Source of the DNA: Streptosporangium brasiliense
Lineage (GTDB): Bacteria > Actinomycetota > Actinomycetes > Streptosporangiales > Streptosporangiaceae
Assembly (NCBI RefSeq): GCF_030811595.1
Contig: NZ_JAUSRB010000002.1
Coordinates: 4,340,001-4,404,000 of the forward strand
DNA length: 64,000 bases
Reading direction: 5' to 3'
Shown here piece after piece: positions 1 to 64,000 of the stretch. The position numbers and the translations under genes are program-made. Within the stretch, counting starts at the first letter, position 1. Each line of letters opens with the position of its first letter. Below the pieces are notes generated by a model that was not told where the DNA came from, made no database searches, and saw only the letters and a list, made by a program, of their open reading frames with translations.

Positions 1-48
1 GTAGCGCTACGTCAGCAAGATCGAGATCTGCTGGGGGTGGGGAGCGTG

Positions 49-696
49 ATGCAGTCGACGGGGGTTCTTGCCCGCTGGGCCGGGGCGGCCGGGGCGGTGG
101 CCCTCCTGGCCGCGGGGGCGGCGTGGCCGGCCGCGGCGACAGGGGACGACCGGGAGGTGAGGCTCTCGCCGTACCGGGTGCGGCCGGGGCAGGACATCGA
201 GATCGCGGTGCCGGGATGCGGCGGCCCCGTTCTCGCCCACTCGGCGGCCTTCCAGGACGAGGTGAGGTTCGGCGACCGGGGCCTCCAGGATGACGAGGGG
301 TTCGGGGAGGACGAGGGGTTCGGGGACGAGGGGTTCGGGGAGGACGGGCCCGGCGGGTTCGGGGGAGGCCCCGGGGACGGGTCCGGTGGCGGCCCGCCGG
401 CGGTCGGCTGGGCGCAGGTGGACTACGACGCGCCCAGAGGCGCCTACTCCGTGGAGGTGGACTGCGAGGGCACCGATGACACCGTCTACGGGGAGCTCTA
501 CGTGGTCGACGGCTTCGGCCCGGACACCGGGGGCGGCGGCCTCGCGCTCGCCGGGAGGACGGCGCACGGGGCGGTGGCGACCCGGGAGACGACAGCGGAC
601 CCCGCACTCGGCTGGGGGGCCGGGGCGGCCGCCGTACTCGCCGGGGCCGGTGGACTGATCCTGGTGAGGAGACGCCGGGCGGCGGGGCGTGGCTGA
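49..696 (+). CDS. Secreted, membrane-anchored surface protein with Gly/Asp-rich repeats (unknown function)
   Basis: I do not recognise a named family. The N-terminus has a hydrophobic signal-like segment. The middle carries short Phe-Gly-acidic repeats (GFGEDEGFGDEGFGEDG) followed by a Gly/Pro-rich stretch. The C-terminus ends in a hydrophobic helix and a basic RRRR tail, as expected for a protein exported and held in the membrane. The stop overlaps the start of the sortase-like gene by 8 bp, so the two are probably translationally coupled. Small anchored proteins are commonly found just before class F-type sortases in actinomycetes, but there is no LPXTG-type motif here. ATG at 49 is chosen because a GGGGAG stretch lies just upstream; GTG at 37 or 46 is possible. 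Confidence 0.7.
   Translation: MQSTGVLARWAGAAGAVALLAAGAAWPAAATGDDREVRLSPYRVRPGQDIEIAVPGCGGPVLAHSAAFQDEVRFGDRGLQDDEGFGEDEGFGDEGFGEDGPGGFGGGPGDGSGGGPPAVGWAQVDYDAPRGAYSVEVDCEGTDDTVYGELYVVDGFGPDTGGGGLALAGRTAHGAVATRETTADPALGWGAGAAAVLAGAGGLILVRRRRAAGRG
293..340 (+). repeat. In-frame 15-bp direct repeats, three copies
   Basis: The 15-mer ACGAGGGGTTCGGGG occurs at 293-307, 311-325 and 326-340. Offsets are 18 and 15 bp, both multiples of three, so the repeats encode DEGFG-type units inside the surface protein. Slippage here would change repeat number without breaking the frame. Confidence 0.85.
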
Positions 697-1375
697 CCTC
701 CGGGCGGTGACGGCCTCGGCGGCCGTCGCCGTCCTCCTGCTCGCGGGCTGCCTGCCCAGGACGGGTGAGGAGGCGGACCCCGCGCTGGTCCGCGCCCTGC
801 CGGTGACCGCCCCCGCGGTGCCGCGGCCGGGCGCCGCCGCGCACGCCGGAGCGGGGCGGGGCGGATGGCCCCAGACGCTGCCGGGGCTTCCGGGCGAGTC
901 GGATCCGGTGGCGCTCGTGGTGCCGCGGGCGAAGGTGAACGCCCCCGTCGCCCCGATCGACTCCGGAGCCGACGGCACCCTGGAGCCGCCGCCCCTGTGG
1001 CGGGCCGACCTCGTCGGCTGGGACCGGCTGGGGCCGACGCCCGGTGAACCGGGCTCCGCGGTCGTCGTCGGCCATCTCGACACCAAGACCGGGCCCGCCG
1101 TGTTCGCCGGGCTGTCCCAGGTGCGCGAGGGGGACGCGGTGGTGGTGACCCGTCAGGACAGGACCGCGGTGGTCTTCCGAGTGTCGGCCGTCGAGCGGGT
1201 CCGCAAGAGCGCCTTCCCGGTGGGGAAGGTCTACCGGGCGCCGCCGCGTCCGGCGATCAGGCTGGTGACCTGTGGCGGAACCTACGACTCCGAGCGGCAC
1301 TCCTACGACGACAACCTGATCGTCTACGGCGGCCTCACGGGCTGGTACCGCCTGTCGGACCTGCCCCGCGCCTGA
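689..1375 (+). CDS. Class E/F-type sortase, lipoprotein
   Basis: Sortase-fold transpeptidase expected to act at the outer face of the membrane. The N-terminus carries a lipobox-like signal (VLLLAGC), so it may be a lipoprotein rather than TM-anchored. The sortase domain covers about residues 70-225. Visible catalytic elements are His129 in VVGHLDT, Cys195 in LVTCGG, and a nearby Arg203 before the YDDNLIVY strand. The length of 228 aa fits class F enzymes. It overlaps the preceding surface-protein gene by 8 bp. The substrate is unknown; no sorting signal is visible in the neighbour, so a housekeeping or specialised substrate elsewhere is possible. Confidence 0.85.
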   Translation: MADLRAVTASAAVAVLLLAGCLPRTGEEADPALVRALPVTAPAVPRPGAAAHAGAGRGGWPQTLPGLPGESDPVALVVPRAKVNAPVAPIDSGADGTLEPPPLWRADLVGWDRLGPTPGEPGSAVVVGHLDTKTGPAVFAGLSQVREGDAVVVTRQDRTAVVFRVSAVERVRKSAFPVGKVYRAPPRPAIRLVTCGGTYDSERHSYDDNLIVYGGLTGWYRLSDLPRA

Positions 1376-1471
1376 CCGCCGGGAGGTCCCGGCGGCGCCG
1401 GGTCCGGCGGGGCCGCCGGACGCGGGGGCGGCCGTGACCACGCGGCGCGGGACCGGCCGCGGGGCGGTTTT

Positions 1472-1480
1472 GAAACTTTC
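1472..1480. promoter_or_regulatory. GAAACTTTC inverted-repeat motif upstream of cellulase
   Basis: GAAA-C-TTTC lies about 140 bp before the GH6 start. The same 9-mer is found upstream of the chitinase at 60214-60222. It resembles the inverted repeats reported upstream of actinomycete xylanase genes. A regulatory role here is inference. Confidence 0.35.
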
Positions 1481-1583
1481 ATCGGGCTGGAGCGGCGTTC
1501 GGTGAGGTCAGGGGCGAGGGCGGTCCCGGCGGAAGCCTCCCGGCGGGCGACACGCTGTACACACGCGTGAAACATCCGGACTA

Positions 1584-1597
1584 TGGGAGCGCTCCCA
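1584..1597. promoter_or_regulatory. CebR/CelR operator (cellulose-utilisation box)
   Basis: TGGGAGCGCTCCCA is a perfect 14-bp palindrome ending 24 bp before the GH6 start codon. It is identical to the established CebR box of Streptomyces and the CelR box of Thermobifida, where a LacI-type repressor is released by cellobiose or larger cello-oligosaccharides. The repressor gene itself is not in this window. Confidence 0.92.
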
Positions 1598-1621
1598 CCC
1601 TCGTCCTGGAGATGATTACGA

Positions 1622-3925
1622 ATGACAGCTCATCCGCGCCGCCGAGCCTGGCGCAACCGGGCGGTGACCACGGCGGCCCTGCTCGTCGCCGCCACCGGTC
1701 TCGCCGCCGGGCAGGCCGGCACGGCGCACGCCGCAGTCTCGTGCGACGTCGCCTACAGCACCAACGAATGGCAGGGCGGCTTCACCGCCAACGTCAGCAT
1801 CAAGAACCTCGGTGACGCGCTCACCGGCTGGACCCTCGGCTTCGCCTTCCCCGGCACTCAGCAGCTCCAGCAGGGCTGGTCGGCGACCTGGAGCCAGAGC
1901 GGCAACCAGGTCACCGCCAAGAACCTGGACTGGAACGGCAACCTCGCCACCGGCGCGTCGACCAGCATCGGCTTCAACGGGTCGTGGAGCGGGAGCAACC
2001 CCAAGCCCACCTCCTTCACGGTCAACGGCGTCACCTGCGGCGGGCAGCCGCCGGTGAACCAGGCCCCGACGGTCAGCCTGACCAGCCCGGCGGGCGGCGC
2101 CTCCATCCCGGCGGGCTCCGCCGTACCGCTCGCCGCGACGGCGAGCGACGACGGCGCGGTCGGCAAGGTCGAGTTCTACGTCGACGGCGCCCTGGTCGGC
2201 ACCGACACCTCCGCCCCCTACAGCTACTCCGCGACGGGCGTGGCGGCGGGCGGCCACACCGCCAAGGCGAAGGCCTACGACAACGGCACCCCGGTCCTGT
2301 CCAAGGAGAGCGCCGAGGTCTCCTTCACCGTGGGCTCCGACGGGGGCGCCGCGTCGATCGTCGCCTCCGCGACCTCGGTCAGCGTCCCCGAGGGCGGCTC
2401 CAGGACCGTCGGCTTCCGGCTCGGCAAGGCGCCCGCCGGCAACGTCACGGTCAACCTGACCAAGACCGGCGACGCCGACCTGACCATCGCGCCCTCCACG
2501 CTCACCTTCACCTCCGCCAACTGGAACACGGCGCAGAACGTGACCGTCTCGGCCGCCCAGGACGCCGACCAGACCGACGGCACCGCCACCGTCGCGGCCG
2601 CCGCCACCGGGCACACCGGCGTCTCCGTCACCGCGACCGAGTCCGACGACGACGTCGTCACGCAGCCCGGTGAGCACGTGGAGAACCCGTACGCCGGGGC
2701 CACCGGCTACGTCAACCCCGACTGGTCGGCCAAGGCCGCCGCCGAGCCGGGCGGCGACGCGGTGGCCGGCATCTCGACCGGCGTCTGGCTGGACCGCATC
2801 GCCGCCATCGAGGGCAGCGCCTCGGCCAAGGGCCTCCGCGCCCACCTGGACGAGGCCCTCAAGCAGGACGCGGCCAACGGCAGCAAGCCGCTGACGATCC
2901 AGTTCGTCATCTACAACCTGCCCAACCGCGACTGCTCGGCGCTGGCCTCCAACGGTGAGCTGCTCATCGCCCAGAACGGCCTGAACCGCTACAAGACCGA
3001 GTACATCGACCCGATCGCGGCGATCATGGGCGAGGCGAAGTACTCCGCGCTCCGGATCTCGACGATCATCGAGATCGACTCGCTGCCCAACCTGATCACC
3101 AACCTCAACGTGCCCAAGTGCGCGGAGGCCAAGTCGACCGGCGCCTACGTCGACGGCGTCCGCTACGCCCTGAACAAGCTGCACGCGATCAAGAACGTCT
3201 ACACCTACATCGACGCCGGCCACCACGGCTGGCTGGGCTGGGACACCAACTTCGGTCCCTCGGCCGACCTGTTCGCGAGCACTGTCTCCGGCACCACGGC
3301 CGGCTTCGACAGCGTCGACGGCTTCATCACCAACACCGCCAACTACTCGGCGCTGCGGGAGCCGCACTTCGCCATCAACACCACCGTCGGCGGCCAGACG
3401 ATCCGCCAGTCGCGGTGGGTCGACTGGAACTTCTACGTCGACGAGCTGTCCTACGCCCAGGCGTTCCGGAACCTGCTGGTCCAGAAGGGCTTCAAGCCGG
3501 GCCTCGGCATGCTGATCGACACCTCCCGCAACGGGTGGGGCGGCACCGCCCGCCCGGCCGCTCCCAGCACCTCCACCGACCTCAACACCTTCGTTGACCA
3601 GTCGCGGGTGGACCGCCGGATCCACGCCGGCAACTGGTGCAACCAGAGCGGTGCCGGCCTCGGTGAGCGCCCGCAGGCCAGCCCCGCCGCCGGTCTGGAC
3701 GCCTACGTCTGGATCAAGCCGCCGGGCGAGTCCGACGGCTCCAGCAAGCTCATCCCCAACGACGAGGGCAAGGGCTTCGACCGGATGTGCGACCCGACCT
3801 ACACCGGCAACGAGCGCAACGGCAACAACCTGACCGGTGCGCTGGCGGACGCCCCGATCTCCGGCCAGTGGTTCTCGGCGCAGTTCCGTGAGCTGCTGAG
3901 GAACGCCTACCCCGCCCTCCCGTAA
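1622..3925 (+). CDS. Secreted GH6 cellobiohydrolase with CBM2 and two Ig-like linker domains
   Basis: Exported cellulose-degrading enzyme. Domains in order: signal peptide about 1-38 (cleavage near TAHA-AVSC), CBM2 cellulose-binding module about 39-140, a bacterial Ig-like domain about 147-239, a Calx-beta/Ig-like domain about 243-346, and the GH6 catalytic domain about 350-767. Within the GH6 domain, NLPNRDC carries Asp437 and IIEIDSLPN carries Asp486, which correspond to the two catalytic-site aspartates of the family; Asp486 is the likely proton donor. The domain length and loops suit exo-acting cellobiohydrolases, but endo activity cannot be excluded. A CebR box directly upstream predicts induction by cello-oligosaccharides. 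ATG 1622 follows GGAG at 1608. The extreme 3' end, including the stop codon, is tandemly duplicated. Confidence 0.93.
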   Translation: MTAHPRRRAWRNRAVTTAALLVAATGLAAGQAGTAHAAVSCDVAYSTNEWQGGFTANVSIKNLGDALTGWTLGFAFPGTQQLQQGWSATWSQSGNQVTAKNLDWNGNLATGASTSIGFNGSWSGSNPKPTSFTVNGVTCGGQPPVNQAPTVSLTSPAGGASIPAGSAVPLAATASDDGAVGKVEFYVDGALVGTDTSAPYSYSATGVAAGGHTAKAKAYDNGTPVLSKESAEVSFTVGSDGGAASIVASATSVSVPEGGSRTVGFRLGKAPAGNVTVNLTKTGDADLTIAPSTLTFTSANWNTAQNVTVSAAQDADQTDGTATVAAAATGHTGVSVTATESDDDVVTQPGEHVENPYAGATGYVNPDWSAKAAAEPGGDAVAGISTGVWLDRIAAIEGSASAKGLRAHLDEALKQDAANGSKPLTIQFVIYNLPNRDCSALASNGELLIAQNGLNRYKTEYIDPIAAIMGEAKYSALRISTIIEIDSLPNLITNLNVPKCAEAKSTGAYVDGVRYALNKLHAIKNVYTYIDAGHHGWLGWDTNFGPSADLFASTVSGTTAGFDSVDGFITNTANYSALREPHFAINTTVGGQTIRQSRWVDWNFYVDELSYAQAFRNLLVQKGFKPGLGMLIDTSRNGWGGTARPAAPSTSTDLNTFVDQSRVDRRIHAGNWCNQSGAGLGERPQASPAAGLDAYVWIKPPGESDGSSKLIPNDEGKGFDRMCDPTYTGNERNGNNLTGALADAPISGQWFSAQFRELLRNAYPALP

Positions 3926-3970
3926 CCCCTGAGCTGCTGAGGAACGCCTACCCCGCCCTCCCGTAACCCC
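3889..3970. repeat. Perfect 41-bp tandem duplication spanning the GH6 stop codon
   Basis: Bases 3889-3929 are repeated exactly at 3930-3970. The unit holds the last 11 sense codons of the GH6 gene, its TAA stop and 4 further bases. Only the first copy is translated; the second is an untranslated echo. Perfect identity implies a recent slippage event or a sequencing/assembly artefact. Confidence 0.95.
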
Positions 3971-4024
3971 GACGCGGCCCCCGCTCCGGCGGGGGCGCCC
4001 GGTGGTCCCGTGACCGGCGCCGTG

Positions 4025-4061
4025 CGGCCCCGCCACTCCCCGTGAGGGAGCGGCGGGGCCG
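4025..4061 (+). terminator. Strong stem-loop after the GH6 cellulase
   Basis: Arms 4025-4040 and 4046-4061 pair over 16 positions with one mismatch around a 5-nt CGTGA loop. There is no clear U-tract, as is usual for GC-rich actinomycete terminators. It lies 100 bp after the GH6 stop. Confidence 0.7.
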
Positions 4062-4063
4062 TA

Positions 4064-4105
4064 CCCGTCTCCGCGGGGTCCCGTGCCCGTCTCCGCGGGG
4101 TCCCG
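4064..4105. repeat. 20-bp direct repeat, two copies
   Basis: The 20-mer at 4064-4083 recurs exactly at 4086-4105, a 22-bp period, immediately after the stem-loop. No function is evident. Confidence 0.8.
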
Positions 4106-4213
4106 CGCAGGCCGGGCGGGCATGGGCGAATATTGGGATGCGGCCGCGCCGAGGCTCGGGCACGATGGGCGGTTGGCTCCTGACTTGCGGGCTGAAAGTA
4201 CTCTGGAAGCAGT

Positions 4214-7200
4214 ATGGGAACGCCTCCGTTGACATCTCCACTCGCCGACCTCCACACGCGCCTGCCCGAGCTCACGCTGCGTGACCAGCGGCGGCTACGG
4301 CGCCGGCTCGACGGCGCGCGCAAGGTCAGAAACCGCACCGCACAGCAGAAGATCGCCGCGGAGATCACCGCCGACATCGAGAAGGCCGAGCGCAGGGTGG
4401 CCGACCGCCGGGCCGGGGTGCCGGTGGTCACCTACCCGGAGGCGCTGCCGGTCAGCCAGCGCAAGGACGACATCCTGGAGGCGATCCGCGACCACCAGGT
4501 CGTGATCGTCGCCGGTGAGACCGGCTCCGGCAAGACGACCCAGCTGCCGAAGATCTGCCTGGAGCTGGGTCGGGGCGTCCGGGGCCTGATCGGGCACACC
4601 CAGCCCCGCCGGATCGCCGCCCGCACCGTGGCCGAGCGCGTCGCCGAGGAGCTGGACACCCGGCTCGGCGACGCCGTGGGCTACAAGGTGCGCTTCACCG
4701 ACCAGGTGAGCGACGGCACGCTCGTCAAGGTGATGACCGACGGCATCCTCCTGGCCGAGCTGCAGACCGACCGCGACCTCGCCCAGTACGACACGCTGAT
4801 CATCGACGAGGCGCACGAGCGCAGCCTCAACATCGACTTCATCCTCGGCTACCTCAAGCAGCTCCTGCCGAAACGGCCGGACCTCAAGGTCGTCATCACC
4901 TCGGCCACCATCGACCCGGAGCGCTTCTCCAAGCACTTCGGCGACGCCCCGATCGTCGAGGTCTCCGGCCGGACCTACCCGGTGGAGGTCCGATACCGGC
5001 CGGTCGCCGAGGACGACGACCAGATCCAGGCGATCAGCAACGCCGTGGACGAGCTGTGCGCCGAGGGGCCGGGCGACATCCTGGTCTTCCTCAGCGGCGA
5101 GCGCGAGATCCGCGACACCGCCGACGCGCTGTCCAAACGCAAGGACGCCGAGATCCTCCCGCTGTACGCCCGGCTGTCGGCGGCCGAGCAGCACAAGGTC
5201 TTCCAGCGGCACACCGGCCGCCGGGTCGTGCTGGCCACCAACGTCGCCGAGACCTCGCTGACCGTGCCCGGCATCAAATACGTGGTCGACCCCGGATTCG
5301 CCCGCATCTCCCGCTACAGCCACCGCACCAAGGTCCAGCGCCTGCCCATCGAGGCGATCTCCCAGGCCTCGGCCAACCAGCGCAAGGGCCGCTGCGGCCG
5401 TGTCTCCGAGGGCGTCTGCATCCGGCTGTACGAGGAGGACGACTTCCTCACCCGGCCGGAGTTCACCGACCCGGAGATCCTGCGCACCAACCTCGCCTCG
5501 GTCATCCTGCAGATGACCTCCATCGGCCTGGGCGACATCGGGGCCTTCCCGTTCGTCGAGCCGCCGGACCAGCGCCAGGTCAAGGACGGCTACGACCTGC
5601 TCCAGGAGCTGGGCGCCTTCGACCAGGCCAAGCAGATGACCCCGCTCGGCCGCAAGCTGGCCGGCCTGCCGGTCGACCCCCGTCTGGCCCGCATGGTGCT
5701 GGAGGCCGACCACAACGGGTGCGTCCGCGAGGTCATGGTCATCGCCGCGGCGCTGTCCATCCAGGACCCGCGCGAGCGCCCGGCCGAAAAGCAGCAGGCC
5801 GCCGATGACAAGCACCGCCGCTTCGCCGACAAGGAGTCGGACTTCGTCTCCTACCTGAACCTGTGGGAATACCTCCAGGAGCAGCAGAAGGAGCTGTCCT
5901 CCAGCGCCTTCCGCCGCCTGTGCAAGGCCGAGTTCCTCAACTACCTGCGCGTGCGCGAGTGGCAGGACGTCTACAGCCAGCTCCGCCAGATGTCGAAGTC
6001 GCTCGGCGTCACGCTGAACAGCACCCCCGGCGACGAGCAGAAGATCCACCTCTCGCTGCTGTCGGGCCTGCTGTCCCACGTCGGCGTCAAGGACATCGAC
6101 AAGAAGACGACGAACGACGGTCCCCGCCGCCCCGTCACCGAATACATCGGCGCCCGCAACGCCCGCTTCGCGATCTTCCCCGGCTCCGCGTTGGCCAAGA
6201 AGCAGCCGTTGTGGGTCATGTCCGCCGAGCTGGTGGAGACCTCCCGGCTCTGGGCCCGGGTCAACGCCAAGATCGAGCCCGAGTGGGTCGAGCCGCTCGC
6301 CCAGCACCTGATCAAACGCACCTACTCCGAGCCGCACTGGGAGAAGAACCAGGGCGCGGTGATGGCCTACGAGAAGGTCACGCTGTACGGCGTGCCGATC
6401 GTGGTGCAGCGGAAGATCAACTACGGCCGCATCGACCCGGAGCTGAGCCGCGAGCTGTTCATCCGGCACGCCCTGGTCGAGGGCGACTGGGAGACGCACC
6501 ACGCGTTCTTCAAGGACAACCGCAGGCTCCTCGAAGAGGTCGAGGAGCTTGAGGAGCGGGCCCGCCGCCGCGACATCCTGGTCGACGACGAGACGCTGTT
6601 CGACTTCTACGACCAGCGCGTCCCGGCCGACGTCGTCTCCGGGCGCCACTTCGACTCCTGGTGGAAGAAGACCCGGACGGCCCAGCCCGACCTGCTCAGC
6701 TTCGAGAAGTCGATGCTGATCAGCGAGGCGGCGGGGGACGTCAGCCAGCGCGACTACCCCGACGTCTGGCGCCAGGGCGGCCTGCGTTTCCCGCTGACCT
6801 ACCAGTTCGAGCCGGGCACCGACGCCGACGGCGTCACCGCGCACATCCCGCTGGCCCTGCTCAACCAGGTGAACGTCGAGGGCTTCGACTGGCAGATCCC
6901 CGGCCTGCGCGAGGAGCTCCTCACCGCGCTGATCCGGGCCCTGCCGAAGAACGTCCGGCGCAACTTCGTGCCCGCCCCCAACTACGCCAGGCAGGTGCTC
7001 CAGCGGGCCAGACCCACCCAGGAGCCGCTGCTGGCGGTGCTGGAGCGGGAGCTGCTCGACCTGACCGGCATCCAGGTGCCGCGTGAGGCGTGGCAGCTCG
7101 ACCTGGTCCCCGACCACCTGAAGATCACCTTCAGGGTGATCGACGGCCGCAAGCACAAGCTGGCCGAGAGCAAGGACCTGGCCGAGCTCAAGCGGCGGCT

Positions 7201-8092
7201 GGCGCCCAAGCTCCGCCAGACCCTCTCCAGGGCCGCCGACGGCCTGGAGAAGTCCGGACTGACCACGTGGGACCTGGGGGAGCTGCCCAAGACCTTCGAG
7301 CAGCGCCGGATGAAGGCATATCCGGCGCTGGCCGACGAGGGCGCCACGGTGGCCGTGCGGATGTTCGAGACCGAGGCCGAGCAGCGCCGCGCCATGTGGG
7401 AGGGCACCCGCAGGCTGCTGCTGCTCAACACCCCCTCCCCGGCCAAATGGGTGCTGGGCCGCCTGGACAACCAGGCCAAGCTCGCCCTCAGCCGGAGCCC
7501 GCATCCCGGCGCCACCGCCCTGTTCGACGACTGCATCGCCTGCGCCGCCGACGAGCTGATGGGCGAGTATGGCGGGCCGGTCTGGGACGGGCCCGCCTTC
7601 ACCGCCCTGCACGACAAGGTCCGCGCCGAGCTGTTCGACACCACCGCCGAGGTGGTCGCCAGGGTGGAGGGCATCCTCAGGGTCTGGCACTCGGTCACCA
7701 CCATGCTGCCCGAGGCCCGCTCGACCCCCGCGATCGAGGACATCCGCGACCAGGTGGCCGGACTGGTCTACCCGGGGTTCGTCACCGCCACCGGCTACAA
7801 GCGCCTGCCTGACCTGCTCCGCTATCTCAAGGCGGCCCAGCGGCGGCTGGAGAAGCTGCCCGACGACCGGCTCCGTGACGAGGAGCGGATGCACAAGATC
7901 CACGATCTTGAGGACGACTATCACGACCTGGTCGACAAGCTCCCCCCCGCCCGCCGTTCCGACGACGACGTCCGCCGGATCAGCTGGATGATCCAGGAGC
8001 TCAGGGTCAGCTACTTCGCCCAGACCCTCGGCACCCCTTACTCGATCTCCGACAAGCGCGTCCGCAAGGCCATGGAGCAGCTCGTCGGCTGA
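4214..8092 (+). CDS. hrpA: DEAH-box ATP-dependent RNA helicase HrpA
   Basis: Large SF2 DEAH helicase. Walker A GETGSGKT is at residues 101-108, DEAH at 198-201, and the SAT (TSATID) and QRKGRCGR motif VI blocks follow. After the helicase core comes an HA2/OB-fold region and the long C-terminal DUF3418-like part typical of bacterial HrpA, giving 1292 aa, the usual family length. The protein is expected to be cytoplasmic and to act on structured RNA or stalled translation complexes (known family role, not shown here). ATG 4214 follows GGAAG. It appears monocistronic, lying between the cellulase terminator and a minus-strand gene. Confidence 0.95.
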   Translation: MGTPPLTSPLADLHTRLPELTLRDQRRLRRRLDGARKVRNRTAQQKIAAEITADIEKAERRVADRRAGVPVVTYPEALPVSQRKDDILEAIRDHQVVIVAGETGSGKTTQLPKICLELGRGVRGLIGHTQPRRIAARTVAERVAEELDTRLGDAVGYKVRFTDQVSDGTLVKVMTDGILLAELQTDRDLAQYDTLIIDEAHERSLNIDFILGYLKQLLPKRPDLKVVITSATIDPERFSKHFGDAPIVEVSGRTYPVEVRYRPVAEDDDQIQAISNAVDELCAEGPGDILVFLSGEREIRDTADALSKRKDAEILPLYARLSAAEQHKVFQRHTGRRVVLATNVAETSLTVPGIKYVVDPGFARISRYSHRTKVQRLPIEAISQASANQRKGRCGRVSEGVCIRLYEEDDFLTRPEFTDPEILRTNLASVILQMTSIGLGDIGAFPFVEPPDQRQVKDGYDLLQELGAFDQAKQMTPLGRKLAGLPVDPRLARMVLEADHNGCVREVMVIAAALSIQDPRERPAEKQQAADDKHRRFADKESDFVSYLNLWEYLQEQQKELSSSAFRRLCKAEFLNYLRVREWQDVYSQLRQMSKSLGVTLNSTPGDEQKIHLSLLSGLLSHVGVKDIDKKTTNDGPRRPVTEYIGARNARFAIFPGSALAKKQPLWVMSAELVETSRLWARVNAKIEPEWVEPLAQHLIKRTYSEPHWEKNQGAVMAYEKVTLYGVPIVVQRKINYGRIDPELSRELFIRHALVEGDWETHHAFFKDNRRLLEEVEELEERARRRDILVDDETLFDFYDQRVPADVVSGRHFDSWWKKTRTAQPDLLSFEKSMLISEAAGDVSQRDYPDVWRQGGLRFPLTYQFEPGTDADGVTAHIPLALLNQVNVEGFDWQIPGLREELLTALIRALPKNVRRNFVPAPNYARQVLQRARPTQEPLLAVLERELLDLTGIQVPREAWQLDLVPDHLKITFRVIDGRKHKLAESKDLAELKRRLAPKLRQTLSRAADGLEKSGLTTWDLGELPKTFEQRRMKAYPALADEGATVAVRMFETEAEQRRAMWEGTRRLLLLNTPSPAKWVLGRLDNQAKLALSRSPHPGATALFDDCIACAADELMGEYGGPVWDGPAFTALHDKVRAELFDTTAEVVARVEGILRVWHSVTTMLPEARSTPAIEDIRDQVAGLVYPGFVTATGYKRLPDLLRYLKAAQRRLEKLPDDRLRDEERMHKIHDLEDDYHDLVDKLPPARRSDDDVRRISWMIQELRVSYFAQTLGTPYSISDKRVRKAMEQLVG

Positions 8093-8219
8093 CCGCCGGC
8101 GCCGGCTCCTCCGGAGGAGGACGTCCGGGTGGTCCGGCGGCTGCGCCGTGCCACCCGTGAGCGGCCCCGTCACGGCCCTGGAGGCACGCCGTCGACGGGT
8201 CCGGTCGAGGAAGCGCGGA

Positions 8220-8822
8220 CTACAGGAAGATCGAGGTGTCCAACTCGAAGTCGACGGGGGCGGGGATCCGGATCGGCTTGCCTGTCTGGACCTGGCTCAT
8301 GCTCCGGTAGACGCCCTCTTCGGGGTCGCTGAGAACGGTGACCGTCGGCGGGGAGGCCACGGAGTCGACGATCAGCATGATCGGGATGTCGCACCCCGCG
8401 TAGATCCTGGGCTTGGTGGCGCGGCCGATCTCCATGCTCCCCGGTGAGACGACCTCGGCGACCATGATCAAACCTGAGGAGAGGATCTCTCGATCACCCC
8501 AGAGCGGGGCGTTCACGGGGGCCAGGCAGTAGTCGGGGATCACCGTGTCACGTGGTCCCTCGATGCAGACGTCGACGTCGCCGGTGAAGCTCTCCCAACC
8601 GTTCTCGTCTTCCACGGGAATCAGGGCTCGGCTGAGGCGTCTGGCGATACGGGCGTGCTGGGGGGTCCCGGAAGGGCTCAAGAGAAGGTTCCCGTCGATG
8701 ATCTCGGCCCGGAGGCAGAGGGTGGAAGGAAGGGACTCGAAGAGCTCCCTCGGCGTGCGAGGCAGTTGTGGGTCTTCCGGGGCGGTGTGCTGAGCGGGGC
8801 GTCCGGGCGCTGTCATCACCAT
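8220..8822 (-). CDS. Uma2 family (putative PD-(D/E)XK nuclease-fold) protein
   Basis: Uma2/DUF820-type protein, a family expanded in actinomycetes and cyanobacteria with a restriction-endonuclease fold and mostly unknown biology. Visible family features are the RAEIIDGNLLLSPSGTPQH segment, VIPDYCL supplying the Asp, and MVAEVVSPGS supplying the Glu before SPGS; the usual catalytic Lys after the Glu strand is not obvious. ATG at 8822 is chosen over the longer upstream reading (to 8885) because a GGGA-type site precedes it and family proteins begin near here. It is a lone minus-strand gene convergent with hrpA. Confidence 0.75.
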   Translation of the reverse strand: MVMTAPGRPAQHTAPEDPQLPRTPRELFESLPSTLCLRAEIIDGNLLLSPSGTPQHARIARRLSRALIPVEDENGWESFTGDVDVCIEGPRDTVIPDYCLAPVNAPLWGDREILSSGLIMVAEVVSPGSMEIGRATKPRIYAGCDIPIMLIVDSVASPPTVTVLSDPEEGVYRSMSQVQTGKPIRIPAPVDFELDTSIFL

Positions 8823-8981
8823 CGACCTGTGTCCCTTCGTGTCCGAACAAGCACTCTGAGTGTTCCATGGAGATCGTCGAAACACGCGAGGTATGCGCGG
8901 TGGCTATGAGGCGCCCCGGCCGCCGCGGGGGGCGCCGCCGTACGCCAATAGGATCGGTGGGTTGAGCGAAGGGGGAGCATC

Positions 8982-9641
8982 GTGGTGCGGGCGTTGGTGT
9001 TCGACGTGGGGGAGACGCTGATCGACGAGACGCGGATCTGGTCGCGCTGGGCCGACCGGCTCGGCGTCCCCCGGTTCACGCTGCTGGGCGTGCTGGGCGG
9101 CATGGCCGCGCTCGACCGGCCGCTCACCGACGCCTTCGAGCTGTTCAGGCCCGGATTCGACGTCGAGGCCGAACAGGAGGCGTGGAAGCGGGAGGACCCC
9201 GACGGGCTCCGGGTGAACTTCGACGCCGACGACCTCTATCCGGACGTACGGCCCGGCCTGGCCGTGCTCCGCGACCTCGGCTACGAGCTGATCATCGCGG
9301 GCAACCAGCCGCCGCAGGCCTACGACGCGCTGGCCGCGATGGACCTGCCCGTCGACGCGATCCACACCTCCGACGGCTGGGGCGTCGCCAAGCCCGACCC
9401 CGCTTTCTTCGCCGAGGTGGTCGCGGTGTCGGGGCGGGAGCCCGGCGAGATCCTCTACGTGGGCGACCGGATCGACAACGACGTCCGCCCCGCCCGCACG
9501 GCCGGGATGCGGACCGCCCTGATCCGCCGCGGCCCCTGGGGTCACCTGCACGCCGCCCGCCCCGAGGCGGGGGACGCGGACTTCGTCGTCGACGACTTCC
9601 CCGCCCTCGTCACGGCGCTGACCGCCACGCCTGCCGGCTGA
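8982..9641 (+). CDS. HAD-superfamily hydrolase
   Basis: Cytoplasmic HAD-type phosphohydrolase of 219 aa. Motif I is VFDVGETLID, in which the second Asp of the classical DxD is Gly, a variant seen in several HAD subgroups. Motif II is the strand around LIIAGNQ (Asn replacing the common Ser/Thr). The motif III Lys is in GVAKPDP, and motif IV is YVGDRIDND. Substrate cannot be inferred. GTG 8982 follows GGGGGAG at a good distance. The gene stands alone, divergent from the Uma2 gene. Confidence 0.85.
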   Translation: MVRALVFDVGETLIDETRIWSRWADRLGVPRFTLLGVLGGMAALDRPLTDAFELFRPGFDVEAEQEAWKREDPDGLRVNFDADDLYPDVRPGLAVLRDLGYELIIAGNQPPQAYDALAAMDLPVDAIHTSDGWGVAKPDPAFFAEVVAVSGREPGEILYVGDRIDNDVRPARTAGMRTALIRRGPWGHLHAARPEAGDADFVVDDFPALVTALTATPAG

Positions 9642-10072
9642 CCGCCTCAGGGGCGGGCTTTGATCTGCCCATCTGCCGGACATGCCGCCGGCCCGCATTG
9701 ACGGGCAGGGCTCAGGTCTGTTCCACCAGCTCGAGACCTCTGCGTAAGCGCAGGTCTGAGGCGTATCCGTTGGATGCCGCGCCAATACCGCCGGGCCCCG
9801 TTCACGATGGCGGCAGGTGCTGTGACCGGGGAAGGCGCTCCGCTCAGGGCTCATCGCACGGACCCGGGTGGAGGGTCCACCGGAGCGGGCCGCTCCCGTG
9901 CCGGTGAAGTGACTTTCCAGGAAGGGGCGGAGCCGTGGCCTGCGGCCCGGCGGTGCGGTGCGGCCTGCCCACGGCTGATCGCTCCCGGCCGCCCACGTGC
10001 GGTCCCGGTGCGACCCCTTGAATCGGCATGTCCGGTCCGTTGGACAAAGAAGATCAATTGACGGGGGCGGTC
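9642..10072. other. Non-coding stretch with no recognised feature
   Basis: About 430 bp between the HAD gene and the SARP remnant. Frames on both strands are short or lack family resemblance. The only local structure noticed is that it leads directly into the broken SARP-like start, so it may be decayed accessory DNA. Confidence 0.5.
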
Positions 10073-10200
10073 ATGCCGGTGGAGTTTCGGCTTCTGGGTG
10101 ACGTCGAGGTCCTCCTCGACGGTCGGCACATCGAGATCGGGCCCAGCGGTGCTACCGGACCGAGGGGCGGCACCAGGACGCGGAGCGCCCGGGACGGCGA
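10073..10200 (+). pseudogene. Broken SARP/AfsR-type regulator fragment
   Basis: From ATG 10073 the translation VEFRLLGDVEVLLDGRHIEI matches the conserved first strands of SARP/BTAD regulators, which begin with an FRLLGPVEV-like strand and a GxxxxLGxxxQR helix. After about 25 residues the reading frame is lost. In a neighbouring frame AQRCY appears where the family has QRCVLA, suggesting a frameshift followed by deletion. No wing helix or BTAD domain follows. It sits on the opposite side of the RiPP locus from the intact SARP gene and may be a decayed second regulator. The 3' limit is arbitrary. Confidence 0.4.
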
Positions 10201-10279
10201 TTGTCCGGTGGGGCCTGAGCGGGCGCCGAGGCCACCGCCGACATCTCGGTCACATAACCGCCCGCTCCCGGCCGTCCTC

Positions 10280-10325
10280 TTTCCCGGGCCGGAGGGCGGC
10301 GTTTTCCCGGGCCGGAGGGCGGCGT
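10280..10325. repeat. Perfect 23-bp tandem repeat upstream of the RiPP precursor
   Basis: The unit at 10280-10302, starting TTTCCCGGGCCGGAGG, is repeated exactly at 10303-10325. Each unit contains the palindrome CCCGGG. The spacing is close to two helical turns, which could suit a DNA-binding protein, but it may also be a leftover of local duplication. Confidence 0.9.
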
Positions 10326-10392
10326 CGTCCGGAGCCGCACCCTCAGCACCTGCAAAACAGGTCTTTTGACGGAAAAATCCAGGTCGGAGCCG

Positions 10393-10437
10393 TGGTAGCG
10401 GTTTGATAGTCCTTTGGTAGCGTCGGTCGTTTATTCT
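10393..10437 (+). promoter_or_regulatory. Candidate SARP operator ladder and -10 box for the RiPP operon
   Basis: TGGTAGCG occurs at 10393-10400 and 10415-10422, with a degenerate copy TGATAGTC at 10404-10411. All three start exactly 11 bp apart. A -10-like TATTCT lies at 10432-10437, nine bases after the last repeat. Direct heptamer repeats at 11-bp spacing ending about 8 bp before a -10 box are the established layout of SARP-activated promoters. The start codon is about 70 bp downstream. Confidence 0.6.
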
Positions 10438-10504
10438 TCGGGTGGAAACGGCCGGACCGAATTCGGCCCGCCGGAATTCCGCGTCCCGCAAGGAGGGCTT
10501 GGGA

Positions 10505-10876
10505 ATGGCATTCGACCTCGTTATCCAAGAAGCGCCCGCCAGGGAAATGTATCCGAAATCCTTCCGCACCTCCCGGCAGTTCCTCGAGCTGAGCCTGCCG
10601 GAATCCATCGAGCGCATCACGGCCTATCTGGACGTCGACGACGCCGTCAAGCCGTTCGGGTACGCGTTCGAGATCGACTACGGGCCCGACCTGGTCGCGG
10701 GCAAGAACCCGCTCGCCGACCTCTGGTCGCAGCACCACTACGACCCCAAGGCGCAGATCTGGTCGACCTCGCACCAGGAGATCCGCATGCAGGGCGTGTA
10801 CACGAAGACCAACAAGAGCACCTATATCGGCGGCGGCGTGTGGATCAACGACCCGACCACCGATGACGCCTGTTGA
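10505..10876 (+). CDS. Graspetide-type RiPP precursor peptide
   Basis: Small protein of 123 aa, read as the precursor of an ATP-grasp-modified peptide because the maturase and PIMT-like methyltransferase follow. The leader includes PFGYAFEIDYG (50-60) and YDPKAQI (80-86), which resemble conserved leader segments of actinobacterial ATP-grasp target peptides. The C-terminal 25 residues, MQGV then YTKTNKSTYIGGGVW and INDPTTDDAC, are rich in Thr/Ser donors (T100, T102, S105, T106, T118, T119) and Asp acceptors (D116, D120, D121), as needed for side-chain ester links. The Gly-Gly-Gly turn could form a hairpin loop. The leader is longer than in most family members. ATG 10505 has a strong AAGGAGG site 8 bases upstream. 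The core boundary is inferred. Confidence 0.75.
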   Translation: MAFDLVIQEAPAREMYPKSFRTSRQFLELSLPESIERITAYLDVDDAVKPFGYAFEIDYGPDLVAGKNPLADLWSQHHYDPKAQIWSTSHQEIRMQGVYTKTNKSTYIGGGVWINDPTTDDAC

Positions 10877-10935
10877 CGGTCCGGTGACCTGACGGCCGGC
10901 CACCGTCCGGTTCCGTGACGTCCGCTCGTCCGGGC

Positions 10936-10965
10936 GGAGGCGGGAGCTCCCGCGTTCCCGCCTCC
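10936..10965 (+). promoter_or_regulatory. Intercistronic hairpin between precursor and maturase
   Basis: GGAGGCGGGA (10936-10945) pairs perfectly with TCCCGCCTCC (10956-10965) around a 10-nt loop, in the 150-bp gap between precursor and maturase genes. It lacks a U-tract. Such hairpins can limit read-through or protect the upstream message, keeping precursor in excess over enzyme. That role is inference. Confidence 0.6.
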
Positions 10966-11026
10966 TCACCGGCCGGTCATTCCTCCTGCGAGCAGCCTGC
11001 CGAACACGAAGCACGAAGGGATCCGC

Positions 11027-12028
11027 ATGAAGCGCACGGTCGTCGTCCTCACCCAGGAGATGGATCTCACCGCCGACAGCGTCGTCAAGGTCCTCCACGA
11101 CATGGATGTCCCGGTGTTCCGCTACGACACGAGCTACTACCCGGTCAACTCCACGCTGACGTACCGGATCGGTCCCGCGGGATGCACGACCGAGCTGTTC
11201 GACTCGACCCACAGCGAGCGGTCGATCTCGCTGGAGGATGTCGCGTCGGTCTGGTACCTGCGGCCGACGGCGTTCCGGTTCGACGACGCGCTCACCGGCC
11301 CGTTCCGCGAGTTCGCGCAGAAGGAGGCGGCGCACGCGTTCGGCGGGGTGATGAGCGGCCTGCCCGTGCTCTGGGTCAACCGTCCCGACCTGGAGGCACG
11401 TGCCGACTACAAGCCGCTGCAACTGCGGATCGCCAGAAGCGTGGGCCTGCGCGTGCCCCGGACCCTGATCACCAATGATCCCGCCCGCGTCAGGCCGTTC
11501 CATGCCGAGTGCGAGGGGTCGATGATCTACAAGGCGCTCAACAGCGGGCTGATCCGCGAGCCGGGCGGCTGGCCCGGCGGCCTGTTCACCTCGGCGGTGG
11601 CGCAGCTCGACGACGACCTGCTGGCCCGCGTCCGGTTCGCGCCCTGCATCTTCCAGGAGCTCGTCGAGAAGGCGTACGACCTGCGCATCACCGTCATCGG
11701 CGACCGGCTCTTCCCCGTCAGGATCGACGGCGTCGACGAGGACGGCGGGCGGGCCGTCGACTGGCGCTCCTGCCCGGTGGGCTCCGACGAGCACCTCCGG
11801 CACAGCAGGGTGGACATCCCCGAATCGGTGGAGACCGGCCTGCGCGCGCTCATGCGCGAGCTCGGGCTGAACTACGGCGCCGTGGACATGGTGGTCACAC
11901 CCCGCGGCGAGCATGTGTTCCTGGAGGTCAACCCGTCAGGGCAGTTCGCCTGGTTGGACGACGAGATCGAGGACCTGAATCTGAGGGGGGCCATGGCCGA
12001 GTACCTGGCGGCCGGCCTGGCCCGATAG
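11027..12028 (+). CDS. ATP-grasp ribosomal peptide maturase (graspetide synthetase)
   Basis: ATP-grasp ligase of 333 aa that in this family activates Asp/Glu side chains as acyl phosphates and joins them to Ser/Thr (ester) or Lys (amide) of the precursor core. The N-terminal pre-ATP-grasp part carries VVVLTQEMDLTAD and VWYLRPTAFRF. The ATP-binding region includes YKALNSGLI, a nucleotide-lid region and FQELVEKAYDLRITVIG. The C-terminal metal site is FLEVNPSGQFAWLD. These are features of the actinobacterial SAV_5884-like maturases. ATG 11027 follows AAGGGA. It is co-directional with the precursor and is followed 8 bp later by the methyltransferase, so the three form one operon. High confidence in family; ring pattern unknown. 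Confidence 0.9.
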   Translation: MKRTVVVLTQEMDLTADSVVKVLHDMDVPVFRYDTSYYPVNSTLTYRIGPAGCTTELFDSTHSERSISLEDVASVWYLRPTAFRFDDALTGPFREFAQKEAAHAFGGVMSGLPVLWVNRPDLEARADYKPLQLRIARSVGLRVPRTLITNDPARVRPFHAECEGSMIYKALNSGLIREPGGWPGGLFTSAVAQLDDDLLARVRFAPCIFQELVEKAYDLRITVIGDRLFPVRIDGVDEDGGRAVDWRSCPVGSDEHLRHSRVDIPESVETGLRALMRELGLNYGAVDMVVTPRGEHVFLEVNPSGQFAWLDDEIEDLNLRGAMAEYLAAGLAR

Positions 12029-12036
12029 GGATCGGC

Positions 12037-13209
12037 GTGCGACCCGCCACCACCGTCGACGAGATCGCCGCGGAGCGCCGGGCGGCTCTCGTCACGCTGC
12101 TCGCCGAGGAGAGAGGTCTGTCCTGTCCGCGGCTGCGGGCCGCCTTCGCCCGGGTGCCCCGGCACGCCTTCGTGGCTGACCACGCCTTCTGGCTGCCGGA
12201 ACGGCCGGACGACCGGTTCCGCTGGCCCGAGATGCCGGATCCGGCCGAGGCGATCGCCGCCGCCTACACGGACCGGCCCCTGGTCGTCCGGTGCGCGGAC
12301 GACGGCGGCATCCGATCGTCCTGCACCGCGCCGTCGCTCGTCGGGCACCTGCTGCAGGAACTGGACCCGCCCACCGGGGCGAGAGTCCTGGAGATCGGAA
12401 CGGGCACCGGGTACGCCGCGGCGCTGCTGTCCGAGGTCACCGGAGCGGCCGTCGAGACCGTCGAGATCGACCACGGCCTCGCCGCCGTGGCGGGCAGGAC
12501 GCTCGCGCGCCTCGGCTTCGACGCGGTCACGGTCCGCGCGGGCGACGCCACCCGGCTTGACTCCGGGTACGCGTGCTTCTCCCGGGTCCTCGTCTCGGCC
12601 GCGACCACCGTCGTCCCCGGTGGCTGGATCGCCGCGCTGCGACCGGGCGGGACGCTGGTCGCCACGTATCCGCTGCCGTGGCGGGGGCTCACCCTCGTGG
12701 TCCGCCGGACCGGCGAGGACATGGCCACCGGGCGGTTCCTGGCCAACGGCGGGCGCACCTGCCCCTCGCTGGTGCACGGCGGATCGAGCGGTGCCACGGC
12801 GCTACCCGGCGTGCCGGTCCACGAGGCCGTGGAGGTGAGCCTGGACGAGTTCGGGCCCGCCGGGTCGATCGAGCCGGGCACGCCTGCCGGCCTGGCCCTG
12901 CTCGCCGGTTTCGCGATCCCCGGGCTGGCCGCCCTGCCGTTCTCTCCCCCGGCCGGCGGTGCCCCCGCCGTCCAGCTCGTGGACGGCCACCGCGAGAACT
13001 GCTCGCTGATCGTGGACGGGAGCGGCGCGGTCCGCGCCACGTCCGCGGGCCGTGGCCTGGCCGAACGGCTGACGGCGGTGCGCCGGCTCTGGGACGGCGC
13101 CGGACGCCCGGACGAGGGCGGCTACGTGTGGTCGTGGCAGGCGGGCCGTACGAGCCTCGCCACGCGCGGCGGCCGCGTGCTGGGAGAGCGGGGCTTCCTT
13201 GGGACGTGA
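12037..13209 (+). CDS. PIMT-like methyltransferase of the ATP-grasp peptide system
   Basis: SAM-dependent methyltransferase of 390 aa related to protein-L-isoaspartate O-methyltransferase (PIMT). The SAM-binding motif is VLEIGTGTGYAAALL with the acidic loop VETVEID and GDAT following. The N-terminal FARVPRHAFVAD segment is typical of PIMTs. A C-terminal extension of about 150 residues distinguishes it from the repair enzyme. In characterised relatives (the fuscimiditide and amycolimiditide systems) such enzymes methylate an Asp of the ester-linked peptide, leading to an aspartimide. Whether that happens here is inference; D120 or D121 would be candidates because D116 precedes Pro. GTG 12037 lies 8 bp after the maturase stop. 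The end overlaps the transporter start by 11 bp. Confidence 0.88.
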   Translation: MRPATTVDEIAAERRAALVTLLAEERGLSCPRLRAAFARVPRHAFVADHAFWLPERPDDRFRWPEMPDPAEAIAAAYTDRPLVVRCADDGGIRSSCTAPSLVGHLLQELDPPTGARVLEIGTGTGYAAALLSEVTGAAVETVEIDHGLAAVAGRTLARLGFDAVTVRAGDATRLDSGYACFSRVLVSAATTVVPGGWIAALRPGGTLVATYPLPWRGLTLVVRRTGEDMATGRFLANGGRTCPSLVHGGSSGATALPGVPVHEAVEVSLDEFGPAGSIEPGTPAGLALLAGFAIPGLAALPFSPPAGGAPAVQLVDGHRENCSLIVDGSGAVRATSAGRGLAERLTAVRRLWDGAGRPDEGGYVWSWQAGRTSLATRGGRVLGERGFLGT

Positions 13210-14746
13210 GGAGGCCGCGGAGTTCCCGGAGCTTGCCGACGACCCCGCCTGGTATCCCCGCGAGGACGAGCTGTCGCGCGTGCCCTTCCGCGGCGCCGCC
13301 TCGGCGGGCGCCGTGGTCGACGCGACCGTCGACGTCGTGGCCGGGCTGGCCGGCATCGCCGCGGTGGCGGGCGTGCTGGGCATGCTCCACCCGCTGCTGC
13401 TGGCGCTGCTGGTCGTCGCCGCGCTGCCGGCCGGGTGGGCCGAGGTGCTGGTCGCCAGGATGGGGTACGCGACGGTCCACCTGCTGTCGACCAGCCTGCG
13501 GCGCAAGTGGATCCTCAACGAGCTCATGGCCGACCGTGCCACGGCACCGGAGGTCCGCTCGTACGGCATGAGCCGCTTCCTGCTGGCGCAGTTCTCCGCG
13601 GTCACCCGCGTCGAGCAGGGCGAGCGCCTGCGCCTGGCGCGCAGGCAGACGGGCGTCCGGGTGCTGGGGGAGGCCTTCGCGGCCCTGAGCGCGGGCGTGG
13701 TGTACCTGACGCTGGGCCTCCTGCTCGTCTTCGGGGTGGTCCCGCTGGCCGAGGCGGCCACTGCGGCGCTCGCCGTCGGCGTCGGCCGCACGACGCTCAT
13801 CGCCCTGATGCGCACGGTCAGCCGCTGCTACGAGGAGGGCCTGTACTTCACCGACTATCTCGACTTCTGCACGCTGGCGCGGGAGCGCACGCCGGAGCCG
13901 TCGCCCGGCGCCGCGTCCCCGGCCTTCGACACGATCACCCTGCGTGACGTGTCGTTCTCCTATCCGGCCTCCGACGTCGCGGTGCTCGACCGCGTCAACA
14001 TGGAGATCAAGCGAGGGGAGATCATCGCCCTCGTCGGCGAGAACGGCTCGGGCAAGTCCACGCCGGCGAGGATCCTGGCCGGACTCTACCGGCCGGACAG
14101 GGACGAGGTGAGATGGGACGACGTGCCCACGACCGAGATCGACCCCGCCGCGCTCCGGGCGCGGATCGGCTACGTGCCCCAGGACTACACCCGCTGGCCC
14201 CTCACGGCACGGCAGAACATCGAGGCGGGCGACGCGCGAGGAGACGCGCCGGTGATCGCGGCCGGCGCCGCGGCCGGGCTCGGCCCGGTCGTCGACCGGC
14301 TGCCGCACGGGTACGACACGCTGCTCGACCGCCGCTTCGCCGGGGGGCAGGAACTGTCCGGGGGGCAGTGGCAGCGGATCGCGATCGCCCGCGGCCTCTA
14401 CCGGGACGTGCCGCTGCTCATCTTCGACGAGCCGACGGCGGCCATGGACGCGCGCGCGGAGCACGCGCTGTTCGCCGACGTCAGCGCGCGGGTCCTCGGG
14501 CGGGGGGCGCCGGCGGGAGAGGAGGATCGGCAACCGCGGACGGTCGTCCTCATCACCCACCGCATGACGAGCGCGCAGCTCGCCGACCGGATCTACGTCC
14601 TGGACCGCGGCCGGATCGTCGAGCACGGCGCGCACGCCGGGCTGATGGCGCAGGACGGGCTGTACGCGGAGCTGTTCCGGCTGCATCTGGCCGTGTACGC
14701 GGCGCCGTCCGGCGCGGTGGAGGAGTCAGGCGCCGCGGCCGGGTGA
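13199..14746 (+). CDS. ABC exporter of the RiPP locus, N-terminally short
   Basis: Fused permease-ATPase half-transporter of 515 aa, probably exporting the peptide product. The nucleotide-binding domain (about 245-500) is intact: Walker A GENGSGKST, signature LSGGQWQRIA, Walker B LLIFDEP, H-loop ITHRM. The membrane part has only about four helices, in two pairs around residues 40-85 and 155-200. The start region matches the stretch that normally precedes helix 3 in six-helix exporters, so helices 1-2 (roughly 100 residues) appear to be missing. The only usable start is TTG 13199 inside the methyltransferase end, so no upstream exon-like sequence exists. It may be a functional short form, partner with another permease, or be a remnant of an internal deletion. 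Confidence 0.75.
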   Translation: MGREEAAEFPELADDPAWYPREDELSRVPFRGAASAGAVVDATVDVVAGLAGIAAVAGVLGMLHPLLLALLVVAALPAGWAEVLVARMGYATVHLLSTSLRRKWILNELMADRATAPEVRSYGMSRFLLAQFSAVTRVEQGERLRLARRQTGVRVLGEAFAALSAGVVYLTLGLLLVFGVVPLAEAATAALAVGVGRTTLIALMRTVSRCYEEGLYFTDYLDFCTLARERTPEPSPGAASPAFDTITLRDVSFSYPASDVAVLDRVNMEIKRGEIIALVGENGSGKSTPARILAGLYRPDRDEVRWDDVPTTEIDPAALRARIGYVPQDYTRWPLTARQNIEAGDARGDAPVIAAGAAAGLGPVVDRLPHGYDTLLDRRFAGGQELSGGQWQRIAIARGLYRDVPLLIFDEPTAAMDARAEHALFADVSARVLGRGAPAGEEDRQPRTVVLITHRMTSAQLADRIYVLDRGRIVEHGAHAGLMAQDGLYAELFRLHLAVYAAPSGAVEESGAAAG

Positions 14747-15508
14747 CGCGTCGGCGCTGAGGATGAGCTGTTCGACGCCGCGCAGCTCAGGCCCCGGCCC
14801 GAGCCCTTCGTTCTCCCGTAGGCGGCGCCGTACCCCGCGGAACACGGCGAGCGCCTCGGACCGGCGGCCCGCGCGGTGGAGCGCGGTCATGAGCTGGGCC
14901 GCCAGGTGCTCGCGCAGGGGGAAGAGGGCCACCTGCTCGCGGAGCCCGGGGATCACCTCCTGGGCCCGGCCCAGCCGCAGCTCGACATCGACCAGTTCCT
15001 CGAAGGCCAGCAGCCGCAGCTCGTCGAGCCGGGCGGCCTCCGCCCCCAGGCAGGGGACGTCGAGCCCGTCCAGGGCCGGGCCCCGCCACAGCGACAGCCC
15101 CTGCCGCAGCAGCCGGGCGGCCGCGTCCAGGTCGCCGTTCTCCCGCGCCGCCTCCGCGTCGGACACGAGCCGGTGGAACGCCAGCGCGTCGAGCTGATCC
15201 TCGGCGATCGTCAGGGCGTAACCCGAGGGGTGGGAGAGGATGACGTCCGCCGGCGCGAGCCGCTTCCTGAGCGAGGACACGCAGTAGTGGATCTGCGTCC
15301 GCGCCGTGTCCGGCGGCCAGCCGGGCCACAGTGCCCGGGTCAGCCGCTGGGCGGACACGACCTTGTTCGCGGCCAGCAGCATGGTCGCCAGCACGACGCG
15401 CGGACGCCGGGCGGATATCGGCAGGATCTGCTGGTACCGGCTCGCCTCCAGCGGGCCGAGGATGCTGAAACGCAGGGACCGGTCGTCAGATACGCCGTGT
15501 GCAACCAT
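14726..15508 (-). CDS. SARP-family transcriptional activator
   Basis: AfsR/DnrI-type regulator of 260 aa, made of an N-terminal OmpR-like winged helix (residues 12-105, FSILGPLEA, RPRVVLATMLLAANKVVS, QIHYCVSSLRKRL) and a BTAD domain (about 110-255). This is the small SARP layout without an ATPase. SARPs activate biosynthetic operons by binding heptamer direct repeats at promoters. The gene converges on the RiPP exporter with a 21-bp overlap of coding ends and is the likely pathway-specific activator. Direct repeats CTTGAATA with 11-bp period lie about 100 bp upstream, pointing to autoregulation or control by another SARP. ATG 15508 is the only good start. Confidence 0.9.
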   Translation of the reverse strand: MVAHGVSDDRSLRFSILGPLEASRYQQILPISARRPRVVLATMLLAANKVVSAQRLTRALWPGWPPDTARTQIHYCVSSLRKRLAPADVILSHPSGYALTIAEDQLDALAFHRLVSDAEAARENGDLDAAARLLRQGLSLWRGPALDGLDVPCLGAEAARLDELRLLAFEELVDVELRLGRAQEVIPGLREQVALFPLREHLAAQLMTALHRAGRRSEALAVFRGVRRRLRENEGLGPGPELRGVEQLILSADASPGRGA

Positions 15509-15605
15509 GTCGCGACCGTCGAACCCTTTCGCACGGGCCAGGACTGTCTGGACGGGCCCGAGGACCCATCAACACTCACTATTCATCGGCCACTGTGCGA
15601 AAAAC

Positions 15606-15624
15606 CTTGAATAAATCTTGAATA
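15606..15624 (-). promoter_or_regulatory. 11-bp-periodic direct repeats upstream of the SARP gene
   Basis: CTTGAATA is at 15606-15613 and again at 15617-15624 (TATTCAAG reading toward the SARP gene), with exactly 11-bp period. This is SARP-operator geometry. The heptamer differs from the TGGTAGCG ladder at the precursor promoter, so the two need not bind the same protein. Confidence 0.5.
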
Positions 15625-15881
15625 GCCTGACAAAGAATGACGCGTCACCGATTGGCGTCCCGGTGGCGGCGGAGCCGTCGCGGGGAGTACGGGCGGGAAC
15701 CGCGGAGTCCGTGCCGTCGGGGGAGTCCCCCGTCACAGCCGGCGGGTCGCCGGCCGTCCTCGGGCGTGCTCGCCGGCAGCGCGTCCTGCCGGCCCTCCTC
15801 ATTGAGGCGGACCGGGTGGGCCGCGCGGGCGGGTCTCTGGGGCCGGCCCTCGCCCGCGCGGCCGGCGGCCGTGCTCCCGGG

Positions 15882-16196
15882 TCAGGTCTCGGGGTCGATG
15901 TGGACGGCGCGCTCCTCGGCCGACAGGTCGCCGTCGTCGGGGCCGACGTCCCGGGCGTAGGCCTCGGACGTCTCGTCCGGGCCGATGCCCTCGTCCGGCG
16001 CCACCAGGCGGCTCTCCTCGCGCGAGGGTCGCTCGCGGTCCGGGGCCTCGCGCCGGAGGCGCTCGTCAAGGGTGTCCCGGTGCTCGGGGTCGTCCTCGCG
16101 GATCTCGTGGTTGATGCCGAGGTCGTCGGTCCACTCCTCGACCTCGACCGCCTGCTCGTCGCTCAGACCCTCACGGTCTGGGGGCATTTCACTCAT
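15882..16196 (-). CDS. Small acidic protein, DUF5709-like
   Basis: Acidic hydrophilic protein of 104 aa, rich in Glu/Asp/Arg, with no signal peptide or membrane helix. The segment DTLDERLRREAPD resembles the conserved core of DUF5709 actinobacterial proteins, whose function is unknown. It probably forms a largely disordered cytoplasmic protein. It is followed 38 bp away by the GGT gene in the opposite part of the same strand but appears to have its own start. The 256 bp between it and the SARP operator (15626-15881) show no recognised feature. Confidence 0.65.
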   Translation of the reverse strand: MSEMPPDREGLSDEQAVEVEEWTDDLGINHEIREDDPEHRDTLDERLRREAPDRERPSREESRLVAPDEGIGPDETSEAYARDVGPDDGDLSAEERAVHIDPET

Positions 16197-16234
16197 ATCG
16201 CCGCCCTACCCGTTCTGTCGCCGGAAACCCCCGG

Positions 16235-17773
16235 TCAGAGCCCCGCCGCGGCCCCGATGACCGAGCGCGGGTCGGCGGCCCCGGCCAGGACGCCCGAGGG
16301 CAGCACGTCGATCAGGTGCGCGTGGCCGAAGGCGGAACCGTACGGCGCGGCGGCGACGGGGTGTCCCCGGTCGCGCAGGCCCTCGCCCCACGGGCCGCCC
16401 TCCTCCACCTCGACCACGGCCTGGTCGGGGGCGTGCCAGGTGTCGAAGCCGGTGCCGCCTGCGGCCAGCCGCCAGCGGGGGGCGCCGACCGCCTCGCCGG
16501 CCGTCCGGCCGTGGACGAGCAGGCGGGTCAGGACCTGGAGCAGGATCTGCGGCTGGGCGTCGCCGCCCATCGTGCCCACCACCGAGCGGAGCGACCCGTC
16601 AGGCCGGGTGACCAGGGCGGGGACCAGGGTGTGCGGGGGGCGGCGGCCGGGGCCGTACTCGGCGGGATGACCCGGGACCAGCGAGAACCCGATGCCCCGG
16701 TTGTGCAGGTTGATGCCGGTGTGAGGCTCGAAGACCAGGCTGCCGAAGCCGGCGGCGTTGGACTGGATCAGCGAGACGCCCATGCCGTCGCCGTCCACCG
16801 CGCACAGGTAGGTGGTGTCGCCCGGCGCGGTGAGATCGCGCACCGCGGCCCGTCCGGCCGGGTCGATCAGGGCGCGGCGCGCGGCGGCCGAGCCCAGCGC
16901 CCCGTCGACGGAGGCGCCGTCGAACAGCACCTCCAGCCGGTCGTGCCCGGCCAGCCGCGCGGCCTCCACCAGCAGGTGCGCCCAGAGGGGGTCGGCCGGG
17001 TCGGCGGGCAGGTCGAGCCCCTCGGCGATGCCGAGGGCCAGCAGCAGCAGGTATCCCTGCGAGTTGGGCGGCATGGTCCACACGTCGTGCCCGAAGGCCC
17101 GCGCCCGCAGCGGATCCACCCACTGCGCGCTGTCCTTGGCCAGGTCGTCCTCGGTGTACTCACCACCGCCGACCGCGAGCAGTCCCTCGCCGAACTCGCC
17201 GAGGTAGAACCCGTCCCGGCCGGCGGTCAGTGCCTCCAGCGCCCGCGCCACCCCGGGCCGCCGGATCAGGTCGCCGGCCTGCCGGGCCGGGGCGAAGTCC
17301 TCGCACAGCGGGCCGACCGTCTCCAACGCGGGGACCATCAGCGGCGAGACCGGGAACCCGTCGCGGGCGTGCCTGATCGCCGGTGCCAGCACCTCCGCCG
17401 CCGGCAGCCTGCCGTACCGCCCGTGCAGGGCCAGCCAGCCGTCCGCGCATCCCGGCACCGGGGCCGAGCGGACGTCGTGCCGGTGCGGCATGCGGTCGTG
17501 CCCCTCGGCGCGCAGCCGCTCGGGGTCGGCGCCCGATCCCGCCCGCCCGGAGGCGTTGAGCGCCGCGGGCGCGCCGGAGCCGTCATGGACGAGCGCGAAC
17601 AGGTCGCCGCCCAGCCCGCACATGTGCGGTGCGGTCACCGCCAGCACGGCGTTGGCCGCGATCGCCGCGTCGGCCGCCGAACCTCCCCGCTCCAGCATGG
17701 CCACGCCCGCGCTGGAGGCGAGGTGATCGACAGTGCAGACCATTCCAGAGCGCGCGTAGCGGGTGTTCAGCAT
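16235..17773 (-). CDS. Gamma-glutamyltransferase family protein
   Basis: Ntn-hydrolase of 512 aa related to gamma-glutamyltranspeptidase, which transfers or hydrolyses gamma-glutamyl groups from glutathione-like donors. Hallmarks: GMVCTVDHLAS and GGSAADAAIAANAVL near the start, the GGDLF segment, and the autocleavage site GDTTYLCAVD with Thr320 the likely nucleophile. The small subunit would run from there, including SNAAGFGSLV and the GGDAQPQILLQV block. There is no obvious signal peptide, so it may act in the cytoplasm, unlike classical periplasmic GGT. ATG 17773 is chosen because MLNTRYARSG precedes the conserved GMV motif. It is divergent from a TetR gene over a shared palindromic operator. 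Confidence 0.88.
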   Translation of the reverse strand: MLNTRYARSGMVCTVDHLASSAGVAMLERGGSAADAAIAANAVLAVTAPHMCGLGGDLFALVHDGSGAPAALNASGRAGSGADPERLRAEGHDRMPHRHDVRSAPVPGCADGWLALHGRYGRLPAAEVLAPAIRHARDGFPVSPLMVPALETVGPLCEDFAPARQAGDLIRRPGVARALEALTAGRDGFYLGEFGEGLLAVGGGEYTEDDLAKDSAQWVDPLRARAFGHDVWTMPPNSQGYLLLLALGIAEGLDLPADPADPLWAHLLVEAARLAGHDRLEVLFDGASVDGALGSAAARRALIDPAGRAAVRDLTAPGDTTYLCAVDGDGMGVSLIQSNAAGFGSLVFEPHTGINLHNRGIGFSLVPGHPAEYGPGRRPPHTLVPALVTRPDGSLRSVVGTMGGDAQPQILLQVLTRLLVHGRTAGEAVGAPRWRLAAGGTGFDTWHAPDQAVVEVEEGGPWGEGLRDRGHPVAAAPYGSAFGHAHLIDVLPSGVLAGAADPRSVIGAAAGL

Positions 17774-17806
17774 GACGAGAGCGTACGGCTTCCGCTGTCC
17801 GCCGTT

Positions 17807-17836
17807 GAAACTATACCGGTCGGCCGGTACAGTTTC
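17807..17836. promoter_or_regulatory. TetR operator with overlapping divergent promoters
   Basis: Half-sites 17807-17821 and 17822-17836 form a 30-bp inverted repeat with two mismatches. Rightward, TTGAAA (17805-17810) and TACAGT (17828-17833) are spaced by 17 bp, and the TetR GTG is 7 bases after the -10 box, predicting a leaderless message. Leftward, TATAGT (17815-17810) can serve the GGT gene. Repressor binding would cover both promoters. Confidence 0.75.
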
Positions 17837-17840
17837 GGCC

Positions 17841-18401
17841 GTGCCGAGACCGAGTTCAAAAGATCGCCTGCTCGACGCCGCCGCCGAGGTGCTGCTCACC
17901 GAAGGGGCCGAGTCGCTGACCCTGGAGGCCGTGGCCCGGCGTGCGGGGATCTCCAAGGGCGGGCTGTTCTACCATTTCCCCACCAAGCAGGCCCTGGTCG
18001 CCGCGATGATCGAGCGCCTGGTCGGCGCCTTCGACGCGGCTCTCGCCGACGCCGGCCCGCGGCCGGGCGACTTCCTGCGCGCCTATGTCGCCGCGACCGT
18101 CCCCGAGGCCGTCCCCGAGCGTCCGGCCGGCGGTCGGGCCCCGGCCGACCGGGTCACCGCCGCCCTGCTGGCGGGCGTCCTCGTCGACCCCGGCGGGCTC
18201 GCGCCCCTGCGGGAGCGCTACGCCACCTGGCAGCGCCGCCTCACCGACGACGGGGTCGACCCCGCGGTCGCCACCCTGGTCCGCCTGGCCGTGGACGGCT
18301 GGTGGGCGGCCCGCCTGCTGGGCCTGGCCGAGCCCGAGGCCGGGCTGCACGAGCGGGTCCGCCGCCATCTGATGGAGATGATCGACTGTGGCGCGCCGTA
18401 G
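17841..18401 (+). CDS. TetR-family transcriptional regulator
   Basis: Regulator of 186 aa. The N-terminal helix-turn-helix is standard: SKDRLLDAAAEVLL, then LTLEAVARRAGISKG and GLFYHFPTKQALV. The C-terminal ligand domain resembles TetR_C (BetI-like) forms and gives no ligand clue. GTG 17841 is just 4 bases after the operator palindrome and 7 after a -10 box, so translation is probably leaderless. It overlaps the next membrane protein gene by 14 bp, implying that this pair is one operon under autorepression together with divergent GGT. Confidence 0.9.
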   Translation: MPRPSSKDRLLDAAAEVLLTEGAESLTLEAVARRAGISKGGLFYHFPTKQALVAAMIERLVGAFDAALADAGPRPGDFLRAYVAATVPEAVPERPAGGRAPADRVTAALLAGVLVDPGGLAPLRERYATWQRRLTDDGVDPAVATLVRLAVDGWWAARLLGLAEPEAGLHERVRRHLMEMIDCGAP

Positions 18402-18810
18402 CCCCTCCGGGGTGACCAAGGCGCTCATGCTGGTCACCGACATCGGCTTCCTGGTCTACTTCTCGGTCACCGGCCTGGGCCTCGTCCCGCCGGAGTGGGC
18501 CTTCGCCGACTACGCCGACCCGATCATGGTCTCCTGGAACTGGTCGTTCCTCTGGATCGACGTCCTGGCCGGCGCCACCGGCCTGACCAGCCTCCACCTC
18601 ATCCGCAGGGGCGCGCCGAACGGCCCGCCGCTGATGCTCGTCTCCCTGGTCCTGACCGCGGCCTCCGGCCTGATGGCCATCGCCTTCTGGACCCTGCGCG
18701 GGGACTTCTCCCCGGCCTGGTGGATCCCCAACCTCTACCTGCTGCTGTTCCCCCTCCCCGCGATCGTCCGTCTCGCCGGTCCGGCCGCGCCGGCCACGAC
18801 CGCCCGGTAA
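18388..18810 (+). CDS. Four-helix membrane protein, DUF5360-like
   Basis: Integral membrane protein of 140 aa with about four hydrophobic helices. The N-terminal VTDIGFLVYFSVT and the SWNWSFLWIDVL segment resemble DUF5360 proteins, which often sit beside TetR regulators. Function unknown. It overlaps the TetR gene by 14 bp and is followed by a hairpin with a T-tract, so it ends the transcription unit. Confidence 0.8.
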   Translation: MARRSPSGVTKALMLVTDIGFLVYFSVTGLGLVPPEWAFADYADPIMVSWNWSFLWIDVLAGATGLTSLHLIRRGAPNGPPLMLVSLVLTAASGLMAIAFWTLRGDFSPAWWIPNLYLLLFPLPAIVRLAGPAAPATTAR

Positions 18811-18871
18811 AGCGTTATTTGTCCGTTTATCTGGCTCCGGCATGTCCAGCCCGGGAACGGGCTCATCCTCA

Positions 18872-18898
18872 AGCGGCTCGGCGCGGGAGCCGCTTTTT
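18872..18898 (+). terminator. Rho-independent terminator after the TetR/DUF5360 operon
   Basis: AGCGGCTC (18872-18879) pairs with GAGCCGCT (18887-18894) around a 7-nt loop and is followed by T residues to 18898. One of the few textbook U-tract terminators in this window. Confidence 0.85.
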
Positions 18899-19416
18899 CC
18901 GTAGGCATACGGATGTCGATACGGATGTTCGGCGCCTGATCGCGGATCTAGCGTCACGGCACAGGTCGCCGCACATCCGCCCGGTCATCGCGCGAGATCG
19001 ACGCCCCTCTCCGGCCCGCACGGGTGACGGAGACGCGCGAACGCCGACCGAGCAGGACCGGCGGCCCGGAAATGCCCACCGCGTCCGCGGAGCGATCCGC
19101 AGAACAAGGAGCGTCATGGAGCGCCGCCTCCCCTCCCCGCCCTAGCCGTCCGGCGACGGTGTCACCGCCGGCACCGTCGGCCGCGGCTGGAACGGCGGCC
19201 CGGAAACGGATGACCTCTCCCGATCCGGCCACCTGTTCCGTCCGGGCGGAACTCCCGCCGACCGCCCGTCTCACCCGGGCGGATTCCGCTGCTCATCTTC
19301 CTTTTCACCCCCCCGATCCCGCTGTGCCCGCCGCCGGGTGATCCCCGGCGGCGCGGCCGCCGCCGCCCGCTCACGCGGACGGCCGCGGCGCGGGACATCG
19401 ATCGAAAGGAACACGC
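18899..19416. other. Intergenic stretch before the secreted peptidase, no gene seen
   Basis: About 520 bp with only short frames of biased composition on both strands. It presumably holds the promoter of the peptidase gene, but I could not pick out a convincing -35/-10 pair. GAAAGGA lies just before the peptidase start. Confidence 0.5.
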
Positions 19417-22400
19417 GTGAGACGCAGAGCTGTACTCGCGGCTGCCGTCGGCCTGGCCGTCGTGGCCGCGGTGGCACCTTCCTCACCTGCGGCCGCGAAA
19501 CCGTCCCCCGGGACGGCCGACCACCTCCGCTCCCTCGCCGACCCGCCCCAGCTCGCCCTGGCCGCCGCCGACCAGGCCGTCGCGAGCGGCCTGGACGACC
19601 TGCGCAAGGGCCCGGAGGAGAGCTACCGGCGCACCGCCGTGACCGCGGGCTCCGGCGGCATGTACTCCGTCGCCTACGAGCGCACCTACAAGGGGCTCCC
19701 CGTGGTGGGCGGCGACGCGGTCGTGATCACCGACTCCGCCGGGAACGTCCGCGACACCGCGGCGGCCGCCGGCGCCACCCGGAACGTGCCGACCTCGCCG
19801 ACGGTGACCGCCGAGGCCGCCCGCGCCGAGGCGAAGACCCGGCTGACCCGGGTCGACGACAGCGCGGACCCGCGCCTGGTGGTCCTGGCCTGGGGTGCCA
19901 GGCCACGCCTCGCCTGGGAGGCCCTGGTCTCCGGCATCGCCGACGGCAAGCCGAGCAAGCAGCACGTGTTCGTCGACGCGCGCACCGGAAAGATCGTCGA
20001 CTCCTACGACGAGGTGCGGGCGGGCACCGGGAACAGCTACTACAACGGCCAGGTCACCATCGCCACGAGCGGCTCCGGCACCTCGTACTCGATGACCGAC
20101 ACGACCCGCAGCGGCATCCGCTGCGGCGGGCAGAACGGCTCCGCCTACACCGGCACCGACGACGCCTGGGGGAACGGCTCCGGGACGAACCTGGAGACCG
20201 CGTGCGTGGACGCGCTCTACGCGGTCCAGAAGGAATGGGACATGCTGCGCGACTGGCTCGGTCGCAGCGGCATCAACGGCAGCGGCGGCGGCTTCCCGGC
20301 CAAGGTCGGGCTCTCCGACGTCAACGCCTACTGGGACGGCAGCACCACCAACTTCGGCCACTCGCAGGACAACCAGCGCCAGGCGACGAACATCGACGTG
20401 GTGGGTCACGAGTTCGGCCACGCCGTCTTCCAGACCACTCCCGGCGGCGCCGGCTCCGGCAACGAGAACGGCGGTATCAACGAGGCCGTCGGCGACGTCT
20501 TCGGGGCGCTCACCGAGGCCTACGCCAACAACCCGAACGACCCGCCGGACTACGAGGTCGGCGAGGAGGTGGACCTCGTCGGCGACGGTCCGATCCGCTA
20601 CATGTACGACCCGTCCCGGGTGGGCGACCCCAACTGCTGGTCCTCCTCGATCCCGAACACCGAGGTGCACGCCGCGGCCGGCCCGTTCAACCACTGGTTC
20701 TACCTGCTGGCCGAGGGCTCCTCGCCGGGCGGCGGCAAGCCGAACAGCCCGATCTGCTCCGGCGGCCCCTCCTCGGTGTCCGGTATCGGCATCCAGAAGG
20801 CCGGCAAGATCTTCATGGGCGCGCTGATGCGCAAGACCTCCACCTGGAAGTACGCCAACGCCAGGTCGGCGTCGCTGACGGCGGCGGTGGAACTGTACGG
20901 CGCCAACAGCCCCGAGTGCGCCGCCACCAAGGCGGCCTGGAACGCGATCAGCGTGCCGGTGCAGTCCGGCGAGCCGACCTGCGCCGCGACGGGCAACGAC
21001 TTCTCCGTGTCGCTGAACCCCGCCGCGGGCTCGGTGCAGCCCGGCCAGCAGGCCACCTCGACCGTCGGCACGCAGACCACCTCGGGCAGCGCGCAGACGA
21101 TCAACCTCACCGCCTCCGGCCTGCCGGCGGGCGCCACCGTGAGCTTCAACCCGGCCTCGGTGACCTCGGGCGCCTCCTCCACCATGACCGTCAGCACCGC
21201 CGGGTCGACGCCGGCCGGGACGTACACCGTCACGGTCACCGGCTCCGCCACCTCCGGCACGCACACGGCGGCCTACACCCTGACGGTCGGCACCGGGCCC
21301 AACCCGACCGACCCGCCGGACATCAGCGTCGCGAACGTCAAGACTCACCTGCAGCAGCTCCAGAGCATCGCCACCGCCAACGGCGGCAACCGCAGGTCCA
21401 CGGGCGCCGGCTACACCGCGTCGGTGTCCTACATCGAGCAGAAGCTCACCGCCGCCGGCTACACCGTGGTGCGGCAGCCCTGCACCTCCGGCTGCACCTC
21501 CGGGGCCGGGCCGAACCTGATCGCCGACTGGCCCGGCGGCGACGCCAACCAGGTCGTCATGGCCGGCGCCCATCTGGACAGCGTCTCGGCCGGTCCGGGC
21601 ATCAATGACAACGGCTCGGGCTCGTCGGTGCTGCTGGAGGTCGCGCTGACCCTGGCGGCGAAGAACCCGACGATGGCCAAGCACGTGCGGTTCGGCTGGT
21701 GGACCGACGAGGAGCAGGGCCTCAACGGTTCGGAGTTCTACGTCAACTCGCTCAGCTCCACCGAGCGTAGCAAGATCAAGGTCTACCACAACTACGACAT
21801 GGTGGGCTCCACCAACGGCGGCTACTTCATCAACAACATCACCACCGAGGCGGCCCGGTACCTCAAGGCCTTCTACGACGGCCTGAGCCTCCAGCCGGAG
21901 GAGAATACCGAGGGCGCCAACCGGTCCGACGACGCGTCGTTCCGCAACGCGGGGATCGCGACCTCCGGCGTGGCGGCCGGCGCCAGCGCCATCAAGTCCT
22001 CGGCCCAGGCCACCAAGTGGGGCGGTACGGCGGGCCGGGCGTACGACCCCTGCTACCACCAGTCGTGCGACACCACGAGCAACATCAACGACACCGTTCT
22101 GGACCGGGCCGCCGACGCCTCGGCGTACGCGATCTGGAAGCTCGCCACGGGCACCACCACGAGCCGCGACTTCTCGATCTCCACGAACCCGTCGTCGGGG
22201 ACGGTCCAGGCCGGCCAGGCGGCCACCTCCACGGTCGCCACCGCCACCACGGCGGGCACCGCGCAGACGGTCAACCTGTCCGCGTCGGGTCTGCCCGGCG
22301 GCGCCACGGCCGGTTTCAACCCGGCGTCGGTGACCTCGGGCGGCTCCTCCACGCTCACCATCGCCACCACGGCCACGACGCCCGCCGGCACCTACCAGGT

Positions 22401-22812
22401 GACGGTGACGGGCACCGGCGAGACCGCCACCCACACCTCGGTGTACACGCTGACCGTGCAGGGCACCTCGCCCGGCCGCACGTTCCGCAACGACACCGAC
22501 TACACCATCGACGACCTCGAAACCGTCGAGAGCCCGATCACCTCCACCGCGACCGGGCCGGCGACCTCGCCCGTCAAGCTCACCGTCACGATCGACCACA
22601 CCTGCGCCGAGGACCTTGAGATCTGGCTCCGCGGCCCGAGCGGGAAGTGGTATCTCCTCGACTCCAGCGGCGGCTCCACCTGCACGTCGTACGGCACGCG
22701 GACCTACACGGTCCCGGTCACCCAGCAGGCGGCCGGACAGTGGCTGTTGGAGGTCACCGACAACTACTTCATCGACACCGGCTACCTCGACTGGTGGAGC
22801 ATCACCGTCTGA
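19417..22812 (+). CDS. Secreted M4 metalloprotease - M28 aminopeptidase fusion with P-domain
   Basis: A 1131-residue exported protein holding two complete peptidases. Order: signal peptide about 1-27; FTP/PepSY propeptide about 40-180; M4 thermolysin-like domain about 195-520 with HEFGH (H331, E332, H335), third zinc ligand E356 in NEAVGD and His418; Ig-like repeat about 528-625; M28 domain about 640-910 with H719, D731, E765/E766, D794 and H881 placed as the di-zinc site; a second, closely similar Ig-like repeat about 921-1016; C-terminal P (proprotein convertase) domain about 1020-1131. The M4 unit would cut internal bonds and the M28 unit trim N-termini of the products. All catalytic residues look intact. 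GTG 19417 follows GAAAGGA. It is monocistronic, ended by a hairpin at 22838. Confidence 0.93.
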   Translation: MRRRAVLAAAVGLAVVAAVAPSSPAAAKPSPGTADHLRSLADPPQLALAAADQAVASGLDDLRKGPEESYRRTAVTAGSGGMYSVAYERTYKGLPVVGGDAVVITDSAGNVRDTAAAAGATRNVPTSPTVTAEAARAEAKTRLTRVDDSADPRLVVLAWGARPRLAWEALVSGIADGKPSKQHVFVDARTGKIVDSYDEVRAGTGNSYYNGQVTIATSGSGTSYSMTDTTRSGIRCGGQNGSAYTGTDDAWGNGSGTNLETACVDALYAVQKEWDMLRDWLGRSGINGSGGGFPAKVGLSDVNAYWDGSTTNFGHSQDNQRQATNIDVVGHEFGHAVFQTTPGGAGSGNENGGINEAVGDVFGALTEAYANNPNDPPDYEVGEEVDLVGDGPIRYMYDPSRVGDPNCWSSSIPNTEVHAAAGPFNHWFYLLAEGSSPGGGKPNSPICSGGPSSVSGIGIQKAGKIFMGALMRKTSTWKYANARSASLTAAVELYGANSPECAATKAAWNAISVPVQSGEPTCAATGNDFSVSLNPAAGSVQPGQQATSTVGTQTTSGSAQTINLTASGLPAGATVSFNPASVTSGASSTMTVSTAGSTPAGTYTVTVTGSATSGTHTAAYTLTVGTGPNPTDPPDISVANVKTHLQQLQSIATANGGNRRSTGAGYTASVSYIEQKLTAAGYTVVRQPCTSGCTSGAGPNLIADWPGGDANQVVMAGAHLDSVSAGPGINDNGSGSSVLLEVALTLAAKNPTMAKHVRFGWWTDEEQGLNGSEFYVNSLSSTERSKIKVYHNYDMVGSTNGGYFINNITTEAARYLKAFYDGLSLQPEENTEGANRSDDASFRNAGIATSGVAAGASAIKSSAQATKWGGTAGRAYDPCYHQSCDTTSNINDTVLDRAADASAYAIWKLATGTTTSRDFSISTNPSSGTVQAGQAATSTVATATTAGTAQTVNLSASGLPGGATAGFNPASVTSGGSSTLTIATTATTPAGTYQVTVTGTGETATHTSVYTLTVQGTSPGRTFRNDTDYTIDDLETVESPITSTATGPATSPVKLTVTIDHTCAEDLEIWLRGPSGKWYLLDSSGGSTCTSYGTRTYTVPVTQQAAGQWLLEVTDNYFIDTGYLDWWSITV

Positions 22813-22837
22813 GTGACCGGCCAGCGGATCGAAGACG

Positions 22838-22868
22838 CCCCCGGGACCGAGCGGTCGGGTCCCGGGGG
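22838..22868. terminator. Hairpin between peptidase and LuxR-type regulator
   Basis: CCCCCGGGACC (22838-22848) pairs perfectly with GGTCCCGGGGG (22858-22868) around a 9-nt loop. It lies between two convergent genes and may serve both directions. Confidence 0.75.
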
Positions 22869-22939
22869 TCCGCCGTCTCCCGGGTCCGGACGGGCGGGGC
22901 CGCCCGGGCCGGTGAGCACGGGCCGGCGCGCGCACCCGT

Positions 22940-25753
22940 TCAGACGGGCGGGGCGACCTCGGTCCGCGACCGCAGGCCGAGCTTGCGCAGCACGGTGGCG
23001 ACGTGGGTCTCGACCGTGCGCGTCGACAGGAACAGGACGTCGGCGATCTCCCGGTTGGTCCGGCCGAGCGCGACGAGCCGGGCGACCTCCTTCTCCCGCT
23101 GGGACAGCGCGCCGGCGTTGCCCTTGCGCCCCCGCGGCAGCGGGGACTCCACGCCGATGTCACGCAGCGCGCGCCGGCAGCGCGCGGCGTCGTGGGTGGC
23201 GCCGAGCGCGCCGAACCGCTCCGCCAGCTCGGCGAGGGCCGGGGCGGCGGAGCGGTCACCGAGGGCGAGCCTGGCCCGCGCCTCGCCCTCACCCGCCCGC
23301 GCCGCCGCGTAGGGCTGGGGCAGGGCCGCGTACGCCTCCCGGGCACGGGCGAAGCAGCAGGCGGCGTCGGCCGGCCGCCGGTCGGCGGCCAGCGCGCCCC
23401 GGGCGTGGTCGAGGGCGGCGTGCGCGGCGGGCGCGAGACGGTCCGCGATCCCGTCGGCGAACTCGGCCACCAGCTCGGACCCCTCGTTCACGAGCCCGGC
23501 CCGGGCGAGCGCGGTGACGGCGGACGGGATCAGGTAGGCGCCCCAGACCCACACCCCCTTGCGGCGTAGCCGGGCGACCGCCTGCCGGGCCTCGGTGACC
23601 GCGCTCTCCAGCGCGCCGCGGGCGAGGTGCAGCTCGACCAGACCGCCCGCGGCGGCCACGACGACCGGCAGGAAGCGCGCGTCCGGCGCGTCCATGCCCG
23701 CGCCCCGCAGGTGCCCGGCGGCCTCCTCCCACTCGCCGGTGGCCAGGGCGAGCAGCCCCAGCACCAGCCAGGCGTCCACCGCGATCAGCGGAGTCTCCGT
23801 GGCCAGCTCCGCCAGGGTGATCGCCCGGTCGCGGAGCCCGTCCCACCGGCCGGTCAGCCACTGCCGGTGGACCGTCGAGACGTCGACGAGATAGGCGGGG
23901 TACTGCGCGCCGGCCTCCGCGGCCAGCCGCCGGCCCTCCCGGCCGAACATCTCCGCCGCGGCGTAGTGGCCCAGCATGGTCGCCGAGTCGTGAAGGTTGC
24001 AGTAGCCGCGGGCGGCCTCCCGCCGGACCGCCGCGGACGGGTCGGTGACCGGCAGCGTGGCGGCGACGGCGAAGGCGTCGCGGGAGCCGATCGTCATCTC
24101 GAACGAGGCCCGGTTGGCCAGGACCGCGGCCGCCAGCTCCGGGTTGTCGGCGGTCGCGACGAGCGCCTCGGCGCGGGCCATCCACTCCTCGTGCGTCGCC
24201 AGCGACTCGGTCCCCCACCCCGGCAGCGCGAGGCTGGCCCAGCCGCGGGCGGCCAGCGTCGGCCGGTCGTGCAGCTCGGCGACGGCGGCCATGATCTCAG
24301 GACGTCCGGCGGCGCTGTCGCCCGCCTGGTTGCACAGCACCAGGCCGAGGTTGAGCCGTGCCTCGCCGCGCACCTCGCGGGCGAGGAAGTCGTCCCGCAG
24401 CAGGCGGCGCAGCAGCCGCACCACCCGCTGGTGCGACAGCTCGGCCGCCGCCAGGCGGCTCAGCGCCAGCGCGAGGGGACCGCGGTCCGGCGTGGGCAGA
24501 TCGGGGTCGGCGAGCATGCCGTCGAGCACCTCGACCGCCAGGGCGGTGTCGCCGAGGGCGGCCGCCTGGTCGGCGGCCGCCCTGCCGTGGCGCAGCCAGG
24601 CGCCGGTGTCCCCGGCCTGCCGGGAGTGGAAGGCGAGCTGGACCAGTGGCGGCGGCTCCACCGCCGCGAGCGCGGTCATCGCGCGCTCATGCGCCAGCCG
24701 CCGGTCCGGGCCCGGGATCGCGTCGTACACGGCCTGCTGGGCCAGGGCGTGGCGGAAGCCGTAGCGGCCGCCGGGATGCTCGTGGAGCACGCCGGCGCGC
24801 AGCGCCTGACCCAGCCCGGCGGGGTCCCCGCCGACCGCCGTGATCAGCCGCTCGCCCACGGGGAGCCGCAGCACCGCCGCCGCCTGCACGGCGCTCACCG
24901 CCGCGGCGGACAGGCCGGCCATCTGCTCGGCCATCGCCTCGCGCAGCAGCAGTGGCACCCCGGCGCGGTCCAGCGCGTCGGGCCCCTCCACGTCGGGCAG
25001 GGAGCGGACGACCTCCTCCACCACGAACGGGATGCCCGCCGTACGCTCGTGCAGCCGGGTGATGAACGCCGGGGGCAGGTCGGGGCGCTTCAGCAGCGCG
25101 CAGGCCAGGCTGCTCACCCCCGGGGCGTCCAGCGGCCGCAGCGGTATCACCAGGCTCGTCGTGCCGGGCGGGCGCCGGTAGGTGTGACCCAGCGGCAGGC
25201 CGGGCGTGCCCAGGTCCTCGCGCCGGTAGGTCGCCACCACCGTCAGCCCTTCAGGCGGCTGGTCGGCCAGGAAACGGAGCAGGTCCCGCGTCCCGTCATC
25301 GGCCCAGTGCAGGTCCTCGATCACGAGCAGGGCCGGTCCGACGGCCGCCAGCAGGGCGCGCATCGCGCGGAACAGCCGGTGCCGCTCGGCCCGCGGGTCG
25401 TTCAGCCGCTGCGGCGCGGGCGGGAGCGCGTGAGCCAGCTCGGGGAGGTAGTCGCGGAGCGCGCCGGTGACCGGACTGAGGGCCTCGGCCGCCGGCAGCC
25501 GGCCCGCGACCTCCCGCAGCGCCTCCACCACGGGCCCGTACGGGAAGGGTTCGCGGATCTGGTGGCAGTAGCCGAGCAGGATGGAGCGGTCGCCGGACAC
25601 GAGACGGTTCAGCGCGGCGTGGACGAGCCGGGTCTTCCCGATGCCGGCCTCTCCCTCCACCATCACCACGGCCGGCGGGCGGGTCATCGCGTCGATCAGA
25701 ACCCGCAGCTCAGAGGCGCGTCCAACGAGTACGGGCGAGGCCGGGTTGCTCAT
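22940..25753 (-). CDS. Large ATP-binding LuxR-family (LAL) transcriptional regulator
   Basis: LAL-type regulator of 937 aa. The N-terminus holds a STAND/AAA ATPase with Walker A GEAGIGKT (residues about 34-41) and Walker [14 protein letters not shown]. The long middle is an alpha-helical repeat region typical of MalT-like activators. The C-terminus ends with a LuxR helix-turn-helix, [15 protein letters not shown] and [18 protein letters not shown]. Such proteins switch on operons when an inducer and ATP bind; the inducer is unknown. ATG 25753 follows CGGAG. The gene converges on the M4-M28 peptidase, but there is no direct evidence that it controls it. Confidence 0.9.
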
Positions 25754-25857
25754 TGGCGGCTCCGAGGGGAGACGGCTGCGGGACCCTCACGGAGGGTACC
25801 CACATATCTCCATTCAAGGTCAACCCTTGGACATAACGGGCTTGTTGCGGGTGCGTG

Positions 25858-26994
25858 TCAAGAATCACACGCGGCCGGGCCGTCCCGGCCGGCGAGGCGT
25901 TCGATCGCGATCATGGCGGCGTCGTCGCCAAGATGGCCGCCGACGTGGGCGAGGAGGTCGTCGTGGATGTGCCGCAGGAGTGCCTCGGGGCTGTCGCCGG
26001 TCCAGCCGGAGACCCGCTCGGCCAGCGGGTAGAAGACGCCGCCGGGATCGCGGGCCTCGATGACGCCGTCGGTGTAGAGCAGGAGGATGTCGCCCGCCTC
26101 GAACTTGAACGTCTCGATGTCGTAGTCGGGCTCGTGGAGCACGCCCAGGCCCAGCGGGGGCGCGGGCCGGCCGGCGTGGAGCGTCGTGACACGCCCGCCG
26201 CGCATCATCAGGGGCGGCGGATGCCCGCAGCTGATCATGTCGAGCAGCGCGTCGTCGTCGGGGATCTCGAACACCGCGGCGGTGACGAAGCTCTCGTCGG
26301 CGTCGTGCCCCGCCTCGACCGGCTGCCCCGGGCCCGCGCTGACGCTCTCCTCCAGGTCGGCGATGAGCATGGGCAGGCTGGTGTGGCGGCGGGAGGCCTC
26401 GCGGAAGGCGCCGAGCAGCAGGGCGGCCTCGGAGATGGCCTCCAGGCCCTTGCCCCGGGCGTCGCCGATGATCAGCCGGGTCCCGCCGGTGGTCCGTGCG
26501 GCGCCGTACAGGTCGCCGCCGATCTGGGCCTCCTCCTCGGCGGCGAGATACACCGAGGCGAGCCGGAGCGGGCCGATCAGCTCGGGGAGGGGCCGCAGCA
26601 GGACCCGCTGCGCGGCCTCGGACACCGACCGCACCTGGACGAGCTCCCGCCGGTCCCGGTCGCGGAGCAGGGAGAAGCCCACCACCAGGGCCGTGACCAC
26701 CATCAGGGCCAGGACCTGCACGCGCAGCTCCTGGGAGCCCAGCTCGCCGTCGCGGGCGCCGATGAGCATCTGGTCGGCGACGGCGAGGAGGCCGACCGTC
26801 CCGGTCAGCCGCGGGCCGGCGAGGGCGGCCGTGATCGCGGGCGCGGCGACCAGCAGCGGGGCCAGGTGGACCCGGCCCGGGATCAGGACGTCGGCGACCG
26901 TGATCCCCAGGATCAGCCCGAACGGGATCGCGGCCAGCGCGTATCCCGGACGCCGCAGGTCGCGTAACTCAGAAACACGCTGCCTAAGCTGCAT
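25858..26994 (-). CDS. Membrane-bound SpoIIE-type PP2C serine phosphatase
   Basis: A 378-aa protein with about four N-terminal membrane helices (residues 15-108) and a cytoplasmic PP2C/SpoIIE phosphatase domain (about 140-370). Metal-binding motifs are visible: GGDLYG, IGDARGKG, CGHPPP, LLLYTDGVIEARD and GDDAAM. Such RsbU/SpoIIE-like enzymes dephosphorylate anti-sigma-factor antagonists and so feed partner-switching control of alternative sigma factors. The membrane part suggests sensing of an envelope signal. No cognate anti-sigma gene is adjacent. The start ATG 26994 is the first convincing one. Confidence 0.9.
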   Translation of the reverse strand: MQLRQRVSELRDLRRPGYALAAIPFGLILGITVADVLIPGRVHLAPLLVAAPAITAALAGPRLTGTVGLLAVADQMLIGARDGELGSQELRVQVLALMVVTALVVGFSLLRDRDRRELVQVRSVSEAAQRVLLRPLPELIGPLRLASVYLAAEEEAQIGGDLYGAARTTGGTRLIIGDARGKGLEAISEAALLLGAFREASRRHTSLPMLIADLEESVSAGPGQPVEAGHDADESFVTAAVFEIPDDDALLDMISCGHPPPLMMRGGRVTTLHAGRPAPPLGLGVLHEPDYDIETFKFEAGDILLLYTDGVIEARDPGGVFYPLAERVSGWTGDSPEALLRHIHDDLLAHVGGHLGDDAAMIAIERLAGRDGPAACDS

Positions 26995-27030
26995 TCTTCC
27001 TGCTTACACCCTGCTGGAAACGGATCTTTC

Positions 27031-27127
27031 CCGAGCCCGCCGGACCGAGCCCGCCGGACCGAGCCCGCCGGATCGAGCCCGCCGTACTGAGCCCATCGGA
27101 CCGAGCCCGCCGGACCGAGCCCGCGGA
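27031..27127. repeat. 14-bp tandem repeat array, seven copies
   Basis: The unit CCGAGCCCGCCGGA begins at 27031, 27045, 27059, 27073, 27087, 27101 and 27115. Copies 4 and 5 are diverged and copy 7 has lost one base. The array fills the gap between the end of the ABC transporter gene and the start region of the phosphatase gene, right up to the transporter stop codon. Confidence 0.92.
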
Positions 27128-28909
<1,782 letters not shown>

Positions 28910-28911
28910 GC

Positions 28912-28976
28912 AACCTCTTTCTGATGCTATCTCAAACAGAGGTTAACTCACATTAATTCCAGCGGACAATGAGATA
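28912..28976. promoter_or_regulatory. Putative MarR operators between the ABC exporter and marR-type gene
   Basis: AACCTCT (28912-28918) and AGAGGTT (28938-28944) form one inverted repeat. TATCTCA (28928-28934) and TGAGATA (28970-28976) form another. The spacer is unusually AT-rich for this window, as expected of a divergent promoter region. Assignment to the adjacent MarR protein is inference. Confidence 0.5.
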
Positions 28977-28986
28977 AGTTCGGGGT

Positions 28987-29403
28987 GTGGAGAGGGAACT
29001 GGCCGATCTCGTGCACGGCGTCGGCCACCGGCTGCGGCGCGGTTACGGCGAGCGGCTCGGGCCGCTCGGACTCAGCCCCGGCCAGGCACGTGCGCTGCGG
29101 GTGATCGCCGACGCCGAGCCGCCGCTGAAGATGGTGCAGCTCGCCGAGAGACTCAGGATCGTGCCGCGCTCGGTCACCCCGGTGGTGGACGCGCTGGAGG
29201 AGGCCGGTCTGGTCCGCCGCGAGGTCGACCCGGCCAGCCGCCGCTCCATCCTGCTGGTGATCACTCCCGAGGGCCGGGCCCAGTACACGCAGGTGCGCGA
29301 GGCGCGCAGGCAGGTGGCCGAGGAGCTGTTCTCCGTCCTCACCTCCGAGCAGCAGGACCGGCTCAGGGAGCTGCTGGGGCTGGTGGACCGCGAGTTCGGG
29401 TAG
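28987..29403 (+). CDS. MarR-family transcriptional regulator
   Basis: Winged-helix regulator of 138 aa. The recognition region is LKMVQLAERLRIVPRSVTPVVDALEEAGLV (split across the helix-turn-helix), followed by the wing VRREVDPASRRSILLVITPEG. It is divergent from the multidrug-type ABC exporter, and MarR proteins in this arrangement generally repress both genes until a small aromatic or drug-like ligand binds. GTG 28987 is preceded only by a weak site, so a leaderless or short-leader message is possible. Confidence 0.9.
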   Translation: MERELADLVHGVGHRLRRGYGERLGPLGLSPGQARALRVIADAEPPLKMVQLAERLRIVPRSVTPVVDALEEAGLVRREVDPASRRSILLVITPEGRAQYTQVREARRQVAEELFSVLTSEQQDRLRELLGLVDREFG

Positions 29404-29429
29404 GCGGGCCGCGCGCCCGCCGGCTCGCC

Positions 29430-29495
29430 GGGCCGGTGGGCTCGCGCGTCCGCCGGGCCGGTGGGCTCGCCGGGGTCGTCGGGCCGGTGGGCTCG
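29430..29495. repeat. 15-bp direct repeats after the MarR gene
   Basis: GGGCCGGTGGGCTCG is at 29430-29444, 29455-29469 and 29481-29495, with a partial fourth copy after 29504. The array lies between the MarR and amidohydrolase-like genes, which converge. No function evident. Confidence 0.8.
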
Positions 29496-29581
29496 GGCGT
29501 CGCCGGGCCGGTCGTCCGGGCCGTCATGTCGCCCGCCGGGCGTGGGAGGTCCGGCGGCCGGGGCGGGCCTCCCGGCCCCGG

Positions 29582-30628
29582 TCAGGCGAGCCGCCTGGCT
29601 TCGGCGTCCAGGTCGTCGCCGGGGCGGTGGCGGATCCGGCCGCCGATGACCGTGGCCACGCACCGGCCCGGCCCCTCGCGGAGCAGGGCGGTGTAGGCGG
29701 TCGGCCCGTCGGCCTCCACCGCGAAGACGGCGAAGTCGGCCCGGCTGCCCGGGCCGAGGGAGCCCAGGCGGCCCGGGCCCTCGGCCATGCCCAGGGCCCG
29801 GGCCCCGCCCAGGGTCACCGCCTCGACCAGGAGCCGGTCGCGGACCGGGTCGCGGGCGTGCGCGCGGGCGGCGGCCAGCGGGTCGCCGCCGGTCCGGGTA
29901 CCGAAGGCGACGGTGAGCTCGCCGTCCAGCAGCCCCTCGGCGGCGAACGGCGACGAGATCGCCACCGCCGTGTTCCGGGCCCGGAGAAGCTTGCGTCCGG
30001 TCTCGTCGAGCGGGCCGGAGATCGCCACGTGGCAGCCGGGCCCGAGGGCGCCCACCTCGTCCAGGAAGGCGGCCGGATGCCGCCCGAGCTCGACGTGGAG
30101 CCGGAGCCCGAACGTCCGGGACAGGATGGCCAGGTCCTCCATGACCGCGGGGTCGGGGGAGTGCGGGGCGATGCCGACGATCCCCGGATGGTCCACCTCG
30201 CGGATGGCGGTGATCAGCCGGTCACGCCCGTCGTGCTCCCAGCGCCTCTCGTCCTCGCAGCGCGTCTCCAGGTAGGTCACGCCGCCGAGGCCGGCCTCAC
30301 CGGCCGCGGACGCGGTGTCCAGGTCGCCCGCCACGCCCGCGACCGCGGTGACGCCGTGGGCGGTGACCCGGGACAGGGCCCGGTCCAGCCGGAGATGGGC
30401 GTCGACCAGCCCCGGTATGATCATCCCCGGCCAGCGGGCCGGGACGAGCTCGGGATAGGCGGCCTCGATCTCCCGGCGCGGGCCGACCCGGACCACCCGG
30501 TGGCCCCGGACGGCGACGGCGCCGTCCTCGACGGGCGGCTCGCAGACGGGGAGGACGAGGGGCGCGCTGTGCACGGCGACCGGCGTGAGCGCACGGGCGC
30601 CGATGGCGTGGCCCGCGCGCGTGGGCAT
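29582..30628 (-). CDS. Amidohydrolase-like protein lacking metal ligands
   Basis: A 348-aa protein with the overall plan of the cytosine-deaminase/amidohydrolase superfamily: an N-terminal beta domain (DGAVAVRGHRVVRVG), the entry strand PGLVDAHLRLDRAL, a barrel, and the C-terminal GSLGPGSRADFAVF. The HxH metal motif is altered (H-L-R). The later positions that normally carry a metal His and the catalytic Asp also read otherwise: GCHVAISGP where a His-containing strand is expected, and VAFGTRTGG where LGTDS is usual. It is therefore probably not a metal-dependent hydrolase and may be a regulatory or structural paralogue. ATG 30628 is chosen because AGGAG lies 5 bases upstream (an alternative GTG is at 30634). 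Confidence 0.75.
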   Translation of the reverse strand: MPTRAGHAIGARALTPVAVHSAPLVLPVCEPPVEDGAVAVRGHRVVRVGPRREIEAAYPELVPARWPGMIIPGLVDAHLRLDRALSRVTAHGVTAVAGVAGDLDTASAAGEAGLGGVTYLETRCEDERRWEHDGRDRLITAIREVDHPGIVGIAPHSPDPAVMEDLAILSRTFGLRLHVELGRHPAAFLDEVGALGPGCHVAISGPLDETGRKLLRARNTAVAISSPFAAEGLLDGELTVAFGTRTGGDPLAAARAHARDPVRDRLLVEAVTLGGARALGMAEGPGRLGSLGPGSRADFAVFAVEADGPTAYTALLREGPGRCVATVIGGRIRHRPGDDLDAEARRLA

Positions 30629-30759
30629 AGACACTCCTGTCCGTTTGTCCCTTTAGGGAGGGTAAGGGCATCGGCCTGCTGATCTCAAATGTCGCACCGG
30701 AGGGGTGCGTCGCGGGCCGTTTTCCTACACCTGACAGACGACATTCCTACATAAGACGA

Positions 30760-30786
30760 TTGATCGTTGATAAAGCGATCTATAGC
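30760..30786 (+). promoter_or_regulatory. Possible promoter of the M6 protease gene (leaderless)
   Basis: TTGATC (30760-30765) and TATAGC (30781-30786) are spaced by 15 bp, shorter than ideal; GATTGA at 30758 gives 17. The GTG at 30797 is 11 bases after the -10 box and no ribosome-binding site is visible, consistent with a leaderless or near-leaderless message. Confidence 0.4.
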
Positions 30787-30796
30787 GTCATTTGGC

Positions 30797-32890
30797 GTGA
30801 CTCGACCCCCCAGGTTGCTGAAAGCTCTCATCGCGGCGGTGGTGCTGATCCCCGTCGGACTCGCCTCCGCCCCCGCCTCCGCCGACCCCTCTCCCGCGCC
30901 CGAGCACCCCTGGCGTCTGGACCACTGGCCCCAGACCCAGCCCTGGCAGCGGGACGAACCCACGGCCACGCTCCGCGGCAAGCCCGGCGGCCCGGCCCCG
31001 ATCGACCCGCAGAACTGGAAGAACCCGGACCACATGACGTGGGCCGACTACCGGAAATCGCCGGGCACCGACTGGGCCGACCCTGCGGTCAAGGGCTCCA
31101 AGCGCACCTTCCGCGGCGCGCTGGTCCTGCTCGACTATCCCAACCAGCCGTTCGTGGTCACCCAGCCCCAGGGGTCGACGGTCTTCAAGAACCCCAGCGC
31201 CGAGGCCCACGACGTGCCGCGTGAGAAGGTCGCCCAGTTCTACAAGGACTTCCTCAACACCCCCAACCAGCTCAACCGCGGCCACACCATCCACGAGTAC
31301 TGGATGGAGGACTCCGGCGGCCGCTACGGCGTCGACCTGACCGCCTTCGGCCCCTACCGGATGCCGGGCAAGTCCCACGAGTACGCCATGGAGTTCCAGG
31401 CGGGCACCGGCTGCCCGGCGGGCGACAGCTGCAACAAGAACATCAGGACCGACGGGCGGGCCGCCTGGGTGGCCGCCGAGGGGACGGAGGTCCCCGCCGG
31501 GTTCGACTTCGTCTTCTTCCTGAGCGCCGGTCAGGACGAGTCTGCCACCTGGCAGGAGTTCGGGCCGATCAAGTTCCCGGCCAAGGAGGCGGTGACCGAC
31601 GACTTCGGCCCGCCCGACCCCGCCCTGCCCAACTGGGCCAGGACCCGGTACGTGGAGTGGACCTCCTGGGCCTCGGCCTCGGCCATCTGGCCCAACGCCG
31701 GAGGCGGGTCCTCCACCCAGGCCGAGAGCTCCGGGCAGGGCGTCTACGCCCACGAGCTCAGCCACATCCTCGGCATCGGCGACAACTACAACAACCCGTT
31801 CGGGGTGCCGCCCAGGCGGGCCTACACCGGCATCTGGGAGATGCTCAGCCGGGGCAGCTTCAACGGGCCCGGCGGCCCGCACAGCCGCTGGATGATCCCG
31901 CCCACCGGAGGCGGCTCCATGGGCGCCCAGCACATGCTCCGCAACAAGATCAAGCTTGAGATGGTGGACGAGCGGAACGTGCTGCGTCTGTCCCGCGAGG
32001 CGCTGGCCGAGTCCGGTCTCGTCGTGGCCAAGGTCACCGCCCGGGTGGTCCAGCCGGGACCGACCGGCCTGTCCGGGGTCAACATCGCCTTCGGCGACGG
32101 TGACCGCAGCCCGGCCTGCGACACCGCCAAGGACCCGTTCTGCGACGGCGGCGGCTACAACAACTACACCGTCGAGGTCGTCGACCGGATGGGTGCCGAC
32201 TCCTTCACGCCCGACTCCGGCGTGCTGCTGGCCAAGACCAAGAACGAGGACCGCGCGCCGTTCGAGTGGGTCGTCGACGCCAACCCGCAGGACATCGGGA
32301 TGACCGACTACGTCCTGCCCGACGGCACCGCCGTGCCCATCACGATCGGTGACTACCGCCAGCTCTCGGACGCCCTGTTCCACGCCGGCACCGACTCCGG
32401 CTCCGAGTTCGAGTACGTCGACGAGGCCAACAGGCTCCACTTCTACGTCCTCGACGTGCAGCGCGACCGCGAGGGCGTCCTGTCCTACACGGTGGCCGTC
32501 CGCTCCCTGGACGGCGCCGGGCCGCAGCGGCGCGGCCTGAAGCTGCTGCCCGCCGCCGGGGTCCCCGACGGCAAGGGCCTGTCCTCCTGCCGCTTCCCGC
32601 TGTTCAACACCGGCAAGGCCGCCCCCGCCCAGGGGCAGCACCCCGAGGACGTGAGCGCCTACCTCAACGGCGACGTCTACCGGCTCTCGGCCACCGTCGA
32701 GGGCAGGGGCTGGACGGCCTCGCTGCCCAACCAGCTGGCGACCGCGGACTTCGGCGGGCGGACGCTGGTGGCCGTCAACGCCCAGCGGGCCTCCGGCGGC
32801 AGCCGTCTGGCCAAGGTCACGCTGACCGCCACCTCCGAGAGCGACCCGTCCAGGACCGCCAAGGCCACCTGTCACGTGATCGGCCTGTAG
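30797..32890 (+). CDS. Secreted M6 (immune inhibitor A-like) metalloprotease
   Basis: Exported protease of about 697 aa. A signal peptide spans roughly residues 1-30 from GTG 30797 (LLKALIAAVVLIPVGL, cut after an ASA-type site). The zinc motif is HELSHILGIGDNY with H319, E320 and H323, matching M6 peptidases related to InhA. The catalytic region runs about 60-420 and is followed by beta-rich C-terminal parts. A longer reading from TTG 30767 is possible but would place charged residues ahead of the signal. It is monocistronic, followed by a perfect palindrome at 32931. Substrates are unknown; a role in extracellular protein breakdown fits the peptidase and chitinase genes nearby. Confidence 0.88.
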   Translation: MTRPPRLLKALIAAVVLIPVGLASAPASADPSPAPEHPWRLDHWPQTQPWQRDEPTATLRGKPGGPAPIDPQNWKNPDHMTWADYRKSPGTDWADPAVKGSKRTFRGALVLLDYPNQPFVVTQPQGSTVFKNPSAEAHDVPREKVAQFYKDFLNTPNQLNRGHTIHEYWMEDSGGRYGVDLTAFGPYRMPGKSHEYAMEFQAGTGCPAGDSCNKNIRTDGRAAWVAAEGTEVPAGFDFVFFLSAGQDESATWQEFGPIKFPAKEAVTDDFGPPDPALPNWARTRYVEWTSWASASAIWPNAGGGSSTQAESSGQGVYAHELSHILGIGDNYNNPFGVPPRRAYTGIWEMLSRGSFNGPGGPHSRWMIPPTGGGSMGAQHMLRNKIKLEMVDERNVLRLSREALAESGLVVAKVTARVVQPGPTGLSGVNIAFGDGDRSPACDTAKDPFCDGGGYNNYTVEVVDRMGADSFTPDSGVLLAKTKNEDRAPFEWVVDANPQDIGMTDYVLPDGTAVPITIGDYRQLSDALFHAGTDSGSEFEYVDEANRLHFYVLDVQRDREGVLSYTVAVRSLDGAGPQRRGLKLLPAAGVPDGKGLSSCRFPLFNTGKAAPAQGQHPEDVSAYLNGDVYRLSATVEGRGWTASLPNQLATADFGGRTLVAVNAQRASGGSRLAKVTLTATSESDPSRTAKATCHVIGL

Positions 32891-32930
32891 CGGGTCCCGG
32901 CGGAGGCCGGAGGAGACCCACGGACGGACG

Positions 32931-32966
32931 GTGACGGGGTACGGCGGGCCCGCCGTACCCCGTCAC
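32931..32966. terminator. Perfect 36-bp palindrome after the M6 protease gene
   Basis: Arms 32931-32948 and 32949-32966 are exact reverse complements with no spacer (centre GGGCCC). As RNA it would fold into a 16-bp stem with a 4-nt loop, a strong terminator-like hairpin 40 bp after the stop. No U-tract follows. The right arm is part of a direct repeat (see next entry). Confidence 0.75.
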
Positions 32967-33036
32967 CGGCGGCTCCGGGGGCGCGCGCCGTACCGCGGTC
33001 GCGGAGGCGCGTGCCGTACCCCGTCACCGGCGGCTC
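32952..33036. repeat. 24-bp direct repeat overlapping the palindrome
   Basis: The 24 bases at 32952-32975 recur exactly at 33013-33036, 61 bp apart. Because the first copy is the right arm of the 36-bp palindrome, the left arm could pair with either copy. The rest of the 382-bp gap (32891-33272) shows no gene. Confidence 0.85.
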
Positions 33037-33272
33037 AGGCCGGATCTCCGGCGGCGCGCCGGGGCGGGGTCGAGGGCGTGCCCGCCGGCCCTCCGCATGG
33101 CCGGGGCCGGGGCGCTCCGCTCCGGAAATTCGCGGTAATGTCACGTTCTCGACTGATCCGTGTCACTTCGGGACGCCGCCGGCCGCCGGGAGTCTGGTTC
33201 AATAAATCTTGGACGACACGTCGGCCGGGGCGGGGGCCGCGGACGTGTCGCGGTTCTCTCCGGGGGGTGTGG

Positions 33273-35852
33273 ATGCCCAGGCCGTCGAACGTGCCTGATC
33301 ATCGTGATCCGGGACCGCGGAGGCGATCGATCCCGCTGGCGGCCCCCGCCGCCGCCGGAATCGCCGCCGCGGTCGCCAGCATCCTGGCCACGTCGCTCGA
33401 CATCTGGGACCTGCCCACCCAGGTCAAGGTGGGCATCACCGTGTGCACCGCCCTCCTGGTCGGCCTGCTCACCTGGGCGACCACCGGGGCGCGGGAGCGG
33501 GAGCAGCAGGAGCCCGCCCCGGGGCACGGCCCCTCCTGGCGCCCGCCCGACCAGTGGCCACCGGTCTCCACGCACTTCACCGGGCGCACCGAATCGCTGG
33601 CCGAGCTGCGCCAGGTGTTCGCCGAGCGCCGCCGCTCCCGCGGCCCCGGCGAGAACACCTCGCCGCTGGTCGTCTCGGTGTACGGCAGGGGCGGGGTGGG
33701 CAAGTCCGCGCTCACCGCCAGGTTCGGGCACGAGGTCGCCGACCGGTTCCCCGACGGGCGCCTCTACGCCGACCTGCGCGGCGCGGTGGAGGCGCCGGTC
33801 CAGCCCGAGGAGGTGCTGATCGGCTTCCTGCGGGCGCTGGGGGTGCGGCTCACCACCGACCCCGGCGGCCTGACCGAGCTGCGCAAGCTCTGGCTGACCT
33901 GGACCAAGGGCAGGCGCATCCTGATCGGCCTGGACAACGCCCAGGACGGGGACCAGGTCAAGGACCTGATCCCGGCCGAGCCGGGGTGCGCCGTGATGAT
34001 CACCTCGCGGCAGCCGCTGTTCCTGCTCAACACCTACGACAAGCAGCTGTCGGTGTTCAGCGAGGCGCAGGGCGTGGAGCTGCTGGCCCGGCTGGCCGGG
34101 GACGACCGGGTCGCCGCCGACCTGGAGTCGGCCCAGGAGATCGTCCGCATGTGCGACCACCTGCCGCTGGCCATCGGCATCTGCGGCGGGCGCCTGGCGA
34201 CCCGGGAGAACTGGACCCTGCGCGGCCTCGCCGACCGGCTGAGGGACGAGCGCCGCCGCCTGGACCAGCTCGAACTCGCCCGCAGGCTCGACAAGAGCGT
34301 GCGCGCCTCGCTCCAGCTCAGCTACGACGACTGCACCGGCCTCCAGCGCCGCCTGCTGCGCCTGCTCAGCCTGCTCACCGCCCCCGACGTGCCCGGCTGG
34401 GTGGCGGGGGAGCTGCTGGCCGCCTCCGAGCTGGAGGGCGCCGACCAGTTGGAGGCCCTGGTCGACACCCAGCTCGCCGAGTGCTCCGGCATCGACTTCT
34501 CCGGCGTGATGCGCTACCGGCTGCACGACCTGGTCCGGATCTTCGCCCGCGAGCTGGCCTACTCCGGCTCCGGCGACGACGACGGCCACCGCCGGGCGGC
34601 CATCGAGCGGGTCCTGTCCGGCTACCGCCGCCGTGCCGAGACCGCCGCCATGGCCCGCTGGCCGCAGGACTGGGGCCGCAGCGGCAGGAACGCCGACCCG
34701 GCGTCCACGACGCTCGCCCAGGCGTCGGCGGCCGACTGGCTCAACGCCGAGCGGCTGACCCTGGTCGCCATGATCAACCAGGCCCGCGGCCTGGAGATGT
34801 GGGAGCTGGCCTGGGGGCTGGGCCGGGCCTTCTGCTCGCTGTGCCACTCCCTGCGGGCCTACTGGTCCGACTGGCGGGCGGTCGCCGAGATCGTCTGCGA
34901 GGCGGCGGTCCACATGGACGACCGGCGGGCCCTGGGCATCGCGCTGCTGGACCGGGCGGCGGTGACCGGCGGGCAGGGCAGCCACCAGGTCGCCAGGGCG
35001 GACGCCGAGCGGGCGCTGGAGCTCTTCACCGGGCTGGGGGAGTCCTGGTGGGCCGCGCGGGCGATGCGCTCGGTCGGCATGTCGCTGTTCAGCGACGGCA
35101 ACCTCGACCTGGGCCAGGACTACCTCATCGAGGCGATCACCGCCTTCAAGGGAGAGGACGACCGCTGGTGGACGGCCCGGACCCAGCGCAACCTGGCCGA
35201 GCTCCGGCTCGCCCAGCGCCGGCCCGAGCAGGCCAAGGAGCTGCTGGAGGAGGCCCTGCAGGTGTTCAAGCACGACCGCAACCGCTACTCCGAGGCGCAG
35301 ACGCTGCGCGCCTACGGCGAGGTGCTCGGCGCGACCGCGCGGGCGTTGCACGCCAAGGGGGAGACGAGGGCCGCCGAGGAGGACTTCATCCGGGCCGGGT
35401 TCAGCCTCGACCGGGCGGCGGAGACCTTCCGGCTCAGAGGCGAGCTCTGGGAGGAGGCCAGGTGCCTGCGCGCGGCCGGCGAGGTCGGCAACCCGGCCGA
35501 CGGGCTCCGCGAGCTGACCTACGTACGGCGGGCCACGGAGATGCTGAGCGCCCTCGGCGACTCCTGGGGCGTGGCCAGGGCCGAGCTGTCGGCCGGACGC
35601 GCCCACGGCCGGCTGGGCCGTGCCCCCGAGGCGCGGGCGTCCCTGGAGCGGGCCGTGCACGCGTTCGAGGAGCTGGGCGACCGCTGGTGGATGGCCAGGA
35701 GCCTGCGTTACCTCGGCGAGGCGCATCTGGAGGCGGGTGATCGCGATGCGGCGCTCTTCCCGCTCAGGCACGCCCAGGACATCTACCGGAGCCTGGGCAA
35801 CCAGGCCGGGATGGGCCGCACCCTCGAACTCCTGCGCCGCGCCGGAGAGTGA
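33273..35852 (+). CDS. Membrane-anchored STAND NTPase with TPR repeats
   Basis: An 859-aa protein. Two predicted membrane helices near the N-terminus (about 22-45 and 50-70) precede an NB-ARC-like ATPase: Walker A GRGGVGKS, Walker B RILIGLDNAQD, and the CDHLPLAIGICGG (GLPL-like) motif, all within about 100-330. A winged-helix segment and a C-terminal array of roughly seven TPR-like repeats (about 500-859) follow. STAND proteins are signal-transducing ATPase switches; the repeats would sense a ligand. No effector domain (nuclease, protease, TIR) is visible, so signalling rather than defence is the cautious reading. ATG 33273 follows a GGGGGG tract; GTG 33267 is an alternative. Confidence 0.85.
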   Translation: MPRPSNVPDHRDPGPRRRSIPLAAPAAAGIAAAVASILATSLDIWDLPTQVKVGITVCTALLVGLLTWATTGAREREQQEPAPGHGPSWRPPDQWPPVSTHFTGRTESLAELRQVFAERRRSRGPGENTSPLVVSVYGRGGVGKSALTARFGHEVADRFPDGRLYADLRGAVEAPVQPEEVLIGFLRALGVRLTTDPGGLTELRKLWLTWTKGRRILIGLDNAQDGDQVKDLIPAEPGCAVMITSRQPLFLLNTYDKQLSVFSEAQGVELLARLAGDDRVAADLESAQEIVRMCDHLPLAIGICGGRLATRENWTLRGLADRLRDERRRLDQLELARRLDKSVRASLQLSYDDCTGLQRRLLRLLSLLTAPDVPGWVAGELLAASELEGADQLEALVDTQLAECSGIDFSGVMRYRLHDLVRIFARELAYSGSGDDDGHRRAAIERVLSGYRRRAETAAMARWPQDWGRSGRNADPASTTLAQASAADWLNAERLTLVAMINQARGLEMWELAWGLGRAFCSLCHSLRAYWSDWRAVAEIVCEAAVHMDDRRALGIALLDRAAVTGGQGSHQVARADAERALELFTGLGESWWAARAMRSVGMSLFSDGNLDLGQDYLIEAITAFKGEDDRWWTARTQRNLAELRLAQRRPEQAKELLEEALQVFKHDRNRYSEAQTLRAYGEVLGATARALHAKGETRAAEEDFIRAGFSLDRAAETFRLRGELWEEARCLRAAGEVGNPADGLRELTYVRRATEMLSALGDSWGVARAELSAGRAHGRLGRAPEARASLERAVHAFEELGDRWWMARSLRYLGEAHLEAGDRDAALFPLRHAQDIYRSLGNQAGMGRTLELLRRAGE

Positions 35853-35943
35853 GCCGGACCCCGCTCGGCGGGGCGGCGCCGTTGCGGCAATGAGCACCGG
35901 GCGTTAACTGTGCGGACATACCCTGGCGTATAGGCTCATCGTG

Positions 35944-36741
35944 ATGAATGACTTCACGCGATGGATTGATCTTGAAGGTGCCGTCAACGTGCGCGACCTC
36001 GGCGGGCTCGCGACGGTGGACGGCGGGACCACGCGCTTCGGCCGCGTGTTCCGGTCGGACAACCTGCAGGGGCTGACCGGACGCGACATCCAGTTGCTCG
36101 TCGGTGAGCTCAAGCTCCGCCACGTCATCGACCTGCGCTCCGGCGCCGAGGTGTCCCTGGAGGGCCCCGGGCCGCTCACGGCCGTGCCGGAGGTGAGCAT
36201 CCACCACCACACGCTGTTCGCCGAGGGCGGCAGGCACACCGACGTCGAGGCCGACACGATCGACGCCGACAGGGTGCTGCCCTGGCAGGAGCGGGTCGAG
36301 GAGGATCTCGCCGAGCTCAGGGTGACCGGCTTCTACTACGCCTACCTGCGTGACCGTCCTGACTCGGTGCTGGCCGCCCTGCGCGCCATGGCCGGCGGCG
36401 ACGGCGCCGCCGTCGTGCACTGCGCGGCGGGCAAGGACCGCACCGGCGTCGTCTGCGCCCTGGCCCTGGAGGTCGCCGGCGCCACCCGGGAGGCGATCGT
36501 CGCCGACTACACCGCCACCGGCGAGCGCCTGGAGAGCATCTTGGCCCGCCTGCGCTCCAGCGCCACCTACCGCGACGACCTCGACTCCCGTCCGGCCGAC
36601 GACCACCGGCCGCGGCCGGAATACATCGAGCAGTTCCTTCAGGTCATCGACGACCGCTTCGGCGGCCCCCTGCCGTGGCTCGCCTCCCACGGCTGGACCG
36701 AGGCGGACTCCCAGGCGCTCCGCTCCCGCCTGCGCGACTGA
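35944..36741 (+). CDS. Tyrosine-protein phosphatase (Y_phosphatase3 type)
   Basis: A 265-aa phosphatase related to PtpB-like/Y_phosphatase3 enzymes. The active-site loop is VVHCAAGKDRTG, with the nucleophilic Cys in HCxxGKDR. The conserved N-terminal NVRDLGGLATVDGG and RVFRSDNLQGLT segments are present. It is likely to act on phosphotyrosine or phosphoinositide-like substrates in the cytoplasm; the true substrate is unknown. ATG 35944 is chosen; GTG 35941 directly precedes it. It is a single gene convergent with the Gfo/Idh oxidoreductase. Confidence 0.9.
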   Translation: MNDFTRWIDLEGAVNVRDLGGLATVDGGTTRFGRVFRSDNLQGLTGRDIQLLVGELKLRHVIDLRSGAEVSLEGPGPLTAVPEVSIHHHTLFAEGGRHTDVEADTIDADRVLPWQERVEEDLAELRVTGFYYAYLRDRPDSVLAALRAMAGGDGAAVVHCAAGKDRTGVVCALALEVAGATREAIVADYTATGERLESILARLRSSATYRDDLDSRPADDHRPRPEYIEQFLQVIDDRFGGPLPWLASHGWTEADSQALRSRLRD

Positions 36742-36807
36742 CGCCGCCGGCGGGGGATCCCGGTCTCCCGCCCGCTCGCCGGGGCGGCCGTCCGCGACCC
36801 GCTGCCG

Positions 36808-37845
36808 TCAGACGGCGATCACCCGGCGCTCGGCGGCCGACCGGCGGGCGGCCTCCAGGACGGTGAGGGCCTCGACCACCTCGCCCGGGTCGACCGGCGG
36901 CGGGGCGCCCTCGCGCAGGCTCGCCGCCACCCCCTTGTAGAAGTCGAGATAGGCGCCCGGCTCGGTGCGGACGGGGTGGTGGGCGTCGTCGGTGCCCAGG
37001 TTGCCCCACCGCTCCTGCGGCTCCTCGCCGAAACCCGGGGAGTCAGGGGTGAGACCGGCGCGCAGGCGGTCCTCCTGGACGTCCAGGCCGTGTTTCAGGT
37101 AGCCGGCCGCCGAGCCCAGGACCCGGAAGCGGGGGCCGAGCCGGGGCGCGACCGCGCTGACCCACAGGTGGGAGCGGGCGCCGCCGGCGTGGGTGAGGGC
37201 GATGAAGGTGTCGTCGTCGGAGGTGACCGCGGAGCGGCGGACGTCGGACTCGGCGTAGACGTCGGTGACCGGGCCGAGCAGGCGCAGGGCCTGGTCCACC
37301 AGATGGCTGCCGAGGTCGTAGAGGAGACCGCCGACCTCCTCGGCCCCGCCGACCTCCCGCCAGCCCCCCTTGGGGGTGGGACGCCAGCGCTCGAACCGGG
37401 ACTCCAGCCGGCTCACCGTGCCGAGCTCTCCCGAGGAGATCAGCCGCCTGACCGTCAGGAAGTCGCCGTCCCAGCGCCGGTTCTGGAAGACGGTCAGCAT
37501 CAGGCCGAGGTCGCCGGCCAGCCGTACCAGGGACTCGGCCTGCGCCGCGGTCGCCGCCAGCGGCTTGTCCACCACGACCGGCAGGCCGGCCTTCAGCGCG
37601 GCCTCGGCCAGCGGGACGTGGGTGCGGTTGGGGGAGGCGACCACGATCAGGTCACTGGAGTCCCACAGCTCGGCGGCGTCGCCCACCGCCCGCGCGCCGT
37701 ATCTCCGGTCCACCTCGGCGGCCCGCTCGGGGTTGCCGGTCACCACGGCCGACAGGCGCAGCCCCGGGGTCGCGGCGATCAGCGGGGCGTGGAAGAACGC
37801 CCCGGCCACGCCGTATCCGATGAGGCCGACGCGGAGGTCAGTCAC
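36808..37845 (-). CDS. Gfo/Idh/MocA-family oxidoreductase
   Basis: NAD(P)-dependent sugar/inositol-type dehydrogenase of 345 aa. The Rossmann motif GLIGYGVAGAFFH is at residues 7-19, the EKP-type signature appears as VVDKPLA, and the C-terminal domain carries GGLLYDLGSHLVDQAL with the likely catalytic His. Substrate is not predictable. Its start overlaps the end of the PAC2 gene by 8 bp, so the two are co-transcribed, though no functional link is known. Confidence 0.9.
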   Translation of the reverse strand: MTDLRVGLIGYGVAGAFFHAPLIAATPGLRLSAVVTGNPERAAEVDRRYGARAVGDAAELWDSSDLIVVASPNRTHVPLAEAALKAGLPVVVDKPLAATAAQAESLVRLAGDLGLMLTVFQNRRWDGDFLTVRRLISSGELGTVSRLESRFERWRPTPKGGWREVGGAEEVGGLLYDLGSHLVDQALRLLGPVTDVYAESDVRRSAVTSDDDTFIALTHAGGARSHLWVSAVAPRLGPRFRVLGSAAGYLKHGLDVQEDRLRAGLTPDSPGFGEEPQERWGNLGTDDAHHPVRTEPGAYLDFYKGVAASLREGAPPPVDPGEVVEALTVLEAARRSAAERRVIAV

Positions 37846-38746
37846 CGCGCTGCTCGTCGCGCTCGGCGAGGAAGGCCTCGAACTGGGCGGCGAGCTCGTC
37901 GCCGGTGGGCATCTCGGAGGACTCGGCCATCAGGTTCTCGCGCTCGGCCCCGGCGGCGAACGCGTCGTACTGCTGCTCCAGGCCGGTGATCGCGGTGGAC
38001 AGCTCGTCGGAGGCCTCGATCTGCTCGGCGATCTCGCTGTCGGTCCTGCCGGCGGCCTCGCGCAGGCTCTCCAGGGGGAACACCAGGCCGGTGCCCCCGG
38101 TCACCGCCTCCAGAGCGGTCACCGCCGCCGCGGGGTATTCCGCCTGGGCCAGGTAGTGCGGGACGTGCACGGCGTAGCCGAGGGCGTCGTGGCCCTTGGC
38201 GCCGAGCCGGAACTCGATCAGCGCGGCCACGCTGCCGGGCACCTGGACCCGGCCGAAGGCGCTGCTCTGGCCGGTGACGAGCTCGGCCCGGCTGGCGTGA
38301 CCGGTGACGCCCAGCGGGCGGGTGTGCGGCACGGCCATCGGGATGCCGTGGGTGGTCACCAGCTTGCTCACCTTCAGCCGGGTGGCCAGCGTGTCGACGG
38401 CGGCGGTGAACAGCTCCCACTCCCGGTCCGGCTCGGGGCCGGTGAGCAGCAGGAACGGCGTGCCCGTGGTGTCGTTGACCAGGTGGAGGGCGATCTCGGG
38501 GCTCTCCACGCCGACCCACCGGTCGGTGTCGAAGGTCATGACCGGCCGCCGGGAGCGGTAGTCGAGCAGGCGGTCCACGTCAAAGGTCGCCACGACCCGG
38601 TGCTCCAGCTCGCCGAGCAGATGGCCGAAGGCGAGCCGTCCGGCGCCCCCCGCGTCCACGAACCCGTCGAAGTGGTAGAGCAGCACCGGATCGGTCAGCT
38701 CAGGGACGTCTCCGCTGAGCCGGTAGAGATCCGTCGGGTCGAACAC
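37838..38746 (-). CDS. PAC2 family protein (proteasome-assembly-chaperone-like)
   Basis: A 302-aa PAC2-domain protein conserved in actinobacteria. The domain covers about residues 15-225, with VLLYHFDGFVDAGGAGRLA, VATFDVDRLLDYRSRRP and IPMAVPHTRPLGVTGHAS matching the family closely. The C-terminal tail (about 230-300) is Glu/Ala-rich and helical. Related actinobacterial proteins form trimers and are linked by homology to proteasome assembly, but a function in bacteria is not settled. GTG 38746 is preceded by a GG(C/T)GG-like site; it is the first gene of a two-gene unit with the oxidoreductase. Confidence 0.9.
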   Translation of the reverse strand: MFDPTDLYRLSGDVPELTDPVLLYHFDGFVDAGGAGRLAFGHLLGELEHRVVATFDVDRLLDYRSRRPVMTFDTDRWVGVESPEIALHLVNDTTGTPFLLLTGPEPDREWELFTAAVDTLATRLKVSKLVTTHGIPMAVPHTRPLGVTGHASRAELVTGQSSAFGRVQVPGSVAALIEFRLGAKGHDALGYAVHVPHYLAQAEYPAAAVTALEAVTGGTGLVFPLESLREAAGRTDSEIAEQIEASDELSTAITGLEQQYDAFAAGAERENLMAESSEMPTGDELAAQFEAFLAERDEQRGD

Positions 38747-38848
38747 CGTGTTCCAGCCTTTCGTCGGTCGTCTCTTCACATGAACCCGTGGGGTGTCCGG
38801 TGAATTCCGCCTACCCGCGGCGATCAATGGGCACCCTACCGGGGCACA

Positions 38849-39241
38849 ATGGATCCCATGCAGCCTGACCCGGAGCTCGAGGAGTTCGCCACCCGCCTGT
38901 TCGACCTGGCCAGGACCGGGCAGACCGACCGGCTCCGCGCGTATGTCGAGGCCGGGGTCCCGGCCGATCTGTCCAACGACCGAGGCGACACGCTGCTGAT
39001 GCTCGCCGCCTACCACGGTCACCCGGAGACGGTCCGCGCGCTGACCGCCCTGGGCGCCGACCCGGGACGGGCCAACGACCGCGGGCAGACGCCGCTGTCC
39101 GGGGCGGTCTTCAAGAAGGAGTCAGAGGTGATCCGCGCGCTCCTGGAGGCCGGCGCCGACCCTGACCAGGGGACCCCTTCGGCGACGGACACGGCCCGGA
39201 TGTTCGGTCACGGAGAGTATCTAAAATGGTTCGGGCATTAA
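38849..39241 (+). CDS. Ankyrin-repeat protein
   Basis: A 130-aa cytoplasmic protein made almost wholly of ankyrin repeats, about three: GDTLLMLAAYHGHPETVRAL, GQTPLSGAVFKKESEVIRAL and a degenerate last unit. Such small ankyrin proteins mediate protein contacts. It is divergent from the PAC2 gene. ATG 38849 or 38858 can serve as start. Confidence 0.88.
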   Translation: MDPMQPDPELEEFATRLFDLARTGQTDRLRAYVEAGVPADLSNDRGDTLLMLAAYHGHPETVRALTALGADPGRANDRGQTPLSGAVFKKESEVIRALLEAGADPDQGTPSATDTARMFGHGEYLKWFGH

Positions 39242-39290
39242 ACGTTGTTTATGACGTGTCGTTACTTTAAGACATATATGAAATCACTGA

Positions 39291-40307
39291 GTGTTCGGCC
39301 ATTCTTGTCGGGTGGGAACTACTACTACGCACAGGTTCGACCGGCCCCTCCGCCTCCCTCCACTCCCCTGTCCCTTCCCGAGTGAAGTGAACCCCTACGT
39401 CGAGCAGGTCAACAAAGAGACGTTGGAATGGCTCATCGGCTCGGAAATGCTCGACGACGCCGAGACGGTGGAGCGCTACAGGCGGGCCGAATACGGGTGG
39501 CTGTCCGCTCGGACATACCCCTACGCCGACCATCACACGCTCCGCCTGGTGACTGACTGGTGTGTGTGGCTGTTCGCCTTCGACGACGCCTTCTGCGAGT
39601 CGGACAGGCGCGCCGCGCAGATCGCCCGCGCGCTGCCCCAGTTCTACGCGGTCCTGGAGGACCTGGACGTCGGCTCGCAGGTGGACGACGTGTTCGCCAG
39701 ATCCCTGCTGGAGATCAAGGGCAGGATCGCCGCCTACGGCAACGCCGACCAGCTCGACCGCTGGCGCAACGTCACCAAGGACTACCTGTTCGCCCAGGTG
39801 TGGGAGGCGGCCAACCGGGAGGACGAGGTGGTGCCCTCCCTGGGGGACTACATCTTCATGCGACGGCGGACCGGGGCCATGCTCACCGTCTTCGCCCTCA
39901 TCGACGTCGCCACCGGCCGCCGCCTGACCGCCGACGAGTGGCGCCACCCCGGGATGCGCGCGATCACCGAGAGCGCCAACGACGTCGTCGTCTGGGACAA
40001 CGACCTCATCTCCTACGCCAAGGAGAGCGACGGCGGCAACTCCCGCAACAACCTGGTGAACGTGCTGGCCGAGCACCGGCACTACTCCCGGCAGCAGGCG
40101 ATGGAGGAGATCGGCGAGATGCGCAACCGGGCCATCGCCGACATGGTGGCGGTCCGTCCCTCGCTGGAGGCGCTCGGCTCGGAGGCGGTGCTCGCCTACG
40201 TGCGCGGCCTGGAGTTCTGGATCAGCGGGAGCGTCGACTACTCGCTGACCAGCTCCCGCTACACGGTCGCCTGGCAGCGGGCGGCCCAGCGGATCTCCCC
40301 CCAGTGA
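39291..40307 (+). CDS. Class I terpene synthase (terpene cyclase)
   Basis: A 338-aa bacterial terpene cyclase that would ionise a linear prenyl diphosphate, most often farnesyl diphosphate, and cyclise the cation. The metal-binding aspartate-rich motif is FAFDDAFCE (about residues 97-105) and the NSE/DTE motif is NDLISYAKE. A conserved RY-type pair near the C-terminus (SSRYTVAW) is present. No P450 or prenyltransferase is adjacent, so the product is probably an unmodified volatile hydrocarbon or alcohol, but this cannot be told from sequence. The start is uncertain: GTG 39291 or GTG 39312, neither with a good ribosome site. The stop codon abuts the stop of the next, opposite gene. Confidence 0.9.
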   Translation: MFGHSCRVGTTTTHRFDRPLRLPPLPCPFPSEVNPYVEQVNKETLEWLIGSEMLDDAETVERYRRAEYGWLSARTYPYADHHTLRLVTDWCVWLFAFDDAFCESDRRAAQIARALPQFYAVLEDLDVGSQVDDVFARSLLEIKGRIAAYGNADQLDRWRNVTKDYLFAQVWEAANREDEVVPSLGDYIFMRRRTGAMLTVFALIDVATGRRLTADEWRHPGMRAITESANDVVVWDNDLISYAKESDGGNSRNNLVNVLAEHRHYSRQQAMEEIGEMRNRAIADMVAVRPSLEALGSEAVLAYVRGLEFWISGSVDYSLTSSRYTVAWQRAAQRISPQ

Positions 40308-42425
40308 TCAGGTCTGGAGGAGCGGGTCGCCCGGCTCCTGGTCGTCGAGCGCGAGCTCGATCAGCTCCTCCAGATTCAGCTTCCTGCCCTGGGCGAACGC
40401 CTCCTCGTGCGCCTGCTCGCCCAGGACGCGCCGGCACTCCTTGACGCACCGGTCGTGCTCGGTGTTGAAGAAGGGCGAGTTGAGTTGGGGCATCCCGAAG
40501 GTGCGCCAGTTCGCCTGGCCGGCGCCCATCAGCCGCGCCGCGAGCAGCGGCTGCCCGTCGTCCAGGGCCTGCTTGGCCACCACCTCGATCGCCAGGCCGA
40601 TGCCGAGCACGTCGTGGAAGTAGCGCTTGATCCGGAGCGCTTCGCGCGCGTTGGCCATGGCCTCCGGGGCCCGGCCCATCGCCTGGTAGACGCTGGCCAG
40701 GGCGTAGATGGCATAGGAGCGCAGCCACAGCTCGCCGCGCTGGGTGCAGACCGCGATGCAGTCGCGCAGCAGCACCTCGGCCTCGGCCGGGTCGTTCTGC
40801 ATGAGCAGCACCATCGACAGCTCGACGATCGAGGGGAGCAGCCCCGGGTTGAGCTCCCGGCCGCTCTTGTGGAACTCGATCGCGACCCCGAGCAGCGCGC
40901 TGGCCTTCTGCAGGTCGCCCTGGAGGAACGCGGCCGTGCCGAGCATCTTCGTGGCCAGGATGACCGCCCCGGAGTCGCCCACCCGGACGGCGTCGGAGCT
41001 GCACTTCTCGGCGGCCTCCACGGCCCCGGCGATGTTGCCCTGCGCGCTGTGGATGTAGGAGAGCACCCACAGCGCCTTGCACCGCTCCGGGCTCGGGTGG
41101 GAGGACAGCTCCAGGGTCCTCTCCAGGTAGACCCTGCCCTCGCGGGCCAGCCCGCAGGCCACCCACATGAACCACAGGGAGGACAGCAGCTTCAGCCCCG
41201 CCTGCACCTCGGAGGGGCTGCGCAGACAGTGGTCCAGGGCCACCCGGATGTTGTCGTGCTCGTGGCGCATCCGGACGTACCAGTAGACCTGGCGGGGGCC
41301 GGACCAGGCGTCCTCGCTCCTCGTGGCGAGCTGCAGGTAGTAGTCGCGGTGCCGCTCCCGGACGGCGGCGGTCTCGCCGAGCTTCTCCAGCCACTCCTCG
41401 CCGTACTGGCGCAGGGTGTCGATCAGCCGGTAGCGGTGCCCCGAGGGCGTGCCGTCGCTCAGCAGGATGGACTTCTCCACCAGGCTGGCGACGAGGTCCA
41501 TGACGTCCTCGGCGGGCAGGCTCTCCCCGGAGCAGACGTAGCGGGCGGCGTCCAGCTCGAAGTCGCCGGCGAAGACCGACAGCCGGGCCCACCGGAGCCG
41601 CTCGGCGGGCTCGCACAGCTCGTGGCTCCAGCCGATCGCGGCGCGCAGCGTCTGGTGCCGGGGCAGCGCCGTACGGCTGGCGCCCGCGAGCAGGCTGAAG
41701 CGGTCGGCCAGCAGGCCGAGGATCTGCTCCACCGACAGCGCCCGCATCCGGACCGCGGCCAGCTCGATGGCGAGCGGGATGCCGTCGAGGCGGCGGCAGA
41801 GCTCGGCCACCGGCCCGATGTTGTGCTCGTCCAGCATGAAGTTGGGCACCACCGCGCCCGCCCGCGCGGTGAACAGCTGCACCGCCTCGTTGGTGAAGAC
41901 GTCTTCTCCGGGGGAGTCGCCGGGGACGGCCAGCGGCGGGATGGTGACGGTGTGCTCGCCCCTGGCGTTCAGCGACTGGCGGCTGGTCGCCAGGATCGTC
42001 AGGCCCTTGGCGTTGCTCAGCAGGTCCTCGAAGAGCGTGGCGCAGGCGTCGACCAGGTGCTCGCACGTGTCGATGATCAGGAGGATCTCGCGGTCGCCCA
42101 GCCACTCGACCAGCGTCTCGTCCGCCGAGCGGGACGACTGGTCGGCGATCCCGAGCGCCGAGGTGATCGTGTGCCGGACCATCCCCGAGTCCTGCAGCCG
42201 GGCCAGGTCGGCGAACCACACGCCGTCCCTGAACTGGTCGCGCATCAGGTGGGCGATGCGCAGCGCCGTGCGGGACTTGCCGACCCCGCCGATGCCGGTC
42301 ACGGTGACCAGGCGGTGCTCGCGGAGCCGCTGCCGGAGGGTGGTCAGTAACCTGGTGCGTCCCACGAAGCTGGTTAGCTCGTTGGGGAGATTGCCGTCTC
42401 GCCGCCATCCAGATGGCGTTGCCAT
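40308..42425 (-). CDS. LuxR-like STAND ATPase lacking a DNA-binding domain
   Basis: A 705-aa ATPase with tetratricopeptide-like repeats. The ATPase carries Walker A GIGGVGKS (about 43-50), Walker B ILLIIDTCEHLVDA, ILATSRQSL and RLDGIPLAIELAA. These segments match the N-terminal part of actinomycete LuxR-type regulators. Those proteins end with a LuxR helix-turn-helix, but this one ends at NLEELIELALDDQEPGDP with no such domain. It is either a naturally HTH-less regulator or a truncated one. ATG 42425 follows GAGG. It is convergent with the terpene synthase, with zero bases between stops. Confidence 0.85.
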   Translation of the reverse strand: MATPSGWRRDGNLPNELTSFVGRTRLLTTLRQRLREHRLVTVTGIGGVGKSRTALRIAHLMRDQFRDGVWFADLARLQDSGMVRHTITSALGIADQSSRSADETLVEWLGDREILLIIDTCEHLVDACATLFEDLLSNAKGLTILATSRQSLNARGEHTVTIPPLAVPGDSPGEDVFTNEAVQLFTARAGAVVPNFMLDEHNIGPVAELCRRLDGIPLAIELAAVRMRALSVEQILGLLADRFSLLAGASRTALPRHQTLRAAIGWSHELCEPAERLRWARLSVFAGDFELDAARYVCSGESLPAEDVMDLVASLVEKSILLSDGTPSGHRYRLIDTLRQYGEEWLEKLGETAAVRERHRDYYLQLATRSEDAWSGPRQVYWYVRMRHEHDNIRVALDHCLRSPSEVQAGLKLLSSLWFMWVACGLAREGRVYLERTLELSSHPSPERCKALWVLSYIHSAQGNIAGAVEAAEKCSSDAVRVGDSGAVILATKMLGTAAFLQGDLQKASALLGVAIEFHKSGRELNPGLLPSIVELSMVLLMQNDPAEAEVLLRDCIAVCTQRGELWLRSYAIYALASVYQAMGRAPEAMANAREALRIKRYFHDVLGIGLAIEVVAKQALDDGQPLLAARLMGAGQANWRTFGMPQLNSPFFNTEHDRCVKECRRVLGEQAHEEAFAQGRKLNLEELIELALDDQEPGDPLLQT

Positions 42426-42577
42426 GGCCGCCTCACGGGGGGTAGCTGACACTGAACCCGCATCGTACCCGCCGGGAGCCTCGGCTGTCCTTTGCGCTGC
42501 GGGCCACGGTGCGGAGCTTTCCACCGGGCGCGACGCGCCTTGTTCCGAAGGAGAAAATGACTCGCCGTAACGGTGGC

Positions 42578-42583
42578 TAGCAT
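42578..42583 (+). promoter_or_regulatory. -10 box for a leaderless small gene
   Basis: TAGCAT lies 6 bases before the GTG of the 55-residue protein, the spacing of leaderless actinomycete genes. No good -35 box is seen. Confidence 0.45.
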
Positions 42584-42589
42584 GGACGG

Positions 42590-42757
42590 GTGACATCGAA
42601 TGAGCCTGACGACCTGCGCCCCGTCGACCTCTCCGACGACGGTCCGCCCATCCTGCCCGACCAGACCGGTGACGACACCGACCTGGGGTGGGGAGACTGG
42701 CGCGAGGCGGACGACGACGCCCGGCTGCTGGAGGACCGCCCGCCCCACTGGGGCTAG
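42590..42757 (+). CDS. Small acidic conserved protein (55 aa)
   Basis: A 55-residue Asp-rich protein, read from GTG 42590 to TAG 42757. It contains TDLGWGDWREADDDARLL and ends in RPPHWG. Small proteins with a DLGWG segment and a PPHW end are, as I recall, widespread in actinomycetes, with no known role. Support: good codon bias, a -10 box at leaderless distance, and no overlap with another gene. It lies in the gap between the STAND ATPase and the gas vesicle operon. Confidence 0.7.
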   Translation: MTSNEPDDLRPVDLSDDGPPILPDQTGDDTDLGWGDWREADDDARLLEDRPPHWG

Positions 42758-42823
42758 GCGCCGCCGCCGGACAGGAGGCCGCGGCCCGTGGGGTCCGGTC
42801 CGTGGGGTCCGGTCCGTGCGGGC

Positions 42824-43315
42824 TCAGTCCGTGGGGAGCAGGGTCCCGAGCGGGCCCAGGTCGAGGTTGAGGTCGGACGGGGACAGGCCGAAGTGGTCGC
42901 ACAGCTCGGCCATGGCCTCTTCCAGGCGCATCAGCGTCAGGCCCACCGTCTCGATCTGCTCCTCGGACAGGTCGCCCCGGTCCATCCGCCGGATGCACTG
43001 CCGCTCCACCAGCTGGCGTACGAGCTCGACGATGGTGAGCACCAGGCAGGTCAGGTCGCGCTGGACCGTCTCGGGGTCGGCCTCGATGCGCCGGTGTCCC
43101 GACCGCACCCCGTCCTGCATGGTCGCGTCCGGCTGTGCTCCGTGAGGTCGGGCCGCGTAGGGCCGCGCCCCGTCCGGCCGGGCCGCGTCCGGCCGGGCCG
43201 TGTACGGCCGCGCTCCATGGGGCCGGGTCGCGTACGGCGTCGCGGGGCCGGGGGGCGCCGTGTCCCACGGCCGGCCGGTGCCTGTCGAGGCGGGTTCACT
43301 TCCGGGCGAGGTCAT
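42824..43315 (-). CDS. gvpK: Gas vesicle protein GvpK
   Basis: A 163-aa GvpK. The conserved part (about 75-163) includes RIEADPETVQRDLTCLVLTI, VELVRQLVERQCIRRM and ends DLNLDLGPLGTLL, close to family consensus. GvpK is an accessory protein needed for gas vesicle assembly. The first 70 residues are an unusual low-complexity extension with repeated ARP-type units (ARPYTARPDAARPDGARP), encoded by GC-rich repeats around 43110-43250. It is the last gene of the operon and overlaps gvpS by 20 bp. Confidence 0.93.
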   Translation of the reverse strand: MTSPGSEPASTGTGRPWDTAPPGPATPYATRPHGARPYTARPDAARPDGARPYAARPHGAQPDATMQDGVRSGHRRIEADPETVQRDLTCLVLTIVELVRQLVERQCIRRMDRGDLSEEQIETVGLTLMRLEEAMAELCDHFGLSPSDLNLDLGPLGTLLPTD

Positions 43316-43538
43316 TCCGGTTCTCCCGTTCGGACGGGTCGGACTCCAGGATGGACGTGATCAGCACGCGCAGGGAGACGCGCACGAGGTCGATGTCGGC
43401 GATGGACAGGACGAGGTCACCGGTCACCACGACGCCGCCCGCCAGCAGACGGTCGAGCAGGTCGACGAGCGCCACGCGCTGGGACGGCAGGCGCCCCTCG
43501 GCGGCCAGTTCGGCGCCTCGCGAGGCGCGGGGCGTCAT
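43296..43538 (-). CDS. gvpS: Gas vesicle protein GvpS (GvpA/J superfamily)
   Basis: An 80-aa member of the GvpA/GvpJ/GvpM fold. The core is ALVDLLDRLLAGGVVVTGDL then VLSIADIDLVRVSLRVLITS. In actinomycete clusters this small paralogue between gvpL and gvpK is called GvpS; it is thought to be a minor tip or nucleation component. It overlaps gvpL by 4 bp (ATGA) and gvpK by 20 bp, so translation is coupled. Confidence 0.85.
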   Translation of the reverse strand: MTPRASRGAELAAEGRLPSQRVALVDLLDRLLAGGVVVTGDLVLSIADIDLVRVSLRVLITSILESDPSERENRNDLARK

Positions 43539-44341
43539 GGCGTGTCTCCCGGGCCGGCCGTGCCTTCCGGACCCGTCGTGCCGGTGTCGAGGACGGTGAA
43601 GGAGTAGGGCGCCCAGGGGCCGGTGAGCTCCAGGTCGATCCCGTGGCCGCGGAGGGACTCAAGGGCGGCGGCGAACTCGTCGCCGCGGTCGTCGTCGACG
43701 AGATAGGCCCCGTTGAGCACCATCCACTCCTCGCGGCCGGACAGGCTCGGATCCTGCGGCCGGTGGAGCCGGTCGGCGACGGCGACAGCCGAGAGGCGGG
43801 CATGGACGCGCTCGGCCTCGGCCACCGCGTGCCGCCACGTGTCCTCCCTGCCACGCAGGTCCGCCTGGCGGCGTCTCAGGTAGGCGGTGCCGGGGCTGCC
43901 CGTCCCGGAGACGTCGCCGCCGGCCGGGGCCGGCGGCCCGACCCGCTCGGCGTAGCCCTTCACCCCCCATTCCCGCCGCCCGGCCACCTGGGAGAGCAGC
44001 GCCACGAAGTCGTCGTGCCGCCGCTGGAGCAGGTCGCCCACCTGCTCCTCGTCGCTGTAGACGGTCACGAGCCGGACGGGGGCCGTCGGGACGGCCGCCG
44101 CGACCGCCTCCACGACGCGGTGGTGGGCGCGGGCCGTCTCCTCGACCCACTCCAGGTCCTCCAGGGAGTGCCGCAGCGCCTCCTCCCCGAACCGGTCCAG
44201 CGGCACGGTGCTCACGTACGCGACGAGTGAGGCGCGCCCGACCGTCCGCACGGGCGCTCCGGCCACACCCGTCAGGCCCCCCGGCCGGGGAGAGCCCGCC
44301 TCAGGCGCGATCGCGTAGACGTACGTGCCGGTGTCAGCCAC
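43535..44341 (-). CDS. gvpL: Gas vesicle protein GvpL (GvpL/GvpF family)
   Basis: A 268-aa GvpL/F-type protein. Family signatures: TYVYAIAPEAG at the start, LEWVEETARAHHRVVEAVA, PVRLVTVYSDEEQV, REWGVKGYAERV and the C-terminal ELTGPWAPYSF. GvpL/F proteins bind GvpA and act as assembly factors. It lies second from the gvpS start with ATGA overlap and overlaps the end of gvpJ by 8 bp. Confidence 0.92.
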   Translation of the reverse strand: MADTGTYVYAIAPEAGSPRPGGLTGVAGAPVRTVGRASLVAYVSTVPLDRFGEEALRHSLEDLEWVEETARAHHRVVEAVAAAVPTAPVRLVTVYSDEEQVGDLLQRRHDDFVALLSQVAGRREWGVKGYAERVGPPAPAGGDVSGTGSPGTAYLRRRQADLRGREDTWRHAVAEAERVHARLSAVAVADRLHRPQDPSLSGREEWMVLNGAYLVDDDRGDEFAAALESLRGHGIDLELTGPWAPYSFTVLDTGTTGPEGTAGPGDTP

Positions 44342-44828
44342 CGCGCTCCTCCGTCCCGCGCGGACGCCCCTCGGAGGTTCTCCGCCGGGCCCCGACGGAG
44401 CGGCGCTCCCGCCGGTCGCCCCGCAGTTCCTCCCGCCGGTCCTCCCGCTCTTCCAGCTCCTCCAGGTCCTCCTGCTCGTCCTGGATAGCCCCGAGGCCGT
44501 CCTCCGCGGCGGCGAGCCGCCTGCGGAGCCGGCGGTTCTCCTCGGCCAGCCGGCGGCTGTCCGAGCTGAGCCACGGATCGTCCTCCCACCAGTCGATGCC
44601 CAGCTCCCGCGCCGTGTCCACCGAGGCGATCAGCAGCCGCAGCTTGATCGTGAGCAGTTCGATGTCCAGCAGGTTCACGCGGATGTCTCCCACGATCACC
44701 ACGCCTCTGTCGAGCACCCGCTCCAGGATGTCGCCCAGGTTGGTGGACTCGTGCCGGGCGGGCGCCCTGCCACCGTAGGACTGGGGGAAAACGGAGCCGG
44801 ACCGTGCCGGATCGGTCATCTCAGTCAC
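44334..44828 (-). CDS. gvpJ: Gas vesicle protein GvpJ (GvpA-like minor structural protein)
   Basis: A 164-aa protein with a GvpA-like core at about 30-80: NLGDILERVLDRGVVIVGDI, RVNLLDIELLTIKLRLLIAS, SVDTARELG. A long charged coiled tail follows (LAEENRRLRRRLAAAEDGLG), then Glu/Arg-rich sequence. The longer tail and position after gvpO favour GvpJ, a minor component of the vesicle tip, over GvpA. GTG 44828 starts 2 bases after the gvpO stop; ATG 44819 is an alternative. Confidence 0.88.
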   Translation of the reverse strand: MTEMTDPARSGSVFPQSYGGRAPARHESTNLGDILERVLDRGVVIVGDIRVNLLDIELLTIKLRLLIASVDTARELGIDWWEDDPWLSSDSRRLAEENRRLRRRLAAAEDGLGAIQDEQEDLEELEEREDRREELRGDRRERRSVGARRRTSEGRPRGTEERGG

Positions 44829-44830
44829 GC

Positions 44831-45271
<441 letters not shown>

Positions 45272-45275
45272 GGGA

Positions 45276-45548
45276 TCATTCCCCCTCTCCGCCTCGGCCC
45301 GGCACGGTCATGCCGGGCAGGTCCGGCTGGGCCACCATCCGTTCGAGGATCTCCGTTGTCGCCTGGGCCGCCTCCTCCTCGGAGATCTGGCCGGAGAGCC
45401 TGGCCTCCTCGACCTCCTCCAGCCTGCGCCGGACCGCGGCCGGGTGCCGCATTTCGAGTTCGGCCTGTTCCTGCAGCATCTCCCCGATCTTGATGAGCGC
45501 GCGGATCGGGGCGAAGGGCAGGCCGAATGTCAGGCTGAACAGGTCCAT
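45276..45548 (-). CDS. gvpG: Gas vesicle protein GvpG
   Basis: A 90-aa GvpG, a small helical accessory protein of gas vesicle assembly. It begins FSLTFGLPFAPIRALIKIGE (residues 4-23), the family signature, and continues with a Glu-rich helix, AVRRRLEEVEEARLSGQISE. It sits between gvpF and gvpO with gaps of 3 and 4 bp. Confidence 0.92.
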   Translation of the reverse strand: MDLFSLTFGLPFAPIRALIKIGEMLQEQAELEMRHPAAVRRRLEEVEEARLSGQISEEEAAQATTEILERMVAQPDLPGMTVPGRGGEGE

Positions 45549-45551
45549 CCG

Positions 45552-46364
45552 TCATTCCCCCTGTCCCCGCGTCGTGACGAAGTCGTACGGTGCCATCGGG
45601 CCGAGCAGGCGCAGGTCGACCCGGCCCGCCCAGCGCTCGCCCAGCCCGTCCAGGACCTCCTCGAACTCGGCCTGCCGGCCGGTCTCCACCAGGACGGCCA
45701 CGTGCGCGGCGTCCTGCTCGTGGGTCGGCTCGCGCACGGCGACGGCGACGCACCGCGGGGCGACGGCCTCGACCAGCACGGCCGTGTCGGCGTCGCGCTT
45801 GGCCGCGACCGCCTCACCGATCATCTGCCCGAGCTGGATCCGCGCGTCCCAGGTCGCCTCCTCCGGACGGCCGCGGATCTCCTCACGCAGCCGCTCGGCC
45901 TCCGGGTTCTCCGCGAGGACCTCCCCGATCACCACCCGCTCGACGTAGCGGCCCTTGACGACGTACTCCGCCCGCCCCTCAAGCTCCTTCAACGCGGTGA
46001 CGAACGCATCGTGGTTGGGGCCCAGCAGCTCCTCGACGACCGCCTCCGGGCCGGTCACCACCGCCCCGAACCGGAACGGGAGCACGGGCACCTCGGCCGC
46101 CGTGTCGTCCAGCAGCCGCTGATGGGCCACCAGGTCGTCGGGCCTGCCCAGCGGGCGGTCCAGGACGATGTCGCTCACCAGGGCGGCGACCTCGCCGTGC
46201 CGTATCAGCTTGATCGGCTGGGGGGGATCGCCCACGCCGCGGGCCTCGGGGGCCAGCTCGACGTCCGCCGGCACGACGCCGTAGACGTAGGAATTGCCGA
46301 CCCGCCCCTGCCGGGCGGTCTCCTCGGACCCGGCGGTCCCTGTCTTCTCGGTAGGCCCGGCCAT
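45552..46364 (-). CDS. gvpF: Gas vesicle protein GvpF (GvpL/GvpF family)
   Basis: A 270-aa GvpF. Signatures: SYVYGVVPADVEL, GEVAALVSDIVLDRPLGRPD, DLVAHQRLLDDTAAEVPVLP, FRFGAVV, YVVKGRYVERVVI and the C-terminal LRLLGPMAPYDFV. GvpF is found at the gas-facing side or on nascent vesicles and probably acts as a GvpA chaperone. Its ATG is one base after the gvpA stop, and it is the better match of the two GvpL/F paralogues here to GvpF. Confidence 0.93.
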   Translation of the reverse strand: MAGPTEKTGTAGSEETARQGRVGNSYVYGVVPADVELAPEARGVGDPPQPIKLIRHGEVAALVSDIVLDRPLGRPDDLVAHQRLLDDTAAEVPVLPFRFGAVVTGPEAVVEELLGPNHDAFVTALKELEGRAEYVVKGRYVERVVIGEVLAENPEAERLREEIRGRPEEATWDARIQLGQMIGEAVAAKRDADTAVLVEAVAPRCVAVAVREPTHEQDAAHVAVLVETGRQAEFEEVLDGLGERWAGRVDLRLLGPMAPYDFVTTRGQGE

Positions 46365-46365
46365 C

Positions 46366-46773
46366 TCACCCCTCCTCTCGCCGTCGCCGCCGGCGAGGCG
46401 CCGGTTCCTCTTCGGGCTCGCCGAGGAAGTCCTGGAGTTTCTCCGAGGCCGCCTCCAGCATCCCCTGGGCGACCCCCTTGCTCTTGGAGCTGCTCACGCC
46501 CTGCGTCATGTCCTGCACGACTTCCGGTAGTCCCTTCCCTCCGGTCTGCGTGAGATCCAGCCGGTTCGTGGCCTCGGCGAAACGTAGGTAGGTGTCGACG
46601 CTGGCCACGACGATGCGCGCGTCGATCGTCAGGATCTCGATGCCGACGAGGGAGACCCTGACGAACGCGTCGATCACGAGGCCCTTGTCCAGGATCGTGT
46701 CGATGACGTCGGCGAGTCCCGACGAGGACCCGCGGCCGGCTCCTCCGCCTCCTGAAGGCTGCACGATGGTCAT
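46366..46773 (-). CDS. gvpA: Major gas vesicle structural protein GvpA
   Basis: A 135-aa GvpA. The wall-forming core is at about 19-74: [56 protein letters not shown], close to the universal GvpA sequence. It carries a C-terminal extension of about 60 residues ending [17 protein letters not shown], as in long actinobacterial GvpA. That tail repeats a motif of the neighbouring SRPBCC protein. GAGGAGATAACGG precedes ATG 46773. The encoded ribs stack to build the hollow vesicle wall. Confidence 0.95.
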
Positions 46774-46814
46774 CCGTTATCTCCTCGGTCCGCTGCTCGC
46801 TTCCGGCTCCCGGG

Positions 46815-48143
46815 TCATGTGCTCCGGGCGCCTGTCCGTCGGCGGGCGGGACGCGGAGGAGGTCTCTCCTCCGTCTCGGCGGCGGCGCGTCGGCGGGCGG
46901 GGCGTCTCCTGGGGGCCGGTTCTTCCTCCGGCTCCTCTTGCTCTCCGCTCTCCGCTTCTTCGGCGGCGGCGCGTCGGCGGGCGGGGCGCCTTCTGGGGGC
47001 CGGTTCTTCCTCCGGCTCCTCTTGCTCTCCGCTCTCCGTCTCTTCGGCGGCGGCGGCGGCGCGTCGGCGGGCGGGGCGTCTCCTGGGGGCCGGTTCTTCC
47101 TCCGGCTCCTCCTCCCCGCCTTCTCCCTCTTCTTCTTCCGCGCCTTCCTCCGCTGCGCCTTCCTCCACGAGCCTCTCTTCTTCCGGCCCTTCCTCCTCCG
47201 CTGCCTGTTCCTCTTCCTCCGGCGGCTGTTCCTCGCCGGCCTCCTGTCCCGCTCCGGGTTCTTCCTCCCGCTCCTCCGCTTCCTCCCGCTCCCGCTCCTC
47301 CCTGAGGGCGGTCTCGTGGTCCTTGACGACCTTGCTGTCGCGGATCTCGCCGCGCCAGCCCTCGACGTCGTCGGGGTGGAGCACGGTCTGCGTCATGACG
47401 TGCCGCCGGAAGTGCTTGAGCTCCAGGCGGGCCCGCCGGCCCTGCGCGCGCCAGAGGTTGCCGGTGCGCTCGAACAGGCCCTGCGGGTGATACTCCAACA
47501 CGACCAGGATCCGGGTCATGTCGGGGCTGAGCGCGTGGAAGCTCACGGCGCCGTCGACGTAGCCCTTGGCCCCCTTGGAACGCCAGACGATCCGCTGGTC
47601 CGGCACCTGCTCGACGATCGTCGACTCCCAGGTCCGGTGAGACCAGAAGACCTGCGCCTTCCAGTTCGTCTTCTGGTCGTCCTGCTGATCCACTCCCTCG
47701 ACTTTCTTCGTGAAGCTGGGGAAGTCCTGGAACTGGGTCCACTGGTCGTAGACGAGTCGCCGCGAGGCGCCCACGTCGAGCGTCTCGACGATGTTGGTGA
47801 GCTTGAGCTTCTTGCCCTTGCCCCCCTTGCCGCCCCCGGTGATCTTGCTCATCAGGCCGCCGGCCGCCATCTTCACCGCGCCCTTGAGCCCGGCGGCCAC
47901 GGGGTGCTTCGATCCGACCACCGAGCCCAGCAGGCTCAACGCGCCGCCTCCGCCGCCCCCGCCTCCGCCCTGCGCGTAGTCGGTCAGCCGCTCGGTCAGC
48001 CCGCCGATCTTCTCGGTCGCGGACGACAGGATCCGCTCCCCGAGCGCCTCGGCGAGGTTGCGCAGCTCCTGGGTGAGCTCCTCGATGGGCAGCACCTGCC
48101 CGGTGTCCTGGTCAGGCCGGGCGATCCTCGGTTGCTCGGTCAT
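46815..48143 (-). CDS. SRPBCC-domain protein of gas vesicle cluster (GvpZ-like)
   Basis: A 442-aa protein. The N-terminal 110 residues are helical with a Gly-rich stretch. An SRPBCC/cyclase-dehydrase-like domain follows (about 115-255; VYDQWTQFQDFPSFTKKVEG, WESTIVEQVPDQRIVWRSKG, LVVLEYHPQGL). The last 180 residues are acidic-basic low-complexity repeats with three copies of [19 protein letters not shown]. Proteins like this lie in actinomycete gas vesicle loci near gvpY/gvpZ; a biochemical role is unknown. It is 6 bp after the preceding gene and 41 bp before gvpA, in the same transcript. Confidence 0.8.
   Translation of the reverse strand: MTEQPRIARPDQDTGQVLPIEELTQELRNLAEALGERILSSATEKIGGLTERLTDYAQGGGGGGGGGALSLLGSVVGSKHPVAAGLKGAVKMAAGGLMSKITGGGKGGKGKKLKLTNIVETLDVGASRRLVYDQWTQFQDFPSFTKKVEGVDQQDDQKTNWKAQVFWSHRTWESTIVEQVPDQRIVWRSKGAKGYVDGAVSFHALSPDMTRILVVLEYHPQGLFERTGNLWRAQGRRARLELKHFRRHVMTQTVLHPDDVEGWRGEIRDSKVVKDHETALREEREREEAEEREEEPGAGQEAGEEQPPEEEEQAAEEEGPEEERLVEEGAAEEGAEEEEGEGGEEEPEEEPAPRRRPARRRAAAAAEETESGEQEEPEEEPAPRRRPARRRAAAEEAESGEQEEPEEEPAPRRRPARRRAAAETEERPPPRPARRRTGARST
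46878..47112. repeat. Three tandem coding repeats in the SRPBCC gene
   Basis: A unit of about 85-93 bp is present three times between roughly 46878 and 47112, nearly identical at the DNA level, with small in-frame differences in the Ala/Glu runs. Each unit encodes one [15 protein letters not shown] block. Such identity implies recent amplification and likely copy-number variation between strains. Confidence 0.85.
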
Positions 48144-48149
48144 CGGGCC

Positions 48150-48836
48150 TCACCCTCGGGCCCGGCGGACCGGCCGCTCGCGGGTGGCCGTCTGGGTGCG
48201 CCGCGCGCCGGCTCGGCGCCTGGCCGGAGGCTCCCCCTCGGGCTCCTCTTCCTCTTCTTCTTCCTCCTCCTCGGGCTCCTCGCGCTCGCTGCGAGACCTG
48301 CCGGTGCTCCGGCGTCCGCGGGCGGGAGCCGGTTCCTCCTCTTCCTCTTCTTCCTCCTCCTCGGGCCCCTCTTCGTACTCTTCCTCTTCGTCCTCGGGCT
48401 CCTCGCGGGCGGCGCGGGACCTGCCGGCCGGACGGCGGCCGGCGGCCCGGCGCCCGCGGGCGGGTTCCCGCTCTTCCTCGGGCTCCTCCTCGGCGGCCTC
48501 GCCCTGCCCCCGCAGGAACTCCGCGCGCTCGTGGAGCCTGGACGTCAGCGAGTCGATCTGCTTGCTCGCCGCGGTCCGGACGGCGGCCTTGCCGACTTCC
48601 AGCAGCTCACCCCGGACGCTGTCGGTGAGCTTGCTCAGCTCGGGAGAGGATCCGAGCGTCTTCAGCCCCTGCTGCAGCAGGTCGCCTCCGCTCACTCCCA
48701 GCCGCCCGGTCGCGCCGGCCGCCGCCAGTGCGAGCGCCAGCCGCAGCTTGTGACTCCGGCCGAGAAGATAGCCTGCGCCGACGGCCAGGGCCATCTGCAG
48801 TCCGCATTTCACGATCACCACTCCCCAATCGATCAC
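48150..48836 (-). CDS. Gas vesicle operon leader gene: membrane-helix protein with charged repeats
   Basis: A 228-aa protein, first in the gas vesicle operon. It has a hydrophobic N-terminal helix (about 4-50; VKCGLQMALAVGAGYLLGRS), a helical middle (SELSKL-like segment through LTSRLHERAEFL) and a long tail of alternating poly-Glu and Arg/Gly blocks. I do not recognise a defined domain. Its pairing with the SRPBCC gene corresponds to the gvpY-gvpZ pair of Streptomyces clusters by position, so it may be GvpY-like. GTG 48836 follows AAGGCGGA. The tail could bind nucleic acid or membranes. Confidence 0.65.
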   Translation of the reverse strand: MIDWGVVIVKCGLQMALAVGAGYLLGRSHKLRLALALAAAGATGRLGVSGGDLLQQGLKTLGSSPELSKLTDSVRGELLEVGKAAVRTAASKQIDSLTSRLHERAEFLRGQGEAAEEEPEEEREPARGRRAAGRRPAGRSRAAREEPEDEEEEYEEGPEEEEEEEEEEPAPARGRRSTGRSRSEREEPEEEEEEEEEEPEGEPPARRRAGARRTQTATRERPVRRARG

Positions 48837-48891
48837 TCCGCCTTGGGATCCGTCCGTCTACGGGCTCGACCGGTCGGCCGGACGGAAGGGA

Positions 48892-48949
48892 AGACGTCGG
48901 AAGCGCTGACGTCTGCCGCTTTGAACGTGGCGGAAGCGTCTCGCTTCCG
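48892..48949. promoter_or_regulatory. Inverted repeats in the gas vesicle operon leader
   Basis: CGGAAGCG (48931-48938) and CGCTTCCG (48942-48949) form a perfect inverted repeat. A further CGGAAGCG lies at 48898-48905, inside another inverted repeat, AGACGTC (48892-48898) and GACGTCT (48908-48914). They fall between the promoter and the first gene, in the 5' leader, and could be an operator or RNA hairpins. Confidence 0.5.
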
Positions 48950-48962
48950 GATCGGCTGTTTC

Positions 48963-48987
48963 CTACCCTAGAACGTGATAAAGAAAC
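48963..48987 (-). promoter_or_regulatory. SigB-type stress promoter of the gas vesicle operon
   Basis: On the minus strand GTTT (48987-48984), 15 bases, then GGGTAG (48968-48963). This fits the GNNT-N14-16-GGGTAC consensus of Streptomyces SigB-like stress sigma factors, one mismatch in the last base. It would give a leader of about 115 nt. The remaining DNA to 49233 holds AT-rich sequence but no gene. Confidence 0.6.
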
Positions 48988-49233
48988 ACATATAGGTAAA
49001 AAGCGGACATAATTAACCCTGTGGAAAGATACTCAGGTCGCTATGTCGGCAGCCGGTCCGTGACCAAATGCTCGGTGCGAATGCGCGGGAATCGTGAAAT
49101 GGCGCTGAAGCGCTAAGAGTTCGTAACACGATCTTGTCGAGGTCTGCCGGCCGTGTCTGACAGGTGTGACGATTCGGCCTTTGGCGGGGATGAATACCGG
49201 GCGGCGGATCTTCATCCCGCCAAGGGGGCAGGG

Positions 49234-50151
49234 TCACCGGTTGAGCAGCGACTCCGCGATCGCGACGGAGGCCGGGTCGAGAGCGGTCTCGCCGTCGTCG
49301 ATGGCCCACAGCGAGTTCTGCAGCAGCCGCCCGAGCGTCCAGCCGGTCGCGCGTGCGCGGTCCAGTCCGAGGACCTCGGTGAGCAGGTCGAAGCGGCGCC
49401 GCACTACGCGCGGAGCATCGCCCTTCGTGACGACGTCGTCCCACCTGCTGTCCAGGGCGGGCCAGAGGTCGAAGCCGGGGTCCCCGGCGAGCGGCTCGGG
49501 ATCGATGGCGAGCCACGGCTCACGATGGGCGGCGAGAACGTTGTCGTAGTGCAGATCCCAGTGCAGCATCCGGTCTCCGGGCTCGCCGACCAGCTCGGCC
49601 ACCGCCGACGCCCAGCCGCGCAGGAGCTGCCGGTCCGCCGGGTCGGCCAGAGCCGCGACCGCCTCGGGGACCTGCTCCAACATCTCGGTGGCGATGTTGC
49701 CGAGGCTACGCAGTCCCGGCGGCGCAGGGACGCGGACCAGCCGGGCCTGAAGCTCGGCGAGGATGCCCATCGCAACGTCGTCGTCCTCGATCGAGGTCAG
49801 CGTGCGGGCGGCGTCCAGCCGCTCCAGGAGCATGGTGCTGCTTCCTGGGTCCTGGTCGAGCAGCCGCACCATCCCCGCGCCGTTCCAGGTGCGCAGCCCG
49901 ATGAGTGCGGCGGTGGTCTCCTCTCTGGGCATCTGCAGTTTGAGCACCGCGCGCGTGCCGTGCTTACGCAGCACCGGCAGCACCAGCGAGGCTTCCCCGG
50001 CTCCGGCTGCGCCGTCCCGTTCCAGCTCCCAGCGGTCCAGGAATTCCGCAGCGAGAGCCGGCAGTCCGGCGATCCAGGCCCTCCCTTCCTCACCGAAACC
50101 TCTGGCGTACGACACCGCCAGGGACTGCGGGACCTCGACCGCTTCCAACAT
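49234..50151 (-). CDS. APH(6)/streptomycin 6-kinase-like phosphotransferase
   Basis: A 305-aa kinase of the aminoglycoside/hydroxyurea antibiotic-resistance kinase family. The catalytic loop is MLHWDLHYDNVLA (Asp in HWDLHYDN) and the metal-binding Asp is in LAIDPEPLAGDPGFDLWP. The N-lobe has AVLKLQMP with the ATP-anchoring Lys. Members phosphorylate streptomycin or hydroxyurea, but many genomic copies have unknown substrates, so a resistance phenotype should not be assumed. ATG 50151 is chosen because MLEAVEVPQSL matches usual starts. It is a single gene. Confidence 0.85.
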   Translation of the reverse strand: MLEAVEVPQSLAVSYARGFGEEGRAWIAGLPALAAEFLDRWELERDGAAGAGEASLVLPVLRKHGTRAVLKLQMPREETTAALIGLRTWNGAGMVRLLDQDPGSSTMLLERLDAARTLTSIEDDDVAMGILAELQARLVRVPAPPGLRSLGNIATEMLEQVPEAVAALADPADRQLLRGWASAVAELVGEPGDRMLHWDLHYDNVLAAHREPWLAIDPEPLAGDPGFDLWPALDSRWDDVVTKGDAPRVVRRRFDLLTEVLGLDRARATGWTLGRLLQNSLWAIDDGETALDPASVAIAESLLNR

Positions 50152-50330
50152 GCTCAAATCCTGTTCCCTCCAGCGGGAATCGCGTTTCCCGCGGCAACCT
50201 ACCGGATCACAGTGGACGGCCAACCGTCCTCGGCCTTCACCAGTCACAGCTCACGCACGATCACGGTTGGGCTTTCGCAAGGCGTCTCCAGCAGATGAGG
50301 GAGACGAGGGCGTCGTGCAGGTTGCGGGCG

Positions 50331-51242
50331 CTAAGAAACGACGTCCTTCCGCCGGAACCTGCGGAAGGCGAACGCCACCAGGATCGCCGAGTAGGTGACC
50401 GAGATCGCCACACCCTTGATCATTCCGCTGTAGTCGGGCTGCGGCGTGAGGGCTGCCGTCCAGGCCGTGTTCCAGAACGTCGGCAGGAACTCCCGCAGCC
50501 AGCCGAGCGCCTCCACCGCCTGCAGGATGTTGCTCACGATCACCAGGCCGACCGCCCCGCCCACCGCGCCGAGCGGGGAGTCGGTGCCGACCGACAGCAG
50601 GAAGGCCACCGCCGCCACCACGAACTGGCTGATCAGGGCGTAGACGATCACGATGCCGAAGCGGGGCAGCACCTCCAGCGCGGCGATGGTCTCGCCGGTG
50701 CCCGGCACCCGGACGTCGTTCCAGCCGAAGGCGAGGGTCCCGGCCAGCAACGCCATCAGCGGCAGGCAGATCACCGCCGCCGCCGAGTAGCCCATCGCGA
50801 CGACCAGCTTCTGCCGCAGCAGCCGGTCGCGGGGGATGGGGGCGGCCAGCAGGTAGCGCAGCGAGGACCAGCTCGCCTCGCTGGCCACCGTGTCGCCGCA
50901 GAACAGCGCCACCGCGACGACCAGCAGGAAGCTCGCCGACACCGACAGCGCGAACGCGGCGAAGTTCAGGCCGCCCTCGGTCGCCAGGTCGGAGATGCGC
51001 AAGGTGTTGCCCGGCTGGCCGGAGTCGGCGCCGACCTTGAACGCGACCACCAGGACCCACGGCAGCGCGAGCAGCAGGCCGAACATGACCAGCGTGCGGC
51101 GCCGTTTGAACTGGCGGACCACCTCCACCGCGAGCGGCAGGGTGTGCCGGGGCAGGTATCCGCCCGCCGAGCCGTTCCCCGGGGAGCCGGTGGCCGCCGG
51201 ACCGCCGGCGAGAGCCGTACCGGAGCCGTTGGCGCCGCTCAT
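50331..51242 (-). CDS. ABC transporter permease (ABC-2-like)
   Basis: A 303-aa membrane protein with about six helices, first near residues 50-70 and last near 275-295. The N-terminal 35 residues are Gly/Ser-rich and cytoplasmic. FKRRRTLVMFGLLLALPW and SSLRYLLAAPIPRDRLLRQK are typical of ABC-2-type exporter permeases. It overlaps the hydrolase-ATPase gene by 4 bp (ATGA), making an obligate pair. Cargo unknown. Confidence 0.9.
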   Translation of the reverse strand: MSGANGSGTALAGGPAATGSPGNGSAGGYLPRHTLPLAVEVVRQFKRRRTLVMFGLLLALPWVLVVAFKVGADSGQPGNTLRISDLATEGGLNFAAFALSVSASFLLVVAVALFCGDTVASEASWSSLRYLLAAPIPRDRLLRQKLVVAMGYSAAAVICLPLMALLAGTLAFGWNDVRVPGTGETIAALEVLPRFGIVIVYALISQFVVAAVAFLLSVGTDSPLGAVGGAVGLVIVSNILQAVEALGWLREFLPTFWNTAWTAALTPQPDYSGMIKGVAISVTYSAILVAFAFRRFRRKDVVS

Positions 51243-53857
51243 GCGTTTTCTCCGATCAGGTCCAGGAACACGTCCTCCAGGCGGGTGCCCGAGCCGTTGG
51301 ACGTGGTACGGCTGCGCAGCAGGTCACCCACCGGGCCGGCCGTGATGAGGCGCCCGCGGTGCATGACCACCACGTGGCTGCAGGTCTGCTCCACCTCGGC
51401 GAGCAGGTGGCTGGAGACGATGACGGTGCGGCCCCGCGCGGCGTAGGCGATCAGGACCTCGCGCATCTCTCGGATCTGGGGCGGGTCGAGACCGTTGGTG
51501 GGCTCGTCGAGGACCAGCAGGTCGGGCAGGCCCAGCATGGCCTGGGCGATGGCCAGGCGCTGGCGCATGCCCTGGGAGTAGGTCCGCACGGCGCGCTCCA
51601 GCGCGCCGCCGAGCCCGGCGATCTCCAGGGCCTCGGCGAAGTGGGCGTCCTCGGCGGGCCGGCCCGTCGCCTTCCAGTAGAGCTCCAGGTTGGCCCGGCC
51701 GGTCAGGTGCGGCAGGAAGCCGGGGCCCTCGACGAAGGAGCCCAGCCGGGACAGGACCGGGGCGCCGGGGACGACCCGGTGGCCGAAGATCCGGATCTCG
51801 CCCGCGTCGGGGTGGATCAGGCCCATCAGCATCCGCATGGTGGTGGTCTTGCCCGCGCCGTTGGGTCCGAGCAGGCCGAGCACCTGACCGTGCTCAACCG
51901 TGAAGGACAGGTCGTTCACGGCCAGCTCGCCGTTGCTGTACGCCTTGGTCAGGCCGCTGATCCGCAGCGGGACGGCGGCCAGGGCCGGGTCGTGCTCGTC
52001 CCGGCCGCGCCGGCGCCCGGTCAGCAGCAGGGCCGCGGCGACGACGAGGGAGGCCAGCGGCAGCGCCCAGGTCCACCAGGCGGGGGCGGCGGAGGGGGTC
52101 CGCAGCGCGGTGTCCGTCGGGACGGTCACCGACGGCTCGGCCAGGCCGACCCTGTAGACGGCCGGGGCGGCCGGCGTGCTGTAGCCGAGGTCGGTGGTGG
52201 TGAAGGCGACGCGCAGCCGGTGCCCGACGTCGAAGCGGTGGTCGATGGCGGGCAGGGTGACCGTGGCCTCCCCGGTGCCGCCCTCGGACAGCGGGATCCT
52301 GATCGGGGCGGCGAGCCCCTCGGGCAGGAGCGGCGCCTGGGCGTCCCCCGCCACGTCGTAGAGCTTGGCGAACAGTGTCACCTCACCCCGGCCGGCCTGC
52401 CGCCCCTCCTGGTCGGCGCCCCCGCCGGGGCTCTCCCCGTCCTCCGAGGCCACCTTCACCCGCACGGTGGAGCTGCCGGTCACCTGGAGCGGGGCGGTGA
52501 GCGGGGCGGAGTCGAAGCCGGCGCTCTGACCGGCCATGTCGACGGACACGCTCAGGTTGCCGACACCACCGGTGAGGCCGCCGAAGCCGGGGACGGCGGA
52601 GATCGAGGCGGGGGACCCGCCCGGCGGGTTGGCCACCCGCTGTTCGGGACCGCTGAGCGGCACCGAGGTCCGGCCGCTGCCGGACAGGCCGGGATAGGCG
52701 TCCGCGGTGGCGTGCAGCTGGACCGGGCGGCGGGTGCCCGGGTCCCGGCCGCCGTCGCGGGTGACGGTGAACGGGCTGCCGGCCGCCTGCGCGCCGGCGC
52801 TCTCGCTCAGATAGCGGTCGAACCAGCCGAGGGTCTGCTCGTGGAGCCAGTCGACCTCGCCGTCGCCGCCGTCGTGACCGCCGTCGAACCAGGCGACGGC
52901 GACCGGGGCGCCCGTCGCGGCGACGGCTCTGGCGTTGGCGTCCGCCTGGCCCAGGGGGAACAGCGAGTCGCGCTGCCCCTGCAGCAGCAGCGTCGGGATC
53001 TTGATCTTGCCGGGCACGGAGATCGGGCTGGACCTGCGCAGGGTGTCGATCGCGGTCTGGGTCGCCCGGCCGCTCTCGGCCACCTGCTGGTACATGTCGC
53101 AGATCTCCGGCAGGAAGCGGCCGCACCGGACCTCCTGCGCGGTCGGCGGCGGGCCGGCCGGCAGGGCCGGGGCGGGCCGGGCGGCAGGGCCCGGCACCGC
53201 CTGCCCGGCCTCCGGCGCCGGACCTCCCCGGCTGAAGAACAGCCCCGCCCACATCCGCTTGAACACGCCGTTGGCCGGCCCCTGTCCGGTGGCGTCCGGG
53301 AACAGCGCGTCGGCGAGGTCGTACCAAGTGACCTGCGGGACGATCGCGTCGATCCTGCCGTCGTGCGCGGCGGCCATCAGCGCGATGGCCCCGCCGTACG
53401 AGCCGCCGGCGATCCCCACCCGCGGATCGCCGGCCGCGTCGAGCCGGACCTCGGGCCGCCTGGCCACCCAGTCGACGAGCTGGCGGACGTCCTTGACCTC
53501 GTAGTCGGGGGAGTTGAGCGCGATCTGCCCGGTGGAGCGGCCGAAGCCCCGCGCCGACCAGGTCAGCACGGCGTAGCCCTCCTGGGCCAGCCGCACCGCC
53601 GCGTCACGGACGCTCCGCTTGCTGCCGCCGAAGCCGTGTGCGAGCAGCACCGCCGGAGCCTTGCCGCCGCCGGCGGGCGGGAAGAAACTCGCGTCGAGGG
53701 TGACCCGCTGGTCGTCCCGCGGGCCGTCGAGCACCTCGATCCTGTGATCCTGGGCCCGCACCGGCGGCGCGGACGGCCACAGCAGCCAGGCCGCGACGCC
53801 GACGGCCAGCACGGCGACCACCGCGACCCAGGTGGTCGTTCTCCCCGCAAGTTTCAT
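51239..53857 (-). CDS. Fusion of secreted alpha/beta hydrolase (S15/CocE-like) with ABC transporter ATPase
   Basis: An 872-aa two-part protein. The N-terminal helix (about 8-28) is followed by an extracytoplasmic alpha/beta hydrolase of the X-Pro dipeptidyl-peptidase/CocE type (about 40-540): nucleophile in GGSYGGA, Asp in GQRDSLFP, His in GGHDGG, and the jelly-roll-like end IDHRFDVGHRLRVAFTT. A second helix (about 575-595) returns to the cytoplasm, and an ABC ATPase follows (about 615-870): Walker A GPNGAGKTT, signature YSQGMRQRLA, Walker B LLVLDEP. It pairs with the downstream permease through an ATGA overlap. The fusion suggests that substrate processing outside and transport energy inside are linked. 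This layout is known in actinomycetes but rare elsewhere. Confidence 0.88.
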   Translation of the reverse strand: MKLAGRTTTWVAVVAVLAVGVAAWLLWPSAPPVRAQDHRIEVLDGPRDDQRVTLDASFFPPAGGGKAPAVLLAHGFGGSKRSVRDAAVRLAQEGYAVLTWSARGFGRSTGQIALNSPDYEVKDVRQLVDWVARRPEVRLDAAGDPRVGIAGGSYGGAIALMAAAHDGRIDAIVPQVTWYDLADALFPDATGQGPANGVFKRMWAGLFFSRGGPAPEAGQAVPGPAARPAPALPAGPPPTAQEVRCGRFLPEICDMYQQVAESGRATQTAIDTLRRSSPISVPGKIKIPTLLLQGQRDSLFPLGQADANARAVAATGAPVAVAWFDGGHDGGDGEVDWLHEQTLGWFDRYLSESAGAQAAGSPFTVTRDGGRDPGTRRPVQLHATADAYPGLSGSGRTSVPLSGPEQRVANPPGGSPASISAVPGFGGLTGGVGNLSVSVDMAGQSAGFDSAPLTAPLQVTGSSTVRVKVASEDGESPGGGADQEGRQAGRGEVTLFAKLYDVAGDAQAPLLPEGLAAPIRIPLSEGGTGEATVTLPAIDHRFDVGHRLRVAFTTTDLGYSTPAAPAVYRVGLAEPSVTVPTDTALRTPSAAPAWWTWALPLASLVVAAALLLTGRRRGRDEHDPALAAVPLRISGLTKAYSNGELAVNDLSFTVEHGQVLGLLGPNGAGKTTTMRMLMGLIHPDAGEIRIFGHRVVPGAPVLSRLGSFVEGPGFLPHLTGRANLELYWKATGRPAEDAHFAEALEIAGLGGALERAVRTYSQGMRQRLAIAQAMLGLPDLLVLDEPTNGLDPPQIREMREVLIAYAARGRTVIVSSHLLAEVEQTCSHVVVMHRGRLITAGPVGDLLRSRTTSNGSGTRLEDVFLDLIGENA

Positions 53858-53921
53858 GCCGCGAGCTTACTGAGGGGAGCTGAGAGAGACCTGAGACGGC
53901 CCGGCGGCCGTCGGCGCGGCA

Positions 53922-54443
53922 TCAGGCGCCCGCGGGGGCGAGGGAGAGCCGGTAGTGCACCTCGGGGACGGAGAACGGCAGGCCCGCCGCGTCCTGGGCC
54001 CGCCCGGAGAGGGTGAACCCGAAGCGCTCGTAGAACCCGCGGGCGCGGGCGTTGCCCTCCAGCACCCAGAGCCCCGCCTCCGCGTGGCCCATGCCCCGCA
54101 GCCGCGCCACGGACCGTTCCATCATGGCCAGGCCCAGTCCGGTCGACCAGTGCCCGCTGAGCGCGTAGAGCGCGTAGACCTCCCCGCCGGTGAGCCCCTC
54201 GCCGCGCGCGGGCCCGAACAGGCTGAAACCGGCGGCCTCGCCGCCCGCCTCGCCGATCACGAGGTGCTCGGCGCCGCCGGCGAGCCTGCCCCGCAGCAGC
54301 TCGACCGCGCGGGGCTCGATCCGCAGCGCGTCGAGGAAGTCCTGCGGAAGCAGTCCCTTGTAGGCGGTCTTCCAGGTCTCGGTCCTGATGCGCATGACAT
54401 CCAGGGCGTCGTCCGGCCCGCCGTCCCGCACAAAAGCTCCCAT
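53922..54443 (-). CDS. GNAT-family N-acetyltransferase
   Basis: A 173-aa acetyltransferase. The acetyl-CoA-binding region is VYALYALSGHWSTGLGLAMM (the Q/RxxGxG/A loop appears as SGHWSTGLG), followed by LWVLEGNARARGFYERFGF, the usual C-terminal strand-helix of GNATs. The N-terminal segment VMRIRTETWKTAYKGLLPQDF suits the RimI/YhbS-like group. Substrate unknown. ATG 54443 is chosen over TTG 54452. Its start region faces the next gene, so the two share a promoter region. Confidence 0.88.
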   Translation of the reverse strand: MGAFVRDGGPDDALDVMRIRTETWKTAYKGLLPQDFLDALRIEPRAVELLRGRLAGGAEHLVIGEAGGEAAGFSLFGPARGEGLTGGEVYALYALSGHWSTGLGLAMMERSVARLRGMGHAEAGLWVLEGNARARGFYERFGFTLSGRAQDAAGLPFSVPEVHYRLSLAPAGA

Positions 54444-54552
54444 ATCAGACAATTATCCAGACATGAAGGTCCGCTCATGTCGATGCTCGGACGATGCCTC
54501 AGGGATGTCCCCGATTGCGGACCAAGGTAAAGGCCAGGCATCATTTCGACGC

Positions 54553-55710
54553 GTGAAGTCAGTCGAGAGCCTCAAACGAAGAGTCACCCCGGCCGTCGAG
54601 TGGGCCCTGCCCCTGTGGACCAGGGGGAAGGCCGGTCGCCAGACGCCGGAGGAGCTGTTCCGGCTGCTGTATCTCGGATGGCTGGTGGCCTTCTCCTTCA
54701 AGGTGCTGGGCGCCTCGTGGGACGTCTCCTGGCACTTCAAGTGGCTCCGTGACGACCTGGCGCCGCCGCACCTGCTCAACAGCGTCGGCACGGCCATCGC
54801 GCTGGTGCTCACGATCATTCACCTCTACACCGGCTACGGCGTGGACAGGACGGCGCAGCGCCTCGTCGGCTGGGGCACCGGGATCTTCCTGGTCGCGGTG
54901 CCGCTGGACCTGATCAACCACCGGATCAACGGGCTCGACATCACCTCGTGGAGCCCGTCCCACATGATGCTCTACATCGGCACGTTCCTGATGATCTGCG
55001 GGGTGATCCGCGGCTGGTTCATGGGCGCGGCCCCCGGGCGGATGCGGACGATGGTGCTCGGCGGGCTCTTCGTGTTCCTGTTCGAGAACGTCTGGTTCCC
55101 GGCTCAGCACCAGGAGTACGGCGTGTTCGGCATCGCCGCCTGGGACCGGGGGCAGCCGGAGGCCGAGCCCATCCTGCTGCAGTTCGCCGCCGACCAGATG
55201 GGCCGCGCGGTGGACCGGCAGATGGTGGTCAACTTCTCGCTGCCGGTGCCCGACCAGGTGTATCCGCTCTACGCCGCGGTCGCCGCCATGGTCGTCCTGG
55301 TCGCCGCCCGCGCGATGATCGGCCGGATGTTCTCGGCCACCGCCGTGATCGGCGTCTATCTCACCTACCGGGCCCTGATCTGGCCGCTCCTGGCGATCGC
55401 GGACTTCCCGCGCTCGTCGGTGCCGGTCTTCCTGATCGCCGGGGCGCTCGCCGTCGACCTGGCGTTCCTGATCCGGATCCCGGCGGTGCGGGCGCTGGTC
55501 GGCTCGCTCGGCGTCACCGTCCTCGTCGACCAGGCGCTCCGCCTCCAGAGCGGGGCCTACTACACCCCGCCCCTGGTGTCTCCCATGACCATGCTGATCG
55601 GCGGTCTCCTGCTCGCCGCCCTGTGGCTGGGCCTCGAATGGGCCTCCACCCGTCACCGGCTCCGGTCTCAGGACATGGAGGCCGTGGTCAGCGCCACCGC
55701 GATGCCGTAG
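54553..55710 (+). CDS. Polytopic membrane protein, unknown function
   Basis: About 385 aa with roughly nine to ten predicted membrane helices. Notable His-containing segments, VSWHFKWLRDDLAPPHLLNS and SPSHMMLYIGTFLMICG, could bind metal or haem. I do not recognise the family. Neighbouring CopC and CopD-like genes converge on it with a 43-bp coding overlap (55668-55710), which raises the possibility of a copper- or cytochrome-related role, but that is inference. The start is uncertain: GTG 54553 is used because residues from there match the start of the hydrophobic region; upstream ATGs at 54463 and 54505 also read in frame. Confidence 0.7.
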   Translation: MKSVESLKRRVTPAVEWALPLWTRGKAGRQTPEELFRLLYLGWLVAFSFKVLGASWDVSWHFKWLRDDLAPPHLLNSVGTAIALVLTIIHLYTGYGVDRTAQRLVGWGTGIFLVAVPLDLINHRINGLDITSWSPSHMMLYIGTFLMICGVIRGWFMGAAPGRMRTMVLGGLFVFLFENVWFPAQHQEYGVFGIAAWDRGQPEAEPILLQFAADQMGRAVDRQMVVNFSLPVPDQVYPLYAAVAAMVVLVAARAMIGRMFSATAVIGVYLTYRALIWPLLAIADFPRSSVPVFLIAGALAVDLAFLIRIPAVRALVGSLGVTVLVDQALRLQSGAYYTPPLVSPMTMLIGGLLLAALWLGLEWASTRHRLRSQDMEAVVSATAMP

Positions 55711-56699
55711 GCCAGGCCCATCACGGTGATCTCCGCCGCCGCCCACGCGACGACCGCCGTCCCCTGCCGCTGCGCGATGCGCGGCAGCAGGCGGAAGCGG
55801 ATGTGAGCGGCGAAGGGGATCAGCAGCGCCACGCACACGGTCTTGGCCACCACGAGCAGCCCGTAGTCGCTGGTGAACACCGCGCCGGGCAGCTCCACCC
55901 CCTGCGTGAGGGCCATCGTGGCCAGGCCGTTCACCAGGCCGGAGACGCTGACCAGGAGCAGTGCCAGGGTCGCCAGCCTGGAGAACCTCGGCAGGACCTG
56001 TGCCAGCAGCTCGCGGTCCCCGGCGGCCAGCGTGACGATCATGAGCAGCCCGCCGGTCCAGGCGGCCGAGCCCATCACGTGCAGCTCCATCGAGATCATG
56101 ATGGGGTCGTGCCAGACCGAGTCGACCGCGTGGCCGGTGACCGGGATCGGCAGCAGCCCGAAGAAGGCGATCACGATCCGCAGCTCGGCCGGGACCTTCT
56201 CGCCGAAGCGGACCGCCAGCAGCCCGATCCCGGCGTAGGCGAGCGCGCAGGCGGCGCTGAAGAGCATCCCCTGGCCCGCGCCGACGCTGTCGACGTATTC
56301 GGCGATCATCCCCGGGGTCGGCACCAGGCCGGGGTTGAGCTGGGCGGTCTGGAAGACGATGATGACCAGTGCCAGCACCGCCCAGGCCCACGCGAACGTC
56401 ACCGCCAGCGGCCGGGCCCGGCGCATCACCGGCTCGGTCCGCTCCGGATCGTCGAAGCCGAGCAGCCTGGGCAGCAGGCTCAGCCCGACCACGGCCACCG
56501 CGGCCAGGTCCAGCAGCACCCGCAGCACCGGCAGGCCGTACTCCACCAGCGGGCCGGGCATCGCGATCCCCGGCACCGCCTCCTGGGCGCTGAAGGCCGT
56601 CGCGGCCAGCACGGCCAGCACGGCCCCCGAGACGAGCCCCCCGACCACCAGCCTCCTGACCGTGCCCGCCTCCGGGGCGCTCTCGACGGTCGCGGTCAT
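55668..56699 (-). CDS. CopD-family copper-resistance-like membrane protein
   Basis: A 343-aa integral membrane protein with about eight to nine helices, matching the CopD/PcoD family. Conserved His-bearing segments include ITMSMELHVMGSAAWTGGLL-type sequence (MISMELHVMGSAAWTGG) and PVTGHAVDSVWHDP. CopD works with CopC to move copper across the inner membrane in characterised systems. It overlaps the CopC gene by 4 bp (ATGA). Its 3' end overlaps the converging membrane protein gene by 43 bp. Confidence 0.88.
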   Translation of the reverse strand: MTATVESAPEAGTVRRLVVGGLVSGAVLAVLAATAFSAQEAVPGIAMPGPLVEYGLPVLRVLLDLAAVAVVGLSLLPRLLGFDDPERTEPVMRRARPLAVTFAWAWAVLALVIIVFQTAQLNPGLVPTPGMIAEYVDSVGAGQGMLFSAACALAYAGIGLLAVRFGEKVPAELRIVIAFFGLLPIPVTGHAVDSVWHDPIMISMELHVMGSAAWTGGLLMIVTLAAGDRELLAQVLPRFSRLATLALLLVSVSGLVNGLATMALTQGVELPGAVFTSDYGLLVVAKTVCVALLIPFAAHIRFRLLPRIAQRQGTAVVAWAAAEITVMGLAYGIAVALTTASMS

Positions 56700-57277
56700 C
56701 GCCCGGCCCCCTGCTCCCTCGTACGGCGCAGCGCCACGACGGTGGCCCCGCCCAGCAGGACGAGGGCGGCGGCGATCCACAGCACGGCCATCCCGGCCCC
56801 GCCGTTCTGCGCGGCCTCGGCGGCCTGGGCGCTCAGATCGGGGGCCTGGGAGGCGGTCGCCTGCGGCGCGGCGGCCGAGGGGACGGGGGCGGGCTGGGCG
56901 GCGGTGCCCGGTCCCGCGGCGGTCAAGGTGAAGGTCACCTTGCCGGCCACCGGGTGGCCGTCGGAGGAGAGGATGCGGTAACCCACGACGTACTGGCCGG
57001 CCGGGCCCAGGGGTCTGACCGCGACGCTGACCTTCTGGCTGTCGACGGCGGACTTGCCGTCCTCCCAGCGGCTCCCGTCGGGGCCGGTCACGCTGATCTG
57101 CGCGAAGCCCTGCCGCACCGGCTGGTCGAAGGTGAGTGTGACCTTCTCCGGGCCGGTGGCGAACTGGGCGCCGTCCTTGGGGTCGCTGCCGATCAGCACG
57201 TTGTGGGCCTGGGCCGGGGTGACCACGCCGAGCAGCGCGGCGCCCGCGAACAGCAGGACCGTGAGTAGCCGCCTCAC
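56696..57277 (-). CDS. CopC-domain secreted copper-binding protein
   Basis: A 193-aa exported protein. A signal peptide ends at AQA-HN (the His directly after cleavage is a typical CopC copper ligand: AHNVLIGSDPKDGAQFATGP). The CopC beta-sandwich (about 30-125) includes VTLTFDQPVRQGFAQISVTG and YRILSSDGHPVAGKVTFTL. A Pro/Ala linker and a C-terminal helix (GGAGMAVLWIAAALVLLGG) anchor it in the membrane. It is the first gene of the CopC-CopD pair. GTG 57277 is preferred; GGAAGG lies upstream. Confidence 0.9.
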   Translation of the reverse strand: MRRLLTVLLFAGAALLGVVTPAQAHNVLIGSDPKDGAQFATGPEKVTLTFDQPVRQGFAQISVTGPDGSRWEDGKSAVDSQKVSVAVRPLGPAGQYVVGYRILSSDGHPVAGKVTFTLTAAGPGTAAQPAPVPSAAAPQATASQAPDLSAQAAEAAQNGGAGMAVLWIAAALVLLGGATVVALRRTREQGAGR

Positions 57278-57503
57278 CGATGAGGGCCTTCCGTTGGGTT
57301 CTTCATGACCCGGACATGGTCCCATCACTACCTTCCGCCCGGACAATCGAGCCGCCCGGGACGGCCGGGCGGCCCGGGGGAGCGGACGGGCCCGCTCCCG
57401 CGCGGCGGGCGCGGTCCTGGCGGCGGGCCCGCTCGGCGGTCTCCCGGCGCTCCCGGCCGGCCCTGTGCAGCGCGTGTTCGACCTCGCCGTGCTCGGAGCC
57501 GGC

Positions 57504-57548
57504 GCCGGCGCCCGGCCGCGGGACTGGGGGGCGCGGCCGGGCGCCGGC
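57504..57548 (-). terminator. Long perfect hairpin after the chitinase gene
   Basis: Arms 57504-57520 and 57532-57548 pair perfectly over 17 bp around an 11-nt loop, starting 24 bp beyond the chitinase stop. No U-tract. The rest of the gap to the CopC gene (57278-57503) shows no gene. Confidence 0.75.
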
Positions 57549-57571
57549 ACGTCCGGCGGGGTCAGGGGGAC

Positions 57572-60109
57572 TCAGCTCAGGCGCAGCCAGAGGGCGGGGA
57601 CGTTCGAGGGCTCCCAGCCGGCGTAGGCCGTGTGAGGCTGGCGGCACTCGTAGTCGGCGCCGGAATAGGAGACCCGGTTGCCGGTGGTGTAGGCCGTGCC
57701 CGCCTTCCAGGCGGGGTAGGCCCCGGTGGGGGTGACGGTCGGCGTCGGCGTCGGGGTGACCGTCGGGGTGGGGGTGACGGTCGGGGTGGGGGTGACCGTC
57801 GGCGTCACCGTGGGGGAGGGGGTGGCGCCGGCGCAGGCCCCGAGGTCCTTCCAGACGTCGTTGGTGCCCGGCTCGTTGTTCTGGGTCCACCACCTGGCCT
57901 CCCACTGCCTGCCCTTGTGGGAGACCTTGTTGCCGCCGCCGTAGACCTGGGTGGCCGACCACGCGGGGGCGGTGCAGTCGCCCCCCGGACCGGTCGTCGG
58001 GGTCGGGTTGACGATCACGCCGCCGCGGGCGTTGTCGGCGGTCAGGCCGTAGGTCCTGCCGCCGAAGCTCACGGTGAAGTTCGCCGGCGCCGGGGCGGGC
58101 AGGTAGTAGACGTAGTCCATGTTCAGCGAGGCGCCTGGGGCCAGCGGCTCGTTGGCGCGCAGCTTGAAGGAGATCCGGTTGAAGTCGCCCTTCAGGCCGC
58201 CGACGTTGTTGCCCGCGCCGTGCTCGCTGCTGATCACGGTGACGCCGTAGCCGGACTGGTCCTTGGCGTTCCTCGGGGCCGAGCTGGCGTAGTCCCACTG
58301 GAACTCCGCGCCGCCGGGGATCGCCGTCGCCGACCTGTTGGTGATCTTCAGCTTGCCGGTGATCGGGTAGTTGCTGTCGCCGACCGGGAAGCCGCCGATC
58401 TCCACGCTCACGTCGAGCTTCTCGGCGGGCACGTTCACCTTGGCGCGGGTCGCGCCGTACGGCGTGGCGCTCCTGAACGCCTCGTACACCTGGCTGGTGA
58501 GCGTGTCGCCCATGAACCACTCGCCCTTGGCCGCGTCCCAGTCGTAGTCGCCGGCGAGCTCCCAGATCATCAGGCCGCCGATGCCCCGGTCCTTGACGTA
58601 GCCGGTCTTGACGCCGATGGACTGCTCGTCCTCGGTGGACAGGAAGACCTTCTTGGCGGAGTTCCACAGCCACGGCGCCACCAGGGTGGAGTCGTAGTTG
58701 CGGGTGTAGGTGCCGGTGAGCCTGTCCTCGGGGTCGGCCGGGTCCAGGCCGTAGGCGGGCCCGTAGGAGCCGGTGCGGCCGTCCTGGAGGTTCCTGGCGT
58801 GCCACAGCGGGTTGCCGCCGCCGCTGACCTCGGTGTTGTTCTCCTCGTCGTGCCAGAGGTTGTCGATGCCGCGCGCGCCGTCGCCGCAGGTGGTCAGGCC
58901 GGTCGGACAGCCGCTGGTGCTCTTGGCCGTGCCCCACAGGCCGTTGACGCCGCCGGTGACGTTGCGCCAGCCGCGGGTGTAGTACGGCACGCCGATGTTG
59001 ATCCGGCCGGCCTGCACCGCGCCGCGGAAGTAGTGGTAGGCCCAGTCGGTGTTGAGGTAGCCGATCCCGCCGTACGCCTCGGTGTTGTAGACGTTCCACT
59101 TGGCCAGCTCGGCGTCCTTGCCGTCGTCGTAGAGCGCGGCGTTGGGGCCGACGAACTCGTTCCACGCGCCGTGCAGGTCGTAGGACATGATGTTGACGTA
59201 GTCCAGGTACTGGGTGACCTGGAAGGTCTCCATGCCGCGCAGCAGATAGCCGGACGACGGGGCGGCGACCGTCAGCATGTAGTACTTGCCGTCGGCGGCC
59301 GAGGCGGCGTTGAGCCTGTCGCGCATGGTCTTCATCAGGACCGCGTAGTTCTTCATCAGCGACGCGCGGCGGGCGTTGGCGACCTGCCAGTCCAGCGGGT
59401 GGCCCGCGTCCTTCATCGAGGTCGGGTACTCGTAGTCGAGGTCGACGCCGTTGAAGCCGTACTTCCTGACGAAGGCCACCGAGGAGTCGGCGAAGGCGTT
59501 GATCCCGGCGGTGTTGGCCGAGCCGTCGGCGTTCGTCGTCATCGTGTAGAAGCCGCCGGAGGGCTGGCGGTTGCCGGAGCCGTCGAGGTAGCCGCCGGTC
59601 TCGGCCCAGCCGCCGACGCTGATCAGCGTCTTGACGTCCGGGTTGGCCTTCTTGTACTTGTTCAGCAGGTTGAAGTGGCCCTTGTACGGCAGGGCGGGGT
59701 CGAGGGTGTCGGTCCCCGGCCACTCCATGCCGGTGGCCGCGTTGTCCGGGCCGTCGGCACCGACCGAGATCCTGTTGTCCGGGCCGACGTGCGCGAACGC
59801 GTAGTTGATGTGGGTGATCTTGCCCCACGGGATGTCCTTGGCCAGGTAGGAGGGCCGGCCGTTCTTGCCGGTCCGCCACCCGGTGAAGTAGCCGATGATG
59901 CGGCGGGGGTGGTCGGCCCCCATCTTCTCGCGGCCGGCCTCGTCGTAGACCTGGCAGAAGGGCACGTCGAGGCCGGGTGTGGTGTAGAGGCCGTCCGGGC
60001 GGCAGGACTCGTCGCCGGCGGCGGCGCCGGCCGTGCCGGCGAGCGCGCCTGCGATCAGGGCGAGTGACGCGCCGGCCGCCGCGAGGCCGGCGCGTAGGCG
60101 TGAGGACAT
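57572..60109 (-). CDS. Secreted GH18 chitinase with two chitin-binding modules
   Basis: An 845-aa exported chitinase. Order: signal peptide about 1-32; GH18 catalytic domain about 69-475 with the catalytic motif GVDLDYEYP (Asp223, Asp225, Glu227 the proton donor); a beta-sandwich domain about 478-645 of the kind found in bacterial chitinases (VEIGGFPVGDSNYPITGKLK); a CBM5/12-type module about 658-705 (WSATQVYGGGNKVSHKG); a Thr-Pro linker; and a final CBM5/12 module about 745-845 (WKAGTAYTTGNRVSYSGADY). It hydrolyses internal chitin bonds outside the cell. A promoter and GAAACTTTC motif lie upstream and a long hairpin downstream. Residue ranges are approximate. Confidence 0.94.
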   Translation of the reverse strand: MSSRLRAGLAAAGASLALIAGALAGTAGAAAGDESCRPDGLYTTPGLDVPFCQVYDEAGREKMGADHPRRIIGYFTGWRTGKNGRPSYLAKDIPWGKITHINYAFAHVGPDNRISVGADGPDNAATGMEWPGTDTLDPALPYKGHFNLLNKYKKANPDVKTLISVGGWAETGGYLDGSGNRQPSGGFYTMTTNADGSANTAGINAFADSSVAFVRKYGFNGVDLDYEYPTSMKDAGHPLDWQVANARRASLMKNYAVLMKTMRDRLNAASAADGKYYMLTVAAPSSGYLLRGMETFQVTQYLDYVNIMSYDLHGAWNEFVGPNAALYDDGKDAELAKWNVYNTEAYGGIGYLNTDWAYHYFRGAVQAGRINIGVPYYTRGWRNVTGGVNGLWGTAKSTSGCPTGLTTCGDGARGIDNLWHDEENNTEVSGGGNPLWHARNLQDGRTGSYGPAYGLDPADPEDRLTGTYTRNYDSTLVAPWLWNSAKKVFLSTEDEQSIGVKTGYVKDRGIGGLMIWELAGDYDWDAAKGEWFMGDTLTSQVYEAFRSATPYGATRAKVNVPAEKLDVSVEIGGFPVGDSNYPITGKLKITNRSATAIPGGAEFQWDYASSAPRNAKDQSGYGVTVISSEHGAGNNVGGLKGDFNRISFKLRANEPLAPGASLNMDYVYYLPAPAPANFTVSFGGRTYGLTADNARGGVIVNPTPTTGPGGDCTAPAWSATQVYGGGNKVSHKGRQWEARWWTQNNEPGTNDVWKDLGACAGATPSPTVTPTVTPTPTVTPTPTVTPTPTPTVTPTGAYPAWKAGTAYTTGNRVSYSGADYECRQPHTAYAGWEPSNVPALWLRLS

Positions 60110-60171
60110 GGGAGAGCTACCTCCGAGGGAACATGGCCGTGATCCCGCCCCCCACGGGTCGTCTGAACCGG

Positions 60172-60200
60172 AAACTATGCGGTCCCACCAGGTCCGTCAA
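60172..60200 (-). promoter_or_regulatory. Chitinase promoter with direct repeats
   Basis: On the minus strand TTGACG (60200-60195), 17 bases, TAGTTT (60177-60172). The spacer contains GGACC-TGGT-GGGACC, a short direct repeat overlapping the promoter, reminiscent of the direct repeats at Streptomyces chitinase promoters. Regulator not known. Confidence 0.65.
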
Positions 60201-60213
60201 TGCTCTCTTTTAA

Positions 60214-60222
60214 GAAACTTTC
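60214..60222. promoter_or_regulatory. GAAACTTTC motif upstream of chitinase
   Basis: GAAACTTTC sits within the perfect inverted repeat AAGAAA-C-TTTCTT (60212-60224), 11 bp upstream of the chitinase -35 box. The same 9-mer lies upstream of the GH6 cellulase at 1472-1480. Confidence 0.4.
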
Positions 60223-60290
60223 TTGATAGTTAAGGTGTGCGAGGTGGGCGGCGACGGCCCGCGGCGCTTCAGGGGCGCTGCCGCACGGCT

Positions 60291-60899
60291 TCAGGGGCGC
60301 TGCCACACGATGGAGTAGCGCCACAGCAGGTGGCGGCGGAAGCGGCAGCCGGGCAGCAGACGGCGCGCCGCGTCGCGGACCTGGCCCCAGGACATGTCGG
60401 GGTCCTCCATCGGCATGCCGGCCGGGTGGCCCTTGCCGCCGTGCCGCCGTGCCCGGACGAGAGAGGCGGGGACGCCGGCGCCGCTGATGAGCCAGTCCGA
60501 CGCGGTGCGGTTGCGGGCCAGCCCGACGATCACCAGGCGGCCCCCCGGCGCGAGCAGCCGGGCCATGCCGGTGACGGCGGCTCCGAAGTCCATGTGGTGC
60601 ACGACGGCGACGGCGCTGACGAAGTCGTACTTCCCCGCGGGGAAGCGGCCCCGGGGGTCGTCGAGGAAGTCCGCCGCCACGAAGGTCACCTCGCCGCCGG
60701 GCACGTCGCGCTCGCGGGCGAGACGGATCATCTCCGGCGAGCGGTCCACCCCTGTCACGTGGCGGGCCCGGCCAGCCAGCTTGCGGGCGAGCAGGCCGTC
60801 GCCGCAGCCGATGTCCAGCGCCTCGCCACACCCCTCCGGCACGGCGCCGAGCACCAGCGGATGGTAGTGGACGTTGTGGTTCCAGTAGTCGTCGGGCAT
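60291..60899 (-). CDS. Class I SAM-dependent methyltransferase
   Basis: A 202-aa small-molecule-type methyltransferase. The SAM motif is ALDIGCGDGLLARKLAG (about 27-43), followed by VTGVDRSPEMI, FVAADFLDDP and the VVHHMDFGAAV segment. The start ATG 60899 is only 6 bases after a TACAGT -10-like box (60911-60906 on the minus strand), which predicts leaderless translation. The acceptor is unknown. It lies upstream of the chitinase promoter but has no evident link to it. Confidence 0.88.
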   Translation of the reverse strand: MPDDYWNHNVHYHPLVLGAVPEGCGEALDIGCGDGLLARKLAGRARHVTGVDRSPEMIRLARERDVPGGEVTFVAADFLDDPRGRFPAGKYDFVSAVAVVHHMDFGAAVTGMARLLAPGGRLVIVGLARNRTASDWLISGAGVPASLVRARRHGGKGHPAGMPMEDPDMSWGQVRDAARRLLPGCRFRRHLLWRYSIVWQRP

Positions 60900-61027
60900 C
60901 AGCGCACTGTACTCCGGGCGGCGGGCGCATACGTGATCTTCGGACGTCCGCTCCGGACCGGCCCGCGACCTCGGGACCCCGGACGGGGCCATGGTCTCCG
61001 GGCGTGACGGCCGGGCGCGGCGCCGTG

Positions 61028-62248
61028 CTACCTCCGGCGGGTCCGGGCGGCGAGGTCCAGCACCCGGCCGTAGAAGTCCAGATACCGCTCGGCCATCACC
61101 GGCGGGGAGAACCGGAGCGCGGCGCTGCGGCGGCACTCCTCGGGGTCGATGTCCTCGACACGCCTCAGGTGCTCGCGCAGCTCCTCCTCGGTGTCGGCGA
61201 GCAGTCCCGTACGCCCGTGCTCGACGAGCTCGGGCAGGCAGCCGCGCCGCAGGCCGACGACGGGGGCGCCGCAGGCCAGCGCCTCGATCACGGCCGTGCC
61301 GCCGGGCTCCTCCCACTGCACCGGGAACAGCGCGGCGCGGGCGTCGAGGAGCAGCCGCTCGCGCTCCGGGCCGTTCACCGAGCCGGCCCAGCGGACGAGC
61401 TCGCCGTCGACGTACGGCGCCAGCCGGTCGAGGTGGTAGCGCACGTCGGGATTGGCGTGGGCGCCGTGGTCCGGATCGGCGAGCGCGGCGGCCAGCTCCC
61501 GGGGCCCGCGCAGCCCGCCGACCGGGCCGGCCAGGACGAGCGGCAGCCCCAGCTCCCGGCACAGCCGCGCGCCCAGGTGCTGACCCTTGAGCGGGCTGAT
61601 GCGGCCCAGCATCACCAGCGGACCGCGGTGGCCCCGTCCCGCGCCGTCGGACGGGGCCGCCGGCCGCGCTCCGTCCGGGACCCGGCCCTCCTCGGGCGGG
61701 GCCGTACGGTCCGCGCCGGCCAGCGGGGTCGCCAGATACGCCCAGCCGAGGCTGTGCTCGCGCAGGTTGCGCGGCGCCCGCGCGACCTGGGAGCGGGACA
61801 CGCCGTTGACCCAGACCCTGCCGTCGCCGCTGAAGCCGCCGTACAGCTCGGGATGCTTGTGCAGGTCCCAGTGCAGGGTGTGCAGCACGGGCGGGGCGGA
61901 GCGGCCCATGGTGCTCAGGACGCCGAGGCCGACCGCCTCCACGTGGTCGTGGACCAGGTCGATGTCCTCGCGCCGGCGCAGCTCCGCGACGACCCGCTGC
62001 ATGTGCGCGTGGGCCAGCCCCATCACCTGGTTGTAGGGGCGCTGCAGCTGCGCGAACTGTCCCTCGTCGAACACGCACACCTGATCGTCGGCCGCCAGGG
62101 TGCTCGCGGCGACCGTGGCCAGGACCACGCGGGTGCCGCGTGCCCTCAGCTCGGGCACGAGCGTGGCCACGACTGTCTCGATCCCCCCGTATCCGTGGGG
62201 CGGGACCGGCAGCCAGGGGCCGGCGTTCATCAGCACTGTGATGTTCAC
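61028..62248 (-). CDS. GT4-family glycosyltransferase paired with GpgS
   Basis: A 406-aa GT-B glycosyltransferase of family GT4. The N-terminal half carries GGIETVVATLVPELRARG and the C-terminal donor-binding half FPVQWEEPGGTAVIEALACG with the E-x7-E motif. A linker around 175-210 is Arg/Pro/Glu-rich. It overlaps gpgS by 4 bp (ATGA), so it probably acts on the same pathway: GpgS makes glucosyl-3-phosphoglycerate and a GT4 enzyme may add a second sugar, as in mannosylglucosylglycerate or methylglucose lipopolysaccharide formation. Sugar and acceptor are inferred only from context. Confidence 0.85.
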   Translation of the reverse strand: MNITVLMNAGPWLPVPPHGYGGIETVVATLVPELRARGTRVVLATVAASTLAADDQVCVFDEGQFAQLQRPYNQVMGLAHAHMQRVVAELRRREDIDLVHDHVEAVGLGVLSTMGRSAPPVLHTLHWDLHKHPELYGGFSGDGRVWVNGVSRSQVARAPRNLREHSLGWAYLATPLAGADRTAPPEEGRVPDGARPAAPSDGAGRGHRGPLVMLGRISPLKGQHLGARLCRELGLPLVLAGPVGGLRGPRELAAALADPDHGAHANPDVRYHLDRLAPYVDGELVRWAGSVNGPERERLLLDARAALFPVQWEEPGGTAVIEALACGAPVVGLRRGCLPELVEHGRTGLLADTEEELREHLRRVEDIDPEECRRSAALRFSPPVMAERYLDFYGRVLDLAARTRRR

Positions 62249-63234
62249 GGCTGCCGCCGTTCCGGCATCAGCCGAGCGCCCGAGGCGTACTCCGGAATGG
62301 TGATCAGCGGCGGCCGCTCGTGCACGCCCACGTCGCTGACGTGCAGCCGTCGGCCGTTCCCGAGCCGGCGGACCTGCGCGATCCGCCCGTTGGGCGGGTC
62401 GGCGGTGACGAGCCGGCCCTCCCGCTCCAGCCGCGACCAGGCGGTGAGCATGATGTGGCCGGCCATCCGGCCGAGCGCCTCGATCGGCTGGTGGGAATGG
62501 ACCCGCACGCCGAGATCGACCTGCGCGAGGGAGTCCAGGCCCACCCGGCCGAGCAGGTCGACGAGCAGGCCCAGCTCGACGCCGTACCCGGTGACGAACG
62601 AGATCTCCTCCAGCACGGCGCGGCGGCCGGCGTACTCGCCGGCCAGCGGCTGGATGAAGCCGGCCAGCGCGGGCCAGTGCAGGTTGATCAACGGGCGGGC
62701 GACCAGCTCGGTCACCCTTCCGCCGCCGTGCGGCTGCGCGGCCGTGCCGTCGGCCAGCGGCCGGTCGTAGCAGCCCTTGACGTAGGCCACCGAGGGGTCG
62801 GACAGCAGCGGCCCGAGCAGTCCGGTGACGAAATGCGTGCCGAAGTTACGCAGGTCCGCGTCGATGAAGACGACGAGGTCACCGGTCGTGACGGCCAGCG
62901 CCTTCCACAGCGCGTCCCCTTTGCCGGGCAGGAGGCCGTACCCGCGCAGCACGGCGTTCTGGTGGACGACCTGCGCGCCCGCGTCGGCGGCCACCCGGGC
63001 GGTCGCGTCGGTCGAGCAGGAGTCGATCACCACGAGCTCGTCGATCAGGGGGAGACGCTCCCGCAGGTCCCGCCGGATCCGCCCGACGATCTCCCCGACG
63101 GTGCGTTCCTCGTCGCGCGCCGGCAGGACCACGCTGACCCTGTGGTCGCCCTTGGCGGCGAGCACGGCCTCCGGGAGCCAGTCGCCGGCCCGGCTGGTGC
63201 GCGCGTCCAGCCAGCGACCGACCTCAGTGAACAT
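62245..63234 (-). CDS. gpgS: Glucosyl-3-phosphoglycerate synthase (GT81)
   Basis: A 329-aa GT-A enzyme that transfers glucose from a nucleotide-glucose to 3-phosphoglycerate. Family marks: VSVVLPARDEERTVGEIVGR, VVIDSCSTDAT, LLPGKGDALWKAL, the metal-binding DxD in VFIDADLRNFG, and the C-terminal GYGVELGLLVDLL. These match actinobacterial GpgS. Expected role: first step toward glucosylglycerate-type solutes or methylglucose lipopolysaccharide. The next gene, a GT4 enzyme, overlaps by 4 bp. ATG 63234 follows GAGGGG. Confidence 0.92.
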   Translation of the reverse strand: MFTEVGRWLDARTSRAGDWLPEAVLAAKGDHRVSVVLPARDEERTVGEIVGRIRRDLRERLPLIDELVVIDSCSTDATARVAADAGAQVVHQNAVLRGYGLLPGKGDALWKALAVTTGDLVVFIDADLRNFGTHFVTGLLGPLLSDPSVAYVKGCYDRPLADGTAAQPHGGGRVTELVARPLINLHWPALAGFIQPLAGEYAGRRAVLEEISFVTGYGVELGLLVDLLGRVGLDSLAQVDLGVRVHSHQPIEALGRMAGHIMLTAWSRLEREGRLVTADPPNGRIAQVRRLGNGRRLHVSDVGVHERPPLITIPEYASGARLMPERRQP

Positions 63235-63381
63235 CGCCCCTCAAGGGCGGATACCCAAGCGTCGTCATCGACTGTGTCCCCCCGGCTGTATACCCGTGTT
63301 ATTACTGTTTGCCCTGGTCAGAGCAGTTCAAATCCGGTGTCAGAGGGTTTGGCGTCGAGTAATGGTGGGATTGCTCGTCCT

Positions 63382-64000
63382 GTGACCTGTCGAATCGGTT
63401 TCGTGGGCGCGGGGAACGTCGCCGCGCGCCACGCGCGTGTGCTGTCGGGCTTCCCGGACGTCCGTATCGTCGGGATAGCCGACACCGACGCCGCCCGGGC
63501 CGCCGGGCTGGCCCGCGAGCACGGGACGGCCGCCTACGGTGACCACGCCGCCCTGCTGCGGAGCGAGCGGCTCGACGCCGTCTACGTCTGCGTGCCGCCC
63601 TTCGCGCACGGCCAGATCGAGCTCGCCGTCCTGGACGCCGGCCTGTCGCTGTTCGTGGAGAAGCCGCTCGCACTGGACGAGGCGACCGCCCGGCGGGTGG
63701 CCGCCGCGGCACGGCGGCGGGGGGCGGTGACCGCGGTCGGGCACCACTGGCGCTACCTGGACGTCGTCGAGCAGGCGCGGCGGCTGCTCGGCGACCGGCC
63801 GGTACGGCTGGCGGTGGGCGTGTGGCTGGACAAGGTGCCCCCGGTGCCCTGGTGGCCGCGCCGCGACGGCTCGGGCGGGCAGGTCATCGAGCAGGCGGTG
63901 CACGTGCTTGACCTGGCCCGGCTGCTCGTCGGAGAGGTCACCGAGGTGAGCGCCCACGAATCGGGACACCCGCCCGACCAGGCCGAAGGGGCGGTCGGGG
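63382..64000 (+). CDS. Gfo/Idh/MocA-family oxidoreductase, partial (cut by window end)
   Basis: N-terminal 206 residues of an NAD(P)-dependent oxidoreductase; the gene runs past the window. It begins CRIGFVGAGNVAARHARVLS (Rossmann motif GFVGAGNVA), continues VYVCVPPFAHGQ, VEKPLALDEATA (the EKP signature), and VTAVGHHWRY, followed by GGQVIEQAVHVLDLARLLVG. GTG 63382 is used. The gene is divergent from gpgS. Substrate unknown; proximity to glycosyltransferases makes a sugar-derived substrate plausible but unproven. Confidence 0.88.
   Translation, partial: MTCRIGFVGAGNVAARHARVLSGFPDVRIVGIADTDAARAAGLAREHGTAAYGDHAALLRSERLDAVYVCVPPFAHGQIELAVLDAGLSLFVEKPLALDEATARRVAAAARRRGAVTAVGHHWRYLDVVEQARRLLGDRPVRLAVGVWLDKVPPVPWWPRRDGSGGQVIEQAVHVLDLARLLVGEVTEVSAHESGHPPDQAEGAVG

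Follow-up and report, generated by a model that had tools for sequence, protein, structure and literature searches.

What does a PIMT-like methyltransferase do in a graspetide cassette whose sampled relatives appear to do without one? The question is raised by a locus in the window, a 64,000-nucleotide stretch of the Streptosporangium brasiliense genome. An earlier note described an ATP-grasp RiPP (graspetide) locus with genes for a 123-aa precursor, an ATP-grasp enzyme, a PIMT-like methyltransferase with a C-terminal extension, an ABC exporter and a convergently transcribed SARP activator, and proposed that it makes an imiditide-type peptide. All five genes are present and correctly placed, and each has a coding-type GC content by codon position (0.90-0.96 at the third position). 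A megablast search of plasmids with positions 10505-13206 gave no match. The locus is probably a SARP-controlled stem-loop graspetide cassette that carries an orphan PIMT-like enzyme.

Assignment to the graspetides is borne out by the family matches of the ATP-grasp protein (11027-12028, + strand, 333 aa), a synthetase of the MvdD/MdnC/TIGR04187 kind. It matches TIGR04187 with 304.6 bits (E 7e-91; cut-off 350, not reached), PF21068 with 43.5 (above the cut-off of 27) and PDB entry 5ig9 (E 1e-47); 7mgv is another PDB relative. Sub-cut-off matches to TIGR04187 are unspecific when taken alone: 7 of 14 control genomes give one at E ≤ 1e-3, and none gives one over the cut-off. Phylogenetic reconstruction places the protein within a clade of 22 rows (support 100/94), nested with four Nonomuraea proteins (100/99), and the nearest identities are 54-62%. 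A scan of genome contigs with the single protein recovered no relatives; a five-row alignment recovered 14 loci, of which the four from Nonomuraea are close.

The precursor, ATP-grasp and ABC exporter genes form a cassette shared with 21 fetched relative loci (L009 and L038-L057) from Nonomuraea and other genera of the same family. The ATP-grasp proteins of these loci are 40-61% identical to that of the window; 19 of the 21 have a precursor with the same leader, as found with a profile made from the precursors of the window and of 11 of these loci, 20 have an exporter and six have a SARP gene. The relatives differ from the window in their longer exporters, in a second, coreless leader-like ORF (14 of 21; not found in the window) and in the methyltransferase, of which no copy was found in any of the 21. 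No description of such Nonomuraea-type cassettes was found in the literature searched. The cassette is part of a little-described branch within a known peptide family, the graspetides, for which 24 groups are reportedly defined in one published paper.

The precursor (10505-10876, + strand) has the leader motifs KPFG at residues 49-52 and YDPKAQIW at 79-86. Its core, at about 95-123, comprises T102-x3-T106, a loop from Y107 to N115, D116-x3-D120, D121 and the C-terminal Cys123; the neighbours of D121 on its C-terminal side are Ala122-Cys123. The peptide is encoded next to the ATP-grasp gene, and its C-terminal core offers Ser/Thr/Lys as donors and Asp/Glu as acceptors, as expected of a graspetide. 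It matches no family in either NCBIfam or Pfam, and none of nine precursors scanned (the window's and eight relatives') reaches a model of these libraries at cut-off. The earlier note had suggested searching TIGR04186 (GRASP_targ) with the precursor, and TIGR04187 and TIGR04188 with the two enzymes. The precursor did not match TIGR04186 at E ≤ 1; among those of the eight relatives only that of L043 did, and weakly (E 0.049, 13.7 bits, cut-off 25). A sequence search of 60 relatives' genomes returned its own genome and one weak match (G005, E 0.004), which adjoins an ATP-grasp gene. Profile-profile comparison of the leader with those of canonical graspimiditides also gave a weak match (probability 28%, E 6e-4). 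The literature searched, supplements aside, held no description matching this precursor family.

In an alignment of the window's precursor with those of 11 relatives, the spacing [ST]-x3-[ST]-loop-D-x3-D occurs in 10 of 12 cores (all except L038 and L050), whereas 5000 shuffles gave 0.65 on average and never more than 4; the pattern was picked after inspection of the rows, which are mutually related. The D-x3-D ending is found in 11 of the 12 precursors, that of the window included. All nine relatives with the stem spacing have a third Asp as well, located in either the tail or the loop, suggesting that three esters, not two, may form. The C-terminal Cys, previously called unusual, is in fact a family trait (11 of 12). 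The Gly-Gly-Gly turn, also called unusual, is so within its own clade, being absent from all 11 aligned relatives, but 7 of the 11 canonical graspimiditide precursors examined have it.

In fuscimiditide, according to the available part of PMC12291112, the stem is Thr3/Thr7-Asp18/Asp22 and the loop has ten residues; RPFG, to which KPFG corresponds here, is given as the leader recognition motif in the accessible text of PMC13003496. This likeness of stem spacing and leader motif makes a two-ester stem-loop graspetide the likely product. The reading that we favour, with somewhat better than even confidence, is a graspetide cassette under SARP control, with two nested omega-esters in the peptide and the methyltransferase as an add-on. 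KPFG would recruit the ATP-grasp enzyme, which would phosphorylate the side chains of core Asp residues and join them to Thr. The predicted inner (T106-D116) and outer (T102-D120) esters would enclose the nine-residue loop YIGGGVWIN, and a third ester, T100-D121 for example, could be added. Since the spacing of donors and acceptors is sharply defined in the family, the products are predictable and testable. An AlphaFold model of the precursor was uninformative (mean pLDDT 36, four-row alignment).

The methyltransferase gene (12037-13209, + strand, 390 aa, GTG start) begins eight bases past the ATP-grasp stop codon and overlaps into the exporter frame, an arrangement that suggests one transcript. 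Its product scores 75.8 against PF01135 (cut-off 20.3) and 140.6 bits against TIGR04188, for which ten scanned homologues score 263-415 bits, one of them above the cut-off of 380. The family search that the earlier note had named as a possible refutation thus has a mixed outcome: both enzymes have strong E-values but scores under the curated cut-offs, and the precursor gave nothing. The SAM motif LEIGTGTG is kept. About 150 residues follow the domain, and in this extension WxxxGxP is kept as WDGAGRP (W352-P358); the [FY]GxT[VA] segment that comes after it in seven of seven aligned homologues is missing. In an AlphaFold model from a five-row alignment the methyltransferase domain is good, and residues 238-390 have pLDDT values below 50 but for one residue; Foldseek finds the PIMTs 2yxe and 1dl5. 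Judging from the relatives sampled, the enzyme appears to be an addition to the cassette.

Canonical graspimiditide formation, in which an aspartimide arises after the methyltransferase has methylated an Asp in the cyclised core, is unlikely here. All 11 canonical loci examined (those of 16 TIGR04186 loci, L099-L114, that passed a motif filter; five were dropped) share the order precursor, ATP-grasp, methyltransferase with the window, and the Gly-Gly-Gly of the core and the retained SAM and WxxxGxP motifs are also in keeping with this route. A tree in which the enzyme joins five actinobacterial graspetide methyltransferases is not rejected by an AU test (p 0.10). In the tree itself, however, it groups with enzymes that have no ATP-grasp match in their 1.5-kb flanks (support 99/99), on a long end branch (2.37 versus a median of 0.25). 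The precursor, too, argues against this route. A single Asp is invariant in the 11 aligned canonical precursors, ten of which have Gly after it and one Ser, whereas the predicted loop in the window lacks Asp and the residues next to the three core Asp are Pro, Asp and Ala. Pro, for want of an amide NH, rules out aspartimide formation when it is the n+1 residue. The n+1 residues listed for graspimiditides in the available portion of PMC13001092 are Gly, Ser, Arg, Thr, Asn, Lys, Met and His, and no Asp anywhere in the precursor precedes one of them. With no methyltransferase found in the relatives either, the imiditide inference of the earlier note is weakly supported.

Compared with fuscimiditide and other graspimiditides (group 13; ThfA/ThfB/ThfM, AmdA/B/M), the locus has in common the pairing of an ATP-grasp and a PIMT-like enzyme, the KPFG/RPFG motif and a T-x3-T/D-x3-D stem with a loop of nine (window) or ten residues. 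It differs in the predicted loop without Asp, in the precursor without a TIGR04186 match, in both enzymes falling under the TIGR04187/TIGR04188 cut-offs and in having relatives whose cassettes lack the methyltransferase. Imiditides and pamtides also have a PIMT-like enzyme with a C-terminal domain, but there it is the sole modifying enzyme, as far as the accessible parts of PMC13001092 and PMC10787088 describe them, whereas an ATP-grasp enzyme is also present here.

If the methyltransferase acts on the precursor, D121 would be the one core Asp that a two-ester stem does not use. Action outside the loop has a small probability: D121 may be methylated, with a tail aspartimide or isoaspartate beside the free thiol, or Asp116 may carry a stable methyl ester, which would persist because no imide can form at Asp116-Pro117. 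Neither modification was met for a graspetide in the literature searched. It is very improbable that the enzyme acts on something else, be it a protein or a different peptide, and simply shares the operon. The eight nearest kin by tree (L060, L066, L068, L076, L080, L082, L083 and L084) are those without a flanking ATP-grasp match, and in three stretches (L130, L131 and L134) small proteins that we take to be DUF397-like lie near them. Yet in one of the seven wider stretches fetched around these eight, L130, the kin methyltransferase does have an ATP-grasp gene as a neighbour, at about 1.7 kb, and the placement of the gene in the window suggests cotranscription. The window and its relatives offer a natural contrast of like stems with and without a methyltransferase, which could reveal whether RiPP PIMT homologues need a loop Asp to act and how PIMT-like enzymes move between clusters.

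The ABC exporter gene (about 13199-14746, + strand; start codon uncertain) is a remnant or a variant: the exporter called earlier is there, but incomplete, with a TM3-TM6 region and an ATPase and without the TM1-TM2 part. It is 514-515 aa long versus at least 600 in 19 of 20 relatives and 553 in L042 by longest open frame, the frames of L047, L049, L051 and L054 being visibly over-extended. By simple hydropathy its only hydrophobic stretches are 35-88 and 155-204 of 515, fewer than a six-helix permease would have, and the five relatives measured have further stretches upstream of these. The N-terminal parts of these five exporters find nothing in the window better than E 0.43. A frameshift hiding TM1-TM2 was considered and rejected, as no similar sequence occurs anywhere in the window. 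The exporter may be broken, and together with the divergent methyltransferase its shortness raises doubt whether the locus works at all. Decay of the locus, with the methyltransferase gene in place of the N-terminal part of the exporter and a peptide no longer made or exported, is an unlikely explanation. The lost TM1-TM2 part, the long branch and missing C-terminal segment of the methyltransferase and a probable SARP relic upstream point towards it; the open, coding-type frames, the Walker A, LSGGQ and Walker B motifs found in the exporter and the presence of both a SARP gene and an operator-like repeat point away from it.

That SARP gene (14726-15508, - strand, convergent) encodes a protein with BTAD above its cut-off and Trans_reg_C just under (PF03704 140.6). 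Upstream of the precursor gene, a probable operator (10393-10421, + strand) consists of the heptamers TGGTAGC, TGATAGT and TGGTAGC at an exact 11-bp period, and a TTTATT -10-like box (10430-10435) lies 8 bp past the last. The spacing is that of SARP promoters in the part of PMC4393881 available, which have direct repeats recurring every 11 bp, with 8 bp between the last of them and the downstream -10 box. Markov simulation of the local 134 bp reached the repeat score 11 times in 2000 runs, and similar TGARAGC repeats occur in four of the six SARP-bearing relatives (L047, L052, L053 and L054). These features suggest that a SARP probably controls the cassette. A frame of about 30 codons at 10073-10162 (+ strand) has no family match in NCBIfam or Pfam and resembles the start of a SARP gene, of which it is a probable relic: it is 56% identical over 23 aa (E 4e-6) to the N-terminus of the SARP in L041, whose gene adjoins an ATP-grasp gene.

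All five genes that the earlier note had claimed are present, both in the ORF list and in the sequence: a precursor (10505-10876, forward), an ATP-grasp gene (11027-12028, forward), a PIMT-like methyltransferase (12037-13209, forward), an ABC gene (about 13199-14746, forward) and a SARP gene (14726-15508, reverse). Each has coding-type base composition by codon position. The families expected for them were found in part. The ATP-grasp protein matches TIGR04187 at 304.6 bits (cut-off 350) and the methyltransferase matches TIGR04188 at 140.6 bits (cut-off 380), with PF01135 above its cut-off; the precursor has no match in NCBIfam or Pfam. The family scan also identified the SARP, and the ABC gene product as an ATPase with part of a permease. 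A TIGR04187 match below the cut-off is not specific by itself, as 7 of the 14 control genomes also give one at E ≤ 1e-3, so that the graspetide case also leans on the very low E-value, on PF21068 and on the precursor.

The precursor alignment (12 rows of the 20 found, the window's included) conserves P50, Y53, Y79, D80, Q84, W86 and D120, and 11 of its 12 rows have D116 and C123. Downstream of the leader motif the window precursor reads STSHQEIRMQGVYTKTNKSTYIGGGVWINDPTTDDAC, with a core of T102-x3-T106, a loop Y107-N115 and D116-x3-D120. This spacing equals that of the fuscimiditide esters, Thr3/Thr7-Asp18/Asp22 (PMC12291112, in part). The general stem spacing is found in 10 of the 12 cores, all but those of the relatives' loci L038 and L050, as against a mean of 0.65 and a maximum of 4 in 5000 shuffles, for a pattern picked post hoc and aligned rows that are related. 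The leader contains KPFG, the counterpart of RPFG, which the available portion of PMC13003496 proposes as ThfA's key recognition sequence. Canonical precursors were taken from the 11 of 16 TIGR04186 loci (L099-L114) that pass a motif filter, in all of which ATP-grasp and methyltransferase matches adjoin the precursor. In a profile comparison with these 11, the same two leader elements line up, PfGY opposite PWGL and YDPxxQ opposite LDPxtQ, but the match is weak (probability 28%, E 6e-4). The likeliest product is a stem-loop graspetide, and beyond homology we infer its mechanism.

The window's own genome holds three further ATP-grasp loci. One (L010/L112) is a canonical precursor, ATP-grasp and methyltransferase set above the TIGR04187 cut-off. 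The other two, L011 and L012, by eye have a large ABC protein whose start resembles a C39-type peptidase, and a 370-aa protein that may be a SurA-like partner of the kind described for rosaritide (PMC13097080, in part).

An ATP-grasp match at E ≤ 1e-65 was found in at least 23 of 341 genomes of the family, the window's own among them, and in at least 27 places when the window is counted; scoring covered the six best preliminary candidates of each genome, and more places are possible. Of the 26 places outside the window, 21 were compared over wide stretches (all but G284:C159, G315, G282, G306 and G065). In tblastn searches with the window proteins, the exporter was found in 20 of these 21 loci and the SARP in six (L041, L047, L051-L054), and the methyltransferase was found in none of the 21 at E ≤ 1e-3. 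A profile of the 12 precursors, including the window's, finds a precursor in 19, all but L041 and L055. L039 differs in having the exporter upstream of the precursor instead of behind the ATP-grasp gene. The precursor profile also gives weaker matches to a second leader-like ORF, about 100 aa long and directly upstream of the precursor, in 14 loci (L009, L042-L048, L050, L052-L054, L056, L057). It has the leader pattern PLAYLYE ... GHYD ... WSFSGE without a core, the two scanned gave no family match, and it is possibly a free-standing leader or a partner protein.

The four nearest ATP-grasp relatives are from Nonomuraea (54-62% identity). In the ATP-grasp tree (47 rows; L108, too short, excluded) the window falls within a 22-row clade (support 100/94), 21 rows of which lack the methyltransferase, and in a five-row subclade (100/99). 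Because it stands there beside all four Nonomuraea rows (93/74), a single methyltransferase gain would be the shorter account; the tree alone does not tell gain from loss.

The methyltransferase gene is genuine; its product is divergent and has no clear target. No match at 1e-40 was found outside its own genome in the 341 family genomes (five candidates scored each); a class-wide set of 394 genomes, which shares members with the family set (four candidates scored each), has at least 23 others with a match at 1e-25 or better, the strongest being 7e-33. The SAM motif is kept, as is WxxxGxP (a motif taken from PMC13001092, in part) in the form WDGAGRP; the [FY]GxT[VA] segment C-terminal to it, present in all seven aligned homologues, is missing. 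In a tree of 34 rows the enzyme has the longest end branch (2.37, median 0.25). Its kin (99/99) are methyltransferases with no ATP-grasp match within the short stretches compared, and graspetide kin are not rejected by the AU test (p 0.10). Three of the methyltransferases nearest to it in the tree (L130, L131, L134) lie close to small proteins, which we take to be DUF397-like and which could be their substrates or regulators.

The imiditide-type product proposed in the earlier note is weakly supported. According to the part of PMC13001092 available, graspimiditide methyltransferases target a loop Asp after cyclisation; for the four that are characterised the n+1 residue is Gly, with Ser, Arg, Thr, Asn, Lys, Met and His as further residues considered possible there. 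The predicted loop of the window core contains no Asp, and along the whole precursor no Asp precedes any of these eight residues. A loop aspartimide is not predicted. The picture is complicated by a loop Asp-Ser in L039 and L040, both without the methyltransferase; loop Asp and methyltransferase are therefore uncoupled in the clade.

Counted from the first start codon, the window exporter has 515 aa, with the ATPase motifs kept. The longest open frames of the relatives' exporters are at least 600 in 19 of 20 (553 in L042), those of L047, L049, L051 and L054 being visibly over-extended. Hydropathy of the window protein and five relatives, with a five-row alignment, places the missing part at TM1-TM2. 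A search of the window with the N-terminal portions of five relatives gave no match below E 0.43. An assembly error is a possible cause of the short exporter.

Upstream of the precursor, TGGTAGC-4-TGATAGT-4-TGGTAGC (10393-10421) is followed 8 bp on by TTTATT. As a candidate SARP operator the repeat fits the rule for such sites, by which the units are spaced by 11 bp and the last stands 8 bp before the -10 box (PMC4393881, in part). Its score is matched in 11 of 2000 local simulations and attained at seven positions (six sites) in the whole window. The pattern TGRNAGY-N4-TGRNAGY has one further occurrence in the window, a lone pair at 4193. Among the relatives, the pattern is found in four of the six SARP-bearing relatives (L047, L052, L053 and L054, not L041 or L051) and in none of the 15 other relative loci (one-sided Fisher 0.0025, for a pattern set post hoc, after examples); the four are not independent, as all belong to one five-row subclade. 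At 10073-10162 there is a SARP-like gene start without a body, closest to the SARP adjoining the ATP-grasp gene of L041 and likely the relic of an upstream regulator. Between this putative relic and the candidate operator, a short stretch of roughly 22 bases (TTTCCCGGGCCGGAGGGCGGCG-like) is seen by eye to be tandemly duplicated at 10280-10325.
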